47,306 nt of DNA. Origin: Sphingopyxis sp. KK2. GTDB lineage: Bacteria > Pseudomonadota > Alphaproteobacteria > Sphingomonadales > Sphingomonadaceae. Under the pieces are notes generated by a model, which saw nothing but the letters and a program-made list of their open reading frames with translations, searched no databases and had not been told where the DNA came from. A program made the position numbers and the translations under genes. Below, piece after piece: positions 1 through 47,306 of this stretch. Within the stretch, counting starts at the first letter, position 1. Every line of letters starts with the position of its first letter. Location of the stretch: contig NZ_LYVN01000015.1 in NCBI RefSeq assembly GCF_001990265.1, positions 1 to 47,306 on the forward strand. Direction: 5' to 3'.

Positions 1-572
1 GCACGGAGCTGCTGCGCAAGCCGATGCGCGCCCGCCTCGCCGATGCGCCCGCCCTCCATCCGCTCCTCGCCACGGAACAGCTTGCCGCCGAGGAATGTGC
101 CCGTCGCGAGCACCACGGCGCCCGCGGCCAATTTCGTCCCGTCGCCGAGTTCGAGCCCCGCGACGCGCGCGCCGTCATCCGACAGGATCAGCGCCGACGC
201 CTCGCCCTCGACGACGGTAATGCCCGCCTCCGCGGCGAGCCGGTCCTGGATCGCCTGGCGATAGAGTTTGCGGTCGGCCTGGACACGCGGCCCCTGCACC
301 GCCGCGCCCTTCGACGCATTGAGCATCCGGTAATGGATCGCGGCACTGTCGGCCGCGCGCGCCATCCAGCCGTCGAGCGCGTCGACCTCGCGCATCAGAT
401 GCCCCTTGCCGAGCCCTCCGATCGCCGGGTTGCACGACATCGTCCCGATCAGCGCCGGGTCGAAACTGACGAGCGCGACGCGTGCGCCGAGCCGCGCGGC
501 GGCGGCGGCGGCCTCGGTTCCGGCGTGCCCACCGCCGACGACGATGACATCATATGTTGCGCTGCTGTGCAT
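1..572 (-). CDS. mnmG: MnmG (GidA), tRNA U34 carboxymethylaminomethyl-modifying enzyme, N-terminal part
   Basis: This is the first 190 codons of MnmG; the rest lies beyond the left edge. MnmG is the FAD enzyme that works with MnmE to add the carboxymethylaminomethyl group at wobble uridine 34 of certain tRNAs. The N-terminal FAD-binding Rossmann motif [10 protein letters not shown] is at residues 12-21, and the signature [14 protein letters not shown] follows at about residues 46-60. The start ATG at 570-572 puts this motif at the usual distance from the N terminus. It lies downstream of mnmE on the same strand, separated by only 76 bases, so the two partner enzymes are probably co-transcribed. 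Identification is secure; the C-terminal half cannot be checked. Confidence 0.96.
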
Positions 573-648
573 GATTGTGGCGGCGCTTACAGGATTCGCG
601 CGCGCAAATCCACCGGCGCGCGACCGATTGCCTGTTCCACGTGGAACA

Positions 649-1980
649 TCATTTCCCGATACAGAAACGACCGAACAGGGCGTCAAGCATCTCCTCGACC
701 CCGGCGCGCCCGGTGATCCGGTCGAGCGCCCCGCCCGCGAGCCGCAGCCGTTCGGCGAGCAGGATCAGGTCGCCCGCCTCGCGCGATCGCGCCTCGATCG
801 TCAGCCAGTCGCGTGCCTCGCCCAGCGCCTCGCGCTGGCGCCGCCGCAGCGCCGCCTCGCCCTCGCGCGGCAGCAGCGTGCGCGCCATTTCGACGATCAT
901 GCGGTGGAGCTTGTCCATCCCCTCACCCGTCGCTGCCGATAGTGTCAGGTCGCAGCGCGCCGCCTCGGCCTCCGCCGCCGCGTCGCCTTTCCAGCGATCG
1001 GACTGCGCCGCGACCAGAATCGCGCGGATATGCGCGGGTGCCTCCTTCGGCGGGCCGAGCCAAAGCAGGATGTCCGCCGCCTCGACCGCCGCCTTCGCGC
1101 GGTCGATGCCGATCATTTCGATCGTGTCGGCACTTTCGGCGCGCAATCCTGCCGTGTCCGAAAAGCGCATCGCGATCCCGTCGAGCGCCAGCGCGGTCTC
1201 GATCACATCGCGCGTCGTCCCCGCGACCGGCGACACGATCGCCAGCTCGCGCTTTGCTAAAGCATTGATAAGGGTCGATTTACCGGCATTGGGCGGCCCC
1301 GCGATGACCACCGACAGCCCCTCGGCGATTACCTCCGCCGCCGGCCGCGCCAGCCATCCGCCCAACTCGCCCGCCAGCGCCGCCATCCCCTCCCGCAAAC
1401 GCTGCGCGACACTTTCGCCAACTTCGACATCATCCTCATCGGCAAAATTCAGCTCGGCCTCCGCCCCCGCCATCAGCGTCAGCAGCCGCTCCTGCCACGC
1501 CTCGACCGCGCGCGACACATGCCCGCTCGCCATGCCGAGCGCTTGCCGCCGCTGGCTCTCGGTCTCGGCGGCGAGCAGGTCGGCGAGCCCCTCGGCCTCG
1601 GCAAGGTCGATCCGCCCGTTCTCGAAGGCGCGCCGCGTGAATTCCCCCGCCTCGGCACGGCGCAGCCCCGGCATCGCATCGAGCGCAGCCTCGACCGCCG
1701 CGACCACCGCGCGGCCGCCATGCAGATGCAGTTCGGCCAGATCCTCGCCCGTCGCGGTCGCCGGACCCCGGAACCACAGGACCAGCGCGCGATCGAGCGG
1801 CAACCCATCGGCTGCTTTAAGCTCCGCCAGCACAGCGCGGCGTGGCTCGGGCAAGCGCCCCGCCAGCGCCGCGAGCGCGTCCCCCGCCGCCGGCCCGCTG
1901 ACGCGCACGACGCCGATCGCCGCCGGCGGCATCCCGCTCGACAGCGCGAAAATCGTTTCGCGGCCTTCGTCTCGGTTCAG
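649..1980 (-). CDS. mnmE: MnmE (TrmE), tRNA-modifying GTPase, apparent CTG start
   Basis: MnmE is the GTPase partner of MnmG in wobble-uridine modification. From a CTG at 1978-1980 the product has 443 residues, normal for the family. The N-terminal folate-binding domain begins with ETIFALSSG at residues 8-16. The G domain has GPPNAGKS (228-235), GTTRD (254-258) and DTAGLR (275-280). The G4 position reads AQSD (325-328) instead of NKxD. The C terminus ends CIGK, the conserved Cys motif. No ATG, GTG or TTG lies near the expected N terminus: the next downstream ATG would delete the conserved TIFALSSG, and upstream the frame runs through the preceding gene. The CTG overlaps the stop of the upstream DUF6489 gene (CTGA) and has an AAGGGA Shine-Dalgarno-like run eight bases before it. 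The start choice is inference; the gene identity is firm. Confidence 0.93.
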
Positions 1981-2267
1981 CTCTTGCGTCCCTTCGCGGA
2001 CTTGTCGTCCGCTTCCGCCGCTTTGCTCGCGCCGCCCATCAGGCCGCCACCGAACTGGCTCATCAGCGATTGCACCAGCCCCAGTCCGCCTTCGCCCATC
2101 GGCACCCAGCTCTTGACCATCGTCTGGACCATGTCGGGCGTAATCCCCTTGGCCATCAGCTCCTTGACGCGGTCGAGATAGATGTCGTGGAGCGGCTCGA
2201 GGTCGGGCAGGCCGAAAAGCCGCCGCGCCTCTTCGGGGGTACAATCGATCTCGATATTGAATTTCAT
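1977..2267 (-). CDS. DUF6489 family small protein
   Basis: A 96-residue protein beginning MKFNIEIDCTPEEARRLFGLP, which I recognise as the DUF6489 family of sphingomonads and relatives. No function is established. The N-terminal part (1-60) looks like a compact helical domain. The middle (60-80) is Gly/Met-rich (QFGGGLMGG) and the C-terminal 20 residues are charged and probably disordered. The ATG at 2265-2267 was chosen because the longer upstream extension is low-complexity and unlike the family. Its TGA stop overlaps the apparent CTG start of mnmE, so the two are probably translationally coupled. A polyhydroxyalkanoate-granule or phasin-like role is only speculation from composition. Confidence 0.8.
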   Translation of the reverse strand: MKFNIEIDCTPEEARRLFGLPDLEPLHDIYLDRVKELMAKGITPDMVQTMVKSWVPMGEGGLGLVQSLMSQFGGGLMGGASKAAEADDKSAKGRKS

Positions 2268-2376
2268 CGCCTGTCTCCGCCCCGCAAAAAAGCTTGTGGC
2301 GCGCTTGAGCCGCGCCGCTGCGGCGGCTAGCTTCGCGCTTTCACTGCCAAGAAGCAAGAGTCAGGAGAGTCCCCTC

Positions 2377-3075
2377 ATGTCCGCCACCAACACGACCATC
2401 CCCGCGCTCGACGGCGAGGGGGACATCCCCGCCTATGTCGCGCGTCCCGACGCCGACAGCTCGCGCGCGATCATCGTCATCCCCGAAATCTTCGGGGTAA
2501 ATGCCGGCATCCGCAAGAAATGCGACGACTGGGCGGCCGAGGGCTATCTGGCGATCGCGCCCGACATCTTCTGGCGCTTCGCCCCCGGGGTCGAACTCAA
2601 CCCCGATATCGAGGCGGAACTGCAGGAAGCCTTCGGCTATTTCGGCCAATATGACGCCGACAATGGCGTCAAGGATATCGAAGCGGCGATCCGCTGGCTC
2701 CATGCAGAGGGCGCCGCGAAAGTGGGCTGCGTCGGCTTCTGCCTCGGCGGACGCCTCGCCTATATGGCCGCCGCGCGCACCGACGTGAACGCCTCGGTCG
2801 GCTATTATGGCGTGATGATCGACCAGATGCTGAACGAAAGCCATGCGATCGCGCACCCGCTGATGCTTCATATCCCGACCGAGGACCATCTCGTCGACCA
2901 TGATGCGCAGAAGCGCATCCACGAAGGGCTCGACGCGCATCCGAAGGTGACGATCCACGATTATCAGGGCCTCGACCATGGTTTCGCCGCGGCGATGGGC
3001 AATCGCCGCAACGAGGAGGGCGCACAGCTCGCCGACGGCCGCACCAGGGCCTTCTTTGCCGAGGCACTCGCATGA
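2377..3075 (+). CDS. Dienelactone hydrolase family protein
   Basis: A 232-residue alpha/beta-hydrolase of the dienelactone hydrolase family. The nucleophile elbow is GFCLGG with Cys122 in place of the usual Ser. A candidate acid is Asp170 or Asp174 and the base is His201 (LDHGF). The conserved Glu37 in PEIFG is also present, typical of true DLH-type enzymes. Members hydrolyse lactones or small esters; the substrate here is unknown. The start at 2377 follows a good AGGAGA ribosome-binding site. It is the first gene of a three-gene plus-strand island, diverging from the DUF6489 gene across about 110 bases, and its stop overlaps the next start (ATGA). It should be cytoplasmic, as no signal peptide is visible. 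Confidence 0.93.
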   Translation: MSATNTTIPALDGEGDIPAYVARPDADSSRAIIVIPEIFGVNAGIRKKCDDWAAEGYLAIAPDIFWRFAPGVELNPDIEAELQEAFGYFGQYDADNGVKDIEAAIRWLHAEGAAKVGCVGFCLGGRLAYMAAARTDVNASVGYYGVMIDQMLNESHAIAHPLMLHIPTEDHLVDHDAQKRIHEGLDAHPKVTIHDYQGLDHGFAAAMGNRRNEEGAQLADGRTRAFFAEALA

Positions 3076-3473
3076 GCGGCGCCGAGGCCGGGGTCGCCGC
3101 CTGGCACGCCTATATGGTGGGCGGCGGCGATCCGCAGGCGCTGCGCGCGATGCTCGCCGAAGATGCGGTCTTCCATTCGCCCGTCGTCCACACCCCGCAG
3201 GAGGGGCAGGACAAGGTCTTTGCCTATCTTCATGCCGCGAGCCACGCGCTCGGCGGCGACGATTTCCGCTACCTGCGCGAGATCGTCGACGGCGACCAGG
3301 CGATGCTCGAATTCGCCACCACCCTCGACGATATCCAGATCAACGGCGTCGATATCATCCGCTGGAACGACGAGGGCAAGATCGTCGATTTCAAGGTGAT
3401 GGTGCGGCCGTTGAAGGCGATCAACAAGGTGTGGGAGAAGATGGCCGCGATGCTCGCCGCGCAGGCGGGCTGA
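3072..3473 (+). CDS. NTF2-like / SnoaL-like protein
   Basis: A 133-residue protein with the cone-shaped NTF2/SnoaL-like fold signature: an N-terminal helix (WHAYMVGGGDPQALRAMLAE), a strand with DAVFHSPVVHTP, and later strands including DGDQAMLEFATTL and NGVDIIRWNDEGKIVDFKVM. Family members are small lyases, isomerases or ligand binders, and the specific activity cannot be read here. The start overlaps the stop of the dienelactone hydrolase gene by four bases, suggesting translational coupling and perhaps a shared pathway. The next gene starts four bases after its stop. Confidence 0.85.
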   Translation: MSGAEAGVAAWHAYMVGGGDPQALRAMLAEDAVFHSPVVHTPQEGQDKVFAYLHAASHALGGDDFRYLREIVDGDQAMLEFATTLDDIQINGVDIIRWNDEGKIVDFKVMVRPLKAINKVWEKMAAMLAAQAG

Positions 3474-3477
3474 CGCG

Positions 3478-5064
3478 ATGCTGCGGGTGCCGCGCTGGAT
3501 CGCCATCCCCGTCCTGATCCTCGCGATCGCGGGCGCGGCGTGGTGGCATCCGGCGCGCTGGACGCTGCTCCTCTCGGTGCCGCTGCTCGGCATCGCGCTC
3601 TATGACGCCGTGCAGTCACACCATAGCCTGCGCCGCAATTACCCGCTGATCGCGCGTGTCCGCTGGCTGTTCGAGGCGCTGCGTCCCTTCCTCTACGCCT
3701 ATATCGTCGAAAGCCCGCTCGACGGGCGCCCCTTCGCGCGCACCGAACGCGACCTCGTCTATGCACGCGCGAAGGGCGACCTCGATTCGCATCCCTTCGG
3801 CACCGAACTCGACGTCTATTCGGACGAATATGAGTGGATGAGCCACAGCATGGCGCCGGCGATCGCGCCCGACCGCACGCGCCGCGTCGCGGTCGGCAGT
3901 TCGCAATGCAGCCAGCCCTATGATGCCGCATTGCTCAATATCTCGGCGATGAGCTTCGGCTCGCTCGGCGCCAATGCGATCGAGGCGCTCAACCGCGGCG
4001 CCCAGCTCGGCGGCTTCTATCACGACACCGGCGAAGGCGGCTTCAGCCCCTATCACCGCAAGCATGGCGGCGACATCGTATGGGAGCTCGGCAGCGGCTA
4101 TTTCGGTTGCCGCGACCAGGCCGGGCATTTCGACCCCGAACGCTTTCGCGACGCCGCGCAGACCGACCAGATACGGATGATCGAGATCAAGCTCAGCCAG
4201 GGTGCCAAGCCCGGCCATGGCGGGGTGCTCCCCGGACCCAAGGTCAGCGCCGAGATCGCGGCGACGCGCGGCGTTCCCGAGGGCATGGATTGCATCTCGC
4301 CCGTCGCGCATTCGGCCTTTTCGACGCCGGTGGAACTCGTCCTGTGGGCCGCAAAACTGCGCGAACTGGCGGGCGGCAAGCCCGTCGGAATCAAGCTCTG
4401 CGTCGGCCAGCCGCACGAAATCTATGCCGTCATGAAGGCGATGATCGAGACCGGCGTCCGCCTCGACTATATCGTCGTCGACGGCGCCGAGGGCGGCACC
4501 GGCGCAGCACCGGTCGAATTTTCGAACCGCGTCGGCATGCCGCTGCGCGAAGGGCTGATCTTCGTGCGCAACGCGCTCGTCGGCTGCGGCCTCAAGGAAG
4601 AGATCAGGCTCGCCGCGTCGGGCAAGGTCCATTCGGGCGCCGGACTTGCAGTCAACGCCGCGCTGGGCGCCGACTGGTCGAACGCCGCGCGCGCCTTCAT
4701 GTTCTCGCTCGGCTGCGTCCAGTCGCTGCAATGCCACACCGACCGCTGCCCGACCGGCGTCGCGACGCAGGATCCCGGCCGCCAGCGCGGGCTGGTGGTC
4801 GAAGAAAAGGCCGAACGCGTCCGCCGCTTCCAGGCGGCGACGGTCAACGCGCTCTGGGACATCACCTGCGCGATGGGGCTCGAAACCCCGTGGCAGATCA
4901 TGCCGCACCATTTGCACGAACGGCTCAATTCGGCGCGCTCGGACTCGATTGACCGAATCTATAAATTCTACGAACGCGGCGTGCTGCTCGACGACCCCGA
5001 TTCGGTCGCCGGAGCCCGTTATTGGGCGATGGCAAGCGCCGACAGCTTTCGCGCGGCGCTCTAG
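3478..5064 (+). CDS. FMN-binding glutamate synthase family protein (membrane-anchored GltS-domain protein)
   Basis: A 528-residue protein with the glutamate synthase central (FMN) domain but without the N-terminal glutaminase or the C-terminal beta-helix of GltB. Two hydrophobic segments lie within residues 7-45, so it is probably anchored in the inner membrane. Domain landmarks are MSFGSLGANAIEALNRGA, HDTGEGGFSPYH, the flavin-site run GAKPGHGGVLPGPKV, DGAEGGTGAAP, and an iron-sulfur motif C-x5-C-x4-C (CVQSLQCHTDRC) followed by PTGVATQDP. The architecture matches the YerD-like stand-alone family, whose physiological role is not well defined. It lies four bases after the NTF2-like gene. Its TAG stop shares the palindrome CTAG with the stop of the convergent DUF1489 gene. 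Confidence 0.92.
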   Translation: MLRVPRWIAIPVLILAIAGAAWWHPARWTLLLSVPLLGIALYDAVQSHHSLRRNYPLIARVRWLFEALRPFLYAYIVESPLDGRPFARTERDLVYARAKGDLDSHPFGTELDVYSDEYEWMSHSMAPAIAPDRTRRVAVGSSQCSQPYDAALLNISAMSFGSLGANAIEALNRGAQLGGFYHDTGEGGFSPYHRKHGGDIVWELGSGYFGCRDQAGHFDPERFRDAAQTDQIRMIEIKLSQGAKPGHGGVLPGPKVSAEIAATRGVPEGMDCISPVAHSAFSTPVELVLWAAKLRELAGGKPVGIKLCVGQPHEIYAVMKAMIETGVRLDYIVVDGAEGGTGAAPVEFSNRVGMPLREGLIFVRNALVGCGLKEEIRLAASGKVHSGAGLAVNAALGADWSNAARAFMFSLGCVQSLQCHTDRCPTGVATQDPGRQRGLVVEEKAERVRRFQAATVNALWDITCAMGLETPWQIMPHHLHERLNSARSDSIDRIYKFYERGVLLDDPDSVAGARYWAMASADSFRAAL

Positions 5065-5462
5065 ATCAGGCTGAGTTCGGCAAGCTCGCGATAAAGCTCG
5101 GGCGGCAGGTCGCCGATCCCGTCGCTTTCGTCGACGCCCTTGGGGGCATCGGCCTCGGCCAGGTAGCGCCAGCCCTGATGCGCACGCTTGGGCTGCGGGT
5201 GGATGCGCTCGAGGTCCGCGACGCAGACGATATCGATCCGCCCGTCCTCGCGCTCGTCGAAACGCAAGATTTCGACCCGCCCGACGAGTATGTGCTTCAC
5301 GATGAAATGCAACTTTCCGCCGATCAGTTCGTCGACGCGCTTCGGCTTGAACCGCGTCGTGAAACGCACCTCACCGCCTTCGGCCCGCATCGCAATACGC
5401 GATGCAAGCGAAGGATAGTCGGGACAGCCGACGGCGACGCGGGTCATATGAAGCTGGGACAT
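5061..5462 (-). CDS. DUF1489 family protein
   Basis: A 133-residue protein of the alphaproteobacterial DUF1489 family, recognised from the TRVAVGCPDY start region, the central RFTTRFKPKRVDELIGGKL block and the VCVADLERIHPQPKRAHQGWRYL block. No function is known. I used the first ATG (5460-5462). A second in-frame ATG at 5445-5447 (MTRVAVGC) is equally possible, because neither has a clear ribosome-binding site. It converges on the glutamate synthase-like gene and the two stop codons overlap. Confidence 0.85.
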   Translation of the reverse strand: MSQLHMTRVAVGCPDYPSLASRIAMRAEGGEVRFTTRFKPKRVDELIGGKLHFIVKHILVGRVEILRFDEREDGRIDIVCVADLERIHPQPKRAHQGWRYLAEADAPKGVDESDGIGDLPPELYRELAELSLI

Positions 5463-5493
5463 CGATCGGATTTGGGGGTCGGTGCCCGCCGAT

Positions 5494-5913
5494 TCAACTC
5501 GGCTGGCCGCTCAAATAATAATCGCCGCGAACCGCGGGATTCACCGGCGTTGTCATCAGGAGAAAAGGCGCAACGAGAAAAAAGCCGAGCCCCTGGAGAC
5601 CCGCAACCAGCGCAAAAGGCAACGCGAATATCGCGGTCACGCCGAGCCATGCGACCGAAAGACGCGCCATCGCCGAACGCATGGCGTGCGGAAATTCGGG
5701 CGCAAAATCCTCGGCAGTCTCACGCAAAATCGCGCTCGCTTCGTCATGGCATCCGATCGGGATCAGGATCCGGAATCCGCCGATAGCGAGGATGTCGGGC
5801 GATACGCTGGTGTAAAATTCGCCGCCGACGTCGACCGGAATACCCGCTGCGTCGAGCTTGGCTGCGACGACCAAGGCTTCGCCCCGGCTCAGCAGCGTCG
5901 CAATCGGAACCAT
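5494..5913 (-). CDS. DUF2007-type protein with C-terminal membrane segments
   Basis: A 139-residue protein. The N-terminal 65 residues resemble the DUF2007 (putative signal-transducing) domain: LLSRGEALVVAAKLDAAGIPVDV, then a glycine-rich turn and FRILIPIGCHDEASAILRE. Residues about 85-125 are strongly hydrophobic (WLGVTAIFALPFALVAGL, GFFLVAPFLLM) and look like two transmembrane helices. I chose the ATG at 5911-5913 because a GGGGGA run precedes it. The upstream ATG at 5926-5928 would add five residues. It is the last gene of the run from hemE to here, about 50 bases after terC. Function unknown. Confidence 0.75.
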   Translation of the reverse strand: MVPIATLLSRGEALVVAAKLDAAGIPVDVGGEFYTSVSPDILAIGGFRILIPIGCHDEASAILRETAEDFAPEFPHAMRSAMARLSVAWLGVTAIFALPFALVAGLQGLGFFLVAPFLLMTTPVNPAVRGDYYLSGQPS

Positions 5914-5960
5914 CGCATCCCCCGTCATGGACCGGTGATGCGATGGATGCCCGACAAAGT

Positions 5961-6686
5961 CTAGCCGAACAGCGTGCCGATACCGACGCTCGGGTCGATC
6001 CAGCCTTCATAGATCATCTTGACCGCAACATAGAGGATCACGGCGAGGCCGATATAGGCGATCCAGCGGTAGCGTTCGATATACTTCGCGATGATATTCG
6101 CCGCGACGCCCATCAGTGCGACCGCAACGATCAGGCCGACAATCATGATGCCCGGATGTTCGCGTGCCGCACCGGCGACCGCGAGCACATTGTCGAGGCT
6201 CATGCTGACGTCGGCGACCGCGACCGCCCAAGCGGCGGCGGCAAAGCTCTTGGCGGGCTTCAGCCCCGAATGCTCGTCGCCATGGACTTCGGGCGAACCC
6301 GCCGAATGCGCACCTTCGCGCAATTCGCGCCACATTTTCCAGGCCACCCAGATCAGCAGCAGGCCGCCAACAAAGATCAGCCCGACGATGCCCATCAGCT
6401 GCTGGACGACGAGCGCAAAGGCGACGCGCAGCACCAGCGCGGCAAGCACGCCGATGATGATGACCTTGCGCCGCTGGTCGGCGGGAAGCCCCGCCGCGAG
6501 CGCGCCGACGACGATCGCATTGTCGCCCGCGAGGACGATGTCGATCATCAGCACCTGCAAAAAGGCCGACATCGCCGCAGGTGACCCGATATTGCTGAAG
6601 TCATTGACAATGTGCTGCCAGATTTCGGCCGGCGACCCGAAGCTCGGTGCGGCGGCAGCCGCGTGTGTCAAAATATCCAATATCAC
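5961..6686 (-). CDS. TerC family integral membrane protein
   Basis: A 241-residue TerC-family membrane protein, which this family links to metal-ion (often manganese) export. The two conserved acidic transmembrane motifs are present: DIVLAGDNAIVVG near residue 50, and DVSMSLDNVLAVAG in the second half. About seven hydrophobic segments are visible, with a hydrophilic loop (REGAHSAGSPEVHGDEHSG) between the two halves. Its start overlaps the stop of the upstream monooxygenase gene (ATGA). No yybP-ykoY riboswitch-like sequence can be present upstream because that space is coding. The substrate is inferred from family only. Confidence 0.93.
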   Translation of the reverse strand: MILDILTHAAAAAPSFGSPAEIWQHIVNDFSNIGSPAAMSAFLQVLMIDIVLAGDNAIVVGALAAGLPADQRRKVIIIGVLAALVLRVAFALVVQQLMGIVGLIFVGGLLLIWVAWKMWRELREGAHSAGSPEVHGDEHSGLKPAKSFAAAAWAVAVADVSMSLDNVLAVAGAAREHPGIMIVGLIVAVALMGVAANIIAKYIERYRWIAYIGLAVILYVAVKMIYEGWIDPSVGIGTLFG

Positions 6687-6976
6687 AGCTTGTCCCCGAA
6701 ATAGCTGACCTCTGGAATAGGGTCATAAAAGCGATGCAGCAATGCCCGCCACTGCTCGTAACGATCCGACCTGCGGAACCCGTCGCGATGATCCTCGACC
6801 GACCGCCATTCGACCAACAACAGATAGGGCTGTCCGGTTCCTGTCGGACGGCGAATCTCGAGCGAAATAAAGCCGGGCGATGCGGCGATCAGCGGCCGCG
6901 CCGCGGCGATGGCCGCCTCGAACGCCGCCTCGCTGCCCGCACGGACGGGGAGCAAGGCATGTTCGAGCACGGCCAT
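6683..6976 (-). CDS. Antibiotic biosynthesis monooxygenase (ABM) domain protein
   Basis: A 97-residue single-domain protein with the ferredoxin-like ABM fold. It begins VLEHALLPVRAGSEAAFEAA, continues with PGFISLEIRRP and the YLLLVEWRSVEDHRDGF block, and ends with the C-terminal helix WRALLHRFYDP. Members include small quinone-forming oxygenases and haem-degrading enzymes, but many are uncharacterised and nothing here fixes the activity. It starts nine bases after the rho stop and overlaps terC by four bases, so it is probably co-transcribed with rho. Confidence 0.88.
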   Translation of the reverse strand: MAVLEHALLPVRAGSEAAFEAAIAAARPLIAASPGFISLEIRRPTGTGQPYLLLVEWRSVEDHRDGFRRSDRYEQWRALLHRFYDPIPEVSYFGDKL

Positions 6977-6985
6977 GACGCCGGC

Positions 6986-8242
6986 TTACTGGTTCATGCT
7001 GTCGAAGAAATCCTCGTTGGTCTTCGAATCCTTGATCTTGTCGAGCAGGAACTCCATCGCGTCGACCGTGCCCATCTGCATGAGGATACGGCGCAGCACC
7101 CACATCTTCGACAGCTTGTCCTTCTCGACGAGCAATTCTTCCTTGCGGGTACCCGACTTGCCGACGTCGAGCGACGGGAAGATGCGCTTGTCGGCGACCT
7201 TGCGGTCGAGCACGATTTCCGAGTTACCCGTGCCCTTGAATTCTTCGAAGATGACCTCGTCCATGCGGCTGCCGGTATCGATCAGCGCTGTCGCGATGAT
7301 CGACAGCGAACCGCCCTCCTCGATATTGCGCGCGGCGCCGAAGAAGCGCTTCGGGCGCTGCAGCGCATTTGCGTCGACACCGCCGGTCAGCACCTTGCCC
7401 GACGAGGGGACGACAGTGTTGTAGGCGCGGCCGAGGCGCGTGATCGAGTCGAGCAGGATGACGACATCCTTCTTGTGCTCGACGAGACGCTTGGCCTTTT
7501 CGATCACCATTTCGGCGACCTGAACGTGGCGCGTCGCGGGTTCGTCGAAGGTCGAGGAGACGACCTCGCCGTTCACGCTGCGCTGCATGTCGGTGACTTC
7601 CTCGGGACGTTCGTCGACGAGCAGGACGATGAGGTAAACCTCGGGGTGGTTGTCGGTGATCGCCTTGGCGATATTTTGCAGGAGCACCGTTTTACCCGTG
7701 CGCGGCGGCGCGACGATCAGCGCGCGCTGACCCTTGCCCTGCGGGCTGACGAGGTCGATGACGCGCGCCGACTTGTCCTTGACCGTCGGGTCGACGGTGT
7801 CGAGCGACAATTTCTGGTTCGGATAGAGCGGCGTGAGATTGTCGAAATTGACGCGGTGGCGGACCGCTTCGGGGTCGTCGAAATTGACCTTGATCAGCTT
7901 GGTCAGCGCGAAATAGCGCTCGCCATCGCGCGGGGCACGGATCTCGCCTTCGACGGTGTCGCCGGTGCGCAGGCCATATTTGCGAACCTGGTTCGGCGAG
8001 ACGTAAATGTCGTCGGGACCGGCCAGATAGTTCGCGTCCGACGAGCGCAGGAAACCGAACGAGTCCGGGAGGACCTCGATCGTGCCCGATCCGATGATTT
8101 CCTCGCCCTCTTCGGCGAGTTCTTTCAGGATCGAGAACATCAGGTCCTGCTTGCGCAGCGTCGACGCGCCCTCGACGCCCAGTTCCTCGGCCATTTCGAC
8201 GAGTTGGGCGGGCGCTTTGGTTTTGAGTTCTTTGAGATGCAT
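6986..8242 (-). CDS. rho: Transcription termination factor Rho
   Basis: A 418-residue Rho, the hexameric RNA-dependent ATPase that ends transcription. The N-terminal RNA-binding domain (residues about 1-120) has [22 protein letters not shown] and the cold-shock-like [11 protein letters not shown]. The ATPase core has the P-loop [12 protein letters not shown] (about 178-189), the Walker B region [16 protein letters not shown], the Q-loop/R-loop segments, and the conserved end [11 protein letters not shown]. Length matches alphaproteobacterial Rho. The gene sits between hemJ and the ABM gene. The 194-base leader carries two small hairpins. Confidence 0.98.
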
Positions 8243-8292
8243 GGGATGGATTCCGGGTATGAATATCGGGAGAAAATTACACTAAGTTCGTT

Positions 8293-8328
8293 GCACCGGC
8301 TGGTGCCTATCCGGCCGTGGGACGGCCG
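8293..8328 (-). promoter_or_regulatory. Hairpin pair in the rho leader
   Basis: Two palindromes lie 50-90 bases upstream of the rho start: a 5-bp GCACC/GGTGC stem at 8293-8306, and a 7-bp stem (arms 8312-8318 and 8322-8328, loop GGG). Rho is autoregulated in other bacteria, so this structured leader could take part. No T-run follows, so it is not a standard intrinsic terminator. Role is inference. Confidence 0.35.
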
Positions 8329-8436
8329 TTACCGATAGCATCGGCGCATGGAAGCGCCGCCCGCAGGAAGCGGGGTTGATCGGCCCCTAGAACCGGCTTT
8401 TGCCCAAGTCAATCGGGGCTGCGCCAGATCGAAGCC

Positions 8437-8886
8437 TCAGAAGGGACGGACCACGACGAGGATGACAATGACCGCCGCGGCGACGCCGGGGACCTCGTTG
8501 AGCATCCGCAGCGCCTTCTCGCTCATCGGACGCTGCCCCTTGGCGAGCTTCTTCGCATAGCCCGCCATCCAGCCATGATAGCCCGACAGGCCGATCACGA
8601 GCAGGAGTTTGGCGAGGAACCAGGGCTCGCTCCAATAATTACCGTTGAAGGCGAGCGCGAGGCCGAGGATCCAGACGATGGTCAGCGACGGATCGAGAAT
8701 GATGCGGAGCAACCGTCTTTCGCGATCGATCCATTTCGCATCCTCGTCCGACCCGACGGCGCATTGGTGATGATAGACGAAAAAGCGCGGCAGCATGAAC
8801 AGCCCGGCCATCAGGAAGATCACGAAGATGATATGCGCCGCTTTGACCCACAGCATCGCCGACCCCAGGAAACCCGCCAGTTCCAT
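8437..8886 (-). CDS. hemJ: HemJ-type protoporphyrinogen oxidase (CopD-like membrane protein)
   Basis: A 149-residue protein with four hydrophobic helices, recognised as HemJ, the oxygen-independent protoporphyrinogen IX oxidase of many alphaproteobacteria. The conserved histidine segment WVKAAHIIFVIFLMAGLFMLPRF is in helix 1, and SGYHGWMAGYAKKL carries the second conserved His with downstream Lys. It starts two bases after the hemE stop on the same strand, which supports a haem-biosynthesis role. HemE makes coproporphyrinogen III, and HemJ acts two steps later. Earlier annotations call this family CopD-like or UPF0093. Confidence 0.92.
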   Translation of the reverse strand: MELAGFLGSAMLWVKAAHIIFVIFLMAGLFMLPRFFVYHHQCAVGSDEDAKWIDRERRLLRIILDPSLTIVWILGLALAFNGNYWSEPWFLAKLLLVIGLSGYHGWMAGYAKKLAKGQRPMSEKALRMLNEVPGVAAAVIVILVVVRPF

Positions 8887-8888
8887 GC

Positions 8889-9911
8889 CTATCCCCGCAC
8901 GCGCTTGATCAGATGCTCGACATGCGCAATCGGCGTGTCGGGCACGATGCCATGGCCGAGATTGAAGATATGGGGACGCGAGGGGAAGGCCGCAAGGATA
9001 CGGTCGATCGCCGCGTCGAGCGCCTCGCCGCCCGCGACAAGCGCGAGCGGGTCGAGATTGCCCTGCACCGGCAGCTGCGCCGGCAGATTAGCATCGGCCC
9101 AGACCGGGTCGACGGTCTCGTCGAGCCCGATCGCATCGGCGCCGACTTCATTGGCATAGGCCGGCAATTTGCCGCCGGCACCCTTGGGAAAGCCGATGAT
9201 CGGGGTGTCGGGATGGAGCGCCTTCAACCGGCGCAGGATTTCGGCATTGGGCGCGATCACCCAGCGTTCGAACTGCGCGGGGGAAAGGCTGCCTGCCCAG
9301 CTGTCGAACAATTGGACCGCCTCGACCCCGTTTTCGATCTGGCCCGACAAATAGGTGATGCTGAGGTCGATGATCGCGTCGATGATCGCCTGAAACGCGG
9401 CTGAATCACCGAACGCCATGCGCCGCGCCGCCGCCTGGTCCTTCGACCCCGCGCCCGCGATCATATAGGTCGCGACGGTCCAGGGGCTCCCTGCAAAGCC
9501 GAGGAAGGTCGTTTCGGAGGGCAAGGCGCCCGCGACCCGCGCGACGGTGGCATAGACGGGGTCGAGCCGCTGCGGTGCGGCTTCGAGCGAGGCGAGTGCA
9601 TGATCGACGAGCGGCGGAGCGAGCCGCGGGCCCTCCCCGGCCTCGAACCACAAATCCTGCCCCAGCGCGTGCGGGATGACGAGGATGTCGGAAAAGAGGA
9701 TCGCGCCGTCGAAACCGAAGCGGCGGATCGGCTGCAGCGTCACCTCGGCGGCGGCCTCGGGATCGTAGCAGAGCTCGAGGAATCCGCCCTTGGTTTCACG
9801 AAGCGCGCGATATTCGGGAAGATAGCGTCCCGCCTGGCGCATCAGCCACAGCGCGGGCTGCTCCTGCCGTACCCCGCGCAGCGTCGCGAGCAAGCTCTTA
9901 GGGGAAGCCAT
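8889..9911 (-). CDS. hemE: Uroporphyrinogen decarboxylase HemE
   Basis: A 340-residue HemE, which decarboxylates uroporphyrinogen III to coproporphyrinogen III in haem synthesis. Landmarks are PALWLMRQAGRYLPEY at residues about 21-36, the FSDILVIPHALG segment, GFAGSPWTVATYM, VQLFDSWAG, GFPKGAG, QGNLDP, and the C-terminal FNLGHGIVPDTP. The ATG at 9909-9911 follows AAAGAGG. An upstream extension would run into the AT-rich origin tract and does not look like protein. HemE next to the origin with a DUF299 gene on the other side is the arrangement known from Caulobacter and Rickettsia. Confidence 0.98.
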   Translation of the reverse strand: MASPKSLLATLRGVRQEQPALWLMRQAGRYLPEYRALRETKGGFLELCYDPEAAAEVTLQPIRRFGFDGAILFSDILVIPHALGQDLWFEAGEGPRLAPPLVDHALASLEAAPQRLDPVYATVARVAGALPSETTFLGFAGSPWTVATYMIAGAGSKDQAAARRMAFGDSAAFQAIIDAIIDLSITYLSGQIENGVEAVQLFDSWAGSLSPAQFERWVIAPNAEILRRLKALHPDTPIIGFPKGAGGKLPAYANEVGADAIGLDETVDPVWADANLPAQLPVQGNLDPLALVAGGEALDAAIDRILAAFPSRPHIFNLGHGIVPDTPIAHVEHLIKRVRG

Positions 9912-10250
9912 GGCGCAGACCTCTTTCTCTTCCAATATAATATATAAGAATATGGTGGTGGTTTGTTGGCGGGCGGATAGCGCGGCTTTAGGCAGGCGCG
10001 CCGCTTTTGCCAACAGCTTGACTCCACAGCCTCGCATCTTTGCGGCGGAGTCGGGGGCCGCTTTCCTCGTTCTTCACAGCCTGTGGATAAGTGGCGCGAC
10101 TTGTGGACAAGGTGTGGAGTGGAATCGGCAGCGCCGGGGATGAATCCACCGTGCCGATTCTACCCCTGCGCTTGTCCCGAAACTTATCCACAGCCCCCGT
10201 ACGGCACGTCTCCGCTTGCCTTTTTCCGCGGCTTTCCGCCATGGTGGGGC
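9912..10250. other. Probable chromosomal replication origin (oriC), hemE / DUF299 type
   Basis: This 339-base gene-free stretch separates divergent hemE and the DUF299 gene. It contains an AT-rich tract at 9934-9953, strikingly unlike the surrounding GC-rich DNA and a good duplex-unwinding candidate. Perfect DnaA boxes are at 10082-10090 (TGTGGATAA) and 10184-10192 (TTATCCACA), with near matches at 10102-10110 (TGTGGACAA) and 10070-10078 (TTCTTCACA). Five GANTC sites lie at 10020, 10048, 10122, 10142 and 10156. The same gene context surrounds the known Caulobacter origin. The hemE promoter must also lie here. Origin function is inference from context and motifs. Confidence 0.85.
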
Positions 10251-11063
10251 ATGGGCCGGCTCCACTTGCACCTCATATCCGATTCCACGGGCGAAACGCT
10301 CGAAAATATCGCCAAGGCGGCGATCGCGCAGTTCGACGATGTCGAGGTGGTGCGCCATTTCTGGCCGATGGTGCGTTCGGAATCGCACCTCGACCGGATC
10401 ATGGCCGAGGTCGAGGCGAGCCCGGGGATGATCCTGTTCACGCTCGTCAACGGCGACCTGCGCGTCAGCCTCGAACGGCGCGCGCGGGCGCGCGACCTGC
10501 CGCTCGTCGCGGCGCTCGACGCGGTGACCGACGCGCTGTCGACGATGCTCGGACAGGAAGCCAAGGCGCGCCCCGGCCGCCAGCATCAGCTCGACGCGGC
10601 TTATTTCGCACGCGTTGAGGCCATTCAATTTACCGTCGCACACGACGACGGCATCGGCTGGGAAAATTGGGAACAGGCCGACATCGTGCTCGCCGGCGTG
10701 TCGCGCACCTCGAAGACCCCGACGAGCATCTATCTCGCCAATCGCGGCTTCAAGACCGCGAATATCCCGATCGTCCCCGAATCGCCGCCGCCGGATGCGC
10801 TCTATCACCTCAAGAAGCCGCTCGTCGTCGGGCTGACCACGGGTCTAGACCGGCTGGTGCAGGTGCGCCGCAACCGGCTGCTCGCGCTCAATCAGGCGCC
10901 CGAAACGCCCTATGTCGATGACGACACAGTCAAGGCCGAACTCGCTTATGCCCGCCGCATGTTCGCCGACAACGGCTGGCCGGTGATCGACGTGACGCGC
11001 CGCTCGATCGAGGAAACCGCCGCCGCGGTGATCAAGCTGGTCGAGGACCGTAGCGCGGCATGA
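10251..11063 (+). CDS. Bifunctional PPDK/PEP-synthase regulatory kinase-phosphorylase (DUF299)
   Basis: A 270-residue DUF299 protein. This family phosphorylates and dephosphorylates a threonine on pyruvate phosphate dikinase or PEP synthase, switching the enzyme off and on. The start MGRLHLHLISDSTGETLENI is typical. The P-loop-like GVSRTSKTPTSIYLA and the DRLVQVRRNRL region are present. The ATG at 10251 was chosen because upstream codons run through the origin region with DnaA boxes. It is the homologue of Rickettsia RP001 and opens an operon with maf, whose start overlaps its stop (ATGA). Which of the two target enzymes it acts on cannot be read from the sequence. Confidence 0.93.
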   Translation: MGRLHLHLISDSTGETLENIAKAAIAQFDDVEVVRHFWPMVRSESHLDRIMAEVEASPGMILFTLVNGDLRVSLERRARARDLPLVAALDAVTDALSTMLGQEAKARPGRQHQLDAAYFARVEAIQFTVAHDDGIGWENWEQADIVLAGVSRTSKTPTSIYLANRGFKTANIPIVPESPPPDALYHLKKPLVVGLTTGLDRLVQVRRNRLLALNQAPETPYVDDDTVKAELAYARRMFADNGWPVIDVTRRSIEETAAAVIKLVEDRSAA

Positions 11064-11656
11064 CCCTGCTCCTCGCTTCGCAAAGCAGCGGCCGCGCCGC
11101 GATGCTCCGCGCCGCCGGGCTGACCTTCGAGACCAGCGCCGCGCATGTCGACGAGGAGGCGCTGACCGCGTCGCTGCAGGCGGCGGGCCAGACCGCCCGC
11201 AACATCGCCGACGCGCTCGCCGAGGCGAAGGCGATCAAGATTTCGTCGCGGCTGCCCGGCGTCACCGTGCTCGGCGCCGACTCGACCCTCGCGCTCGACG
11301 ACGGCGCGATGCTGACCAAGCCCGAAAGCCCCGAAGAAGCCGAAAGCCACCTGCGCCGCATGGCGGGGACGCGCCACCGGCTGTTCAGCGCCGTCGTCGC
11401 GGCGCGCGACGGTGCGCCCGTCTGGCGCGCGATCGGCGAAGCGAAGCTGTGGATGCGCCCCTTGTCGGACGCCTTCATCGCCGACTATGTCGCGCGCGAA
11501 TGGGACAGCATCCGCTGGACCGTCGGCTGTTACGAAATCGAGGGAGCGGGCGTGCAATTGTTCGACCGGGTCGAAGGCGACCCCTGGACCATCATCGGCA
11601 TGCCGATGCTTCCCTTGCTCGCCTGGCTGCGCGCGACCGGGCTGGCACCGTCATGA
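11060..11656 (+). CDS. maf: Maf-family nucleotide pyrophosphatase
   Basis: A 198-residue Maf protein, a house-cleaning nucleoside triphosphate pyrophosphatase that acts on non-canonical or modified nucleotides. The N-terminal phosphate-binding signature LLLASQSSGRAAMLR is at residues 3-17, GADSTLAL carries the catalytic Asp, and KPESPEEAESHLRRMAGTRHRLFSA matches the family. The late block WDSIRWTVGCYEIEGAG-QLFDRVEGDPWTIIGMP is also typical. It overlaps the upstream DUF299 gene and the downstream aroE by four bases each, indicating coupled translation. Confidence 0.93.
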   Translation: MTLLLASQSSGRAAMLRAAGLTFETSAAHVDEEALTASLQAAGQTARNIADALAEAKAIKISSRLPGVTVLGADSTLALDDGAMLTKPESPEEAESHLRRMAGTRHRLFSAVVAARDGAPVWRAIGEAKLWMRPLSDAFIADYVAREWDSIRWTVGCYEIEGAGVQLFDRVEGDPWTIIGMPMLPLLAWLRATGLAPS

Positions 11657-12465
11657 GCATCCCCTATGCAGAGGTGATTGGCGATCCGATCGCGCAGTCG
11701 AAATCGCCGCTGATCCACGGCTTCTGGCTTGAAGCGCTCGGCCTTAAAGGCGATTATCGCCGCGCGCATGTCAAACCCGACGCACTCGCGGACTATGTCG
11801 CCGAGCGCCGCGAGGACCCCGACTGGCGCGGCTGCAACGTCACCATGCCGCACAAGGCCGCGATCATGGATCTGGTCGATGATCCGGGCGACATTCGCGG
11901 TTCGATCGGCGCGATGAACACCGTCGTGCGCCAGCGCGATGGCGCGTTGATCGGGACCAACACCGATGCGGCGGGCTTCTATGCCCCGCTCGCCGAACTC
12001 GATCTTGAGGGCGCGCCGGTCGTCGTCGTCGGGGCCGGCGGGGCGGCGCGCGCGGTGCTGTTCGCGCTCGCTCGCGCCGGGGTCGGCCCTGTCACCATCC
12101 TCAACCGTTCGCCACTCAAAGCGATGGGTCTGCTCGCGACCTTCGGTCTGAAGGGCGAGGTGGTTGCGCTCGATGCCACGCTGCCTCCCGCCGCGCTGCT
12201 GGTGAACGCCAGCAGCCTCGGCATGAAAGGCCAGCCGCCGCTCGACCTCGACCTCTCGCATTTGCCCGACGACGCGATCGTCTACGATCTCGTCTATTCG
12301 CCGCTCACCACCGGGCTGCTCGCCGCCGCCGAGTCGCGCGGACTCGACACCGTCGACGGGCTCGACATGCTGATCGGCCAGGCCGCGCTCGCCTTCGAGC
12401 TCTTCTTCGGCAAGGCACCGCCCGAGGGACGCGACGAGGAATTGCGCGCGCTGCTGACCGCATGA
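11653..12465 (+). CDS. aroE: Shikimate dehydrogenase AroE
   Basis: A 270-residue AroE, which reduces 3-dehydroshikimate to shikimate with NADPH in the aromatic amino acid pathway. Motifs: VIGDPIAQSKSPLIH at residues 8-22 (shikimate-binding serines), GCNVTMPHK with the catalytic Lys, GTNTDAAGF, and the nucleotide loop VVGAGGAARAV. The ATG at 11653 overlaps the maf stop (ATGA). A longer upstream frame is just the shadow of maf. The end overlaps the coaE start by four bases. Confidence 0.96.
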   Translation: MSIPYAEVIGDPIAQSKSPLIHGFWLEALGLKGDYRRAHVKPDALADYVAERREDPDWRGCNVTMPHKAAIMDLVDDPGDIRGSIGAMNTVVRQRDGALIGTNTDAAGFYAPLAELDLEGAPVVVVGAGGAARAVLFALARAGVGPVTILNRSPLKAMGLLATFGLKGEVVALDATLPPAALLVNASSLGMKGQPPLDLDLSHLPDDAIVYDLVYSPLTTGLLAAAESRGLDTVDGLDMLIGQAALAFELFFGKAPPEGRDEELRALLTA

Positions 12466-13085
12466 GCCATTTCAAGCGCCCGGCCTCGCGGCTCCGCCGG
12501 CCTTTCCTGCTCGGTCTCACCGGGTCGATCGGAATGGGCAAGTCGACTGCGGCGAAGATGTTCGTCGCCGAGGGCATCCCGGTGTTCGACGCCGATGCCG
12601 AGGTCCACAAACTCCAGGGTCCCGGTGGCGCGCTGGTCGCGGCGATCGAGGCACGCTTTCCCGGCACGACCGGTCCGAAGGGCGTCGACCGGCAAAAGCT
12701 GGGCGCGCAAGTGCTTGGCAACATGCACGAACTCGCGGCGCTCGAAGCCATCGTCCACCCTGCGGTGGGCCGCGCGCAGAAGCGCTTCCTCGCCAAGCAT
12801 CGCGCGCGCGACGTCGTCGTGCTCGACGTGCCTTTGCTCTTCGAAAAGGGCGGCTGGCGCCGCGTCGGGGCGATCGCTGTCGTCTCGGCGCCGGCGTGGA
12901 TGCAGCGCAAGCGCGTGATGCGCCGGCCGGGCATGACGCTGGCCAAGCTCAAGGCGATCCGGCGGCTGCAGGTGCCCGACCGCGTCAAGCGCGCGCGCGC
13001 CGATTTCATCATCGAAACGGGCCGCCCCAAAAGCGCGACGCATCGCCAGATTCGCGCCATCGCCTCTTGTTTCCGCGCCGGTTAG
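12462..13085 (+). CDS. coaE: Dephospho-CoA kinase CoaE
   Basis: A 207-residue kinase for the last step of coenzyme A synthesis (dephospho-CoA + ATP). The P-loop GSIGMGKST is at residues 21-29, followed by GIPVFDADAEVHKL (substrate DAD motif), the lid-region IVHPAVGR, and VVLDVPLLFEKGG. The C-terminal FIIETG matches the family, and a short basic tail follows. It overlaps aroE by four bases, and dnaQ begins ten bases after its stop, continuing the origin-proximal operon. Confidence 0.96.
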   Translation: MSHFKRPASRLRRPFLLGLTGSIGMGKSTAAKMFVAEGIPVFDADAEVHKLQGPGGALVAAIEARFPGTTGPKGVDRQKLGAQVLGNMHELAALEAIVHPAVGRAQKRFLAKHRARDVVVLDVPLLFEKGGWRRVGAIAVVSAPAWMQRKRVMRRPGMTLAKLKAIRRLQVPDRVKRARADFIIETGRPKSATHRQIRAIASCFRAG

Positions 13086-13095
13086 GGTCCAGATT

Positions 13096-13803
13096 ATGGC
13101 TTCGATGCGAGAGATTATCTTCGATACGGAAACCACCGGGTTCGACCCGAAGACCGGGGACAGACTGGTCGAAATCGGCTGCATCGAGCTGGTCGATCGC
13201 CGCGAGACCGGCAACAGCTTCCACGCCTATTTCAACCCCGAACGCGACATGCCGGCGGCGGCCGAGGCGGTGCACGGACTGTCGATCGCCTTCCTGTCGG
13301 ACAAGCCGCTGTTCGCGTCGCGCGTCGACGAACTGATGGAATTTCTCGGCGATGCGCCGCTGGTCGCGCACAACGCCGCCTTCGACTTCGGTTTCGTCAA
13401 TGCCGAGCTGGCGCGTGCGGGGCGCCCCGCGCTCGACATGACGCGCATGTGCTGCACGGTGCAGATGGCGCGCAAGCTCCATCCGGGCGCGAAGCACAGC
13501 CTCGATGCGCTGTGTACGCGCTACGGCATCGACCGCAGCCACCGCGTCAAGCATGGCGCGCTGCTCGACGCCGAACTGCTCGCGCATCTCTATATCGAAA
13601 TGACCGGCGGGCGGCAGATCGGGCTTGGTCTTGCCGCGACCCCGGGCGTGCCGGCCGCTGCGACCGCCGCTCCCCTTCCGATCCACGTCCCCGACCGACC
13701 ATGGCGCGAACCGCGCCCGCATATGGCATCGCCCGCCGAACTGGCGCGCCATGCCGATTTCGTCACAGGGCTGAACCAGCCGCTGTGGCACGATACGGTG
13801 TGA
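13096..13803 (+). CDS. dnaQ: DNA polymerase III epsilon subunit (proofreading exonuclease)
   Basis: A 235-residue DEDDh exonuclease. Exo I is FDTETTGF with Asp10 and Glu12, Exo II is HNAAFDFGF with Asp97, and Exo III is HGALLDAELLA with His153 and Asp158. This is the complete catalytic set for 3'-5' proofreading in the replicative polymerase. The last 60 residues are Ala/Pro-rich and correspond to the flexible tail that binds the alpha subunit. Translation may start at 13096 or at the second ATG (13105); the first is used here. In many alphaproteobacteria the next gene is secB, but here it is hpf. Confidence 0.96.
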   Translation: MASMREIIFDTETTGFDPKTGDRLVEIGCIELVDRRETGNSFHAYFNPERDMPAAAEAVHGLSIAFLSDKPLFASRVDELMEFLGDAPLVAHNAAFDFGFVNAELARAGRPALDMTRMCCTVQMARKLHPGAKHSLDALCTRYGIDRSHRVKHGALLDAELLAHLYIEMTGGRQIGLGLAATPGVPAAATAAPLPIHVPDRPWREPRPHMASPAELARHADFVTGLNQPLWHDTV

Positions 13804-13846
13804 TGGCCTCTCCCTGACCATCGCCCGGCCTAGAAGGAGAAGAAAA

Positions 13847-14422
13847 ATGGAAATCCGCGTCTCTGGACACCAGATCGAAACCGGCGAAGCGCTGCAGTCG
13901 CACGTGTCGGATCGGATGAACGCGATTGCCGACAAATATTTCTCCCGCGCAATCGGCGCCCATGCGACCTTCGGTAAGGGACCGCACGACAGTTTCCAGT
14001 GCGACATCGTCGCGCATGTGATGCAGGGCCTCGTGCTCAAGGGTCATGGCCAGGCGCAGGACGCGCATGTCGCTTTCGAAGGCGCGGCCGAACGGATCGA
14101 AAAGCAGCTGCGCCGCTATATGCGCCGGCTGAAGGACCGCAACAACGGACCCAGCGTGCCCTCGCCGACGGTCGACGAGATCCAGGACAATGCGAGCTAT
14201 ATCGTCTTCGACAGCGGCAGTGAGGAAGAGGATGCCGGCGATGCCCCGGCGATCATCGCCGAAACGCGCGTCGATATTCCGAGCAGCAGCGTGTCCGACG
14301 CGGTGATGATGCTCGACCTCCGCAACACCAACGCGCTGCTTTTCGTCAACAGCAAGACCGGCGCACACAACATGGTCTATCGCCGGACCGACGGCACCAT
14401 CGGCTGGGTCGAACCGCAATAG
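13847..14422 (+). CDS. hpf: Long-form ribosome hibernation promoting factor
   Basis: A 191-residue long-type HPF, which dimerises 70S ribosomes into inactive 100S particles in stationary phase. The N-terminal S30AE domain (residues 1-100) starts MEIRVSGHQIETGEALQSHV. After an acidic linker (SGSEEEDAGDA) the C-terminal dimerisation domain has DAVMMLDLRNTNALLFVNSKTG and NMVYRRTDGTIGWVEPQ. A strong GGAGAAG ribosome-binding site precedes the ATG. It lies directly upstream of ptsN, the usual hpf-ptsN pairing, although rpoN is not adjacent here. Confidence 0.96.
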   Translation: MEIRVSGHQIETGEALQSHVSDRMNAIADKYFSRAIGAHATFGKGPHDSFQCDIVAHVMQGLVLKGHGQAQDAHVAFEGAAERIEKQLRRYMRRLKDRNNGPSVPSPTVDEIQDNASYIVFDSGSEEEDAGDAPAIIAETRVDIPSSSVSDAVMMLDLRNTNALLFVNSKTGAHNMVYRRTDGTIGWVEPQ

Positions 14423-14582
14423 GACTGGATTTTCTCCGCCATCCGGCATAAGGGCCGCGCCCAACGATACATCCGCGATACCCGGGGCCGCGATGGCGGG
14501 GACACCAGACCGATCCGCGAACGATTGCCGAGCAAGGCAATTGCGTGCCGCGTGCCGGGTTGTTTGAGATTTGACCAGACGC

Positions 14583-15047
14583 ATGAACCTTTCTTCCCTT
14601 CTCTATCCGGCGACCGTGCGCGCGCACGTCCAGCTCGATTCGAAAAAGGCGCTGTTTCCGTTCGTCGGCGACCTTGCGGCGCGCTCGCTCGGGCTCGATT
14701 CGGGCGAAGTCAGCGAGGCGCTGCTCGAACGCGAGCGGCTGGGCTCGACCGGCTTCGGTCGCGGCATCGCGTTGCCGCATGCCAAGATGGCCGACCTCAC
14801 TGGGGTGCGCGGGCTGTTCATGCAATTGGCGCGGCCGATCGATTTCCAGGCTGTCGACGGCCTGCCGGTCGACCTGTTGTTCGTTCTGCTCTCGCCGCTC
14901 GATGCTGGCGCCGATCATCTGAAGGCCCTCGCGGGCGTGTCGCGCATGCTGCGCAATGAGGCGATTGCCGACCGGCTGCGCGGCGCCAAGAGCGACGAAG
15001 CGCTTTATGCGCTGCTCGCCGACAGCGAGACGCGTGACGCGGCCTGA
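14583..15047 (+). CDS. ptsN: PTS IIA-like nitrogen regulatory protein PtsN (EIIA-Ntr)
   Basis: A 154-residue EIIA-Ntr domain. The phosphorylated histidine is His66 in GRGIALPHAKM, and the later VDLLFVLLSPLDAGADHLKALAGVSRML block is conserved. In the nitrogen PTS it receives phosphate from NPr and regulates metabolism, potassium transport and stress responses by protein contact. The ATG at 14583 (MNLSSLLYP) is preferred over one 12 bases upstream because the family starts this way. The 160-base gap to hpf holds no obvious terminator. Confidence 0.94.
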   Translation: MNLSSLLYPATVRAHVQLDSKKALFPFVGDLAARSLGLDSGEVSEALLERERLGSTGFGRGIALPHAKMADLTGVRGLFMQLARPIDFQAVDGLPVDLLFVLLSPLDAGADHLKALAGVSRMLRNEAIADRLRGAKSDEALYALLADSETRDAA

Positions 15048-15068
15048 GGCCGCGGCGCCGTTTCGGCC

Positions 15069-15407
15069 ATGACCCGGCTCACCAGCCGCTTCCTCATCGA
15101 CCTCCTGATCCGTCGCACCGGCGCGGCGGGGGGCTTTGCGACCGTCATCGCCTCGGGCGACGACCAGTCGGGGGTGATTCTCATCCAGTGCAGCGATCGC
15201 GGCGTCGCGGGACCATTGCTCGAACGGCGCTTTTCGATGGCGGGCCGCTATATCTGGGAGGATGTCGGCGCTGTCGACGGCGACGGCGAAACCACGCGCG
15301 CGGCCTATTACGACCGGCGCAAAAAGGCCGACCCGGACCTCTGGATCGTCGAACTGGATATCGCAGATGCGCCACAACTCGTCGCCGAGTGGGCCGCTTT
15401 GGCTTGA
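15069..15407 (+). CDS. DUF1491 family protein
   Basis: A 112-residue protein of the alphaproteobacterial DUF1491 family, recognised from MTRLTSRFLIDLLIRRT near the start, the central AGGFATVIASGDDQSGVILIQ, and the C-terminal DPDLWIVELDIADA. No function is established. It begins 21 bases after ptsN and is probably the last gene of this operon. No signal peptide or membrane segment is seen. Confidence 0.88.
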   Translation: MTRLTSRFLIDLLIRRTGAAGGFATVIASGDDQSGVILIQCSDRGVAGPLLERRFSMAGRYIWEDVGAVDGDGETTRAAYYDRRKKADPDLWIVELDIADAPQLVAEWAALA

Positions 15408-15528
15408 CATTGTTGCGCCGCACAATAGGTGGCGCTCACAAATTAACGCGTAGGTCGTCCCTCGGGTTGCATCGGCTTCGGTCGAGATACCCGGTTAAAG
15501 GTTCGGACACGCAGTCGGATGACGGCCG

Positions 15529-15569
15529 CAGGCGGGTACAGAAATAAGTCCCCCGCCTGTTTTTCTTTT
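15529..15569 (+). terminator. Intrinsic terminator upstream of sleB-like gene
   Basis: A perfect 8-bp stem (arms 15529-15536 and 15552-15559, CAGGCGGG / CCCGCCTG) with a 15-base loop is followed at once by TTTTTCTTTT. It lies 120 bases after the DUF1491 stop and only 30 bases before the wall-hydrolase start. It could end the ptsN-DUF1491 transcript, end a short independent RNA, or attenuate the downstream gene. Confidence 0.8.
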
Positions 15570-15599
15570 GGCCCGTCAGCCGCCCTTTTGACGGATTTT

Positions 15600-16256
15600 A
15601 TGAGTCGCATCTTGAACGTCGCCAGCGTGGCTGCCGTCGGTATGACAGTCGCCACCATGCTGGTCATCGCGGAACCCGGTTTCGCCAATGATCTGGCCGC
15701 CCAGGCCAGCCTGCCCGTAGCAACTTCGTCGAGCGCCGTGCCCGAATTGCTCCAGAAGGCGGATCTTTCGACCGAAACTGCGGTCGATACTCCCTCGATC
15801 GATGATGATCAGGCCGACGTCCCCGATGCGGCGCCGGTCACCGCCGAATCGCTCGCCGCGCTCGTCGCCGCGACGCCGCGTCCGGCAACGCTCGATCCCG
15901 AACTGCGCTGCCTTGCCGGCGCGGTCTATTTCGAATCGCGTGGCGAATCGCTCGTCGGCCAGCTCGCGGTCGCGCATGTCGTGATCAACCGCGCCGAATC
16001 GGGTCGCTTCCCGGCCAGCCTGTGCGGCGTCGTCCACCAGCCGAGCCAGTTCAGCTTCGTGCGCGGCGGCAAGATGCCGGCGATCCGCGAATCCTCGACC
16101 CTGTGGTCGAACGCGGTCGCCATCGCGCAGATCGCGCGCGACGGCAGCTGGAAGAACCAGGCGCCCGGCGCGCTCTTCTTCCACGCGCGCCACGTCTCGC
16201 CCGGCTGGCGCAAGACGCGCATCGCGCAGATCGACAACCACATTTTCTATCGCTGA
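15600..16256 (+). CDS. SleB-type cell wall hydrolase, secreted
   Basis: A 218-residue exported cell-wall hydrolase of the SleB family (Hydrolase_2). Residues 1-31 look like a signal peptide (MSRILNVASVAAVGM then a hydrophobic run ending EPGFAND). A low-complexity acidic/Ala-rich linker covers about 35-95. The catalytic domain begins LRCLAGAVYFESRGES, with the catalytic Glu in FESRGE, then LAVAHVVINRAESGRFP, CGVVHQPSQFSFV and ALFFHARHVSPGW. The ATG at 15600 was chosen because the longer frame upstream crosses the intrinsic terminator. It likely cuts glycosidic bonds of peptidoglycan. Confidence 0.92.
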   Translation: MSRILNVASVAAVGMTVATMLVIAEPGFANDLAAQASLPVATSSSAVPELLQKADLSTETAVDTPSIDDDQADVPDAAPVTAESLAALVAATPRPATLDPELRCLAGAVYFESRGESLVGQLAVAHVVINRAESGRFPASLCGVVHQPSQFSFVRGGKMPAIRESSTLWSNAVAIAQIARDGSWKNQAPGALFFHARHVSPGWRKTRIAQIDNHIFYR

Positions 16257-16327
16257 GCTTCGAGCGGGGGGCGCGTGGCGCATCCCGTTCATTGCCAAGC
16301 CATAATGGCTGGCGCATGATGCCGGCT

Positions 16328-16939
16328 ATGAAGCTTCATCTCTCTGTCGCCCTGCTCGGTGCAGCGGCGCTGACGCTCGGCGGTTGCGCAACCGCCGTCC
16401 CGCCGGTCGAAGTCACCCGGTTCCACAACGCGGTTCCCGGCTGGGCGCCCGGCACGCGCTACGCTATCGCGACCGCACCGGTCGACGGCCCGGCCGCGGG
16501 CATGCCGTCGATCGAATGGAACAGCTACCGCACCGCGGTCGACCAGCAATTGCAGCGCCAGGGACTCGTCGCCGCGGGATCGGGCGAACGCGCGCCCTTG
16601 CTCGTACGTATCGATTTCGACCGCAGCGAACGGGTGAGCGGCGGCGGCAACAGCCCGGTGTCGGTCGGCGTGGGCGGCGGCACCGGCGGTTACCGCTCGG
16701 GCGTCGGGCTCGGCGTCGGCTTTAGTTTCGGTGGCGGTCCGCGCCGCATCTACGACATCGGATTGTCGGTACGCATCGACGACGCAGCGACGGGCAATGC
16801 GCTTTGGGAAGGGCGCGCGCTTGCCGCCGTCCCCGCGAAGGCGCCCGCCGCGCAGCCGTCGCTCGCCGCCGCAAAATTGGCCGAAGCCCTATTCAAGGAC
16901 TTTCCCGGCGAATCGGGACGCACTATCAGCGTTCCATGA
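16328..16939 (+). CDS. DUF4136-type lipoprotein
   Basis: A 203-residue predicted lipoprotein. The signal peptide ends in the lipobox LGGC with Cys20, so it should be lipid-anchored in the envelope. The body has [16 protein letters not shown] at the mature N terminus, the strand-helix pair [19 protein letters not shown], a Gly/Ser/Val-rich stretch (about 95-135), and [24 protein letters not shown], resembling DUF4136. Two other ATGs (16316, 16319) are possible starts; 16328 gives the best signal peptide. Its stop overlaps the next start (ATGA). Function unknown. Confidence 0.8.
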
Positions 16940-18057
16940 CAATCAGCATCGACGCCGCCTTCGACAGCGGCAATATCGTCGTGGAGTCGCTCGCCGGCAC
17001 CACCGCCCGGCTCTCGATCCGCAGGGATCGTGAATCGGACTTCTTCCAATGGTTCCACTTTCGCGTCGGCTGCGCCGTCGGCGATGCGCTGGAACTCGCC
17101 ATCACCGGCGTCGCCTCCTCGGCCTATCCCGACGGCTGGCCCGACTATGCCGTGTGCGCCAGCACCGACCGCGAACATTGGTTCCGCCTCGACACGCGTT
17201 ACGACGCCGATGCCGACGGCGGCTCGCTGATCGTCCAGCACACCGCCGAAAGCCCGATCCTGTGGGTCGCCTATTTTGCGCCTTACTCGATGGAACGCCA
17301 TCACGACCTGATCGCGTCGGTCGCCGAATGCGAGGGCGTCACCTATCGCTGCCTCGGCCACAGCCTAGAAGGCCAGCCGATCGATTGCCTCGAAATGGGC
17401 AGCGGCGACACGCAGGTGTGGCTCTATGCGCGCCAGCATCCGGGCGAGAGCATGGCCGAATGGTGGATGGAAGGCGCGCTCGAAAAGCTCACCGACCCCG
17501 CCGATCCGCACGCGCGCTCGCTGCTCGCCAAATGCCGCTTCCACATCGTGCCCAACATGAATCCTGACGGCTCGCGCCGCGGCCATTTGCGCACCAATTT
17601 TGCGGGGGTGAATCTCAACCGCGAATGGCACGAGCCCACCGCCGAGCGCAGCCCCGAAGTCCTGTGCGTGCGCAATGCGATGGACGAGACCGGGGTCGAC
17701 TGGGCGATGGACGTCCATGGCGACGAAGCGATTCCGGCGGTCTTCTTCGCGGGCTTCGAGGGCATCCCCTCGCTCAAGCCCGAGCAGCAGCAGAAGTACA
17801 AGGATTTCCAGGCCGCGCTCGCCGCCGCGACCCCCGATTTCCAGGTCGATCTCGGCTATGTCGAATCGGCGCCGGGCCAAGCGAATCTGACGATGTCGAC
17901 GACCCAGCTCGCCGAACGCTTCGGCGCGGTGTCGATGACGCTCGAAATGCCGTTCAAGGACAATCGCGACCTCCCCGATCCCGTGCAGGGCTGGTCGCCC
18001 GAACGCTCGAAGCTGCTCGCACACGCTTGCCTGTCGACGCTCGACCAGATTCTCTGA
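16936..18057 (+). CDS. M14-family zinc carboxypeptidase (cytosolic carboxypeptidase-like)
   Basis: A 373-residue M14 metallopeptidase resembling the cytosolic carboxypeptidase subgroup. An N-terminal beta domain (residues 1-120) precedes the catalytic domain. Zinc ligands are His168 and Glu171 (QHPGES) and His261 (DVHGDE), with catalytic Glu336 in TLEMPFK. Substrate residues fall in [15 protein letters not shown] and NLNREW. No signal peptide is visible, so it should be cytoplasmic. Bacterial relatives have uncertain substrates; eukaryotic ones trim glutamates from tubulin. Its start overlaps the lipoprotein stop by four bases and its stop overlaps the GNAT start by one base. Confidence 0.92.
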
Positions 18058-18536
18058 TGGCCGATAGCGGCGCCTGGCATATCGTCGAGGACGATCTGTC
18101 GGGCGCCGCGATCCGCGCGCTGCTCGAGCAGCATTTTGCCGGCATGCTCGCCAATTCGCCGGCGGGCAGTTGTCATTTCCTCGATTTCGACGGGCTGCGT
18201 GCAGGCAATGTGACCTTCTGGTCGATCCACCGCGATGGCGCCCTCGCGGGCTGCGGCGCGCTCAAGATGCTCGATGCGGGCCATGGCGAGATCAAGTCGA
18301 TGCGCACGCACGACGCCTTCCTGCGCCAGGGCGTCGCCGCGCGCATGCTCGACCATATCCTCGCCGAAGCACAAGCGCGCGGAGCCGAAAGGCTCAGCCT
18401 CGAAACCGGGTCGAGCCCCGCCTTCGAACCCGCGCTCGCGCTCTATCGCCGCTATGGCTTCGAGGATTGCGAGCCCTTCGCCGATTACAAACCCGACCCG
18501 TTCAGCCGCTTCATGACGCGCGCGCTCCAGATATGA
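18057..18536 (+). CDS. GNAT family N-acetyltransferase
   Basis: A 159-residue GNAT acetyltransferase. The acetyl-CoA binding motif A is EIKSMRTHDAFLRQGVAARMLDHIL (about 78-102), where the canonical RxxGxG/A loop reads RQGVAA. The substrate-side LSLETGSSPAFEPALALYRRYGFEDCEPF is typical of this class. Acetyl acceptor unknown. The ATG shares one base with the stop of the M14 gene (TGATG), so expression is coupled to it, suggesting work on peptide or amino-acid products; that link is inference. Confidence 0.93.
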   Translation: MADSGAWHIVEDDLSGAAIRALLEQHFAGMLANSPAGSCHFLDFDGLRAGNVTFWSIHRDGALAGCGALKMLDAGHGEIKSMRTHDAFLRQGVAARMLDHILAEAQARGAERLSLETGSSPAFEPALALYRRYGFEDCEPFADYKPDPFSRFMTRALQI

Positions 18537-18540
18537 AAAC

Positions 18541-18566
18541 GGGGCCCGGAAGGGACTCCGGACCCC
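18541..18566 (-). terminator. Terminator of hsp20
   Basis: A 10-bp stem (arms 18541-18550 and 18557-18566, 6-base loop) lies between the convergent GNAT and hsp20 genes. Read on the minus strand, its single imperfect pair becomes a G-U wobble and the stem is followed by GTTTTC, so it fits best as the end of the hsp20 transcript. Confidence 0.65.
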
Positions 18567-18593
18567 GCCTATTTCAAGCCGGGAGAGGCGCGG

Positions 18594-19055
18594 TTACGCG
18601 GCCTTTTTGTCGCCGTCGAACAGGGTCGGCTGCGTGCCGCCGATCGCGATCTTGTGCGGCTTCATCGCCTCGGGCACTTCGCGCACCAGGTCGATGACCA
18701 GCAGGCCGTCGGCCAGATCGGCGGTGCTCACGCGCACGAAGTCGGCGAGCTGGAAGCGGCGTTCGAAGGCGCGCGTCGCGATTCCGCTATAAAGAAGCTG
18801 GCGGCCTTCGCCTTCGCCCACCGCCGCCTTGCGGCCGCTGACGAGCAGCATATTCTGCTGCGCGGTGATGTCGATCTCGTCGCTCTTGAACCCCGCCACC
18901 GCGACGGTGATGCGGAAATGGTCGTCGGCGATCTTCTCGATGTCGAAGGGCGGATAGTTTTCGGCGCCCGAACCGCTCGTTTCGAGGAATTCGAACAAGC
19001 GGTCGAAACCGACGGTCGAACGGCGATAGGGGGTCCAGTCGAAGCTGTTACGCAT
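18594..19055 (-). CDS. Small heat shock protein Hsp20 (IbpA-type)
   Basis: A 153-residue alpha-crystallin-domain chaperone of the IbpA type, which holds unfolding proteins for later refolding. The N terminus [21 protein letters not shown] is characteristic. The alpha-crystallin domain spans about residues 36-125 ([23 protein letters not shown] to [14 protein letters not shown]), with [13 protein letters not shown] inside. The C-terminal IxI-like motif is KIAIG. The ATG at 19053-19055 has an AAGGAAG Shine-Dalgarno eight bases upstream, and that SD lies inside a hairpin with a bulged G, a ROSE-type thermometer (see separate entry). Confidence 0.95.
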
Positions 19056-19138
19056 GGGTCTTTCTTCCTTTTGCAAAGCGAAGTCAGGGACCGCGGCAGC
19101 GCGCCGCGATCGCCACCCGGCCCCGTGATGGCGGCCGG
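19056..19138 (-). promoter_or_regulatory. ROSE-like RNA thermometer in hsp20 5' UTR
   Basis: The hsp20 leader folds into three consecutive hairpins. The 5' one has arms at 19117-19122 and 19133-19138. The middle one has arms at 19092-19097 and 19103-19108. The last, at 19064-19083, pairs the Shine-Dalgarno AAGGAAG with an upstream CTTC-G-CTTT strand. That strand contains TCGCT, matching the ROSE consensus U(U/C)GCU, and leaves the expected bulged G opposite the Shine-Dalgarno. ROSE elements melt at heat-shock temperature and release translation of small heat-shock genes in alphaproteobacteria. Confidence 0.8.
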
Positions 19139-19243
19139 ATGAGGCGAATCTGGTGGCGGCTGAAACCATTTCAAGAGGGGCCTTGGCCTTTGCGCAAAAG
19201 CCGCGCTATGGCGCCCGCGATCACTCCTTGGGAAGGACCGGAA

Positions 19244-19930
19244 ATGCCGCAGCTCATCCTCATCCGTCACGGCCAGTCGCAGTGGAATCTAGAAAATCGC
19301 TTCACCGGCTGGTGGGACGTCGATGTGACCGAAAAGGGCGCGGCCGAGGCGAAGGCCGCGGGCGAGTTGATGAAGGCCAAGGGCATCGCGCCCGACACCT
19401 GCTTCACCTCGGTCCAGACGCGCGCGATCAAGACGCTCAACCTCGCGCTCGAAGCGATGGGGCGGCTGTGGCTGCCGGTGACCAAGGACTGGCGCCTCAA
19501 CGAACGCCATTATGGCGGGCTCACCGGGCTCGACAAGGCCGAGACCGCGGCGAAGCATGGCGACGATCAGGTCAAGATCTGGCGCCGCAGCTTCGACATC
19601 CCGCCGCCGCCGCTCGACGCCGGCTCGCCCTACGACCTCGCCAGCGATCCGCGCTACGCCGGCATCGCGATCCCGAACACCGAAAGCCTCAAGGACACGA
19701 TCGCGCGCGTCCTGCCTTATTATCAGGCCGAAATCGAACCCGAGCTCGCGGCGGGCAAGACGGTGCTGATCTCGGCGCATGGCAACAGCCTGCGCGCGCT
19801 CGTCAAGCATCTGTCGGGCATTTCGGACGCCGACATCACCGGGCTCGAAATCCCGACCGGCCAGCCGATCGTCTATGACCTCAACGACGACCTGACCGCG
19901 CGCGAGCGTTATTACCTCAGCGAACGCTGA
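19244..19930 (+). CDS. gpmA: 2,3-bisphosphoglycerate-dependent phosphoglycerate mutase
   Basis: A 228-residue cofactor-dependent phosphoglycerate mutase interconverting 3- and 2-phosphoglycerate in glycolysis. The phospho-histidine is His9 in [25 protein letters not shown], the catalytic-acid region [16 protein letters not shown], and the second histidine motif [16 protein letters not shown] are all intact. The ATG at 19244 follows GGAAGG; the longer upstream frame would run through the hsp20 leader. A short palindromic hairpin sits just after its stop. Confidence 0.96.
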
Positions 19931-19939
19931 GCTGCTGTT

Positions 19940-19957
19940 CCCCGACGAAAGCCGGGG
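19940..19957. repeat. Short palindrome with GAAA loop (copy 1)
   Basis: The stem CCCCG-a-C / G-c-CGGGG encloses GAAA and is followed by TCC. It lies between the convergent gpmA and TonB-receptor genes. It closely resembles the palindrome at 31590-31607. Such C-rich/GAAA/G-rich palindromes look like a dispersed intergenic repeat, and may double as a transcription end. Confidence 0.5.
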
Positions 19958-19963
19958 TCCAGA

Positions 19964-22057
19964 TCACAGCGTCCCGGTCACCGTCAGCTGGAAATATTGC
20001 CCGAACTTGCGCTGGCGGCTCTCGCTGAACGCGATCGGTCCGTCGCGCCGGTCGACATAGACGATACGGTCGAACCCGTCCTTCATCCCCGCAAGGTTGC
20101 GGTACGACAGCTTGACCGTGAAGCCCGCGACATTCTTGTGCTCGACAAAGGCGGTGACGAAGGGCCCGACCGTATATTCCTTCTCGATCGCGTCGAGCCG
20201 GAGACCCGGACTGAATCGTTCGTCGAAATAGCCGCCACCCCACGCGAAATTGGTGCCCGGCACATCGTGGCGCAGGCTGAGGTCGGCTATATATTCCTGC
20301 CCGAAGCTCTGGTCGCGCCATTGGTCGGTCAGCGGGTCGCGCACGCGGTTGCGGCGCCAGGTGACGTCGGCGTTGATCCGCGCGCCCTTCCAACCCAGCG
20401 GGTCGAGCAGCAACGTCCCCTTGGTGGTGACGCGATAGAGATGCGCAGGCGGCAGGTTGCCGCGTCCTTCGGTGGTCGCCGATAGCGGGATCTGGTCGAC
20501 GAGATCCTGCGCATAGCCATAGGCAAAGGCGACCGACGCATTGCCCCACTTGCCCATGTCCTGCACCCATTCGAGCTCGGTGCGGTTGACGACCGGCGGG
20601 ACGAGCTGGCCGTTGCCGCCATTGCCCTGCCCGTTCGCGACGTCGACCGAGCTCGCGAAGTCGAAGAAATTGAGCTGGTCGACGCGGCGCTGGACGAACC
20701 AGTTGATCGTCGTCTTCGACCCCACCTTCCACGCCAGCGCGAACTTGCCCTTCGGCCGGACGAAACGCCGCGTCGCGCCGTCCGGCCCCGACGAGCTCAG
20801 CTCGCTATATTCGGCGGCGAGGTTGAGCTGCGCGGTCAGGTTCGGCGCGAGCGCGCGGCCCCAGGTCAGCGACGCCTCGCCGCGCTTTTCCTCGACCTTG
20901 GTCCGCTCGCCGCCGAAAGGAACCGGCAGGAAGCTGTCGTTCGGTTGCAGCACCGCAAATTCGGCATCAACGTCGAGTGTATTATACGCGCCTTCGAGCG
21001 CGACCTGCCAGTCGGTCCCGCTGCCGGTGCGCCAGCTATATTCGCCGCGCAGGATCGATTCGCTCTCGTCGGCGGTCTGGCTGAAGCGTTCGCCCTTGCG
21101 ACCGTCGTTCTCGCGATCGACGATGAAGCTGTCGACGAAGGGGCTGTGCTCGAAACGATAGAGCGAGATCAGCTTGAGGCGGCCCTTGCCCAGCCCCATC
21201 TCGTAATCGCCACCGATGTCGAAATTATATTCGTCTTCGGTGAACCGGAATTCCTCGGTCACCCGGCCGAAGACGGGCTGGACCGAAGTGCCGGTCACCT
21301 GCTCGCGCAGCAGCTGCAACTGCCCGCCGGCGTTGAAATTCCACTTGTTGCCATTCGCCGTGGTGCGCGCGAGCGCCGCCGACAGCCGCGGCCGGTCGCC
21401 GTCATAGGCGCCAAACTCGTCGCGCACGAACAACAGATTGCCATCGCCGTCGAAGCGCCGCTCGGGCCCCCAATGGCCCGACCGGTTTGCCTCATTCTTC
21501 AGGCTCAGCGTGACCTGCGTGCCGTCCAGTTTGCCGGTGGTCGAAATCTCACCGTTCAGCCAATTATCCTCGATGCGCGGGCGCCATTCGGGCTGCCAGC
21601 GGATCGTGGTCTTGAAGCCGCCGGTCGCGCCGGCGCCCGCGACCAGCACGACATTGGCGACCTGCCCGGTCAGGCCGGGGACACTCAGGCTCGCGCCGTC
21701 GACGATATCGATATAGGCCACCTGCGTCGCGGTGATCCGCGACAGCGCAGTGCGCGCATCGGTGGTCTTGCTCGCGATGCGCTCGCCGTTAATCAGCACA
21801 TTCTCGGTCGCCTGCCCCAGCCCGCGATCGCCGCCGTTGGTGCCCGTGACAATCAGGAAGCCGGGGACCTTCTCGACCATGTCGAGTGCGGTGCGCGGGG
21901 CAAAGCGGGTGAAGTCGGCGGGGGTATAGCGCTCGGCGCCATTGACGGGAACCGGGATCGCGGCGGGCGCGTCGCCGGTTGGCTCCTGCGCCCAGACGGG
22001 GGCCGCCGACGCCAGCAGGATCGCCGCGAACGACGTGCGAAAAACAAAGGCCGACAT
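19964..22057 (-). CDS. TonB-dependent outer-membrane receptor
   Basis: A 697-residue TonB-dependent receptor. The signal peptide is MSAFVFRTSFAAILLASAAPVWAQ (cleavage after AQ). The plug domain (about 40-150) includes TALDMVEKVPGFLIV, VLINGERIASK and QVAYIDIVDGAS. The rest is beta-barrel with alternating aromatic strands and ends with a short QYFQLTVTGTL terminal strand. The ATG at 22055-22057 follows a GGGGGAG ribosome-binding site. No canonical TonB box is obvious after the signal peptide. Substrate cannot be predicted: no siderophore or sugar-use gene lies nearby. It is small for a sphingomonad receptor. Confidence 0.9.
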   Translation of the reverse strand: MSAFVFRTSFAAILLASAAPVWAQEPTGDAPAAIPVPVNGAERYTPADFTRFAPRTALDMVEKVPGFLIVTGTNGGDRGLGQATENVLINGERIASKTTDARTALSRITATQVAYIDIVDGASLSVPGLTGQVANVVLVAGAGATGGFKTTIRWQPEWRPRIEDNWLNGEISTTGKLDGTQVTLSLKNEANRSGHWGPERRFDGDGNLLFVRDEFGAYDGDRPRLSAALARTTANGNKWNFNAGGQLQLLREQVTGTSVQPVFGRVTEEFRFTEDEYNFDIGGDYEMGLGKGRLKLISLYRFEHSPFVDSFIVDRENDGRKGERFSQTADESESILRGEYSWRTGSGTDWQVALEGAYNTLDVDAEFAVLQPNDSFLPVPFGGERTKVEEKRGEASLTWGRALAPNLTAQLNLAAEYSELSSSGPDGATRRFVRPKGKFALAWKVGSKTTINWFVQRRVDQLNFFDFASSVDVANGQGNGGNGQLVPPVVNRTELEWVQDMGKWGNASVAFAYGYAQDLVDQIPLSATTEGRGNLPPAHLYRVTTKGTLLLDPLGWKGARINADVTWRRNRVRDPLTDQWRDQSFGQEYIADLSLRHDVPGTNFAWGGGYFDERFSPGLRLDAIEKEYTVGPFVTAFVEHKNVAGFTVKLSYRNLAGMKDGFDRIVYVDRRDGPIAFSESRQRKFGQYFQLTVTGTL

Positions 22058-22186
22058 GACTCCCCCCAACCGCGCCGCGATCGAGATGCAGCCCGTCTTT
22101 ATGCGACTAGTTCGCAATAGTGAAATGGCCCGCGATTGTCTACCAACGGCGCCCAGCCCTCGACGAGCGCCGTTTGACCCGCAATT

Positions 22187-23029
22187 TCAGTCGCGCAGCA
22201 ACTCGTTGATTCCGGTCTTCGCGCGCGTCTTGGCATCGACGCGCTTGACGATCACCGCGCAATAGAGCGACGGCCCCGGCGTTCCGTCGGGGAGCGGCTT
22301 GCCCGGCAGCGACCCCGGCACGACGACCGAGTAAGCCGGAACCTCGCCCATAAAGACCTCGCCCGTCGCGCGGTCGATGATCTTCGTCGAGGCGCCGAGA
22401 TAGACGCCCATCGACAGCACCGCGCCCTCGCGCACGATCACGCCCTCGGCGACCTCGGCGCGCGCGCCGATGAAGGCGCCGTCCTCGATCACCACCGGTC
22501 CGGCCTGCAGCGGCTCGAGCACGCCGCCGATCCCCGCGCCGCCCGACAGATGGACATTGGCGCCGATCTGCGCGCAGCTGCCGACCGTCGCCCAGGCGTC
22601 GACCATCGATCCCTCGCCGACATAGGCGCCGATGTTGACGAAGCTCGGCATCAGCACCGCGCCCTTGCTGATAAAGGCGCCGCGGCGGACGATCGATCCG
22701 GGGACGGCGCGGAAGCCCGCGTCGCGGAAGCGATTCTCGCCCCAGCCGGCGAATTTCGACGGCACCTTGTCCCACCAGGTCGCGCCGCCGGCGCCGCCCT
22801 CGATGATTTCCATGTCGTTGAGGCGGAAGGACAGCAGCACCGCCTTCTTCAGCCACTGGTTGACCTGCCAGGTGCCGTCCACATCGCGCTCCGCGACGCG
22901 AAAGCTGCCGTCGTCGAGCCCCGCGAGCGCGGTCTCGACCGCGTCGCGCACCGCGCCCGTCGTCGTCAGTCCCAGATTGTCGCGATCGTCCCAGGCGGCC
23001 TCGATCGTCGATTGCAGGTCGGTCGTCAT
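22187..23029 (-). CDS. dapD: Tetrahydrodipicolinate N-succinyltransferase DapD
   Basis: A 280-residue DapD, which transfers succinyl from succinyl-CoA to tetrahydrodipicolinate in the lysine/diaminopimelate pathway. The N-terminal helical domain runs to about residue 100. The left-handed beta-helix of hexapeptide repeats follows ([27 protein letters not shown], then [21 protein letters not shown] and [21 protein letters not shown]). The C-terminal ends [18 protein letters not shown]. The start at 23027-23029 overlaps the stop of the upstream HAD gene (ATGA). Confidence 0.97.
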
Positions 23030-23703
23030 GAAATCCCCCAGGGTGTCGGCAAATTGTCGAGCCAGTCCGAAATGTCGTTCACATGGAAATCGACCTGATC
23101 CGGCAGGTGGTCGCGATGGCCGCTTTCGCTGCCATTGTCCAGCCACACGGTCGTCATACCCAGCGCCTTCGCCGGGGTCAGGTTGCGCGCCATATCCTCG
23201 ACGAACAGGCTGCGTTCGGGAACGACGCCCAGATGGTCGACCATCATCCGGTAGGCGGCGGGGTCGGGCTTGGGCGTATATCGGGTGATCCGGATGTCGC
23301 AGATGCCGTCGAACAGGTCGGCGATTCCGCGCGCCTCCAGCACCCGCGCCGCATAATCGGCATCGGCGTTGGTGAAGATCAGCTTGCGGCCGGGCAGCCG
23401 TTCGAGGCCTGCGCGCAGCCGCGCATCGGGGGCGATGCGGTCGAGCGCGATGGCGTGAACGTCGACCAGGAAATCCTCGGGAAGCACGCCGTGATGGCGC
23501 ATCAGCCCCGCCATCGTCGTGCCATGGTCGTGGAAATATTGCTTCTGCACCCGCCGCGCCTCGACCGCGTCGACATCGAGCAGCCGCATGATGAAGGCGC
23601 CCATGCGCTCGTCGATCAGGTCGAACAGCTTCGCCGACGGCGGATAGAGCGTGTTGTCGAGATCGAAGATCCAGCTGTCGATATCGGCGAGGCGCGCGGT
23701 CAT
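23026..23703 (-). CDS. HAD-family hydrolase, pyrimidine 5'-nucleotidase type
   Basis: A 225-residue HAD phosphatase. The nucleophile motif is FDLDNTLYP with Asp14 and Asp16, motif II lies in FTNADADYA, and the Lys and acidic motifs are [14 protein letters not shown] and [23 protein letters not shown]. This set matches the SDT1/YjjG-like pyrimidine 5'-nucleotidase group often found beside dapD. It probably dephosphorylates a small nucleotide or a pathway intermediate; substrate is uncertain. The ATG at 23701-23703 was chosen because it gives the conserved spacing to DLDNT. Confidence 0.9.
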
Positions 23704-23859
23704 GCGGCGGCGCTTAGCGGTGGCCAGTAGAGAGAACAAGGAGTCTGGATTGGTGGTGGGGTTAGATGTGCTGAGCCGATGGCATCAGAATGGCGGCAGA
23801 CAGATTGATTCTTCCTCTCTATGTCGACATCGCTACGCATTTGGTGGGGATGAGAAGAT

Positions 23860-25878
23860 ATGGGTTATCGGAGTGAGATTGACGGTCTGAGGGCCGTTGC
23901 TGTCATTCCTGTCATTCTCTTTCATGCCGGCGCGTCGATTTTCGGCGGCGGTTTCGTAGGCGTAGACGTGTTTTTCGTCATCAGCGGTTATCTGATCACG
24001 GGGATACTGATCGACGAATTGGAAAGCGGCAAGTTTTCTATTGTTCATTTCTATGAACGACGCGCCCGGCGTATCCTTCCGGCATTATTCCTAGTTATAT
24101 TTTGCTGCATCCCATTCGCGTTGATTTGGATGACACCCAATCAACTGAGTGCATTTGCGAGAAGTGCATTTGCCGTAGTGATTTTCTCTTCGAACTTTCT
24201 TTTCTGGAGAGAGCAAAATTATTTTTCACCTACGGCGGAGTTGAGTCCGTTGCTTCACACATGGAGCTTGGCCGTCGAAGAGCAATATTATCTGGTGTTC
24301 CCCGTTCTTCTCCTGTTGCTGTGGCGATTAGGGCGGCGGAAGATTTTCTTGACGATCGTCGCGATAGCCGTCTTCAGCTTACTTGCCAGCGAATGGGCAT
24401 GGCGCCACCAACCGAGCGCCAACTTCTTTCTCGCGCCCACACGAGCATGGGAATTGATGGCAGGATCGGCCTGTGCCTTCATGCTTCGCGATCGGCGGCC
24501 GACGCCGAACAATTGGCTGAGCGCAGCAGGTCTGGCGATGATTTTCTATGCGGTTTTCACGTTTGACGAGGCAACGCCGTTCCCGAGCCTTTACGCAATC
24601 ATACCGGTCGTTGGCACGATGCTGGTGATCCTCTTCGCTTCCGGGGAAACATGGGTCAACCGACTGTTGAGTCTACCGGCTTTGGTTGGGGTCGGATTGA
24701 TCAGCTATAGCGCCTATCTTTGGCATCAGCCGCTGTTTGCCTTTGCCCGCATACGCAGCATCAATGAGCCTGCGCCGATTCTGATGGCGTTACTGGCGCT
24801 GGCCTCTCTGATACTGGCCTATTTCAGCTGGCGTTTTGTTGAACAGCTCTTTCGGAAGCCGGAGAAGCTGTTCCTGCCAACGCGTGGAAAGCTTTTCACG
24901 GCGAGCGCCGCAGTTGCGGGGGTCATCGCAATCCTGGGTGTCACTGGACATTACATGAGCGGATTGCCGCAGCGTTTCGATCCAGCCGTGTTGCAGTTTG
25001 CGCAGTCATCCGATGACAAAGCGCCTATGACATGCTTTTCCGATGAGCGCTCGAGCCTTCCCCGTCACCCACGTGCTGACTGCCTGTATCTGAGCGGTGA
25101 TGCGCGCCCGCCGGTGCTGATAATCGGTGATAGCCATGCCTGGGCGGCTTCGCAGGTGATGATGGCAGAATTGCAAAAGGCTGGGATTAGCTATTATTAT
25201 GCGACTTATGGATCGTGTTTACCGCTAGCCGGTTTTCGCAAGTTCGAGCCGGTGAAAAACCATCAATGCTCGCAATTCAACAGAGACACGCTAGAATTCG
25301 CGCGATCGCTTGGCGTTGGGTCCGTCGTTCTTATGGCTCGTTTTCCGATGTACCTTCGCGGCGACCGATATGATAATGGCGAAGGGGGCATAGAGTCAGG
25401 CGACCGAATATTTGCTGACTTGGACGAACGCACGCAAAGCCGTTGGGACGATCCTGCGCGCCGCATGCGAGTCCTTCATGGCTATGAGAGCCGGATTCGT
25501 GAACTCGCCAGTGAATTCAATGTGGTGCTGGTCTACCCTGTACCTGAGGCCGGATGGAATGTCCCCCGATATGCCTTCAAGAAAGCGCTATTCGACGGTC
25601 AACGGCAACCTGTCGTCAGCACATCCTATAATCGCTACAAAGAGCGAACGATCGAGGTGAGGGAACTTTTCGACCGCTTAGTGACAGAAGTACCGTCGGT
25701 GCATGCCGCCCGCGTGGAATCCGCATTCTGCGTTGCTGCTACCGATCGATGTGTGAATGCGGATGCGCAGGGAATCTACTATTATGACGATGATCATCTG
25801 AGCAACGCCGGCGCGCGGCGAGTTGTACCGATCATCATAAATACCATCAAGGAATCCCGCCAGCCCCACGCGCGATGA
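23860..25878 (+). CDS. Acyltransferase-3 / SGNH fusion protein (OafA/YrhL-type O-acetyltransferase)
   Basis: A 672-residue membrane acyltransferase. Residues 1-340 form the acyltransferase-3 domain with about ten hydrophobic helices. His22 (FHAG) and the motif LLHTWSLAVEEQYYLVFP (131-148) are present. After a further membrane helix (about 345-362) a periplasmic SGNH domain starts with IIGDSH (421-426; Ser425) and ends with DDDHLS (Asp643, His646). Such two-domain proteins O-acetylate surface or secreted glycans such as O-antigen or exopolysaccharide. Base composition is clearly lower in GC than all neighbours, with TTA, ATA and AAT codons unusual here. It stands alone, without a glycan-synthesis locus nearby, and is probably acquired. 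Confidence 0.93.
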   Translation: MGYRSEIDGLRAVAVIPVILFHAGASIFGGGFVGVDVFFVISGYLITGILIDELESGKFSIVHFYERRARRILPALFLVIFCCIPFALIWMTPNQLSAFARSAFAVVIFSSNFLFWREQNYFSPTAELSPLLHTWSLAVEEQYYLVFPVLLLLLWRLGRRKIFLTIVAIAVFSLLASEWAWRHQPSANFFLAPTRAWELMAGSACAFMLRDRRPTPNNWLSAAGLAMIFYAVFTFDEATPFPSLYAIIPVVGTMLVILFASGETWVNRLLSLPALVGVGLISYSAYLWHQPLFAFARIRSINEPAPILMALLALASLILAYFSWRFVEQLFRKPEKLFLPTRGKLFTASAAVAGVIAILGVTGHYMSGLPQRFDPAVLQFAQSSDDKAPMTCFSDERSSLPRHPRADCLYLSGDARPPVLIIGDSHAWAASQVMMAELQKAGISYYYATYGSCLPLAGFRKFEPVKNHQCSQFNRDTLEFARSLGVGSVVLMARFPMYLRGDRYDNGEGGIESGDRIFADLDERTQSRWDDPARRMRVLHGYESRIRELASEFNVVLVYPVPEAGWNVPRYAFKKALFDGQRQPVVSTSYNRYKERTIEVRELFDRLVTEVPSVHAARVESAFCVAATDRCVNADAQGIYYYDDDHLSNAGARRVVPIIINTIKESRQPHAR

Positions 25879-25883
25879 GAAGT

Positions 25884-26384
25884 TCATTTGGCAAGTGCAT
25901 CACCCAGCGATAGCCATCGCGGGGCTTTCGTCGCAAACCGGAGGGTATTCGCCGCGCTGCTCGACGGCAGGTCGACCAGTGCCACGCCTTCGAGCGCCGG
26001 CAACTGCCGCCGTCCGATCGCCGCGGCCTTGCCGCCGTTGAACGCGATCATCCGAAGGTCGGGCAGCGTCGCGACCAGCGCCGCCAGATCCTGCGCCTCC
26101 ACTCCACGAATCTCGCTGTCGCTGCTCGACCGCCGCTCGGCGGTGCGGATCGCGTCCCACAGGCCGATGCGCGCCTTGCGCAGCGCCGCCAGCCGATCGT
26201 CATAATCCATCGCCGCCAGCGGCCGGTCGATCACTTCGCCAACGAGCCGCCAGAACTGGTTTGTCGGATGCGCATAATAGCGCCGCTCGGCGAGCGACCG
26301 CGCGCCGGGCAGGCTGCCGAGGATCAGCAGCCGCGTGTCGGGGTAGACATGCGGGGCGAAACTGGCATGGCGGACGGGGGGCAT
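25884..26384 (-). CDS. DNA-deoxyinosine glycosylase-type uracil-DNA glycosylase superfamily protein
   Basis: A 166-residue protein of the uracil-DNA glycosylase superfamily, closest to the deoxyinosine glycosylase / mismatch-type group. Motif 1 is LILGSLPGARSLAERRYYAHPTNQFW, with the aromatic/histidine AHPTNQFW block. Motif 2 is the late strand with IAFNGGKAAAIGRR and LVDLPSSSAANTLRF. It should remove deaminated bases such as hypoxanthine from DNA. The ATG at 26382-26384 is chosen because upstream codons lie in the str-operon promoter region. It converges on the acyltransferase gene with five bases between. Confidence 0.85.
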   Translation of the reverse strand: MPPVRHASFAPHVYPDTRLLILGSLPGARSLAERRYYAHPTNQFWRLVGEVIDRPLAAMDYDDRLAALRKARIGLWDAIRTAERRSSSDSEIRGVEAQDLAALVATLPDLRMIAFNGGKAAAIGRRQLPALEGVALVDLPSSSAANTLRFATKAPRWLSLGDALAK

Positions 26385-26691
26385 GGACCGTCCGATAGCG
26401 TGCCCCGACCGGCGCAACAATATTGCTGGCCCCTTGACCGCCGGGGGAATCGGGGCTAGGGGCGCCCCCGTTCGAAAGCGGCGGACTTCCGCCAACTTCG
26501 GGCACAACAGCGCTTGAACATTGCTGGCGCGGATGGAGCCTCCGGAAGATCTTGCAGGTCTGCCGGGGTCTTTTGCTGTTACAAGGTCGCCCGTTTTCTG
26601 CGGTTTTCCGCAGGCGTCGGACCGATGCTTCATCCACCGCGGTACAGTAACCGTTCGCTTTGATGGGCGAACATTTTAAGGTGAAGCATTC
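26385..26691 (+). promoter_or_regulatory. str operon upstream region with leader hairpin
   Basis: This 307-base stretch separates the divergent glycosylase gene and rpsL and must hold the promoter of the ribosomal operon. I could not identify a convincing -35/-10 pair; TTGACC at about 26434 with a poor TAGGGG downstream is the nearest. A small hairpin with 6-bp arms 26653-26658 and 26667-26672 sits just before the rpsL ribosome-binding site AAGGTG. No open frame or RNA gene is visible here. Confidence 0.5.
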
Positions 26692-27063
26692 ATGCCCACG
26701 ATCAACCAGCTGGTCCGCAAGGGCCGGACTCCCCAGAAGGTGAAGTCCAAGGTCCCGGCGATGGACGCAAACCCGCAGAAGCGTGGCGTTTGCACCCGTG
26801 TTTACACGACGACCCCGAAAAAGCCGAACTCGGCGCTCCGCAAGGTTGCGAAGGTCCGCCTGACCAACCAGCGCGAAGTCATCACCTACATCCCCGGCGA
26901 AGGCCACAACCTCCAGGAACACAGCGTCGTGCTGATCCGCGGCGGTCGTGTCCGCGATCTTCCCGGTGTGCGTTACCACGTCCTGCGCGGCGTGCTCGAT
27001 ACGCAGGGTGTGAAGGACCGCAAGCAGAGCCGTTCGAAGTACGGCGCGAAGCGTCCGAAGTAA
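26692..27063 (+). CDS. rpsL: Ribosomal protein S12
   Basis: The 123-residue S12 protein of the decoding centre. Conserved blocks: [29 protein letters not shown] (streptomycin-related Lys in this loop), [31 protein letters not shown] (with the Asp that is methylthiolated in other bacteria), and the basic end [11 protein letters not shown]. An AAGGTG ribosome-binding site lies eight bases upstream. First gene of the str operon. Confidence 0.99.
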
Positions 27064-27085
27064 GGACCGCTTTTCGGCTTTTGAT

Positions 27086-27112
27086 CATCCCGCAGCGCCT
27101 TGCGCCGGGATG
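27086..27112 (+). promoter_or_regulatory. rpsL-rpsG intercistronic hairpin
   Basis: An 11-bp interrupted stem: outer arms 27086-27092 and 27106-27112 (CATCCCG / CGGGATG), inner GCGC pairs 95-98 with 102-105, and a two-base bulge. It lies between rpsL and rpsG, the place where E. coli S7 binds its own mRNA. A role in S7 autoregulation is inference. Confidence 0.5.
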
Positions 27113-27134
27113 CTGTTGTTAAAAGGAATTACCT

Positions 27135-27605
27135 ATGGCTCGTCGTCGTCGTCCTGAACGCCGCGAAATCCTGCCCGATCCCCGTTTCGGGGATGTCGTG
27201 CTGTCGAAATTCATGAACAGCGTCATGCTGGACGGGAAGAAGTCCACCGCCGAAAGCATCGTCTACGGTGCGCTCGAGACGGTCGAAGCCCGCGCCAAGA
27301 AGGAACCCATCGGCGTGTTCCACGAAGCGCTGGCGAACATCCGCCCGAACATCGAAGTCCGCAGCCGCCGCGTCGGCGGTGCGACCTACCAGGTTCCGGT
27401 CGAGGTCCGTCCGGACCGTGCGCAGGCGCTCGCGATCCGCTGGCTGATCACCGCCGCGCGCAACCGCAGCGAGACCACGATGGCCGCGCGTCTGTCGGGC
27501 GAACTGCTCGACGCGTCGAACAACCGCGGCAACGCGGTGAAGAAGCGCGAAGACACGCACCGCATGGCCGAAGCGAACCGCGCCTTCAGCCACTACCGCT
27601 GGTAA
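27135..27605 (+). CDS. rpsG: Ribosomal protein S7
   Basis: The 156-residue S7, which nucleates assembly of the 30S head by binding 16S rRNA. Conserved [26 protein letters not shown]-type [43 protein letters not shown], and the C-terminal [20 protein letters not shown]. The preceding 71-base spacer has a stem-loop that could be an S7 feedback site. Confidence 0.99.
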
Positions 27606-27669
27606 GCGGTCGCGGGGCGACGCCGCATCGGTCGGCGCGTCTCGCAATCGTAACAATCGTTCCTATATC

Positions 27670-27694
27670 GGGGGTGGCTCCAAAGGCCTCCCCC
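27670..27694 (+). promoter_or_regulatory. Hairpin upstream of fusA
   Basis: The arms GGGGG (27670-27674) and CCCCC (27690-27694) pair, continuing through a T-T mismatch into GGC/GCC, with a seven-base loop. The structure ends about 20 bases before the fusA start. It may stabilise or process the rpsG-fusA spacer RNA; no T-run follows. Confidence 0.4.
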
Positions 27695-27713
27695 CAAATC
27701 CAAGGAAAAGACC

Positions 27714-29807
<2,094 letters not shown>

Positions 29808-29817
29808 TAGGGACAGA

Positions 29818-29858
29818 GCCGCGCGGACTTGCGCCGCGCGGCAAAGCCCTCTAAGGGC
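29818..29858 (+). promoter_or_regulatory. Double hairpin in the fusA-tuf spacer
   Basis: An 8-bp perfect stem (arms 29818-29825 and 29835-29842, GCCGCGCG / CGCGCGGC) is followed at once by a second 5-bp stem (29846-29850 and 29854-29858, loop CTA). There is no T-run, so an RNA-processing or stabilising role, or a Rho-related pause, is more likely than intrinsic termination. Confidence 0.45.
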
Positions 29859-29926
29859 GGCGCCTGATTCAGCAGGCCCGTCCGGACTGATCAAACGAAA
29901 CACCTAAAGAAGAAGGTTCTTTAATC

Positions 29927-31120
29927 ATGGCCAAGGCTAAATTTGAGCGGACGAAGCCGCACTGCAACATCGGCACCATCGGTCACGTCGACCATGGCAA
30001 GACCTCGCTGACCGCAGCGATCACCAAGGTGCTCGCCGAAAACGTCGCCGGCAACGCCGCCGTCGACTTCGCGAACATCGACAAGGCTCCCGAAGAGCGC
30101 GAGCGCGGCATCACCATTTCGACCGCCCACGTCGAATATGAAACCGATGGCCGCCACTATGCGCACGTCGACTGCCCGGGTCACGCTGACTATGTGAAGA
30201 ACATGATCACCGGTGCCGCCCAGATGGACGGCGCGATCCTCGTCGTGTCGGCCGCTGACGGCCCGATGCCGCAGACCAAGGAGCACATCCTGCTCGCCAA
30301 GCAGGTCGGCGTCCCCACCATGGTCGTCTTCCTCAACAAGGTCGACCAGCTGGACGATCCCGAGCTGCTCGAACTCGTCGAGCTGGAAATCCGCGAAGAA
30401 CTGTCGAAGCGCGACTTCGACGGCGACAATATTCCGATCATCCCGGGTTCGGCTCTCGCTGCCCTCGAAGGTCGCGACGACAACATCGGCAAGGACGCGA
30501 TCCTGAAGCTGATGGCTGCCGTCGACGCGTGGATCCCGCAGCCGGAACGTCCGCTCGACAAGCCCTTCCTGATGCCGATCGAAGACGTGTTCTCGATCTC
30601 GGGTCGCGGTACCGTCGTCACCGGCCGTATCGAAACCGGCGTCGTCAAGGTTGGTGAAGAAGTCGAAATCGTCGGCATCAAGGACACCAAGAAGACCGTC
30701 GTGACCGGCGTCGAAATGTTCCGCAAGCTGCTCGACCAGGGCCAGGCTGGCGACAACGTCGGTGCGCTGATCCGCGGCGTCGGCCGTGAAGAAGTCGAGC
30801 GTGGCCAGGTTCTCTGCAAGCCCGGCACGATCAAGCCGCACACCGAGTTCACCTCGGAAGTCTACGTCCTGTCGAAGGACGAAGGCGGCCGTCACACGCC
30901 GTTCTTCGCGAACTATCGTCCGCAGTTCTACTTCCGCACCACGGACGTCACCGGCGAGGTCATCCTCCCCGAGGGGACCGAGATGGTCATGCCGGGCGAC
31001 AACGTCCAGCTGTCGGTCAAGCTGATCGCCCCGATCGCCATGGACCAGGGTCTGCGCTTCGCGATTCGCGAAGGTGGCCGTACGGTCGGCGCAGGGGTTG
31101 TCGCGACCATCACAAAGTAA
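29927..31120 (+). CDS. tuf: Elongation factor Tu
   Basis: A 397-residue EF-Tu, which delivers aminoacyl-tRNA to the ribosome. Motifs are [14 protein letters not shown] (G1), [13 protein letters not shown] (switch I), [13 protein letters not shown] (G3), and [12 protein letters not shown] (G4). Domain 2 has [25 protein letters not shown]. Length is standard. A second tuf copy elsewhere in the genome cannot be excluded. Confidence 0.99.
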
Positions 31121-31130
31121 TATAGGGCCG

Positions 31131-31165
31131 CGAGCCGCGCGATTCGGACTGATTCGCGCGGCTCG
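31131..31165 (+). terminator. Strong hairpin after tuf
   Basis: A perfect 12-bp stem (arms 31131-31142 and 31154-31165, CGAGCCGCGCGA / TCGCGCGGCTCG) with an 11-base loop begins 11 bases after the tuf stop. A short T-run (GGTTTTT) is found about ten bases further on, too far for a textbook intrinsic terminator. It probably ends or attenuates the str transcript before rpsJ. Confidence 0.6.
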
Positions 31166-31267
31166 TAGCTTAAAGGTTTTTGATGGCCGGGCCGGCTTCC
31201 TGATGGGGGCCGGTACAAGCCATTTCGGCTCTTTCGCATCGTTAGACGGGATTCGACTGGAACAGTC

Positions 31268-31579
31268 ATGGAAACGCAGAATATTCGCATTCGCCTGAAG
31301 GCCTTTGATCACCGCGTGCTCGATCAGGCCACCACCGACATCGCCGACACGGCGCGTCGTACCGGAGCGCTTATTCGCGGCCCGATCCCGCTTCCGACGC
31401 GTATTGAAAAATTCACCGTGAACCGCGGCCCCCATGTCGACAAGAAGTCGCGCGAGCAGTTCGAGGTGCGTACCCACAAGCGGCTGCTCGACATCGTGCA
31501 GCCCACCCCGCAGACCGTCGACGCGTTGATGAAGCTCGACCTGGCTGCTGGCGTGAACGTCGAGATCAAGTTGGCCTAA
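31268..31579 (+). CDS. rpsJ: Ribosomal protein S10 (NusE)
   Basis: The 103-residue S10, part of the 30S head and also the NusE antitermination factor. Conserved [56 protein letters not shown] and VNVEIKLA end. The spacer on its 3' side is unusually long and structured (see 31611-31824). Confidence 0.98.
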
Positions 31580-31589
31580 GCCAACGCTG

Positions 31590-31607
31590 CCCCCGCGAAA
31601 GCGGGGG
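31590..31607. repeat. Short palindrome with GAAA loop (copy 2)
   Basis: A perfect 7-bp stem CCCCCGC / GCGGGGG around GAAA, followed by TCT, lies 11 bases after the rpsJ stop. It is a near relative of the palindrome at 19940-19957. It could also act as a weak transcript end or RNA-stability element. Confidence 0.55.
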
Positions 31608-31610
31608 TCT

Positions 31611-31824
31611 CTATCGGCAGGACGGTTCGCCGCCTGTATCACGATAGGGTGGATACCGCCGGACCGCTTCCTCGGAAGCATCATGGTCCGGGCTGCGTCC
31701 CCCGTCTCGCCGCTCCTCCTTCGGGAAGGCGGCACCTCAGCCCGGACGGGGCGATGCATCGAAATTATGGGCTGGGAGGGTTCCGGAGAGGCTTGCCTCA
31801 TCGGGTCCCGCAAGCCGTGCGGAA
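31611..31824 (+). ncRNA. Highly structured rpsJ-rplC spacer RNA (candidate leader/riboregulator)
   Basis: Four stems can be drawn. P1: arms 31611-31616 and 31642-31647, with an inner CAGG/CCTG stem, bulged A and a UUCG tetraloop at 31626-31629. P2: 31660-31670 with 31675-31679 and 31685-31690, hairpin loop CTCG, five-base bulge on the 3' side. P3: 31686-31695 with 31738-31747, ten perfect pairs, enclosing an inner stem capped by UUCG at 31720-31723. P4: 31790-31796 with 31810-31816 plus outer TTCCG/CGGAA. P2 and P3 share bases 31686-31690 and cannot both form fully. It sits directly ahead of the rplC ribosome-binding site. Function unknown. Confidence 0.65.
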
Positions 31825-31858
31825 TGGTCCGCCCGGCCTCTGTTGAGGAGTATTGATC

Positions 31859-32632
31859 ATGCGGACTGGCGTGATCGCGAAGAAAATGGGGATGACCCGC
31901 CTGTTTCAGGACGACGGCCGCCACGTGCCCGTCACCGTCCTGAGCCTCGAAGGCTGCCAGGTCATTTCCGTGCGCGAACAAGAACGTGACGGCTATGTCG
32001 CCGTCCAGCTCGGTGCCGGCTCGGCGAAGGCGAAGAACGTCGCCAAGCCCCAGCGCGGCGCTTTCGGCAAGGCCGAAGTCGAACCCAAGGCGAAGGTCGT
32101 CGAATTCCGCGTCGCTGACGACGCGACGCTCGACGTCGGCGCCGAACTGTCGGCCGACCATTTCGTCGCCGGCCAGATCGTCGATATCCAGGGCGTCACG
32201 CAGGGCAAGGGCTTTGCCGGCGCGATGAAGCGCTGGGGTTTCGGAGGCATGCGCGCCACGCACGGCGTGTCGATCAGCCACCGTGCCCATGGTTCGACGG
32301 GTAACCGCCAGGATCCGGGCCGCGTCTTCAAGAACAAGAAGATGGCCGGCCACATGGGCGCGCGCAACCGCACCCAGCAGAATCTCGAAATCGTCCGCAC
32401 CGACGCCGAGCGCGGCCTTCTCTTCGTCAAGGGCTCGGTCCCTGGCTCGAAGGGCGGCTGGCTGCTCGTCCGCGACGCGGTGAAACTGCCCCGCCACCCC
32501 GAGGCCCCCTATCCGGCGGGCATCAAGAGCGCGGCCAACAGCAACGATGCCCCGGCTGACGCGCCGGTCGAAACGCCGGTCGAAGAAACCGTCGTCGACA
32601 CCGCGGCCACCGACGGCGCGCAGGAGTCCTGA
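31859..32632 (+). CDS. rplC: Ribosomal protein L3
   Basis: A 257-residue L3 that helps nucleate 50S assembly. [16 protein letters not shown] starts the protein, and [19 protein letters not shown] and [27 protein letters not shown] (with the Gln methylated in other bacteria) are intact. The C-terminal 35 residues form an acidic Ala/Pro/Glu tail. I chose the ATG at 31859, eight bases after GAGGAG; a TTG two codons upstream is less likely. Confidence 0.98.
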
Positions 32633-32634
32633 AC

Positions 32635-33261
32635 ATGAAGGTCAAGGTTCAGACCATCGACGGCAAGGCCGGTAGCGACATCGACCTCAACGACGACGTC
32701 TTCGGCGTCGATCCGCGCGCCGACATCCTGCACCGCGTCGTGTCGTGGCAGCTCGAAAAGCGTCGTGGTCCGGCTCGCGCCGCCCGCGAACGCAGCGACG
32801 TCGCCCGCACCGGCAAGAAGTTCGGTCGCCAGAAGGGCGGCGGTACCGCGCGTCACGGCGATCGCAAGGCGCCGATCTTCATCGGCGGTGGCAAGGCGCA
32901 CGGTCCCCGGGCCCGCACCTTCGGTCACTCGCTGAATAAGAAGATCCGTGCGCTCGGCCTCAAGATGGCGCTCAGCGACAAGGCGAAGGGCGGCAAGATC
33001 GTCGTTCTCGACACGCTCGAGCTCAAGGATGCCAAGACGAAGGCGCTCGCCGGCAAGCTCGGCAAGCTCGAACTCGGCAACCGCGCACTCTTCATCGACG
33101 GCGATGCGGTCCATGAAAGCTTCGCCATGGCGTCGGCCAACCTGATCGGTATCGACTCGATGCCGGCGGCTGGTGCCAACGTCTATGACATCATCCGTGC
33201 CGACACGCTGGTCCTGACCCGCGCGGCGGTCGAAAAGCTGGAGGCCCGTTTCAATGGCTAA
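32635..33261 (+). CDS. rplD: Ribosomal protein L4
   Basis: A 208-residue L4, a 23S rRNA-binding protein whose long loop lines the exit tunnel. The loop region includes [25 protein letters not shown], and the C-terminal [24 protein letters not shown] is typical. In E. coli L4 is the autogenous regulator of the S10 operon, which makes it the natural partner to test against the structured spacer upstream of rplC. Two bases separate it from rplC; its end overlaps rplW by eight bases. Confidence 0.98.
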
Positions 33262-33562
33262 GGCAAAAACTGTCGACGCGCGTCACTATGACGTGATCCT
33301 CGCTCCGGTGATCACCGAAAAGTCGACCCTGCTCAGCGAAAATAACGCGGTGGTGTTCAAGGTTGCGAACGACGCGACCAAGCCCGCCATCAAGGCCGCC
33401 GTCGAGGCGCTGTTCGATGTCAAGGTGATCGGCGTGAACACGCTCGTCGCCAAGGGCAAGACCAAGCGCTGGAAGGGCAAGCCCTACACCCGCAGCGACG
33501 TGAAGAAGGCGATCGTTCGCCTGGCCGAAGGCCAGTCGATCGACGTCACCACCGGCGTCTGA
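33254..33562 (+). CDS. rplW: Ribosomal protein L23
   Basis: A 102-residue L23, at the tunnel exit where trigger factor and SRP dock. It has [53 protein letters not shown], and [15 protein letters not shown]. It overlaps the end of rplD by eight bases, implying translational coupling. Confidence 0.98.
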
Positions 33563-33583
33563 TTGTAGGAAGAGGCAAGAACA

Positions 33584-34420
33584 ATGGCACTTAAATCCTA
33601 TAATCCGACCAGCCCCGCGCAGCGCGGCCTGATCCTCGTCGACAAGTCGTCGCTGTGGAAGGGCAAGCCCGTCAAGGCGCTGACCGAAGGCAAGAACAAG
33701 ACCGGCGGTCGCAACAACAAGGGTCATGTGACCTCGCGCGGCATCGCCGGCGGCCACAAGCAGAAGTACCGCTTCATCGACTTCAAGCGTCGCAAGTGGG
33801 ACATGCCGGCCACCGTCGAGCGTCTGGAATATGACCCCAACCGCACCGCCTTCATCGCACTGGTGAAGTATGAGGATGGCGAGCAGACCTATATTCTGGC
33901 GCCGCAGCGCCTGGCGGTCGGCGACGTCGTCGTCGCGGGCAAGAAGACCGACGTGAAGCCGGGCAATGCGATGGAATTGTCGCAGATGCCGGTCGGCACG
34001 ATCGTCCACAACATCGAGATGAAGCCGGGCAAGGGTGGCCAGATCGCCCGTTCGGCCGGCACCTATGCACAGGTCGTCGGTCGTGACCGCGGTCTCGTCA
34101 TCGTGCGTCTCGGTTCGGGCGAGCAGCGTTACATTCGCGGCGAGTGCATGGGCACGGTCGGCGCGGTGTCGAACCCCGATAACCAGAACACCAACCTGGG
34201 CAAGGCCGGTCGCGGCCGCTGGCTCGGCAAGCGTCCGCTGACCCGCGGCGTTGCCAAGAACCCGGTCGACCATCCGCACGGCGGTGGTGAAGGCCGCACC
34301 TCGGGTGGCCGTCATCCGGTGACCCCGTGGGGCAAGCCGACCAAGGGTGCGCGCACCCGCTCGAACAAGTCGACCGACAAGATGATCATCCGGTCGCGTC
34401 ACGCGAAGAAGAAGAGGTAA
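33584..34420 (+). CDS. rplB: Ribosomal protein L2
   Basis: A 278-residue L2, needed for subunit association and peptidyl-transferase assembly. [16 protein letters not shown] starts it, [21 protein letters not shown] follows, and the C-terminal [30 protein letters not shown] block holds the conserved His near the peptidyl-transferase centre. A gap of only three bases leads to rpsS. Confidence 0.99.
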
Positions 34421-34423
34421 GCC

Positions 34424-34699
34424 ATGGCTCGCTCGGTCTGGAAGGGTCCGTTTGTGGACCTCCATCTGCTCAAGAAAGCCGAAACGGCCCAGGACGGCGG
34501 CAGCTCTGCCCCGATCAAGACCTGGTCGCGTCGGTCCACCATCCTGCCGCAGTTCGTGGGGCTGACCTTCAACGTCTACAACGGCCGCAAGTTCGTGCCG
34601 GTGTCGGTGAACGAAGACATGGTCGGCATGAAGTTGGGTGAATTTGCGCCGACGCGCTTCTTCCCCGGCCACGCGGCCGACAAGAAGGGCAAACGCTAA
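34424..34699 (+). CDS. rpsS: Ribosomal protein S19
   Basis: A 91-residue S19 of the 30S head, near the A-site finger contact. Conserved [42 protein letters not shown] and [18 protein letters not shown]. Its TAA shares a base with the rplV ATG (TAATG). Confidence 0.98.
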
Positions 34700-35079
34700 T
34701 GGGCAAGGCAAAATCCCCCCGCCGCGTTGCGGATAACGAGGCGCTGTCGGTCGGCACGCAGATTCGCGGTTCGGCGCAGAAGCTGAACCTCGTCGCTGCG
34801 CTGATCCGCGGCCGCAAGGTCGAAGACGCGATGAACGTCCTCGCTTTCTCGAAGAAGGCGATGGCCGTCGACGTGCGCAAGGTTCTCGCCAGCGCCGTCG
34901 CCAACGCGGAAAACAACCACAACCTCGACGTCGATGCGCTGGTCATCCAGGAAGCAAGCGTCGGCAAGTCGATCTCGATGAAGCGCTGGCACGCTCGCGG
35001 CCGCGGCAAGTCGACCCGGATCGTCAAGCCGTTCAGCCGCATCCGCATCGTCGTGCGCGAACAGGAAGAAGAGGCGTAA
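34699..35079 (+). CDS. rplV: Ribosomal protein L22
   Basis: A 126-residue L22, with a beta-hairpin reaching into the exit tunnel. [33 protein letters not shown] and the hairpin region [25 protein letters not shown] are present. Overlaps rpsS by one base and is followed one base later by rpsC. Confidence 0.98.
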
Positions 35080-35080
35080 G

Positions 35081-35788
35081 ATGGGCCAGAAGAGCAATCC
35101 GATCGGCCTGCGCCTGCAGGTCAACCGCACCTGGGACAGCCGCTGGTTCGCCGAAGGCCAGGACTATGGCCGCATGCTCGTTGAGGATCTCAAGATCCGC
35201 AACTTCATCTTCAAGACGCTGCCGCAGGCCGCGATCTCGAAGGTGGTGATCGAGCGTCCGGCGAAGCTGTGCCGCGTGTCGATCTATGCCGCCCGTCCGG
35301 GCGTCATCATCGGCAAGAAGGGCGCCGACATCGAAAAGCTGCGCAAGCAGCTCGGCGAACTCACCGGTGCCGACGTGTCGCTGAACATCGTCGAAATCCG
35401 CAAGCCCGAAGTCGACGCCAAGCTCGTCGGCCAAGGCATTGCCGACCAGCTCGAGCGCCGCGTGGCTTTCCGCCGTGCGATGAAGCGCGCGGTGCAGTCG
35501 GCGATGCGTCTCGGCGCCGAGGGCATCCGCATCAACTGCGCCGGCCGTCTGGGCGGCGCGGAAATCGCGCGCACCGAATGGTATCGCGAAGGCCGCGTTC
35601 CGCTGCACACGCTGCGCGCGAACGTCGACTATGCCGAAGCGACCGCGCACACCGCCTATGGCGTGTGCGGGATCAAGGTGTGGATCTTCAAGGGCGAAAT
35701 CCTGGGTCATGACCCGATGGCGACCGACCGGTTGATGCTCGACGCGCAGACGTCGGGCGTGCGCCCGGCGCGCGAAGACCGCCGCTAA
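35081..35788 (+). CDS. rpsC: Ribosomal protein S3
   Basis: A 235-residue S3, lining the mRNA entry channel. [23 protein letters not shown] starts it. The KH domain has [20 protein letters not shown]. The C-terminal domain has [40 protein letters not shown]. Length fits alphaproteobacterial S3. Confidence 0.99.
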
Positions 35789-35799
35789 GGACTGCTGAC

Positions 35800-36231
35800 A
35801 TGCTGCAACCGAAAAAAACCAAGTTCCGCAAGGCGTTCAAGGGCCGCATCCACGGCAACGCCAAGGGCGGCACCGCGCTGAACTTCGGCTCCTACGGGCT
35901 GAAAGCGATGGAACCCGAGCGCATCACCGCGCGCCAGATCGAAGCGGCTCGCCGTGCGATCAGCCGTGCGATCAAGCGCCAGGGCCGTTTGTGGATCCGT
36001 ATCTTCCCCGACGTCCCCGTGTCGTCGAAGCCGGCCGAAGTCCGTATGGGCAAGGGCAAGGGTTCGCCGGAATTCTGGGCAGCGCGCGTGAAGCCGGGTC
36101 GCATCCTGTTCGAACTCGACGGCGTTCCGGGCCCGGTGGCCGCGCTGGCGTTCGAACGCGCCGCGATGAAGCTGCCGATCAAGACGAAGGTTATCGCCCG
36201 CCTCGGCGACACCTCGCACCTGGAGGGCTAA
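35800..36231 (+). CDS. rplP: Ribosomal protein L16
   Basis: A 143-residue L16 near the peptidyl-transferase centre and A-site t[52 protein letters not shown], and [24 protein letters not shown] are conserved. Spaced 11 bases from rpsC and four from rpmC. Confidence 0.98.
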
Positions 36232-36235
36232 GGAC

Positions 36236-36439
36236 ATGGCCAAGACCGAAGATTTCAAGGCCAAGACCGACGACCAGCTCGCCGAACAGCTTGGCGAACT
36301 GAAGCGTGAGGCGTTCAACCTGCGTTTCCAGGCGGCCACCGGCCAGCTTGAAAAGGCATCGCGCGTCAAGGAAGTGCGGCGCTCGATCGCCCGCATCAAG
36401 ACGCAGCAGACCGAGCGTTCGCGCTCGGCTGCGAAGTAA
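36236..36439 (+). CDS. rpmC: Ribosomal protein L29
   Basis: A 67-residue L29, two helices at the tunnel exit next to L23. It has the [34 protein letters not shown] pattern (here [20 protein letters not shown]). Length is standard for the family. It lies between rplP and rpsQ as usual. Confidence 0.97.
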
Positions 36440-36450
36440 GGAGACTGACG

Positions 36451-36720
36451 ATGCCGAAGCGCATTCTGACCGGCACCGTGGTGTCCGACAAGGGCGACAA
36501 GACCGTCGTGGTGAAAGTGGAGCGCAAGGTGAAGCACCCGCTCTACGGCAAGATCATCCGTCGTTCGAAAAAGTATCACGCCCATGATGAGGACAACGCC
36601 ATCAAGGCTGGCGAAACCGTCCGCATCGAGGAAACGAAGCCGATTTCGAAGCTGAAGACGTGGAAGGTGCTCGACAAGGTCGACACCCACAGCAAGCCCA
36701 AGACGGCTGCCGACGCCTAA
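36451..36720 (+). CDS. rpsQ: Ribosomal protein S17
   Basis: An 89-residue S17, an early 16S-binding protein of the OB fold. [42 protein letters not shown], and [20 protein letters not shown] match the family. A 60-base spacer follows before rplN, with a small GGG/CCC hairpin in it. Confidence 0.98.
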
Positions 36721-36780
36721 GCTGGTTTTCACGGAACCGCCGGGATTGCCCGGTAGGCCAAACAAGAAGGAAATGCATCG

Positions 36781-37149
36781 ATGATCCAGATGCAGTCACA
36801 ATTGGAAGTCGCCGACAACAGCGGCGCCAAGCGCGTCCAGTGCATCAAGGTGCTGGGCGGGTCGAAGCGTCGCGTCGCCGGCGTCGGCGACGTCATCGTC
36901 GTGTCGATCAAGGAAGCCCAGCCGCGCGGCAAGGTGAAGAAGGGCGACGTCCATCGCGCCGTCATCGTCCGCACCGCGAAGGATGTGCGCCGCGCCGACG
37001 GTTCGGTGATCCGTTTCGACAGCAACGCCGCCGTGCTCGTCAACAAGAATGAAGAGCCCATCGGCACCCGTATCTTCGGCCCCGTCGTCCGCGAACTGCG
37101 TGGGCGTGGCTATATGAAGATCATCAGCCTGGCGCCGGAGGTCCTCTAA
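36781..37149 (+). CDS. rplN: Ribosomal protein L14
   Basis: A 122-residue L14 at the subunit interface. [28 protein letters not shown] starts it; [36 protein letters not shown] and [13 protein letters not shown] follow. Canonical length. Starts a tight cluster with rplX two bases later. Confidence 0.99.
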
Positions 37150-37151
37150 CC

Positions 37152-37469
37152 ATGGCGAACAAGATCAAGAAGGGTGACACCGTCGTCGTCCTGTCCGGCA
37201 AGGACAAGGGCAAGACCGGCGAAGTGACGCAGAGCCTGCCCAAGGACGGCAAGGTCGTCGTCGCTGGCGTCAACGTCATCACCCGTCACCGCAAGCCGAC
37301 TCAGACCAACCCGCAGGGTGGCCTGGAGCGCAAGGAAGCGCCGCTCTTCGCGAGCAAGGTCGCGCTCGCCGATCCCAAGACCGGCAAGCCGACGCGCGTC
37401 CGCTTTGAAACCAAGGACGGCAAGAAGGTCCGCGTGGCCGTGAAGTCCGGGGAGACGATCAATGGCTGA
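37152..37469 (+). CDS. rplX: Ribosomal protein L24
   Basis: A 105-residue L24, an assembly initiator with a KOW motif: [22 protein letters not shown] at residues 3-24. [24 protein letters not shown] is also conserved. It overlaps rplE by eight bases, another coupled pair like rplD-rplW. Confidence 0.98.
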
Positions 37470-38040
37470 CAATTACACCCCGCGCATGCGCACGCGCTAT
37501 GACGACGTGATCGTCAAGGCGATGACCGACAAGTTCGGTTACAAGAATGTGATGGAAGTGCCGAAGATCGAGAAGATCACGCTGAACATGGGCGTGGGCG
37601 ACGCGGTCCAGGACAAGAAGAAGGTCGAAATCGCGGCCGCCGAAATGGAACTGATCGCCGGCCAGAAGCCCGTCGTGACCAAGGCCAAGAAGTCGATCGC
37701 CCAGTTCAAGCTGCGCGAAGGCATGCCGATCGGTTGCAAGGTCACCCTGCGCCGCGAACGCATGTACGAGTTCCTCGACCGCCTGATCACGATCGCGATG
37801 CCCCGCATCCGCGACTTCCGCGGCGTGTCGGCGACCAGCTTCGACGGTCGTGGCAACTATGCCATGGGCCTGAAGGAACAGATCATCTTCCCCGAGATCA
37901 ACTATGACCGCATCGACACGGTGCGCGGCATGGACGTGATCGTCACCACCACCGCCCGTACGGACGAAGAAGCCCGCGAACTGCTCAAGCTGTTCGGCTT
38001 CCCCTTCCCGATCGAAGCGCAGGAAAAGGAAGCCGCCTGA
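37462..38040 (+). CDS. rplE: Ribosomal protein L5
   Basis: A 192-residue L5, which binds 5S rRNA in the central protuberance. [24 protein letters not shown]-like segment (here [18 protein letters not shown]), [56 protein letters not shown] are all present. Overlaps rplX by eight bases. Confidence 0.98.
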
Positions 38041-38062
38041 TCCCCGCATGGGACCAGGCAGG

Positions 38063-38081
38063 CTCTTTCAAGAGGAAAGAG
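38063..38081 (+). promoter_or_regulatory. rplE-rpsN spacer hairpin
   Basis: A perfect 7-bp stem (CTCTTTC 38063-38069 / GAAAGAG 38075-38081) with a five-base loop lies ten bases before the rpsN ATG, with AGAGGA partly in the loop. It may influence rpsN translation. In E. coli, S8 binds further along the spc mRNA, so this is not an obvious counterpart. Confidence 0.35.
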
Positions 38082-38091
38082 AACTTAAGTC

Positions 38092-38397
38092 ATGGCGAAA
38101 CTGAGTTCAGTGAACAAGAATGAGCGTCGCAAGAAGCTGGTGAAGAAATATGCCGGCCGTTATGCGAAGCTGAAGGCGATTGCGGCGGACACGTCGCTCG
38201 ACGATGGCGAGCGTTTGATCGCGCGCCTCAAGATGGCGGAAGTTCCGCGCAACGGCAACCCGACCCGCATCCGCAACCGCTGCGAGATGACCGGTCGTCC
38301 GCGCGCATATTATCGCAAGTTCCGGCTTTGCCGTATCCAGCTCCGCGATCTGGCCAACAAGGGCCTGATCCCCGGCGTTGTGAAGTCGAGCTGGTAA
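38092..38397 (+). CDS. rpsN: Ribosomal protein S14 (zinc-free form)
   Basis: A 101-residue S14 of the long type without the CxxC zinc pairs. [61 protein letters not shown] and [22 protein letters not shown] (here [12 protein letters not shown]) are conserved. It belongs to the 30S head. Confidence 0.98.
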
Positions 38398-38409
38398 GGA
38401 AGACGCAAG

Positions 38410-38814
38410 ATGGCAATGACCGATCCTCTGGGTGATATGCTCACCCGCATCCGCAACGGCCAGCAGGCGAAGAAGGACAGCGTCCTGACGCCGGCCTCGA
38501 CGCTGCGCGTCCGTGTTCTCGATGTGCTCCAGCGCGAAGGCTATATCCGCGGCTACAGCGAAGAAGCGCTGGGCGCCAAGGGCCAGCACAAGGGCATCCG
38601 CATCGAGCTGAAATATTTCGAAGGCCAGCCGGCGATCCGCCACGTGGCCCGCGTCTCGAAGCCGGGCCGCCGCGTCTATTCGGGTTCGAAAGAACTGCCG
38701 ATCGTGCGCAACGGCCTGGGCATCACCATCGTGTCGACCCCGCGCGGCGTTCTGTCGGACGCCGAAGCCCGCGAACATAATGTCGGCGGCGAAGTGCTGG
38801 CGGAGGTGTTCTGA
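38410..38814 (+). CDS. rpsH: Ribosomal protein S8
   Basis: A 134-residue S8, a central 16S-binding protein and, in E. coli, the repressor of its own spc operon. [23 protein letters not shown] starts it (an ATG two codons earlier gives MAM). The C-terminal [33 protein letters not shown] is typical. It overlaps rplF by one base (TGATG). Confidence 0.98.
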
Positions 38815-39347
38815 TGTCGCGTATTGGTAAAAAAGTGGTCGCCATTCCTTCGGGGGTCACGGCCAGCATCGACGGCGGTCAGCTGGCGGTCAAGGGCCCC
38901 AAGGGTACCCTGGCCCTCACGCTCGCCGACGACATCACCTATGAGGTCAAGGAAGGCGAGATTTCGGTCCAGCCCGCCAACGCCACCAAGCAGGCGCGCG
39001 CCTTCTGGGGCATGCAGCGCACGCTGGTCCAGAACCTCGTCACCGGCGTGACCGACGGCTTCACCAAGGTGCTCGAAATCACCGGTGTCGGCTATCGTGC
39101 CAACGCGCAGGGCAAGACGCTCAAGCTGCAGCTCGGCTACAGCCACGACGTCGACTTCGATGTGCCCGAAGGTATCGAGATCAAGACGCCGGACAACACG
39201 ACGATCGAGATCACCGGTATCGACAAGCAGAAGGTCGGTCAGGTCGCGGCGGAAATCCGCCGTTGGCGCAAGCCCGAACCCTATAAGGGCAAAGGCATCA
39301 AATATCGCGGCGAGTATATCTTCCGCAAAGAAGGCAAGAAGAAGTAA
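38814..39347 (+). CDS. rplF: Ribosomal protein L6
   Basis: A 177-residue L6 at the base of the L7/L12 stalk. [15 protein letters not shown] starts it; [23 protein letters not shown] and the C-terminal [21 protein letters not shown] block are intact. One-base overlap with rpsH and three bases to rplR. Confidence 0.99.
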
Positions 39348-39350
39348 GCC

Positions 39351-39704
39351 ATGGCACATCTTACCCCTTTCCAGAAGCGGCGCCAGCGCGTCCGCACCGC
39401 CCTTCGCCAGCGTGCCGCCGGGCGTCCCCGCCTTTCGGTGCACCGTTCGGGCCGTCACATCTATGCGCAGCTCATCGATGACGCCGCCGGCACGACGCTG
39501 GCTTCGGCTTCGACGCTCGACAAGGATGTCCGCGGCAAGACCGGCGCCACCACCGCAGCGGCTGCCGATGTCGGCAAGCGCCTCGCCGACGCCGCCAAGA
39601 AGGCCGGCGTGACCCAGGTCGTGTTCGACCGCGGCGGTTTCCTGTTCCACGGGCGCATCAAGGCGCTGGCCGACGCGGCTCGCGAAGGCGGATTGGAGTT
39701 CTAA
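39351..39704 (+). CDS. rplR: Ribosomal protein L18
   Basis: A 117-residue L18, a 5S rRNA-binding protein. The basic N terminus [27 protein letters not shown] and the C-terminal [28 protein letters not shown] are conserved. One base separates its stop from rpsE. Confidence 0.98.
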
Positions 39705-39705
39705 T

Positions 39706-40401
39706 ATGGCTGACGAAATTCAGAACGTCGAAGGCGCTGTCGAAGCGACCACCGAGGGCCAGGCTCCGCGCCGCGGCCGTGGCGGCGGACGCGATGGCGG
39801 CCGTGGCGGTCGCGAAGGTGGCCGTGGTCGCCGCGACGATCGTCGCCCGCGCGACGAAGAAGGCGGTGAAGAGCTGATCGAAAAGCTCGTCCACATCAAC
39901 CGCGTCTCGAAGACCGTGAAGGGCGGCAAGCGCTTCGGTTTCGCCGCGCTCGTCGTCGTCGGCGATGGCAAGGGTCGCGCCGGTTTCGGTCATGGCAAGG
40001 CGCGCGAAGTGCCCGAAGCCATTTCGAAGGCGACCGCTGCCGCGAAGAAGGCGATGATCCGCGTTCCGCTGCGCGATGGCCGCACGCTGCACCATGATGG
40101 CCTCGGCCACTTCGGCGCCGGCAAGGTTACCGTTCGCTCGGCACCCGCCGGTACCGGTATCATCGCCGGTGGCCCGATGCGCGCCGTGTTCGAATCGCTC
40201 GGCGTCGCCGACGTCGTGACCAAGTCGAACGGCACCTCGAACCCCTACAACATGATCCGCGCGACCTTCGAAGCGCTCGGCGAGCAGACCAGCCCCAAGT
40301 CGGTTGCGCAGCGTCGTGGCAAGAAGGTGTCGGACCTCATCAAGCGTGGCGGTGCATCCGACCGCGCTGCCGAGGCCGAAGCTGCCGCGGTGACGGAGTA
40401 A
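39706..40401 (+). CDS. rpsE: Ribosomal protein S5 with Arg/Gly-rich N-terminal extension
   Basis: A 231-residue S5, longer than the E. coli protein (167). The core begins at about residue 58 ([24 protein letters not shown]) and includes [12 protein letters not shown] and [22 protein letters not shown]. Residues 20-50 are dense in RGG/RGR repeats between acidic ends ([12 protein letters not shown]), a low-complexity RNA-binding-like tail. Extended S5 is known in alphaproteobacteria. A C-terminal AEAEAAAV tail is present as well. Confidence 0.98.
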
Positions 40402-40405
40402 GACC

Positions 40406-40591
40406 ATGGCTGACAAGAAGATCAAGATCCGTCAGATCGGCTCGCCGATCCGTCGTCCCAAGAGCCAGCGTGCGATCCTGACGGGCCTCGGCCTGGGCAA
40501 GATGCATCGCGAGGTCGAACTGGTCGACACCCCGGAAGTGCGCGGCATGATCCGCAAGCTTCCGCACATGGTGGAAGTGGTCGAGGGCTAA
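40406..40591 (+). CDS. rpmD: Ribosomal protein L30
   Basis: A 61-residue L30: [22 protein letters not shown] then [33 protein letters not shown]. Small L30 is a non-universal 50S protein. Five bases separate its stop from the DUF1737 gene, which interrupts the usual rpmD-rplO pair. Confidence 0.98.
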
Positions 40592-40596
40592 GCCCG

Positions 40597-40803
40597 ATGA
40601 AGCTCTACCGCCTGTTGACCGGTCCCGACGACAGCGCGTTTTGCGCGCGCGTCGAAGGCCTGCTCAACCGGGGGTGGCAGCTGCACGGCAGCCCGTCGAT
40701 TACCCAGGTCGATGGCCGTGGCTATGTTGCCCAGGCCATCGTGATGGACAAGGCCGGCGCCTATCCCGGCTTCCAGCCATCGAGTGAAATCGAACCGGAT
40801 TAA
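40597..40803 (+). CDS. DUF1737 small protein inside the spc operon
   Basis: A 68-residue protein with the DUF1737 pattern: KLYRLLTGPDDSAFCARVEGLLNRGWQLHGSPSITQ, ending in an acidic tail. It is cytoplasmic by appearance, with no membrane or zinc motif. It lies five bases after rpmD and 39 before rplO on the same strand, so it must be expressed with ribosomal proteins. Its function is unknown. Similar small proteins occur singly in many bacteria; a role linked to translation is only suggested by position. Confidence 0.88.
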   Translation: MKLYRLLTGPDDSAFCARVEGLLNRGWQLHGSPSITQVDGRGYVAQAIVMDKAGAYPGFQPSSEIEPD

Positions 40804-40842
40804 TCTGGTTCCCAGCGCGAACACAGCGAAAGCGAGTGCAAT

Positions 40843-41331
40843 ATGACTATCAAGCTTAACGATCTTCGTGACAATGCCGGCGCCCGCAAGGGCCGCATGC
40901 GTGTCGGCCGCGGTATCGGCTCGGGCAAGGGCAAGACCGCCGGTCGCGGCCAGAAGGGCCAGAAGGCCCGTAGCGGCGTTGCGATCAACGGCTTCGAGGG
41001 CGGCCAGATGCCGCTCCACATGCGCATCCCGAAGCGCGGCTTCAACAACATCTTCGGCAAGGACTTTGCCATCGTCAACCTGGGCATGGTCCAGAAGCTG
41101 GTCGATGCGAAGAAGCTCGATGCCAAGGCCGTGATCGATCACGCCGCGCTCAAGGCCGCTGGTGTGGCTCGCGGCGGCAAGGACGGCGTTCGCCTCCTCG
41201 CCAAGGGCGAGCTCACCACCAAGCTGAGCTTCGCGGTCGCCGGCGCGTCGAAGGGCGCGATCGAGGCGGTCGAAAAGGCCGGCGGCAAGGTCGAGCTGCC
41301 CGCCAAGGCCGAAGAAGCCAAGGCTGAATGA
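40843..41331 (+). CDS. rplO: Ribosomal protein L15
   Basis: A 162-residue L15, a late 50S assembly protein. [43 protein letters not shown]-type start (basic Gly-rich), then [20 protein letters not shown] charged Ala/Glu/Lys tail ends the protein. The 196-base spacer to secY starts with a strong hairpin. Confidence 0.98.
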
Positions 41332-41337
41332 ATATAG

Positions 41338-41361
41338 GGGGCGGTTCGAAAGAACCGCCCC
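41338..41361 (+). terminator. rplO-secY hairpin with GAAA tetraloop
   Basis: A perfect 10-bp stem (GGGGCGGTTC 41338-41347 / GAACCGCCCC 41352-41361) with a GAAA tetraloop lies seven bases after the rplO stop. It is followed by TTCAT, a weak T-tail. It could be a partial terminator or a processing and stability signal that sets secY expression apart from the ribosomal genes. Confidence 0.6.
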
Positions 41362-41527
41362 TTCATATGTGACCTGTCCGTTTCCGGTCGACCCGGCGGG
41401 CATGGGCGGGATCGGGCGAAACGGCCCACCGCTAAAGCAGGGCCTTTCCCCTTGCGCTTCGGCACCGGCGAACGCACATAGGCGCCGGGTCGCGGGGGGC
41501 GCGGTCCGCCACTGAGGAAAGAACGAC

Positions 41528-42901
41528 ATGGCCTCTCGCGCCGACCAGCTCGCCCAAAATCTGAACTTTTCGAAATTCGGCCAGGCGACCGAACTCAAGA
41601 ACCGCATCTGGTTCACGATCGGCGCGCTGATCGTCTTCCGCTTCCTGTCCTTCGTGCCGCTGCCGGGCGTCGATCCCGTCGCGTTGGCGCAGGCCTATAA
41701 GCAGGCCGCCTCGGGCGGCGTCCTCGACATCTTCAACACCTTTTCGGGCGGCAGCCTCGAGCGCCTCAGCATCATCGCGCTCGGCGTCATGCCCTATATC
41801 ACGGCGTCGATCGTCGTGCAGCTCGCCTCTGCGCTGGCCCCCAGCCTCGCTGCGCTCAAGAAAGAGGGCGAAAGCGGGCGCAAGAAGCTCAACCAGTACA
41901 CGCGCTACGGCACCGTGCTGCTCACCGCGATCCAGGCCTATTTCCTCGCGCTGACCGCCGAGGCGTCGACCGGCGCGCAGGGTATCACCGTCGTCCTCGA
42001 TCCGGGCATGATGTTCCGCATCACCACCGTGATCAGCGTCGTTGGCGGCACGCTCTTCCTGATGTGGCTCGGCGAACAGATCACCAGCCGCGGTATCGGC
42101 AACGGCGTCTCGCTCATCATCATGGCGGGCATTCTCGCCCAGCTGCCGCGCAGCTTTGCGCAGATGTTCAGCCAGGTCCGCGACGGCAATATGGGCGGCG
42201 GCACCGTGCTCGCGGTGATCGTCGGCGCGATCCTCGTCATCGCCTTCATCAGCTTTATGGAGCGCGCGCAGCGACGGGTGCTGGTCCAATATCCCAAGCG
42301 CGCGACGCAGCGCGGCGGCATGCAGGCCGACCGCAGCCACCTGCCGCTGAAGGTCAACACCGCCGGCGTGATCCCGCCGATCTTCGCCTCGTCGCTGCTG
42401 CTGATGCCGCTGACGATCACGCAGTTCATGGGCAATAATGTCTCGCAAGACAGCGCGAGCGGCGATTTCCTGATCTCGCTCAACCAGTATCTCGCGCACG
42501 GCCAGCCGCTCTACATGCTGCTCTACGCCGCGGGCATCGTCTTCTTCTGCTTCTTCTACGTCGCGGTCGTCTTCAACCCCGAAGAAACCGCCGACAATCT
42601 GAAGCGCCAGAACGGCTTCATCCCCGGCATCCGCCCGGGCAAGAATACCGCCGCCTATCTCGACCATGTGCTGACGCGCATCACCGTGATCGGCGCGGCC
42701 TATCTGGCGGCGATCTGTCTGATCCCCGAATATTTCATCGCGCGGTCGGGGCTGCCCTTCCAGCTCGGCGGCACCAGCCTGCTGATCATCGTCAATGTGA
42801 CGATCGACACCATCACCCAGATTCAGAGCCACATGCTCGCGCATCAATATGGCGACCTGATCAAGAAGGCCAAATTGAAGGGCGGCGTTGCGCGGCGCTG
42901 A
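41528..42901 (+). CDS. secY: Preprotein translocase subunit SecY
   Basis: A 457-residue SecY, the pore of the Sec translocon in the inner membrane, with about ten membrane helices. The first segment is RIWFTIGALIVFRFLSFVPLPGVD, the plug region GGSLERLSIIALGVMPYITASI follows, and the cytoplasmic loop has RRVLVQYPKRATQRGGMQADRSHLPLKVNTAGVIPPIF. A separate promoter may lie in the 166 bases before it. Confidence 0.98.
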   Translation: MASRADQLAQNLNFSKFGQATELKNRIWFTIGALIVFRFLSFVPLPGVDPVALAQAYKQAASGGVLDIFNTFSGGSLERLSIIALGVMPYITASIVVQLASALAPSLAALKKEGESGRKKLNQYTRYGTVLLTAIQAYFLALTAEASTGAQGITVVLDPGMMFRITTVISVVGGTLFLMWLGEQITSRGIGNGVSLIIMAGILAQLPRSFAQMFSQVRDGNMGGGTVLAVIVGAILVIAFISFMERAQRRVLVQYPKRATQRGGMQADRSHLPLKVNTAGVIPPIFASSLLLMPLTITQFMGNNVSQDSASGDFLISLNQYLAHGQPLYMLLYAAGIVFFCFFYVAVVFNPEETADNLKRQNGFIPGIRPGKNTAAYLDHVLTRITVIGAAYLAAICLIPEYFIARSGLPFQLGGTSLLIIVNVTIDTITQIQSHMLAHQYGDLIKKAKLKGGVARR

Positions 42902-42949
42902 CGCGCCCGCTACGCGAGTCTCGAACAGGGCAGGGAAACAGGGGCCGTC

Positions 42950-43615
42950 ATGACGCTCAATATCATTTTGCTGGGTCCGCCGGGGGCGGGCAAGGGAACG
43001 CAGGCGGTCCGCCTCGAGGAAGGGCATGGCATGGTCCAGCTCTCGACCGGCGACATGCTGCGCGCCGCGGTCAAGGCGGGAACGCCGATCGGCGTCCAGG
43101 CCAAGGCGGTGATGGATGCGGGCGAGTTGGTCTCGGACGAAATCGTCTCGGGGCTGATCGGTGAACGGCTCGACGAACTCGGTCCCGATGTCTCGGTGAT
43201 CTTCGACGGCTATCCGCGCACCGCGGCGCAGGCCGATTCGCTCGACGAGATCCTCGACGCGCGCGGGCGCAAGCTCGACCATGTCATCGAACTGCTCGTC
43301 GAAGAGGATGCGCTCGTCGACCGCATTACCGGTCGCTTCAGCTGCGCCAACTGCGGCGCGGGCTATCACGATCGCTATAAGCTGCCGAAGGTCGAAAATA
43401 CCTGCGACGTGTGCGGCAGCCATGAGTTCAAGCGCCGTCCCGACGACAATGAGGAAACGGTGCGCACCCGCATGGCCGAATATCGCGCCAAGACCGCGCC
43501 GATCCTGCCGATCTACGAAGCGCGCGGCATCGTGACGCATGTCGACGGCATGGCCGATATCGACGTCGTCAACGACGCGATCGAAACGATCCTCAGCGCC
43601 GCGACGACCGGCTAG
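42950..43615 (+). CDS. adk: Adenylate kinase with four-cysteine (zinc-type) lid
   Basis: A 221-residue adenylate kinase (ATP + AMP to 2 ADP). The P-loop GPPGAGKGT is at residues 9-17, with LSTGDMLRAA in the AMP-binding region, and FDGYPRTAAQADSL. The lid carries Cys132, Cys135, Cys152 and Cys155 (CANC and CDVC), the zinc-binding arrangement. It begins 48 bases after secY, the usual pairing. Confidence 0.97.
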   Translation: MTLNIILLGPPGAGKGTQAVRLEEGHGMVQLSTGDMLRAAVKAGTPIGVQAKAVMDAGELVSDEIVSGLIGERLDELGPDVSVIFDGYPRTAAQADSLDEILDARGRKLDHVIELLVEEDALVDRITGRFSCANCGAGYHDRYKLPKVENTCDVCGSHEFKRRPDDNEETVRTRMAEYRAKTAPILPIYEARGIVTHVDGMADIDVVNDAIETILSAATTG

Positions 43616-43621
43616 CCAGCG

Positions 43622-43656
43622 TCCCCGCCGCCGTTTAAGAATGGCGGCAAAGGGGA
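43622..43656 (+). promoter_or_regulatory. Hairpin burying the ribosome-binding site of the SRPBCC gene
   Basis: TCCCC-GCCGCC (43622-43632) pairs with GGCGGC-aaa-GGGGA (43643-43656), eleven pairs with a three-base bulge and a ten-base loop. The 3' strand includes GGGGA six bases before the next ATG, so the Shine-Dalgarno would be closed when folded. Confidence 0.5.
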
Positions 43657-43662
43657 TGGGCG

Positions 43663-44403
43663 ATGAAATTTTCGACGATATCGGGCGCCGCGATTCTGGC
43701 CGCGCTCGCCGTGCAGCCGGCGCAGGCGAAAGTCATCGACCAGAGCGAACTCGGCTTCACCGTCGCGCACACGGCGCAGGTCGCTGCGACCCCCGAAGAC
43801 GTCTGGAAAATGCTCAAAATGCCCCAGAAATGGTGGTCGCAGGAGCATAGCTGGTCGGGCGACGCGGCCAATTTCTGGCTCGATTCGCAGGCGGGGGGCT
43901 GCTTCTGCGAAAAACTCCCCGGCACCGGCCCCGACAAGACGGTCGGCATGGGCAGCGTCCAGCATGCGCGCATCCTCTTCGCCAAGCCGAACGAACTGCT
44001 CCGCCTGTCGGGCGCCTTCGGGCCGCTGCAGGGCGAGGCGCTCATCGGCACGCTGACGATCCAGATCAAGCCGACCCCGACCGGCGCCGCGATCCGCTTC
44101 GACTATGTCCTCGGCGGCTATATGCGCTTCAAACCCGCCGAGATCGCGCCCGCGGTCGACAAGGTGATCGGCGAGCAATTGATCGGCCTCGCCAAGGCGC
44201 TCGGCGGCAGCCTGCCGCCGACGCGCGACGAGAAAGCGGCGGCCGAAGCCGCAGGCGAGAGCGACGCCAAGGGCGAAGCGGCCGAGGCCGCGCCACCCGC
44301 CAGACGCGAATCGGGTCTCGACGACGCGATGGCCGACCTGCTCGCCGACCCGCCGAAGCGCGAAGAGGATGTGCCCGAGGACGAGGAGCCCGAGCGCCGC
44401 TAG
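43663..44403 (+). CDS. Secreted SRPBCC (START-like) domain protein
   Basis: A 246-residue protein with a signal peptide (MKFSTISGAAILAALAVQPAQA) and a SRPBCC/polyketide cyclase-like hydrophobic-ligand domain (about 25-180): AHTAQVAATPEDVWKMLKMPQKWWSQEHSWSGDA, a Cys pair GGCFCEKLPG, and the C-terminal helix PAVDKVIGEQLIGLAKALGG. Residues 185-246 form a charged, disordered, Ala/Glu-rich tail. Predicted periplasmic ligand binding or aromatase-like role is from fold only. No clear functional partner is adjacent. Confidence 0.82.
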   Translation: MKFSTISGAAILAALAVQPAQAKVIDQSELGFTVAHTAQVAATPEDVWKMLKMPQKWWSQEHSWSGDAANFWLDSQAGGCFCEKLPGTGPDKTVGMGSVQHARILFAKPNELLRLSGAFGPLQGEALIGTLTIQIKPTPTGAAIRFDYVLGGYMRFKPAEIAPAVDKVIGEQLIGLAKALGGSLPPTRDEKAAAEAAGESDAKGEAAEAAPPARRESGLDDAMADLLADPPKREEDVPEDEEPERR

Positions 44404-44927
44404 GCTTTCGGCTTGCCGCGCAACGCCGCGAGCGCGGCGAACGGCCCCGCCTGCTCCTCGCTCAGCACGCCCTTTTCGGCGAGGATGCGATCGGCATCGG
44501 GGTGACGCGGAAAGGGATCGAGCGCGAGCGACAGCGTCTGCACCGCGACTTCGCCCAGATCGACGCGGTCGTGCTCGAGCGGCAATATGTCGATATCCTC
44601 GGTGCCCAGCTCGACCTCGATCTCGCCATCCTCGTCGGGCTGCAGGTCGCGGAGATATTTGAGGTCGAAACCTTCGGTGATCGTCGCGGGCACCGGCAGG
44701 TCGGTCGCGGCGCAGCTTTGCACCAGCTTCGCCTGCACCTCGCCGCGCAGACCGATCCCGCCCGCGACGCCGCGCACCTCGATCCGCGCCTCGAATCGCT
44801 CGAACTGCACCAGGTCGAGCCGCTTCGCGATCGCCGCGCGCGCTGCGTCGTCGGCGGTCAGCGTCACCGTCTTGCCCGCCCCCGCCTCGGCGAGCGTCAC
44901 GACATGCGAATATTCGGGCGTCGTCAT
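44400..44927 (-). CDS. YceD / DUF177 family protein
   Basis: A 175-residue DUF177 (YceD) protein, a family linked to 23S rRNA accumulation and often paired with rpmF in other bacteria. Here rpmF is not adjacent. Signature blocks are FEARIEVRGVAGGIGLRGEVQAKLVQSCAATDLPVPATI (with a single Cys), the acidic EDGEIEVELGTEDIDILPLEHDRVDLGEVAVQTLSLALDPFPRHP, and a C-terminal FAALAALRG. Its start overlaps the stop of the CBP3-type gene (ATGA), so the two are coupled. It converges on the SRPBCC gene with a four-base stop overlap. Confidence 0.87.
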   Translation of the reverse strand: MTTPEYSHVVTLAEAGAGKTVTLTADDAARAAIAKRLDLVQFERFEARIEVRGVAGGIGLRGEVQAKLVQSCAATDLPVPATITEGFDLKYLRDLQPDEDGEIEVELGTEDIDILPLEHDRVDLGEVAVQTLSLALDPFPRHPDADRILAEKGVLSEEQAGPFAALAALRGKPKA

Positions 44928-45454
44928 GGCGTGCCGTCGGGCAGGCGGTCGGCGACGACCAGCTCGGCGACCGGCATCGCGCCGAGCGCGCCGCGCAACC
45001 GCGCCACGCCTGCTATCATATAATCCAGCTCGGCCGCGCCCGGCGCCTCGCCGCGCCACAGGTTGCGGACCAGCGCGGCGCGCAGGTCGTCCGACCCGTC
45101 GGGCGCGCGATAGGCGCCGAGCCGCCCGCCGAGCGCCCCGACCATCCGGCCGATCTGCTTGCCGACGACCATGTCGCCGAAGCCGATCTGGCGCATCTGG
45201 CCGTCCATGTCGGTGACGAACAATTCGGTGATCTCGACCCCCGCCAGCGTCTGCGCGGGATCCTCGTCGATGCGGTGAAGAACGAGCGCCATCACCAGGC
45301 TGATCATGTCGAACCTCCCGTCGAGCGTGTCGGGAACGCCGCCGGCCTGGTACCAGTGCGGCGCGCGCGCGGTCGCGACCACGGCATTCCACAGCGGACG
45401 GCGCGCCTCGCGCGGGTCGGGGTCGGGCTTGAAGAGTTTGCGAAACGAGATCAT
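44924..45454 (-). CDS. Ubiquinol-cytochrome c chaperone (CBP3-type)
   Basis: A 176-residue protein of the ubiquinol-cytochrome c chaperone family, related to mitochondrial CBP3, which helps assemble cytochrome bc1. Landmarks are LWNAVVATARAPHWYQAGGVPDTLDGRFDMISLVMALVLHRI and ELFVTDMDGQMRQIGFGDMVVGKQIGRMVGALGGRLGAYR. Function here is by homology; no bc1 gene is in the window. The divergent bamE gene lies across 171 bases, likely holding both promoters. Confidence 0.9.
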   Translation of the reverse strand: MISFRKLFKPDPDPREARRPLWNAVVATARAPHWYQAGGVPDTLDGRFDMISLVMALVLHRIDEDPAQTLAGVEITELFVTDMDGQMRQIGFGDMVVGKQIGRMVGALGGRLGAYRAPDGSDDLRAALVRNLWRGEAPGAAELDYMIAGVARLRGALGAMPVAELVVADRLPDGTP

Positions 45455-45625
45455 GCGCCCCGCTTAGGCGGATTTGCGTTGGCGCGAAAGGCCCGCCGGT
45501 CAGGCTGCAGCAAGCTTTGCCGCGCCACAAGCAGCTTGTGCGCGCCGCCCGCTTGGCGCTAAGAGGCCCCACAACATGCGCAGTCGCGGGGGCGAGCGGC
45601 AAGGCAGCGCAACGGAGACCATTTG

Positions 45626-46111
45626 ATGCCGCACTTCACGACCAGTTTTTCGGCCCGCCGGGCGCCCCTGCTGCTGGGCGTCGTCGCGCTCGCGCTCGCC
45701 AGTGGTGGTTGCACCCAGCTCAAGGGGCGGCAGGGCTATGTCGCCGACCCGGTGCTGACCGACGCGATCGCGCCGGGCATCGACAATCGCGAGTCGGTCG
45801 AAAAGACGCTCGGCCGCCCGACCTTCGTCGGCCAGTTCAGCGACAATGAATATTATTATGTGTCGCGCGAAACGCGCCAGCTCGCCTTTGCCAACCCGCG
45901 CCCGGTGGCGCAGCAGGTGCTGCGCGTGCGCTTCGACAATGCCGGCAACGTCGCCGCGGTCGATCGCACCGGAATCGAACTGGTCAGCAAGATCAGCCCC
46001 GAAGGCGACAAGACCCCGACGCTCGGCCGCGAACGCAGCTTCTTCCAGGATATCTTCGGCAATATCGGCGCGGTCGGCGCGCCGGGTGCCGGGGCTCCCG
46101 GCGGTCCGTAG
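45626..46111 (+). CDS. bamE: Outer-membrane assembly lipoprotein BamE
   Basis: A 161-residue BamE (SmpA/OmlA), a lipoprotein of the BAM complex that inserts beta-barrel proteins. The lipobox ASGGC puts the lipidated Cys at residue 29. The core has GIDNRESVEKTLGRPTFVG, EYYYVSRETRQLAFANPRPV and VLRVRFDNAGNVAAVDR. A Gly/Pro tail closes the protein. The ATG at 45626 is used; a TTG just before it is less likely. An intrinsic terminator follows. Confidence 0.93.
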   Translation: MPHFTTSFSARRAPLLLGVVALALASGGCTQLKGRQGYVADPVLTDAIAPGIDNRESVEKTLGRPTFVGQFSDNEYYYVSRETRQLAFANPRPVAQQVLRVRFDNAGNVAAVDRTGIELVSKISPEGDKTPTLGRERSFFQDIFGNIGAVGAPGAGAPGGP

Positions 46112-46137
46112 ACCGGGCGCATTCGGACAGGAAAAAG

Positions 46138-46170
46138 AGCGGCGGCGCCCCGGGGCGACCGCCGCTTTTC
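46138..46170. terminator. Bidirectional intrinsic terminator
   Basis: An 8-bp stem (arms 46138-46145 and 46159-46166, AGCGGCGG / CCGCCGCT) with a GC-rich loop is preceded by GAAAAAG and followed by TTTTCTTT, so it works in both directions. It ends bamE and the converging malic enzyme gene. Confidence 0.85.
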
Positions 46171-46181
46171 TTTGTCCGGCC

Positions 46182-47306
46182 TTACTCGGTGATCCCGCCG
46201 GCGGCGAGCACCGCCAGCGTCACCAGGTCCGATGCGGTCGATGCCATCGTCGCGACCTGCACCGGCTTTTCCATGCCGACGAGCATCGGCCCGATTACCG
46301 CGCTGCCGCCGAGTTCGCGCAGCAGCTTCGCCGACAGATTGCCCGACTGCAGCCCCGGCATGACCAGCACATTCGCGGGCCCCGACAGGCGGCAGAAGGG
46401 ATAATTTGCCATCACCTTGGGGTTCAGCGCGACGTCGGGCGACATTTCGCCTTCATATTCGAACCCCGGTTTGCGCGCGTCGAGGATCGCCACCGCGTCG
46501 CGGATATTGTCGAGCCACGATCCCGGCGGGTTGCCGAAGGTCGAATAGGAGAGAAAGGCGACGCGCGGTTCATGGCCCATGCGGCGCGCGACCTGCGCGG
46601 TGCGTTCGGCGATGTCGGCGAGTTGCTGTGCCGACGGGCGTTCGTTGACCGTCGTGTCGGACATGAACACCGTGTGGTGCTGTCCGACGAGGACGTGGAT
46701 ACCGAAATTGGTCTGGCCCTCGGCGGGGTCGATCACGCGCCGCACTTCGCGCATCGTCTGCGAATAGGTGCGCGTCGTGCCCGTGATCATCGCGTCGCCG
46801 AGCCCGAGCTGGAGCAGCAGCGAGCCGAAGATGTTGCGGTCGCGGTTGACCATGCGCTCGATATCGCGGCGCAGATATCCGCGGCGCTGCAGCCGTTCGT
46901 ACAGCATGTCGACCATCTGCGGCACATGCGGCGAATTGACGCTGTTGTGGACCTCGAAGCTCTCGGGGTCGGCGACCCCCATCTCCTTGAGCTTGTCCTG
47001 CAAGCCTTCGCGTCCGACGAGCACCGGGATGCCGTAACCGCCGTCGCGGAACTGGATTGCGGCGCGCAGTACCACTTCTTCCTCGCCCTCGGCAAAGACG
47101 ACGCGCTTCGGATTGGCGCGCGCGGCTTCATAGGCGAGCGTCAGCACCGAGGTCGTCGGGTTGAGCCGCGCTTTCAGGCTGTTGCGATAGGCCGCCATGT
47201 CCTCGATCGGCTGTCCGGCGACGCCGGTGTCCATCGCCGCCTTGGCGACCGCGGCGGGCACGATTTCCATCAGTCGCGGGTCGAAGGGCGAGGGGATGAT
47301 ATATTC
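46182..47306 (-). CDS. NADP-dependent malic enzyme (malic enzyme-phosphotransacetylase fusion), C-terminal part
   Basis: The last 374 codons of a malic enzyme fused to a phosphate acyltransferase-like domain (MaeB type); the start lies beyond the right edge. The first visible residues EYIIPSPFDPRLMEIVP match the end of the malic enzyme NAD(P) domain. The rest is the phosphotransacetylase-like domain: KRVVFAEGEEEVVLRAA, VGREGLQDKLKEMGV, AMITGTTRTYSQTMREVRRVIDP, FMSDTTVNERPSAQQLADIA, and FCRLSGPANVLVMPGLQSGNLSAKLLRELGG. In such fusions this domain is regulatory (acetyl-CoA sensing) rather than clearly enzymatic. It makes pyruvate from malate. Confidence 0.94.
   Translation of the reverse strand, partial: EYIIPSPFDPRLMEIVPAAVAKAAMDTGVAGQPIEDMAAYRNSLKARLNPTTSVLTLAYEAARANPKRVVFAEGEEEVVLRAAIQFRDGGYGIPVLVGREGLQDKLKEMGVADPESFEVHNSVNSPHVPQMVDMLYERLQRRGYLRRDIERMVNRDRNIFGSLLLQLGLGDAMITGTTRTYSQTMREVRRVIDPAEGQTNFGIHVLVGQHHTVFMSDTTVNERPSAQQLADIAERTAQVARRMGHEPRVAFLSYSTFGNPPGSWLDNIRDAVAILDARKPGFEYEGEMSPDVALNPKVMANYPFCRLSGPANVLVMPGLQSGNLSAKLLRELGGSAVIGPMLVGMEKPVQVATMASTASDLVTLAVLAAGGITE

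Follow-up and report, generated by a model that had tools for sequence, protein, structure and literature searches.

The DNA analyzed here, referred to as the window, is a stretch of 47,306 nucleotides from Sphingopyxis sp. KK2 in which rpsJ is followed on the same strand by rplC (Table 1). A sequence-only reading of this DNA had stated that 279 bases intervene between the two genes and that rplC normally follows rpsJ within tens of bases, and measurement bore out both statements. The gap was 279 nt in the window (rpsJ end, 31579; rplC start, 31859), 203 to 323 nt in 70 Sphingopyxis loci and 164 to 381 nt in the 178 Sphingomonadaceae loci that carry the element described below. Outside the family, the gap was -1 to 40 nt in 18/18 loci (8 in seven further families of the order and 10 elsewhere in the class), with one of the rplC starts (L268) being uncertain. 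For gap measurement, rpsJ was sought in 28 genomes, one of which (G401) gave no match and another of which (G228) ended before rplC, leaving 26 gaps.

Folding of the whole spacer gave a predicted energy of -139.6 kcal/mol (z = -2.69), and 4 of 200 dinucleotide shuffles folded equally well. The core alone folded more weakly (z = -1.86; 10 of 200 shuffles), and hence folding energy alone would not settle the reality of the structure. UUCG loops capping two hairpins, as had been reported from the sequence, were seen at 31626-31629 and 31720-31723. A scan of positions 30500 to 33000 detected no sigma-70 promoter match, and a terminator scan of the same region found none on the plus strand and two terminator-like sites, both on the minus strand. 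In a coding test of the core, no frame was open throughout the members (open in 24, 42, and 22 of 94). The core (31650-31858) is present as a single copy in the window's genome.

Table 1. Features of the rpsJ-rplC interval and its borders (window positions)
Feature	Position	Strand	Basis
rpsJ (S10)	31268-31579	+	ORF
Dispersed palindromic repeat (CCCCCGCGAAAGCGGGGG)	31590-31607	+	37 genomic places, reversed control 0; genus conservation only 0.72
Lineage-specific stem CTATCG...CGATAG with inner hairpin	31609-31649	+	Aligned genus spacers (69 distinct); identity to window averages 0.76
P0 5' strand, UGGA here, giving three pairs GGA/UCC; elsewhere GGGA, GAGA, or GGAA	31650-31653	+	Covariation
Near-invariant GAUACCG	31652-31658	+	Family spacers
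Pa hairpin (31659-31665 with 31685-31691), lineage-specific sub-hairpin in loop	31659-31691	+	98.7% of cells paired
Pb 5' strand	31695-31707	+	Pb 95.5% of cells paired
UCCC shared strand, partner P0 5' strand or inside Pb	31698-31701	+	Covariation
Pc hairpin, UUCG loop in window	31709-31733	+	87.1% of cells paired
PK (pseudoknot) 5' strand CUCAGCCC	31736-31743	+	Covariation, repeated origins
Pb 3' strand, C31752 bulged	31744-31757	+	Structure model
PK 3' strand GGGCUGGG	31769-31776	+	Covariation, repeated origins
Variable arm, PK to Pe; missing in many members, intrinsic terminator in some	31777-31809	+	Genus conservation 0.73 (31775-31809)
Pe hairpin, CAA in front (CAnGC...GC)	31811-31837	+	95.1% of cells paired
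Near-invariant GCCUCUG, predicted to be able to pair with Shine-Dalgarno	31836-31842	+	Family spacers
rplC Shine-Dalgarno AGGAG	31846-31850	+	Sequence
Start-codon hairpin GAUCAUG/CGUGAUC (31855-31861 with 31870-31876)	31855-31876	+	Predicted in window
rplC (L3), first gene 3' of element	31859-32632	+	ORF

The hairpin nearest rpsJ lies outside the conserved element. It is a palindrome (CCCCCG-CGAAAG-CGGGGG), and the count of its genomic places, which includes the copy described here, was obtained with a 21-nt pattern allowing up to 3 mismatches; several copies occur as facing pairs with starts 44 to 60 nt apart. The sequence-only reading had named a match to a known repeat as grounds for abandoning its proposal; a repeat was found in this first hairpin, and the core is single copy. 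The stem that follows is not universal: different sequence takes its place in some congeners and in other genera. By eye, a number of family loci (for example, L108, L110, L117, L120, L125, and L126) have in the 5' halves of their spacers a common stretch before the core, around GGAC-TTAAACG-CCGG with a GGGGC/GCCCC hairpin, that is absent from the window.

Comparison of relatives gave the 5'-to-3' order of the conserved element as the P0 strand, GAUACCG, Pa, Pb enclosing Pc, PK, Pe, GCCUCUG, the Shine-Dalgarno sequence, and the start codon. All but one of the 179 family spacers contained GATACC[GAT] or AATACCG, and GATACC alone occurred in 170. Conservation was computed over 65 loci of the genus, including that of the window. 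Conserved core segments had 0.97 to 0.996 identity to the window, versus 0.84 for the third codon positions of rplC. Lower values were found for the Pa loop (0.54), the variable arm (0.73), Pc and the loop after Pb (0.84 each), and the nucleotides separating the Shine-Dalgarno sequence from the start codon (0.85).

The distribution of the element was examined by searches with sequence and with covariance models. With positions 31658-31862 as the query, blastn gave matches in 102 of 199 family genomes, representing 50 of 96 genera. Of 296 genomes from the order, 201 were matched by a model built from 34 family members (R1), and all but one of these belonged to the family itself; at least 13 Sphingomonadaceae genomes had no R1 match. 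Class-wide, R1 matched 4 of 289 genomes and R2, rebuilt from 94 members, matched 5 of 385, all Sphingomonadaceae. Because the model searches were strictly filtered and scored either 10 or 6 candidates per genome, they may have overlooked weak members. One match in another family (G343; E = 8.6e-5) was dismissed as chance, since it had no adjacent rpsJ or rplC and the rpsJ-rplC gap of that genome was 5 nt.

Among 90 loci inspected (L164 to L253), rpsJ and rplC flanked the match in 82, and the other 8 were weak matches (E of 8.6e-5 or worse). One flanked locus (L187) was also a weak match, in a 107-nt gap without a GATACC-type motif. The strong matches examined all sat between rpsJ and rplC. In a set of 80 named loci holding close relatives of rplC, the element was located at the rplC start in all except one (L341, Sphingosinicella microcystinivorans), with 6 of the 79 matches ending 5 to 7 nt before the end of the start codon. 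Names of bearers include Sphingopyxis, Sphingomonas, Sphingobium, Novosphingobium, Sphingomicrobium, and Altererythrobacter. A consistent position directly before a ribosomal-protein gene, which is one mark of ribosomal-protein leaders, was therefore found across genomes (81/81 and 79/80).

The other such mark, a conserved secondary structure with covariation, was also found. The sequence-only reading had proposed an alignment across Sphingomonadaceae with a test of covariation. The 179 family spacers (178 with the motif) were reduced by greedy removal above 86% identity to 94 members, which were aligned to R1 to give alignment A2. The model of Pa, Pb, Pc, Pe, and PK was paired in 94.1% of 3,723 cells, compared to 79.3% in shuffles, and in 34% to 51% when slid out of register. 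The stems were kept, with 543 double-changed cells versus 131 in shuffles, and changes on both sides were detected in 30 of 41 pairs (Pa, 5 of 5 counted; Pb, 7 of 13; Pc, 6 of 6 counted; Pe, 7 of 9 counted).

As A2 was fitted to four of the five model helices, PK and P0, which lie outside the fit, provide a fairer test. For these two, 96.5% of cells were paired versus 92.2% in shuffles, and there were 57 double-changed cells versus 6.9, a level reached by 0 of 500 shuffles; the pair counts and pair-type counts were equalled by 17 and 23 of 500 shuffles, respectively. In PK, CAGCCC/GGGCUG was changed to CCAACCC/GGGUUGG or UUGGCCC/GGGCCAA, and in P0, rows with GAGA had UCUC in 8 of 9 cases and rows with GGAA had UUCC in 7 of 7. 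Parsimony was applied on a FastTree phylogeny of rpsJ plus rplC (94 leaves, about 700 nt, midpoint root, no support filtering). The A-U states of two P0 pairs required 5 and 8 events, and the double-changed states of four PK pairs required 7, 4, 4, and 11. These states arose repeatedly, and inheritance of one change does not explain the covariation. Overall, these results indicated that the sequence from 31650 to the rplC start is almost certainly a conserved structured RNA that is functional and acts in cis.

The UCCC strand can pair with the P0 5' strand or with the Pb 3' strand, never both. Seven rows have UU at the first two UCCC positions; all seven have A as the P0 partner, and four of them also have A as the Pb partner. 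In rows with UC, A is never the Pb partner. Four GU rows in another register, in 2 of which the Pb column is A, were excluded from this count. P0 itself is clearly backed by covariation, and an exchange of UCCC between P0 and Pb would fit these changes, in a small number of rows.

At the 3' end, GCCTCT[GA] was present in 178 of 179 spacers, with its 3' end 14 to 21 nt upstream of the start codon. In the window, pairing of GCCUCUG with the Shine-Dalgarno sequence is predicted, as is a hairpin of the start codon with the first rplC codons. All 7 pairs of this hairpin can form in 60 of 94 relatives and at least 6 in 72 of 94, and no clear covariation was detected in it across the 94 members. Eight family gaps without the full element (37 to 107 nt) have kept the GCCUCUG motif in 8/8 cases, with a hairpin in front of it, judged by eye, in 7/8. 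From these gaps, the Pe hairpin with GCCUCUG looks like an older, simpler module. In one 99-nt gap without the full element (L257, genome G117), two successive copies of a hairpin followed by GGCCTCTG were seen, as if the module had been duplicated.

A strict terminator scan was positive in 9 of the 94 members. Eight of these terminators, from seven genera, lie directly behind PK, with ends 55 to 65 nt upstream of the rplC start, and the ninth is elsewhere. Terminators anywhere averaged 3.55 in 20 shuffled sets, with a maximum of 7. The strictness of the scan left uncounted five loci with sequences that by eye resemble imperfect terminators (L170, L174, L176, L178, and L182). Since terminators are present only in a minority, the mechanism cannot be uniform everywhere, and control may be exerted on transcription in some genera and on translation in others.

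Autogenous control by a ribosomal protein of the operon is suggested by the constant place before a ribosomal-protein gene, the single copy in the window's genome, the exchange of pairing, and the terminators. We consider it probable, at a level well short of certainty, that the RNA is a ribosomal-protein leader controlling rplC and downstream genes from a site inside the S10 cluster. A ribosomal protein encoded by the operon and present in excess would bind this RNA and stabilize one of its two folds, and the stabilized fold would lower expression of rplC and the downstream genes. In the window, where the Shine-Dalgarno sequence and start codon can pair and the scan gave no terminator, the action would be on translation. 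In seven other genera, whose intrinsic terminator lies directly 3' of PK, it would consist of ending transcription between rpsJ and rplC. A new ribosomal-protein leader had been proposed from the sequence. Conservation, fixed position, and covariation give strong support to the part of this proposal that concerns a cis-regulatory RNA; the ribosomal-protein part is the best interpretation at hand. The leading guesses for the ligand are L4, the known regulator of the operon in E. coli, and L3, the product of the first gene, and nothing in the analysis favors either in particular. A fuller version, which taken as a whole is rather unlikely, is that of an undescribed family-wide pseudoknotted leader with UCCC exchanging between P0 and the outer part of Pb, with L3 as the ligand, grown on the Pe and GCCUCUG module, with attenuators gained in several lineages and rpsJ keeping a separate boxA-like control. 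If this fuller version were true, one RNA fold would drive either translation or transcription control.

A different switch had been suggested from the sequence, in which a stem at 31659-31665/31685-31691 (P2) alternates with one at 31686-31695/31738-31747 (P3) in response to L3 or L4. The perfect 10-bp pairing on which it depends was located at the latter positions, where the two strands are exactly complementary in the window. Positions 31686-31691 are shared with the 3' strand of the stem before it, so that either stem could form. Across the family, P3 was slightly above shuffles (79.5% of cells paired versus 77.7%, with slid versions at 54% or less; 24 double-changed cells versus 11.4, 0 of 500 shuffles). 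However, pairing at its two outermost positions is missing in 59 of 90 and 49 of 93 relatives, respectively, and the changes at shared-strand positions (49 in 34 rows) were accompanied by Watson-Crick partners in PK in 20 cases and in P3 in 8 (42 versus 36 when G-U pairs were included). The pairing of P3 may largely follow from conservation of its strands for Pa, Pb, and PK. The competition between P0 and Pb is better supported, and the P2/P3 switch is very improbable.

Other explanations dispense with a ribosomal-protein ligand. The element could be a structural one for constitutive translation or for the stability or processing of the rplC mRNA, for instance a site of RNase cleavage or protection. 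Its many stems and its place between two genes of a single long cluster would suit such a role, and the retention of GCCUCUG, mostly behind a hairpin, in gaps without the full element would be expected of a simple translation start element. GCCUCUG can also pair with the Shine-Dalgarno sequence. The near-invariant GAUACCG, PK, and the competing pairings nevertheless exceed the needs of a cleavage site or stabilizer, and the terminators behind PK suggest a conditional decision, making this explanation an unlikely one, with some weight. Riboswitches typically have a pseudoknot and highly conserved unpaired nucleotides, so the features seen here would also be typical of a regulatory RNA answering to a small molecule or an ion, and the boxA-like motif before rpsJ, the gene of S10 (NusE), would suit the Nus antitermination complex as a ligand. 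Against these ligands, all strong matches with readable context precede a ribosomal-protein gene and the genome of the window has one copy, a pattern of autoregulation and not of a metabolite switch; furthermore, the rpsJ-rplC gap of the window lacks the boxA-like core GCTCTTT, which occurs in 1 of 179 family gaps. Another ligand is accordingly judged distinctly unlikely. That the spacer is nonfunctional GC-rich sequence made of dispersed palindromic repeats holds for the first hairpin and could draw on the modest overall z-score (only -2.69), but the core is single copy, occupies one position family-wide, and covaries, and we give this explanation practically no credence.

Mimicry of rRNA was also considered, as ribosomal-protein leaders frequently, though not always, resemble the rRNA site of their ligand and GATACCG is reminiscent of a stretch of helix 89 of E. 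coli 23S rRNA. The assembly of Sphingopyxis sp. KK2 gave no 23S match, and the 23S locus of a congener was used. In a comparison of sequence, this locus with its flanks had no stretch of 9 nt or longer in common with the element (31656-31861), and neither GATACC nor GCCTCTG was present in the locus. Mimicry was thus rejected at the sequence level.

The Rfam search that had been called for gave no match in the whole window at the gathering score (4,227 families), and positions 31100-31900, searched with E values of up to 10 admitted, had only nine subthreshold matches, with E values of 0.41 to 8.9, none of them convincing. According to two reports, uL4 regulates the S10 operon of enterobacteria and certain relatives, such as Haemophilus influenzae and Vibrio cholerae, and uS7 and uS8 act at sites inside their operons, str and spc (PMC10931766, PMC2704228). 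The uL4 leader is similar to the Sphingomonadaceae RNA in its operon, its structured RNA, a terminator (in some genera here), and possible control of both transcription and translation (PMC10931766). It differs in that the E. coli type precedes rpsJ, whereas the RNA described here follows rpsJ in every context read; the distinction is drawn from position and the Rfam result. A Rho-independent terminator, a feature of the E. coli type, was detected directly behind PK in 8/94 members by the strict scan and was not detected on the plus strand at 30500 to 33000 in the window. The uS7 and uS8 sites likewise lie inside an operon before a later gene (same reports), with different genes and ligands and no Rfam match in the window.

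Several candidate leaders were compared by their descriptions. In the report of Eckert and Weinberg (2020; PMC7247131), an alphaproteobacterial L2 leader candidate from the same gene cluster and class is listed for rplB, rpsS, rplV, and rpsC and not for rplC. The rplW-rplB gap of the window is only 21 nt, and the element precedes rplC, not rplB. The Archaeoglobi L4 leader candidate (rplC, rplD, rplW, rplB) in the same report likewise precedes rplC; it is archaeal, and the likeness is one of description only. The rpsJ motif (RLC-47-1), a candidate leader at rpsJ in Peptostreptococcaceae (PMC11109978), lies before rpsJ in three genera that belong to another phylum and is set apart by that description. 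Table 1 of PMC7247131 lists no candidate before rplC in Alphaproteobacteria, and the portions consulted of the main texts of the open-licence PMC literature contained no description of such an RNA. L3 was not met as a leader ligand in the portions of the ribosomal-protein leader literature examined. The RNA is apparently undescribed and is a putative member of the ribosomal-protein leader kind.

As this kind is already known, the surprise is moderate. The S10 cluster makes a large share of the ribosome, and its control has been described for E. coli and relatives, with none found for Sphingomonadales in the portions of the literature examined. With its pseudoknot, near-invariant motifs, and covarying strand exchange, this family-wide RNA is a concrete target for studies of ribosomal-protein binding and fold switching. 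The graded forms in living genera, from a minimal hairpin through the full element to the element with a terminator, lend themselves to the study of how a regulator is assembled in evolution.

The gap between tuf and rpsJ (31121-31267) contains the motif GGCTCTTTC[GT]CATCG at 31227-31241. This motif was located 7 to 26 nt (median, 10) upstream of the rpsJ start and, where both genes were readable, was found in 60 of 118 family loci versus 0 of 17 loci outside the family. Its GCUCUUU core resembles boxA. A putative boxA before rpsJ has been reported elsewhere for three genera (PMC5725501), and the motif possibly serves autocontrol by NusE. The suggestion that the control site had moved inside the operon was not upheld: the tuf-rpsJ gap keeps its own conserved boxA-like motif, and hence there may be two control sites. 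Upstream of the motif, two hairpins were seen by eye at 31121-31225, at least partly conserved in 30 loci of the genus; the first of these is followed by a T-run and could be a tuf terminator or an attenuator.
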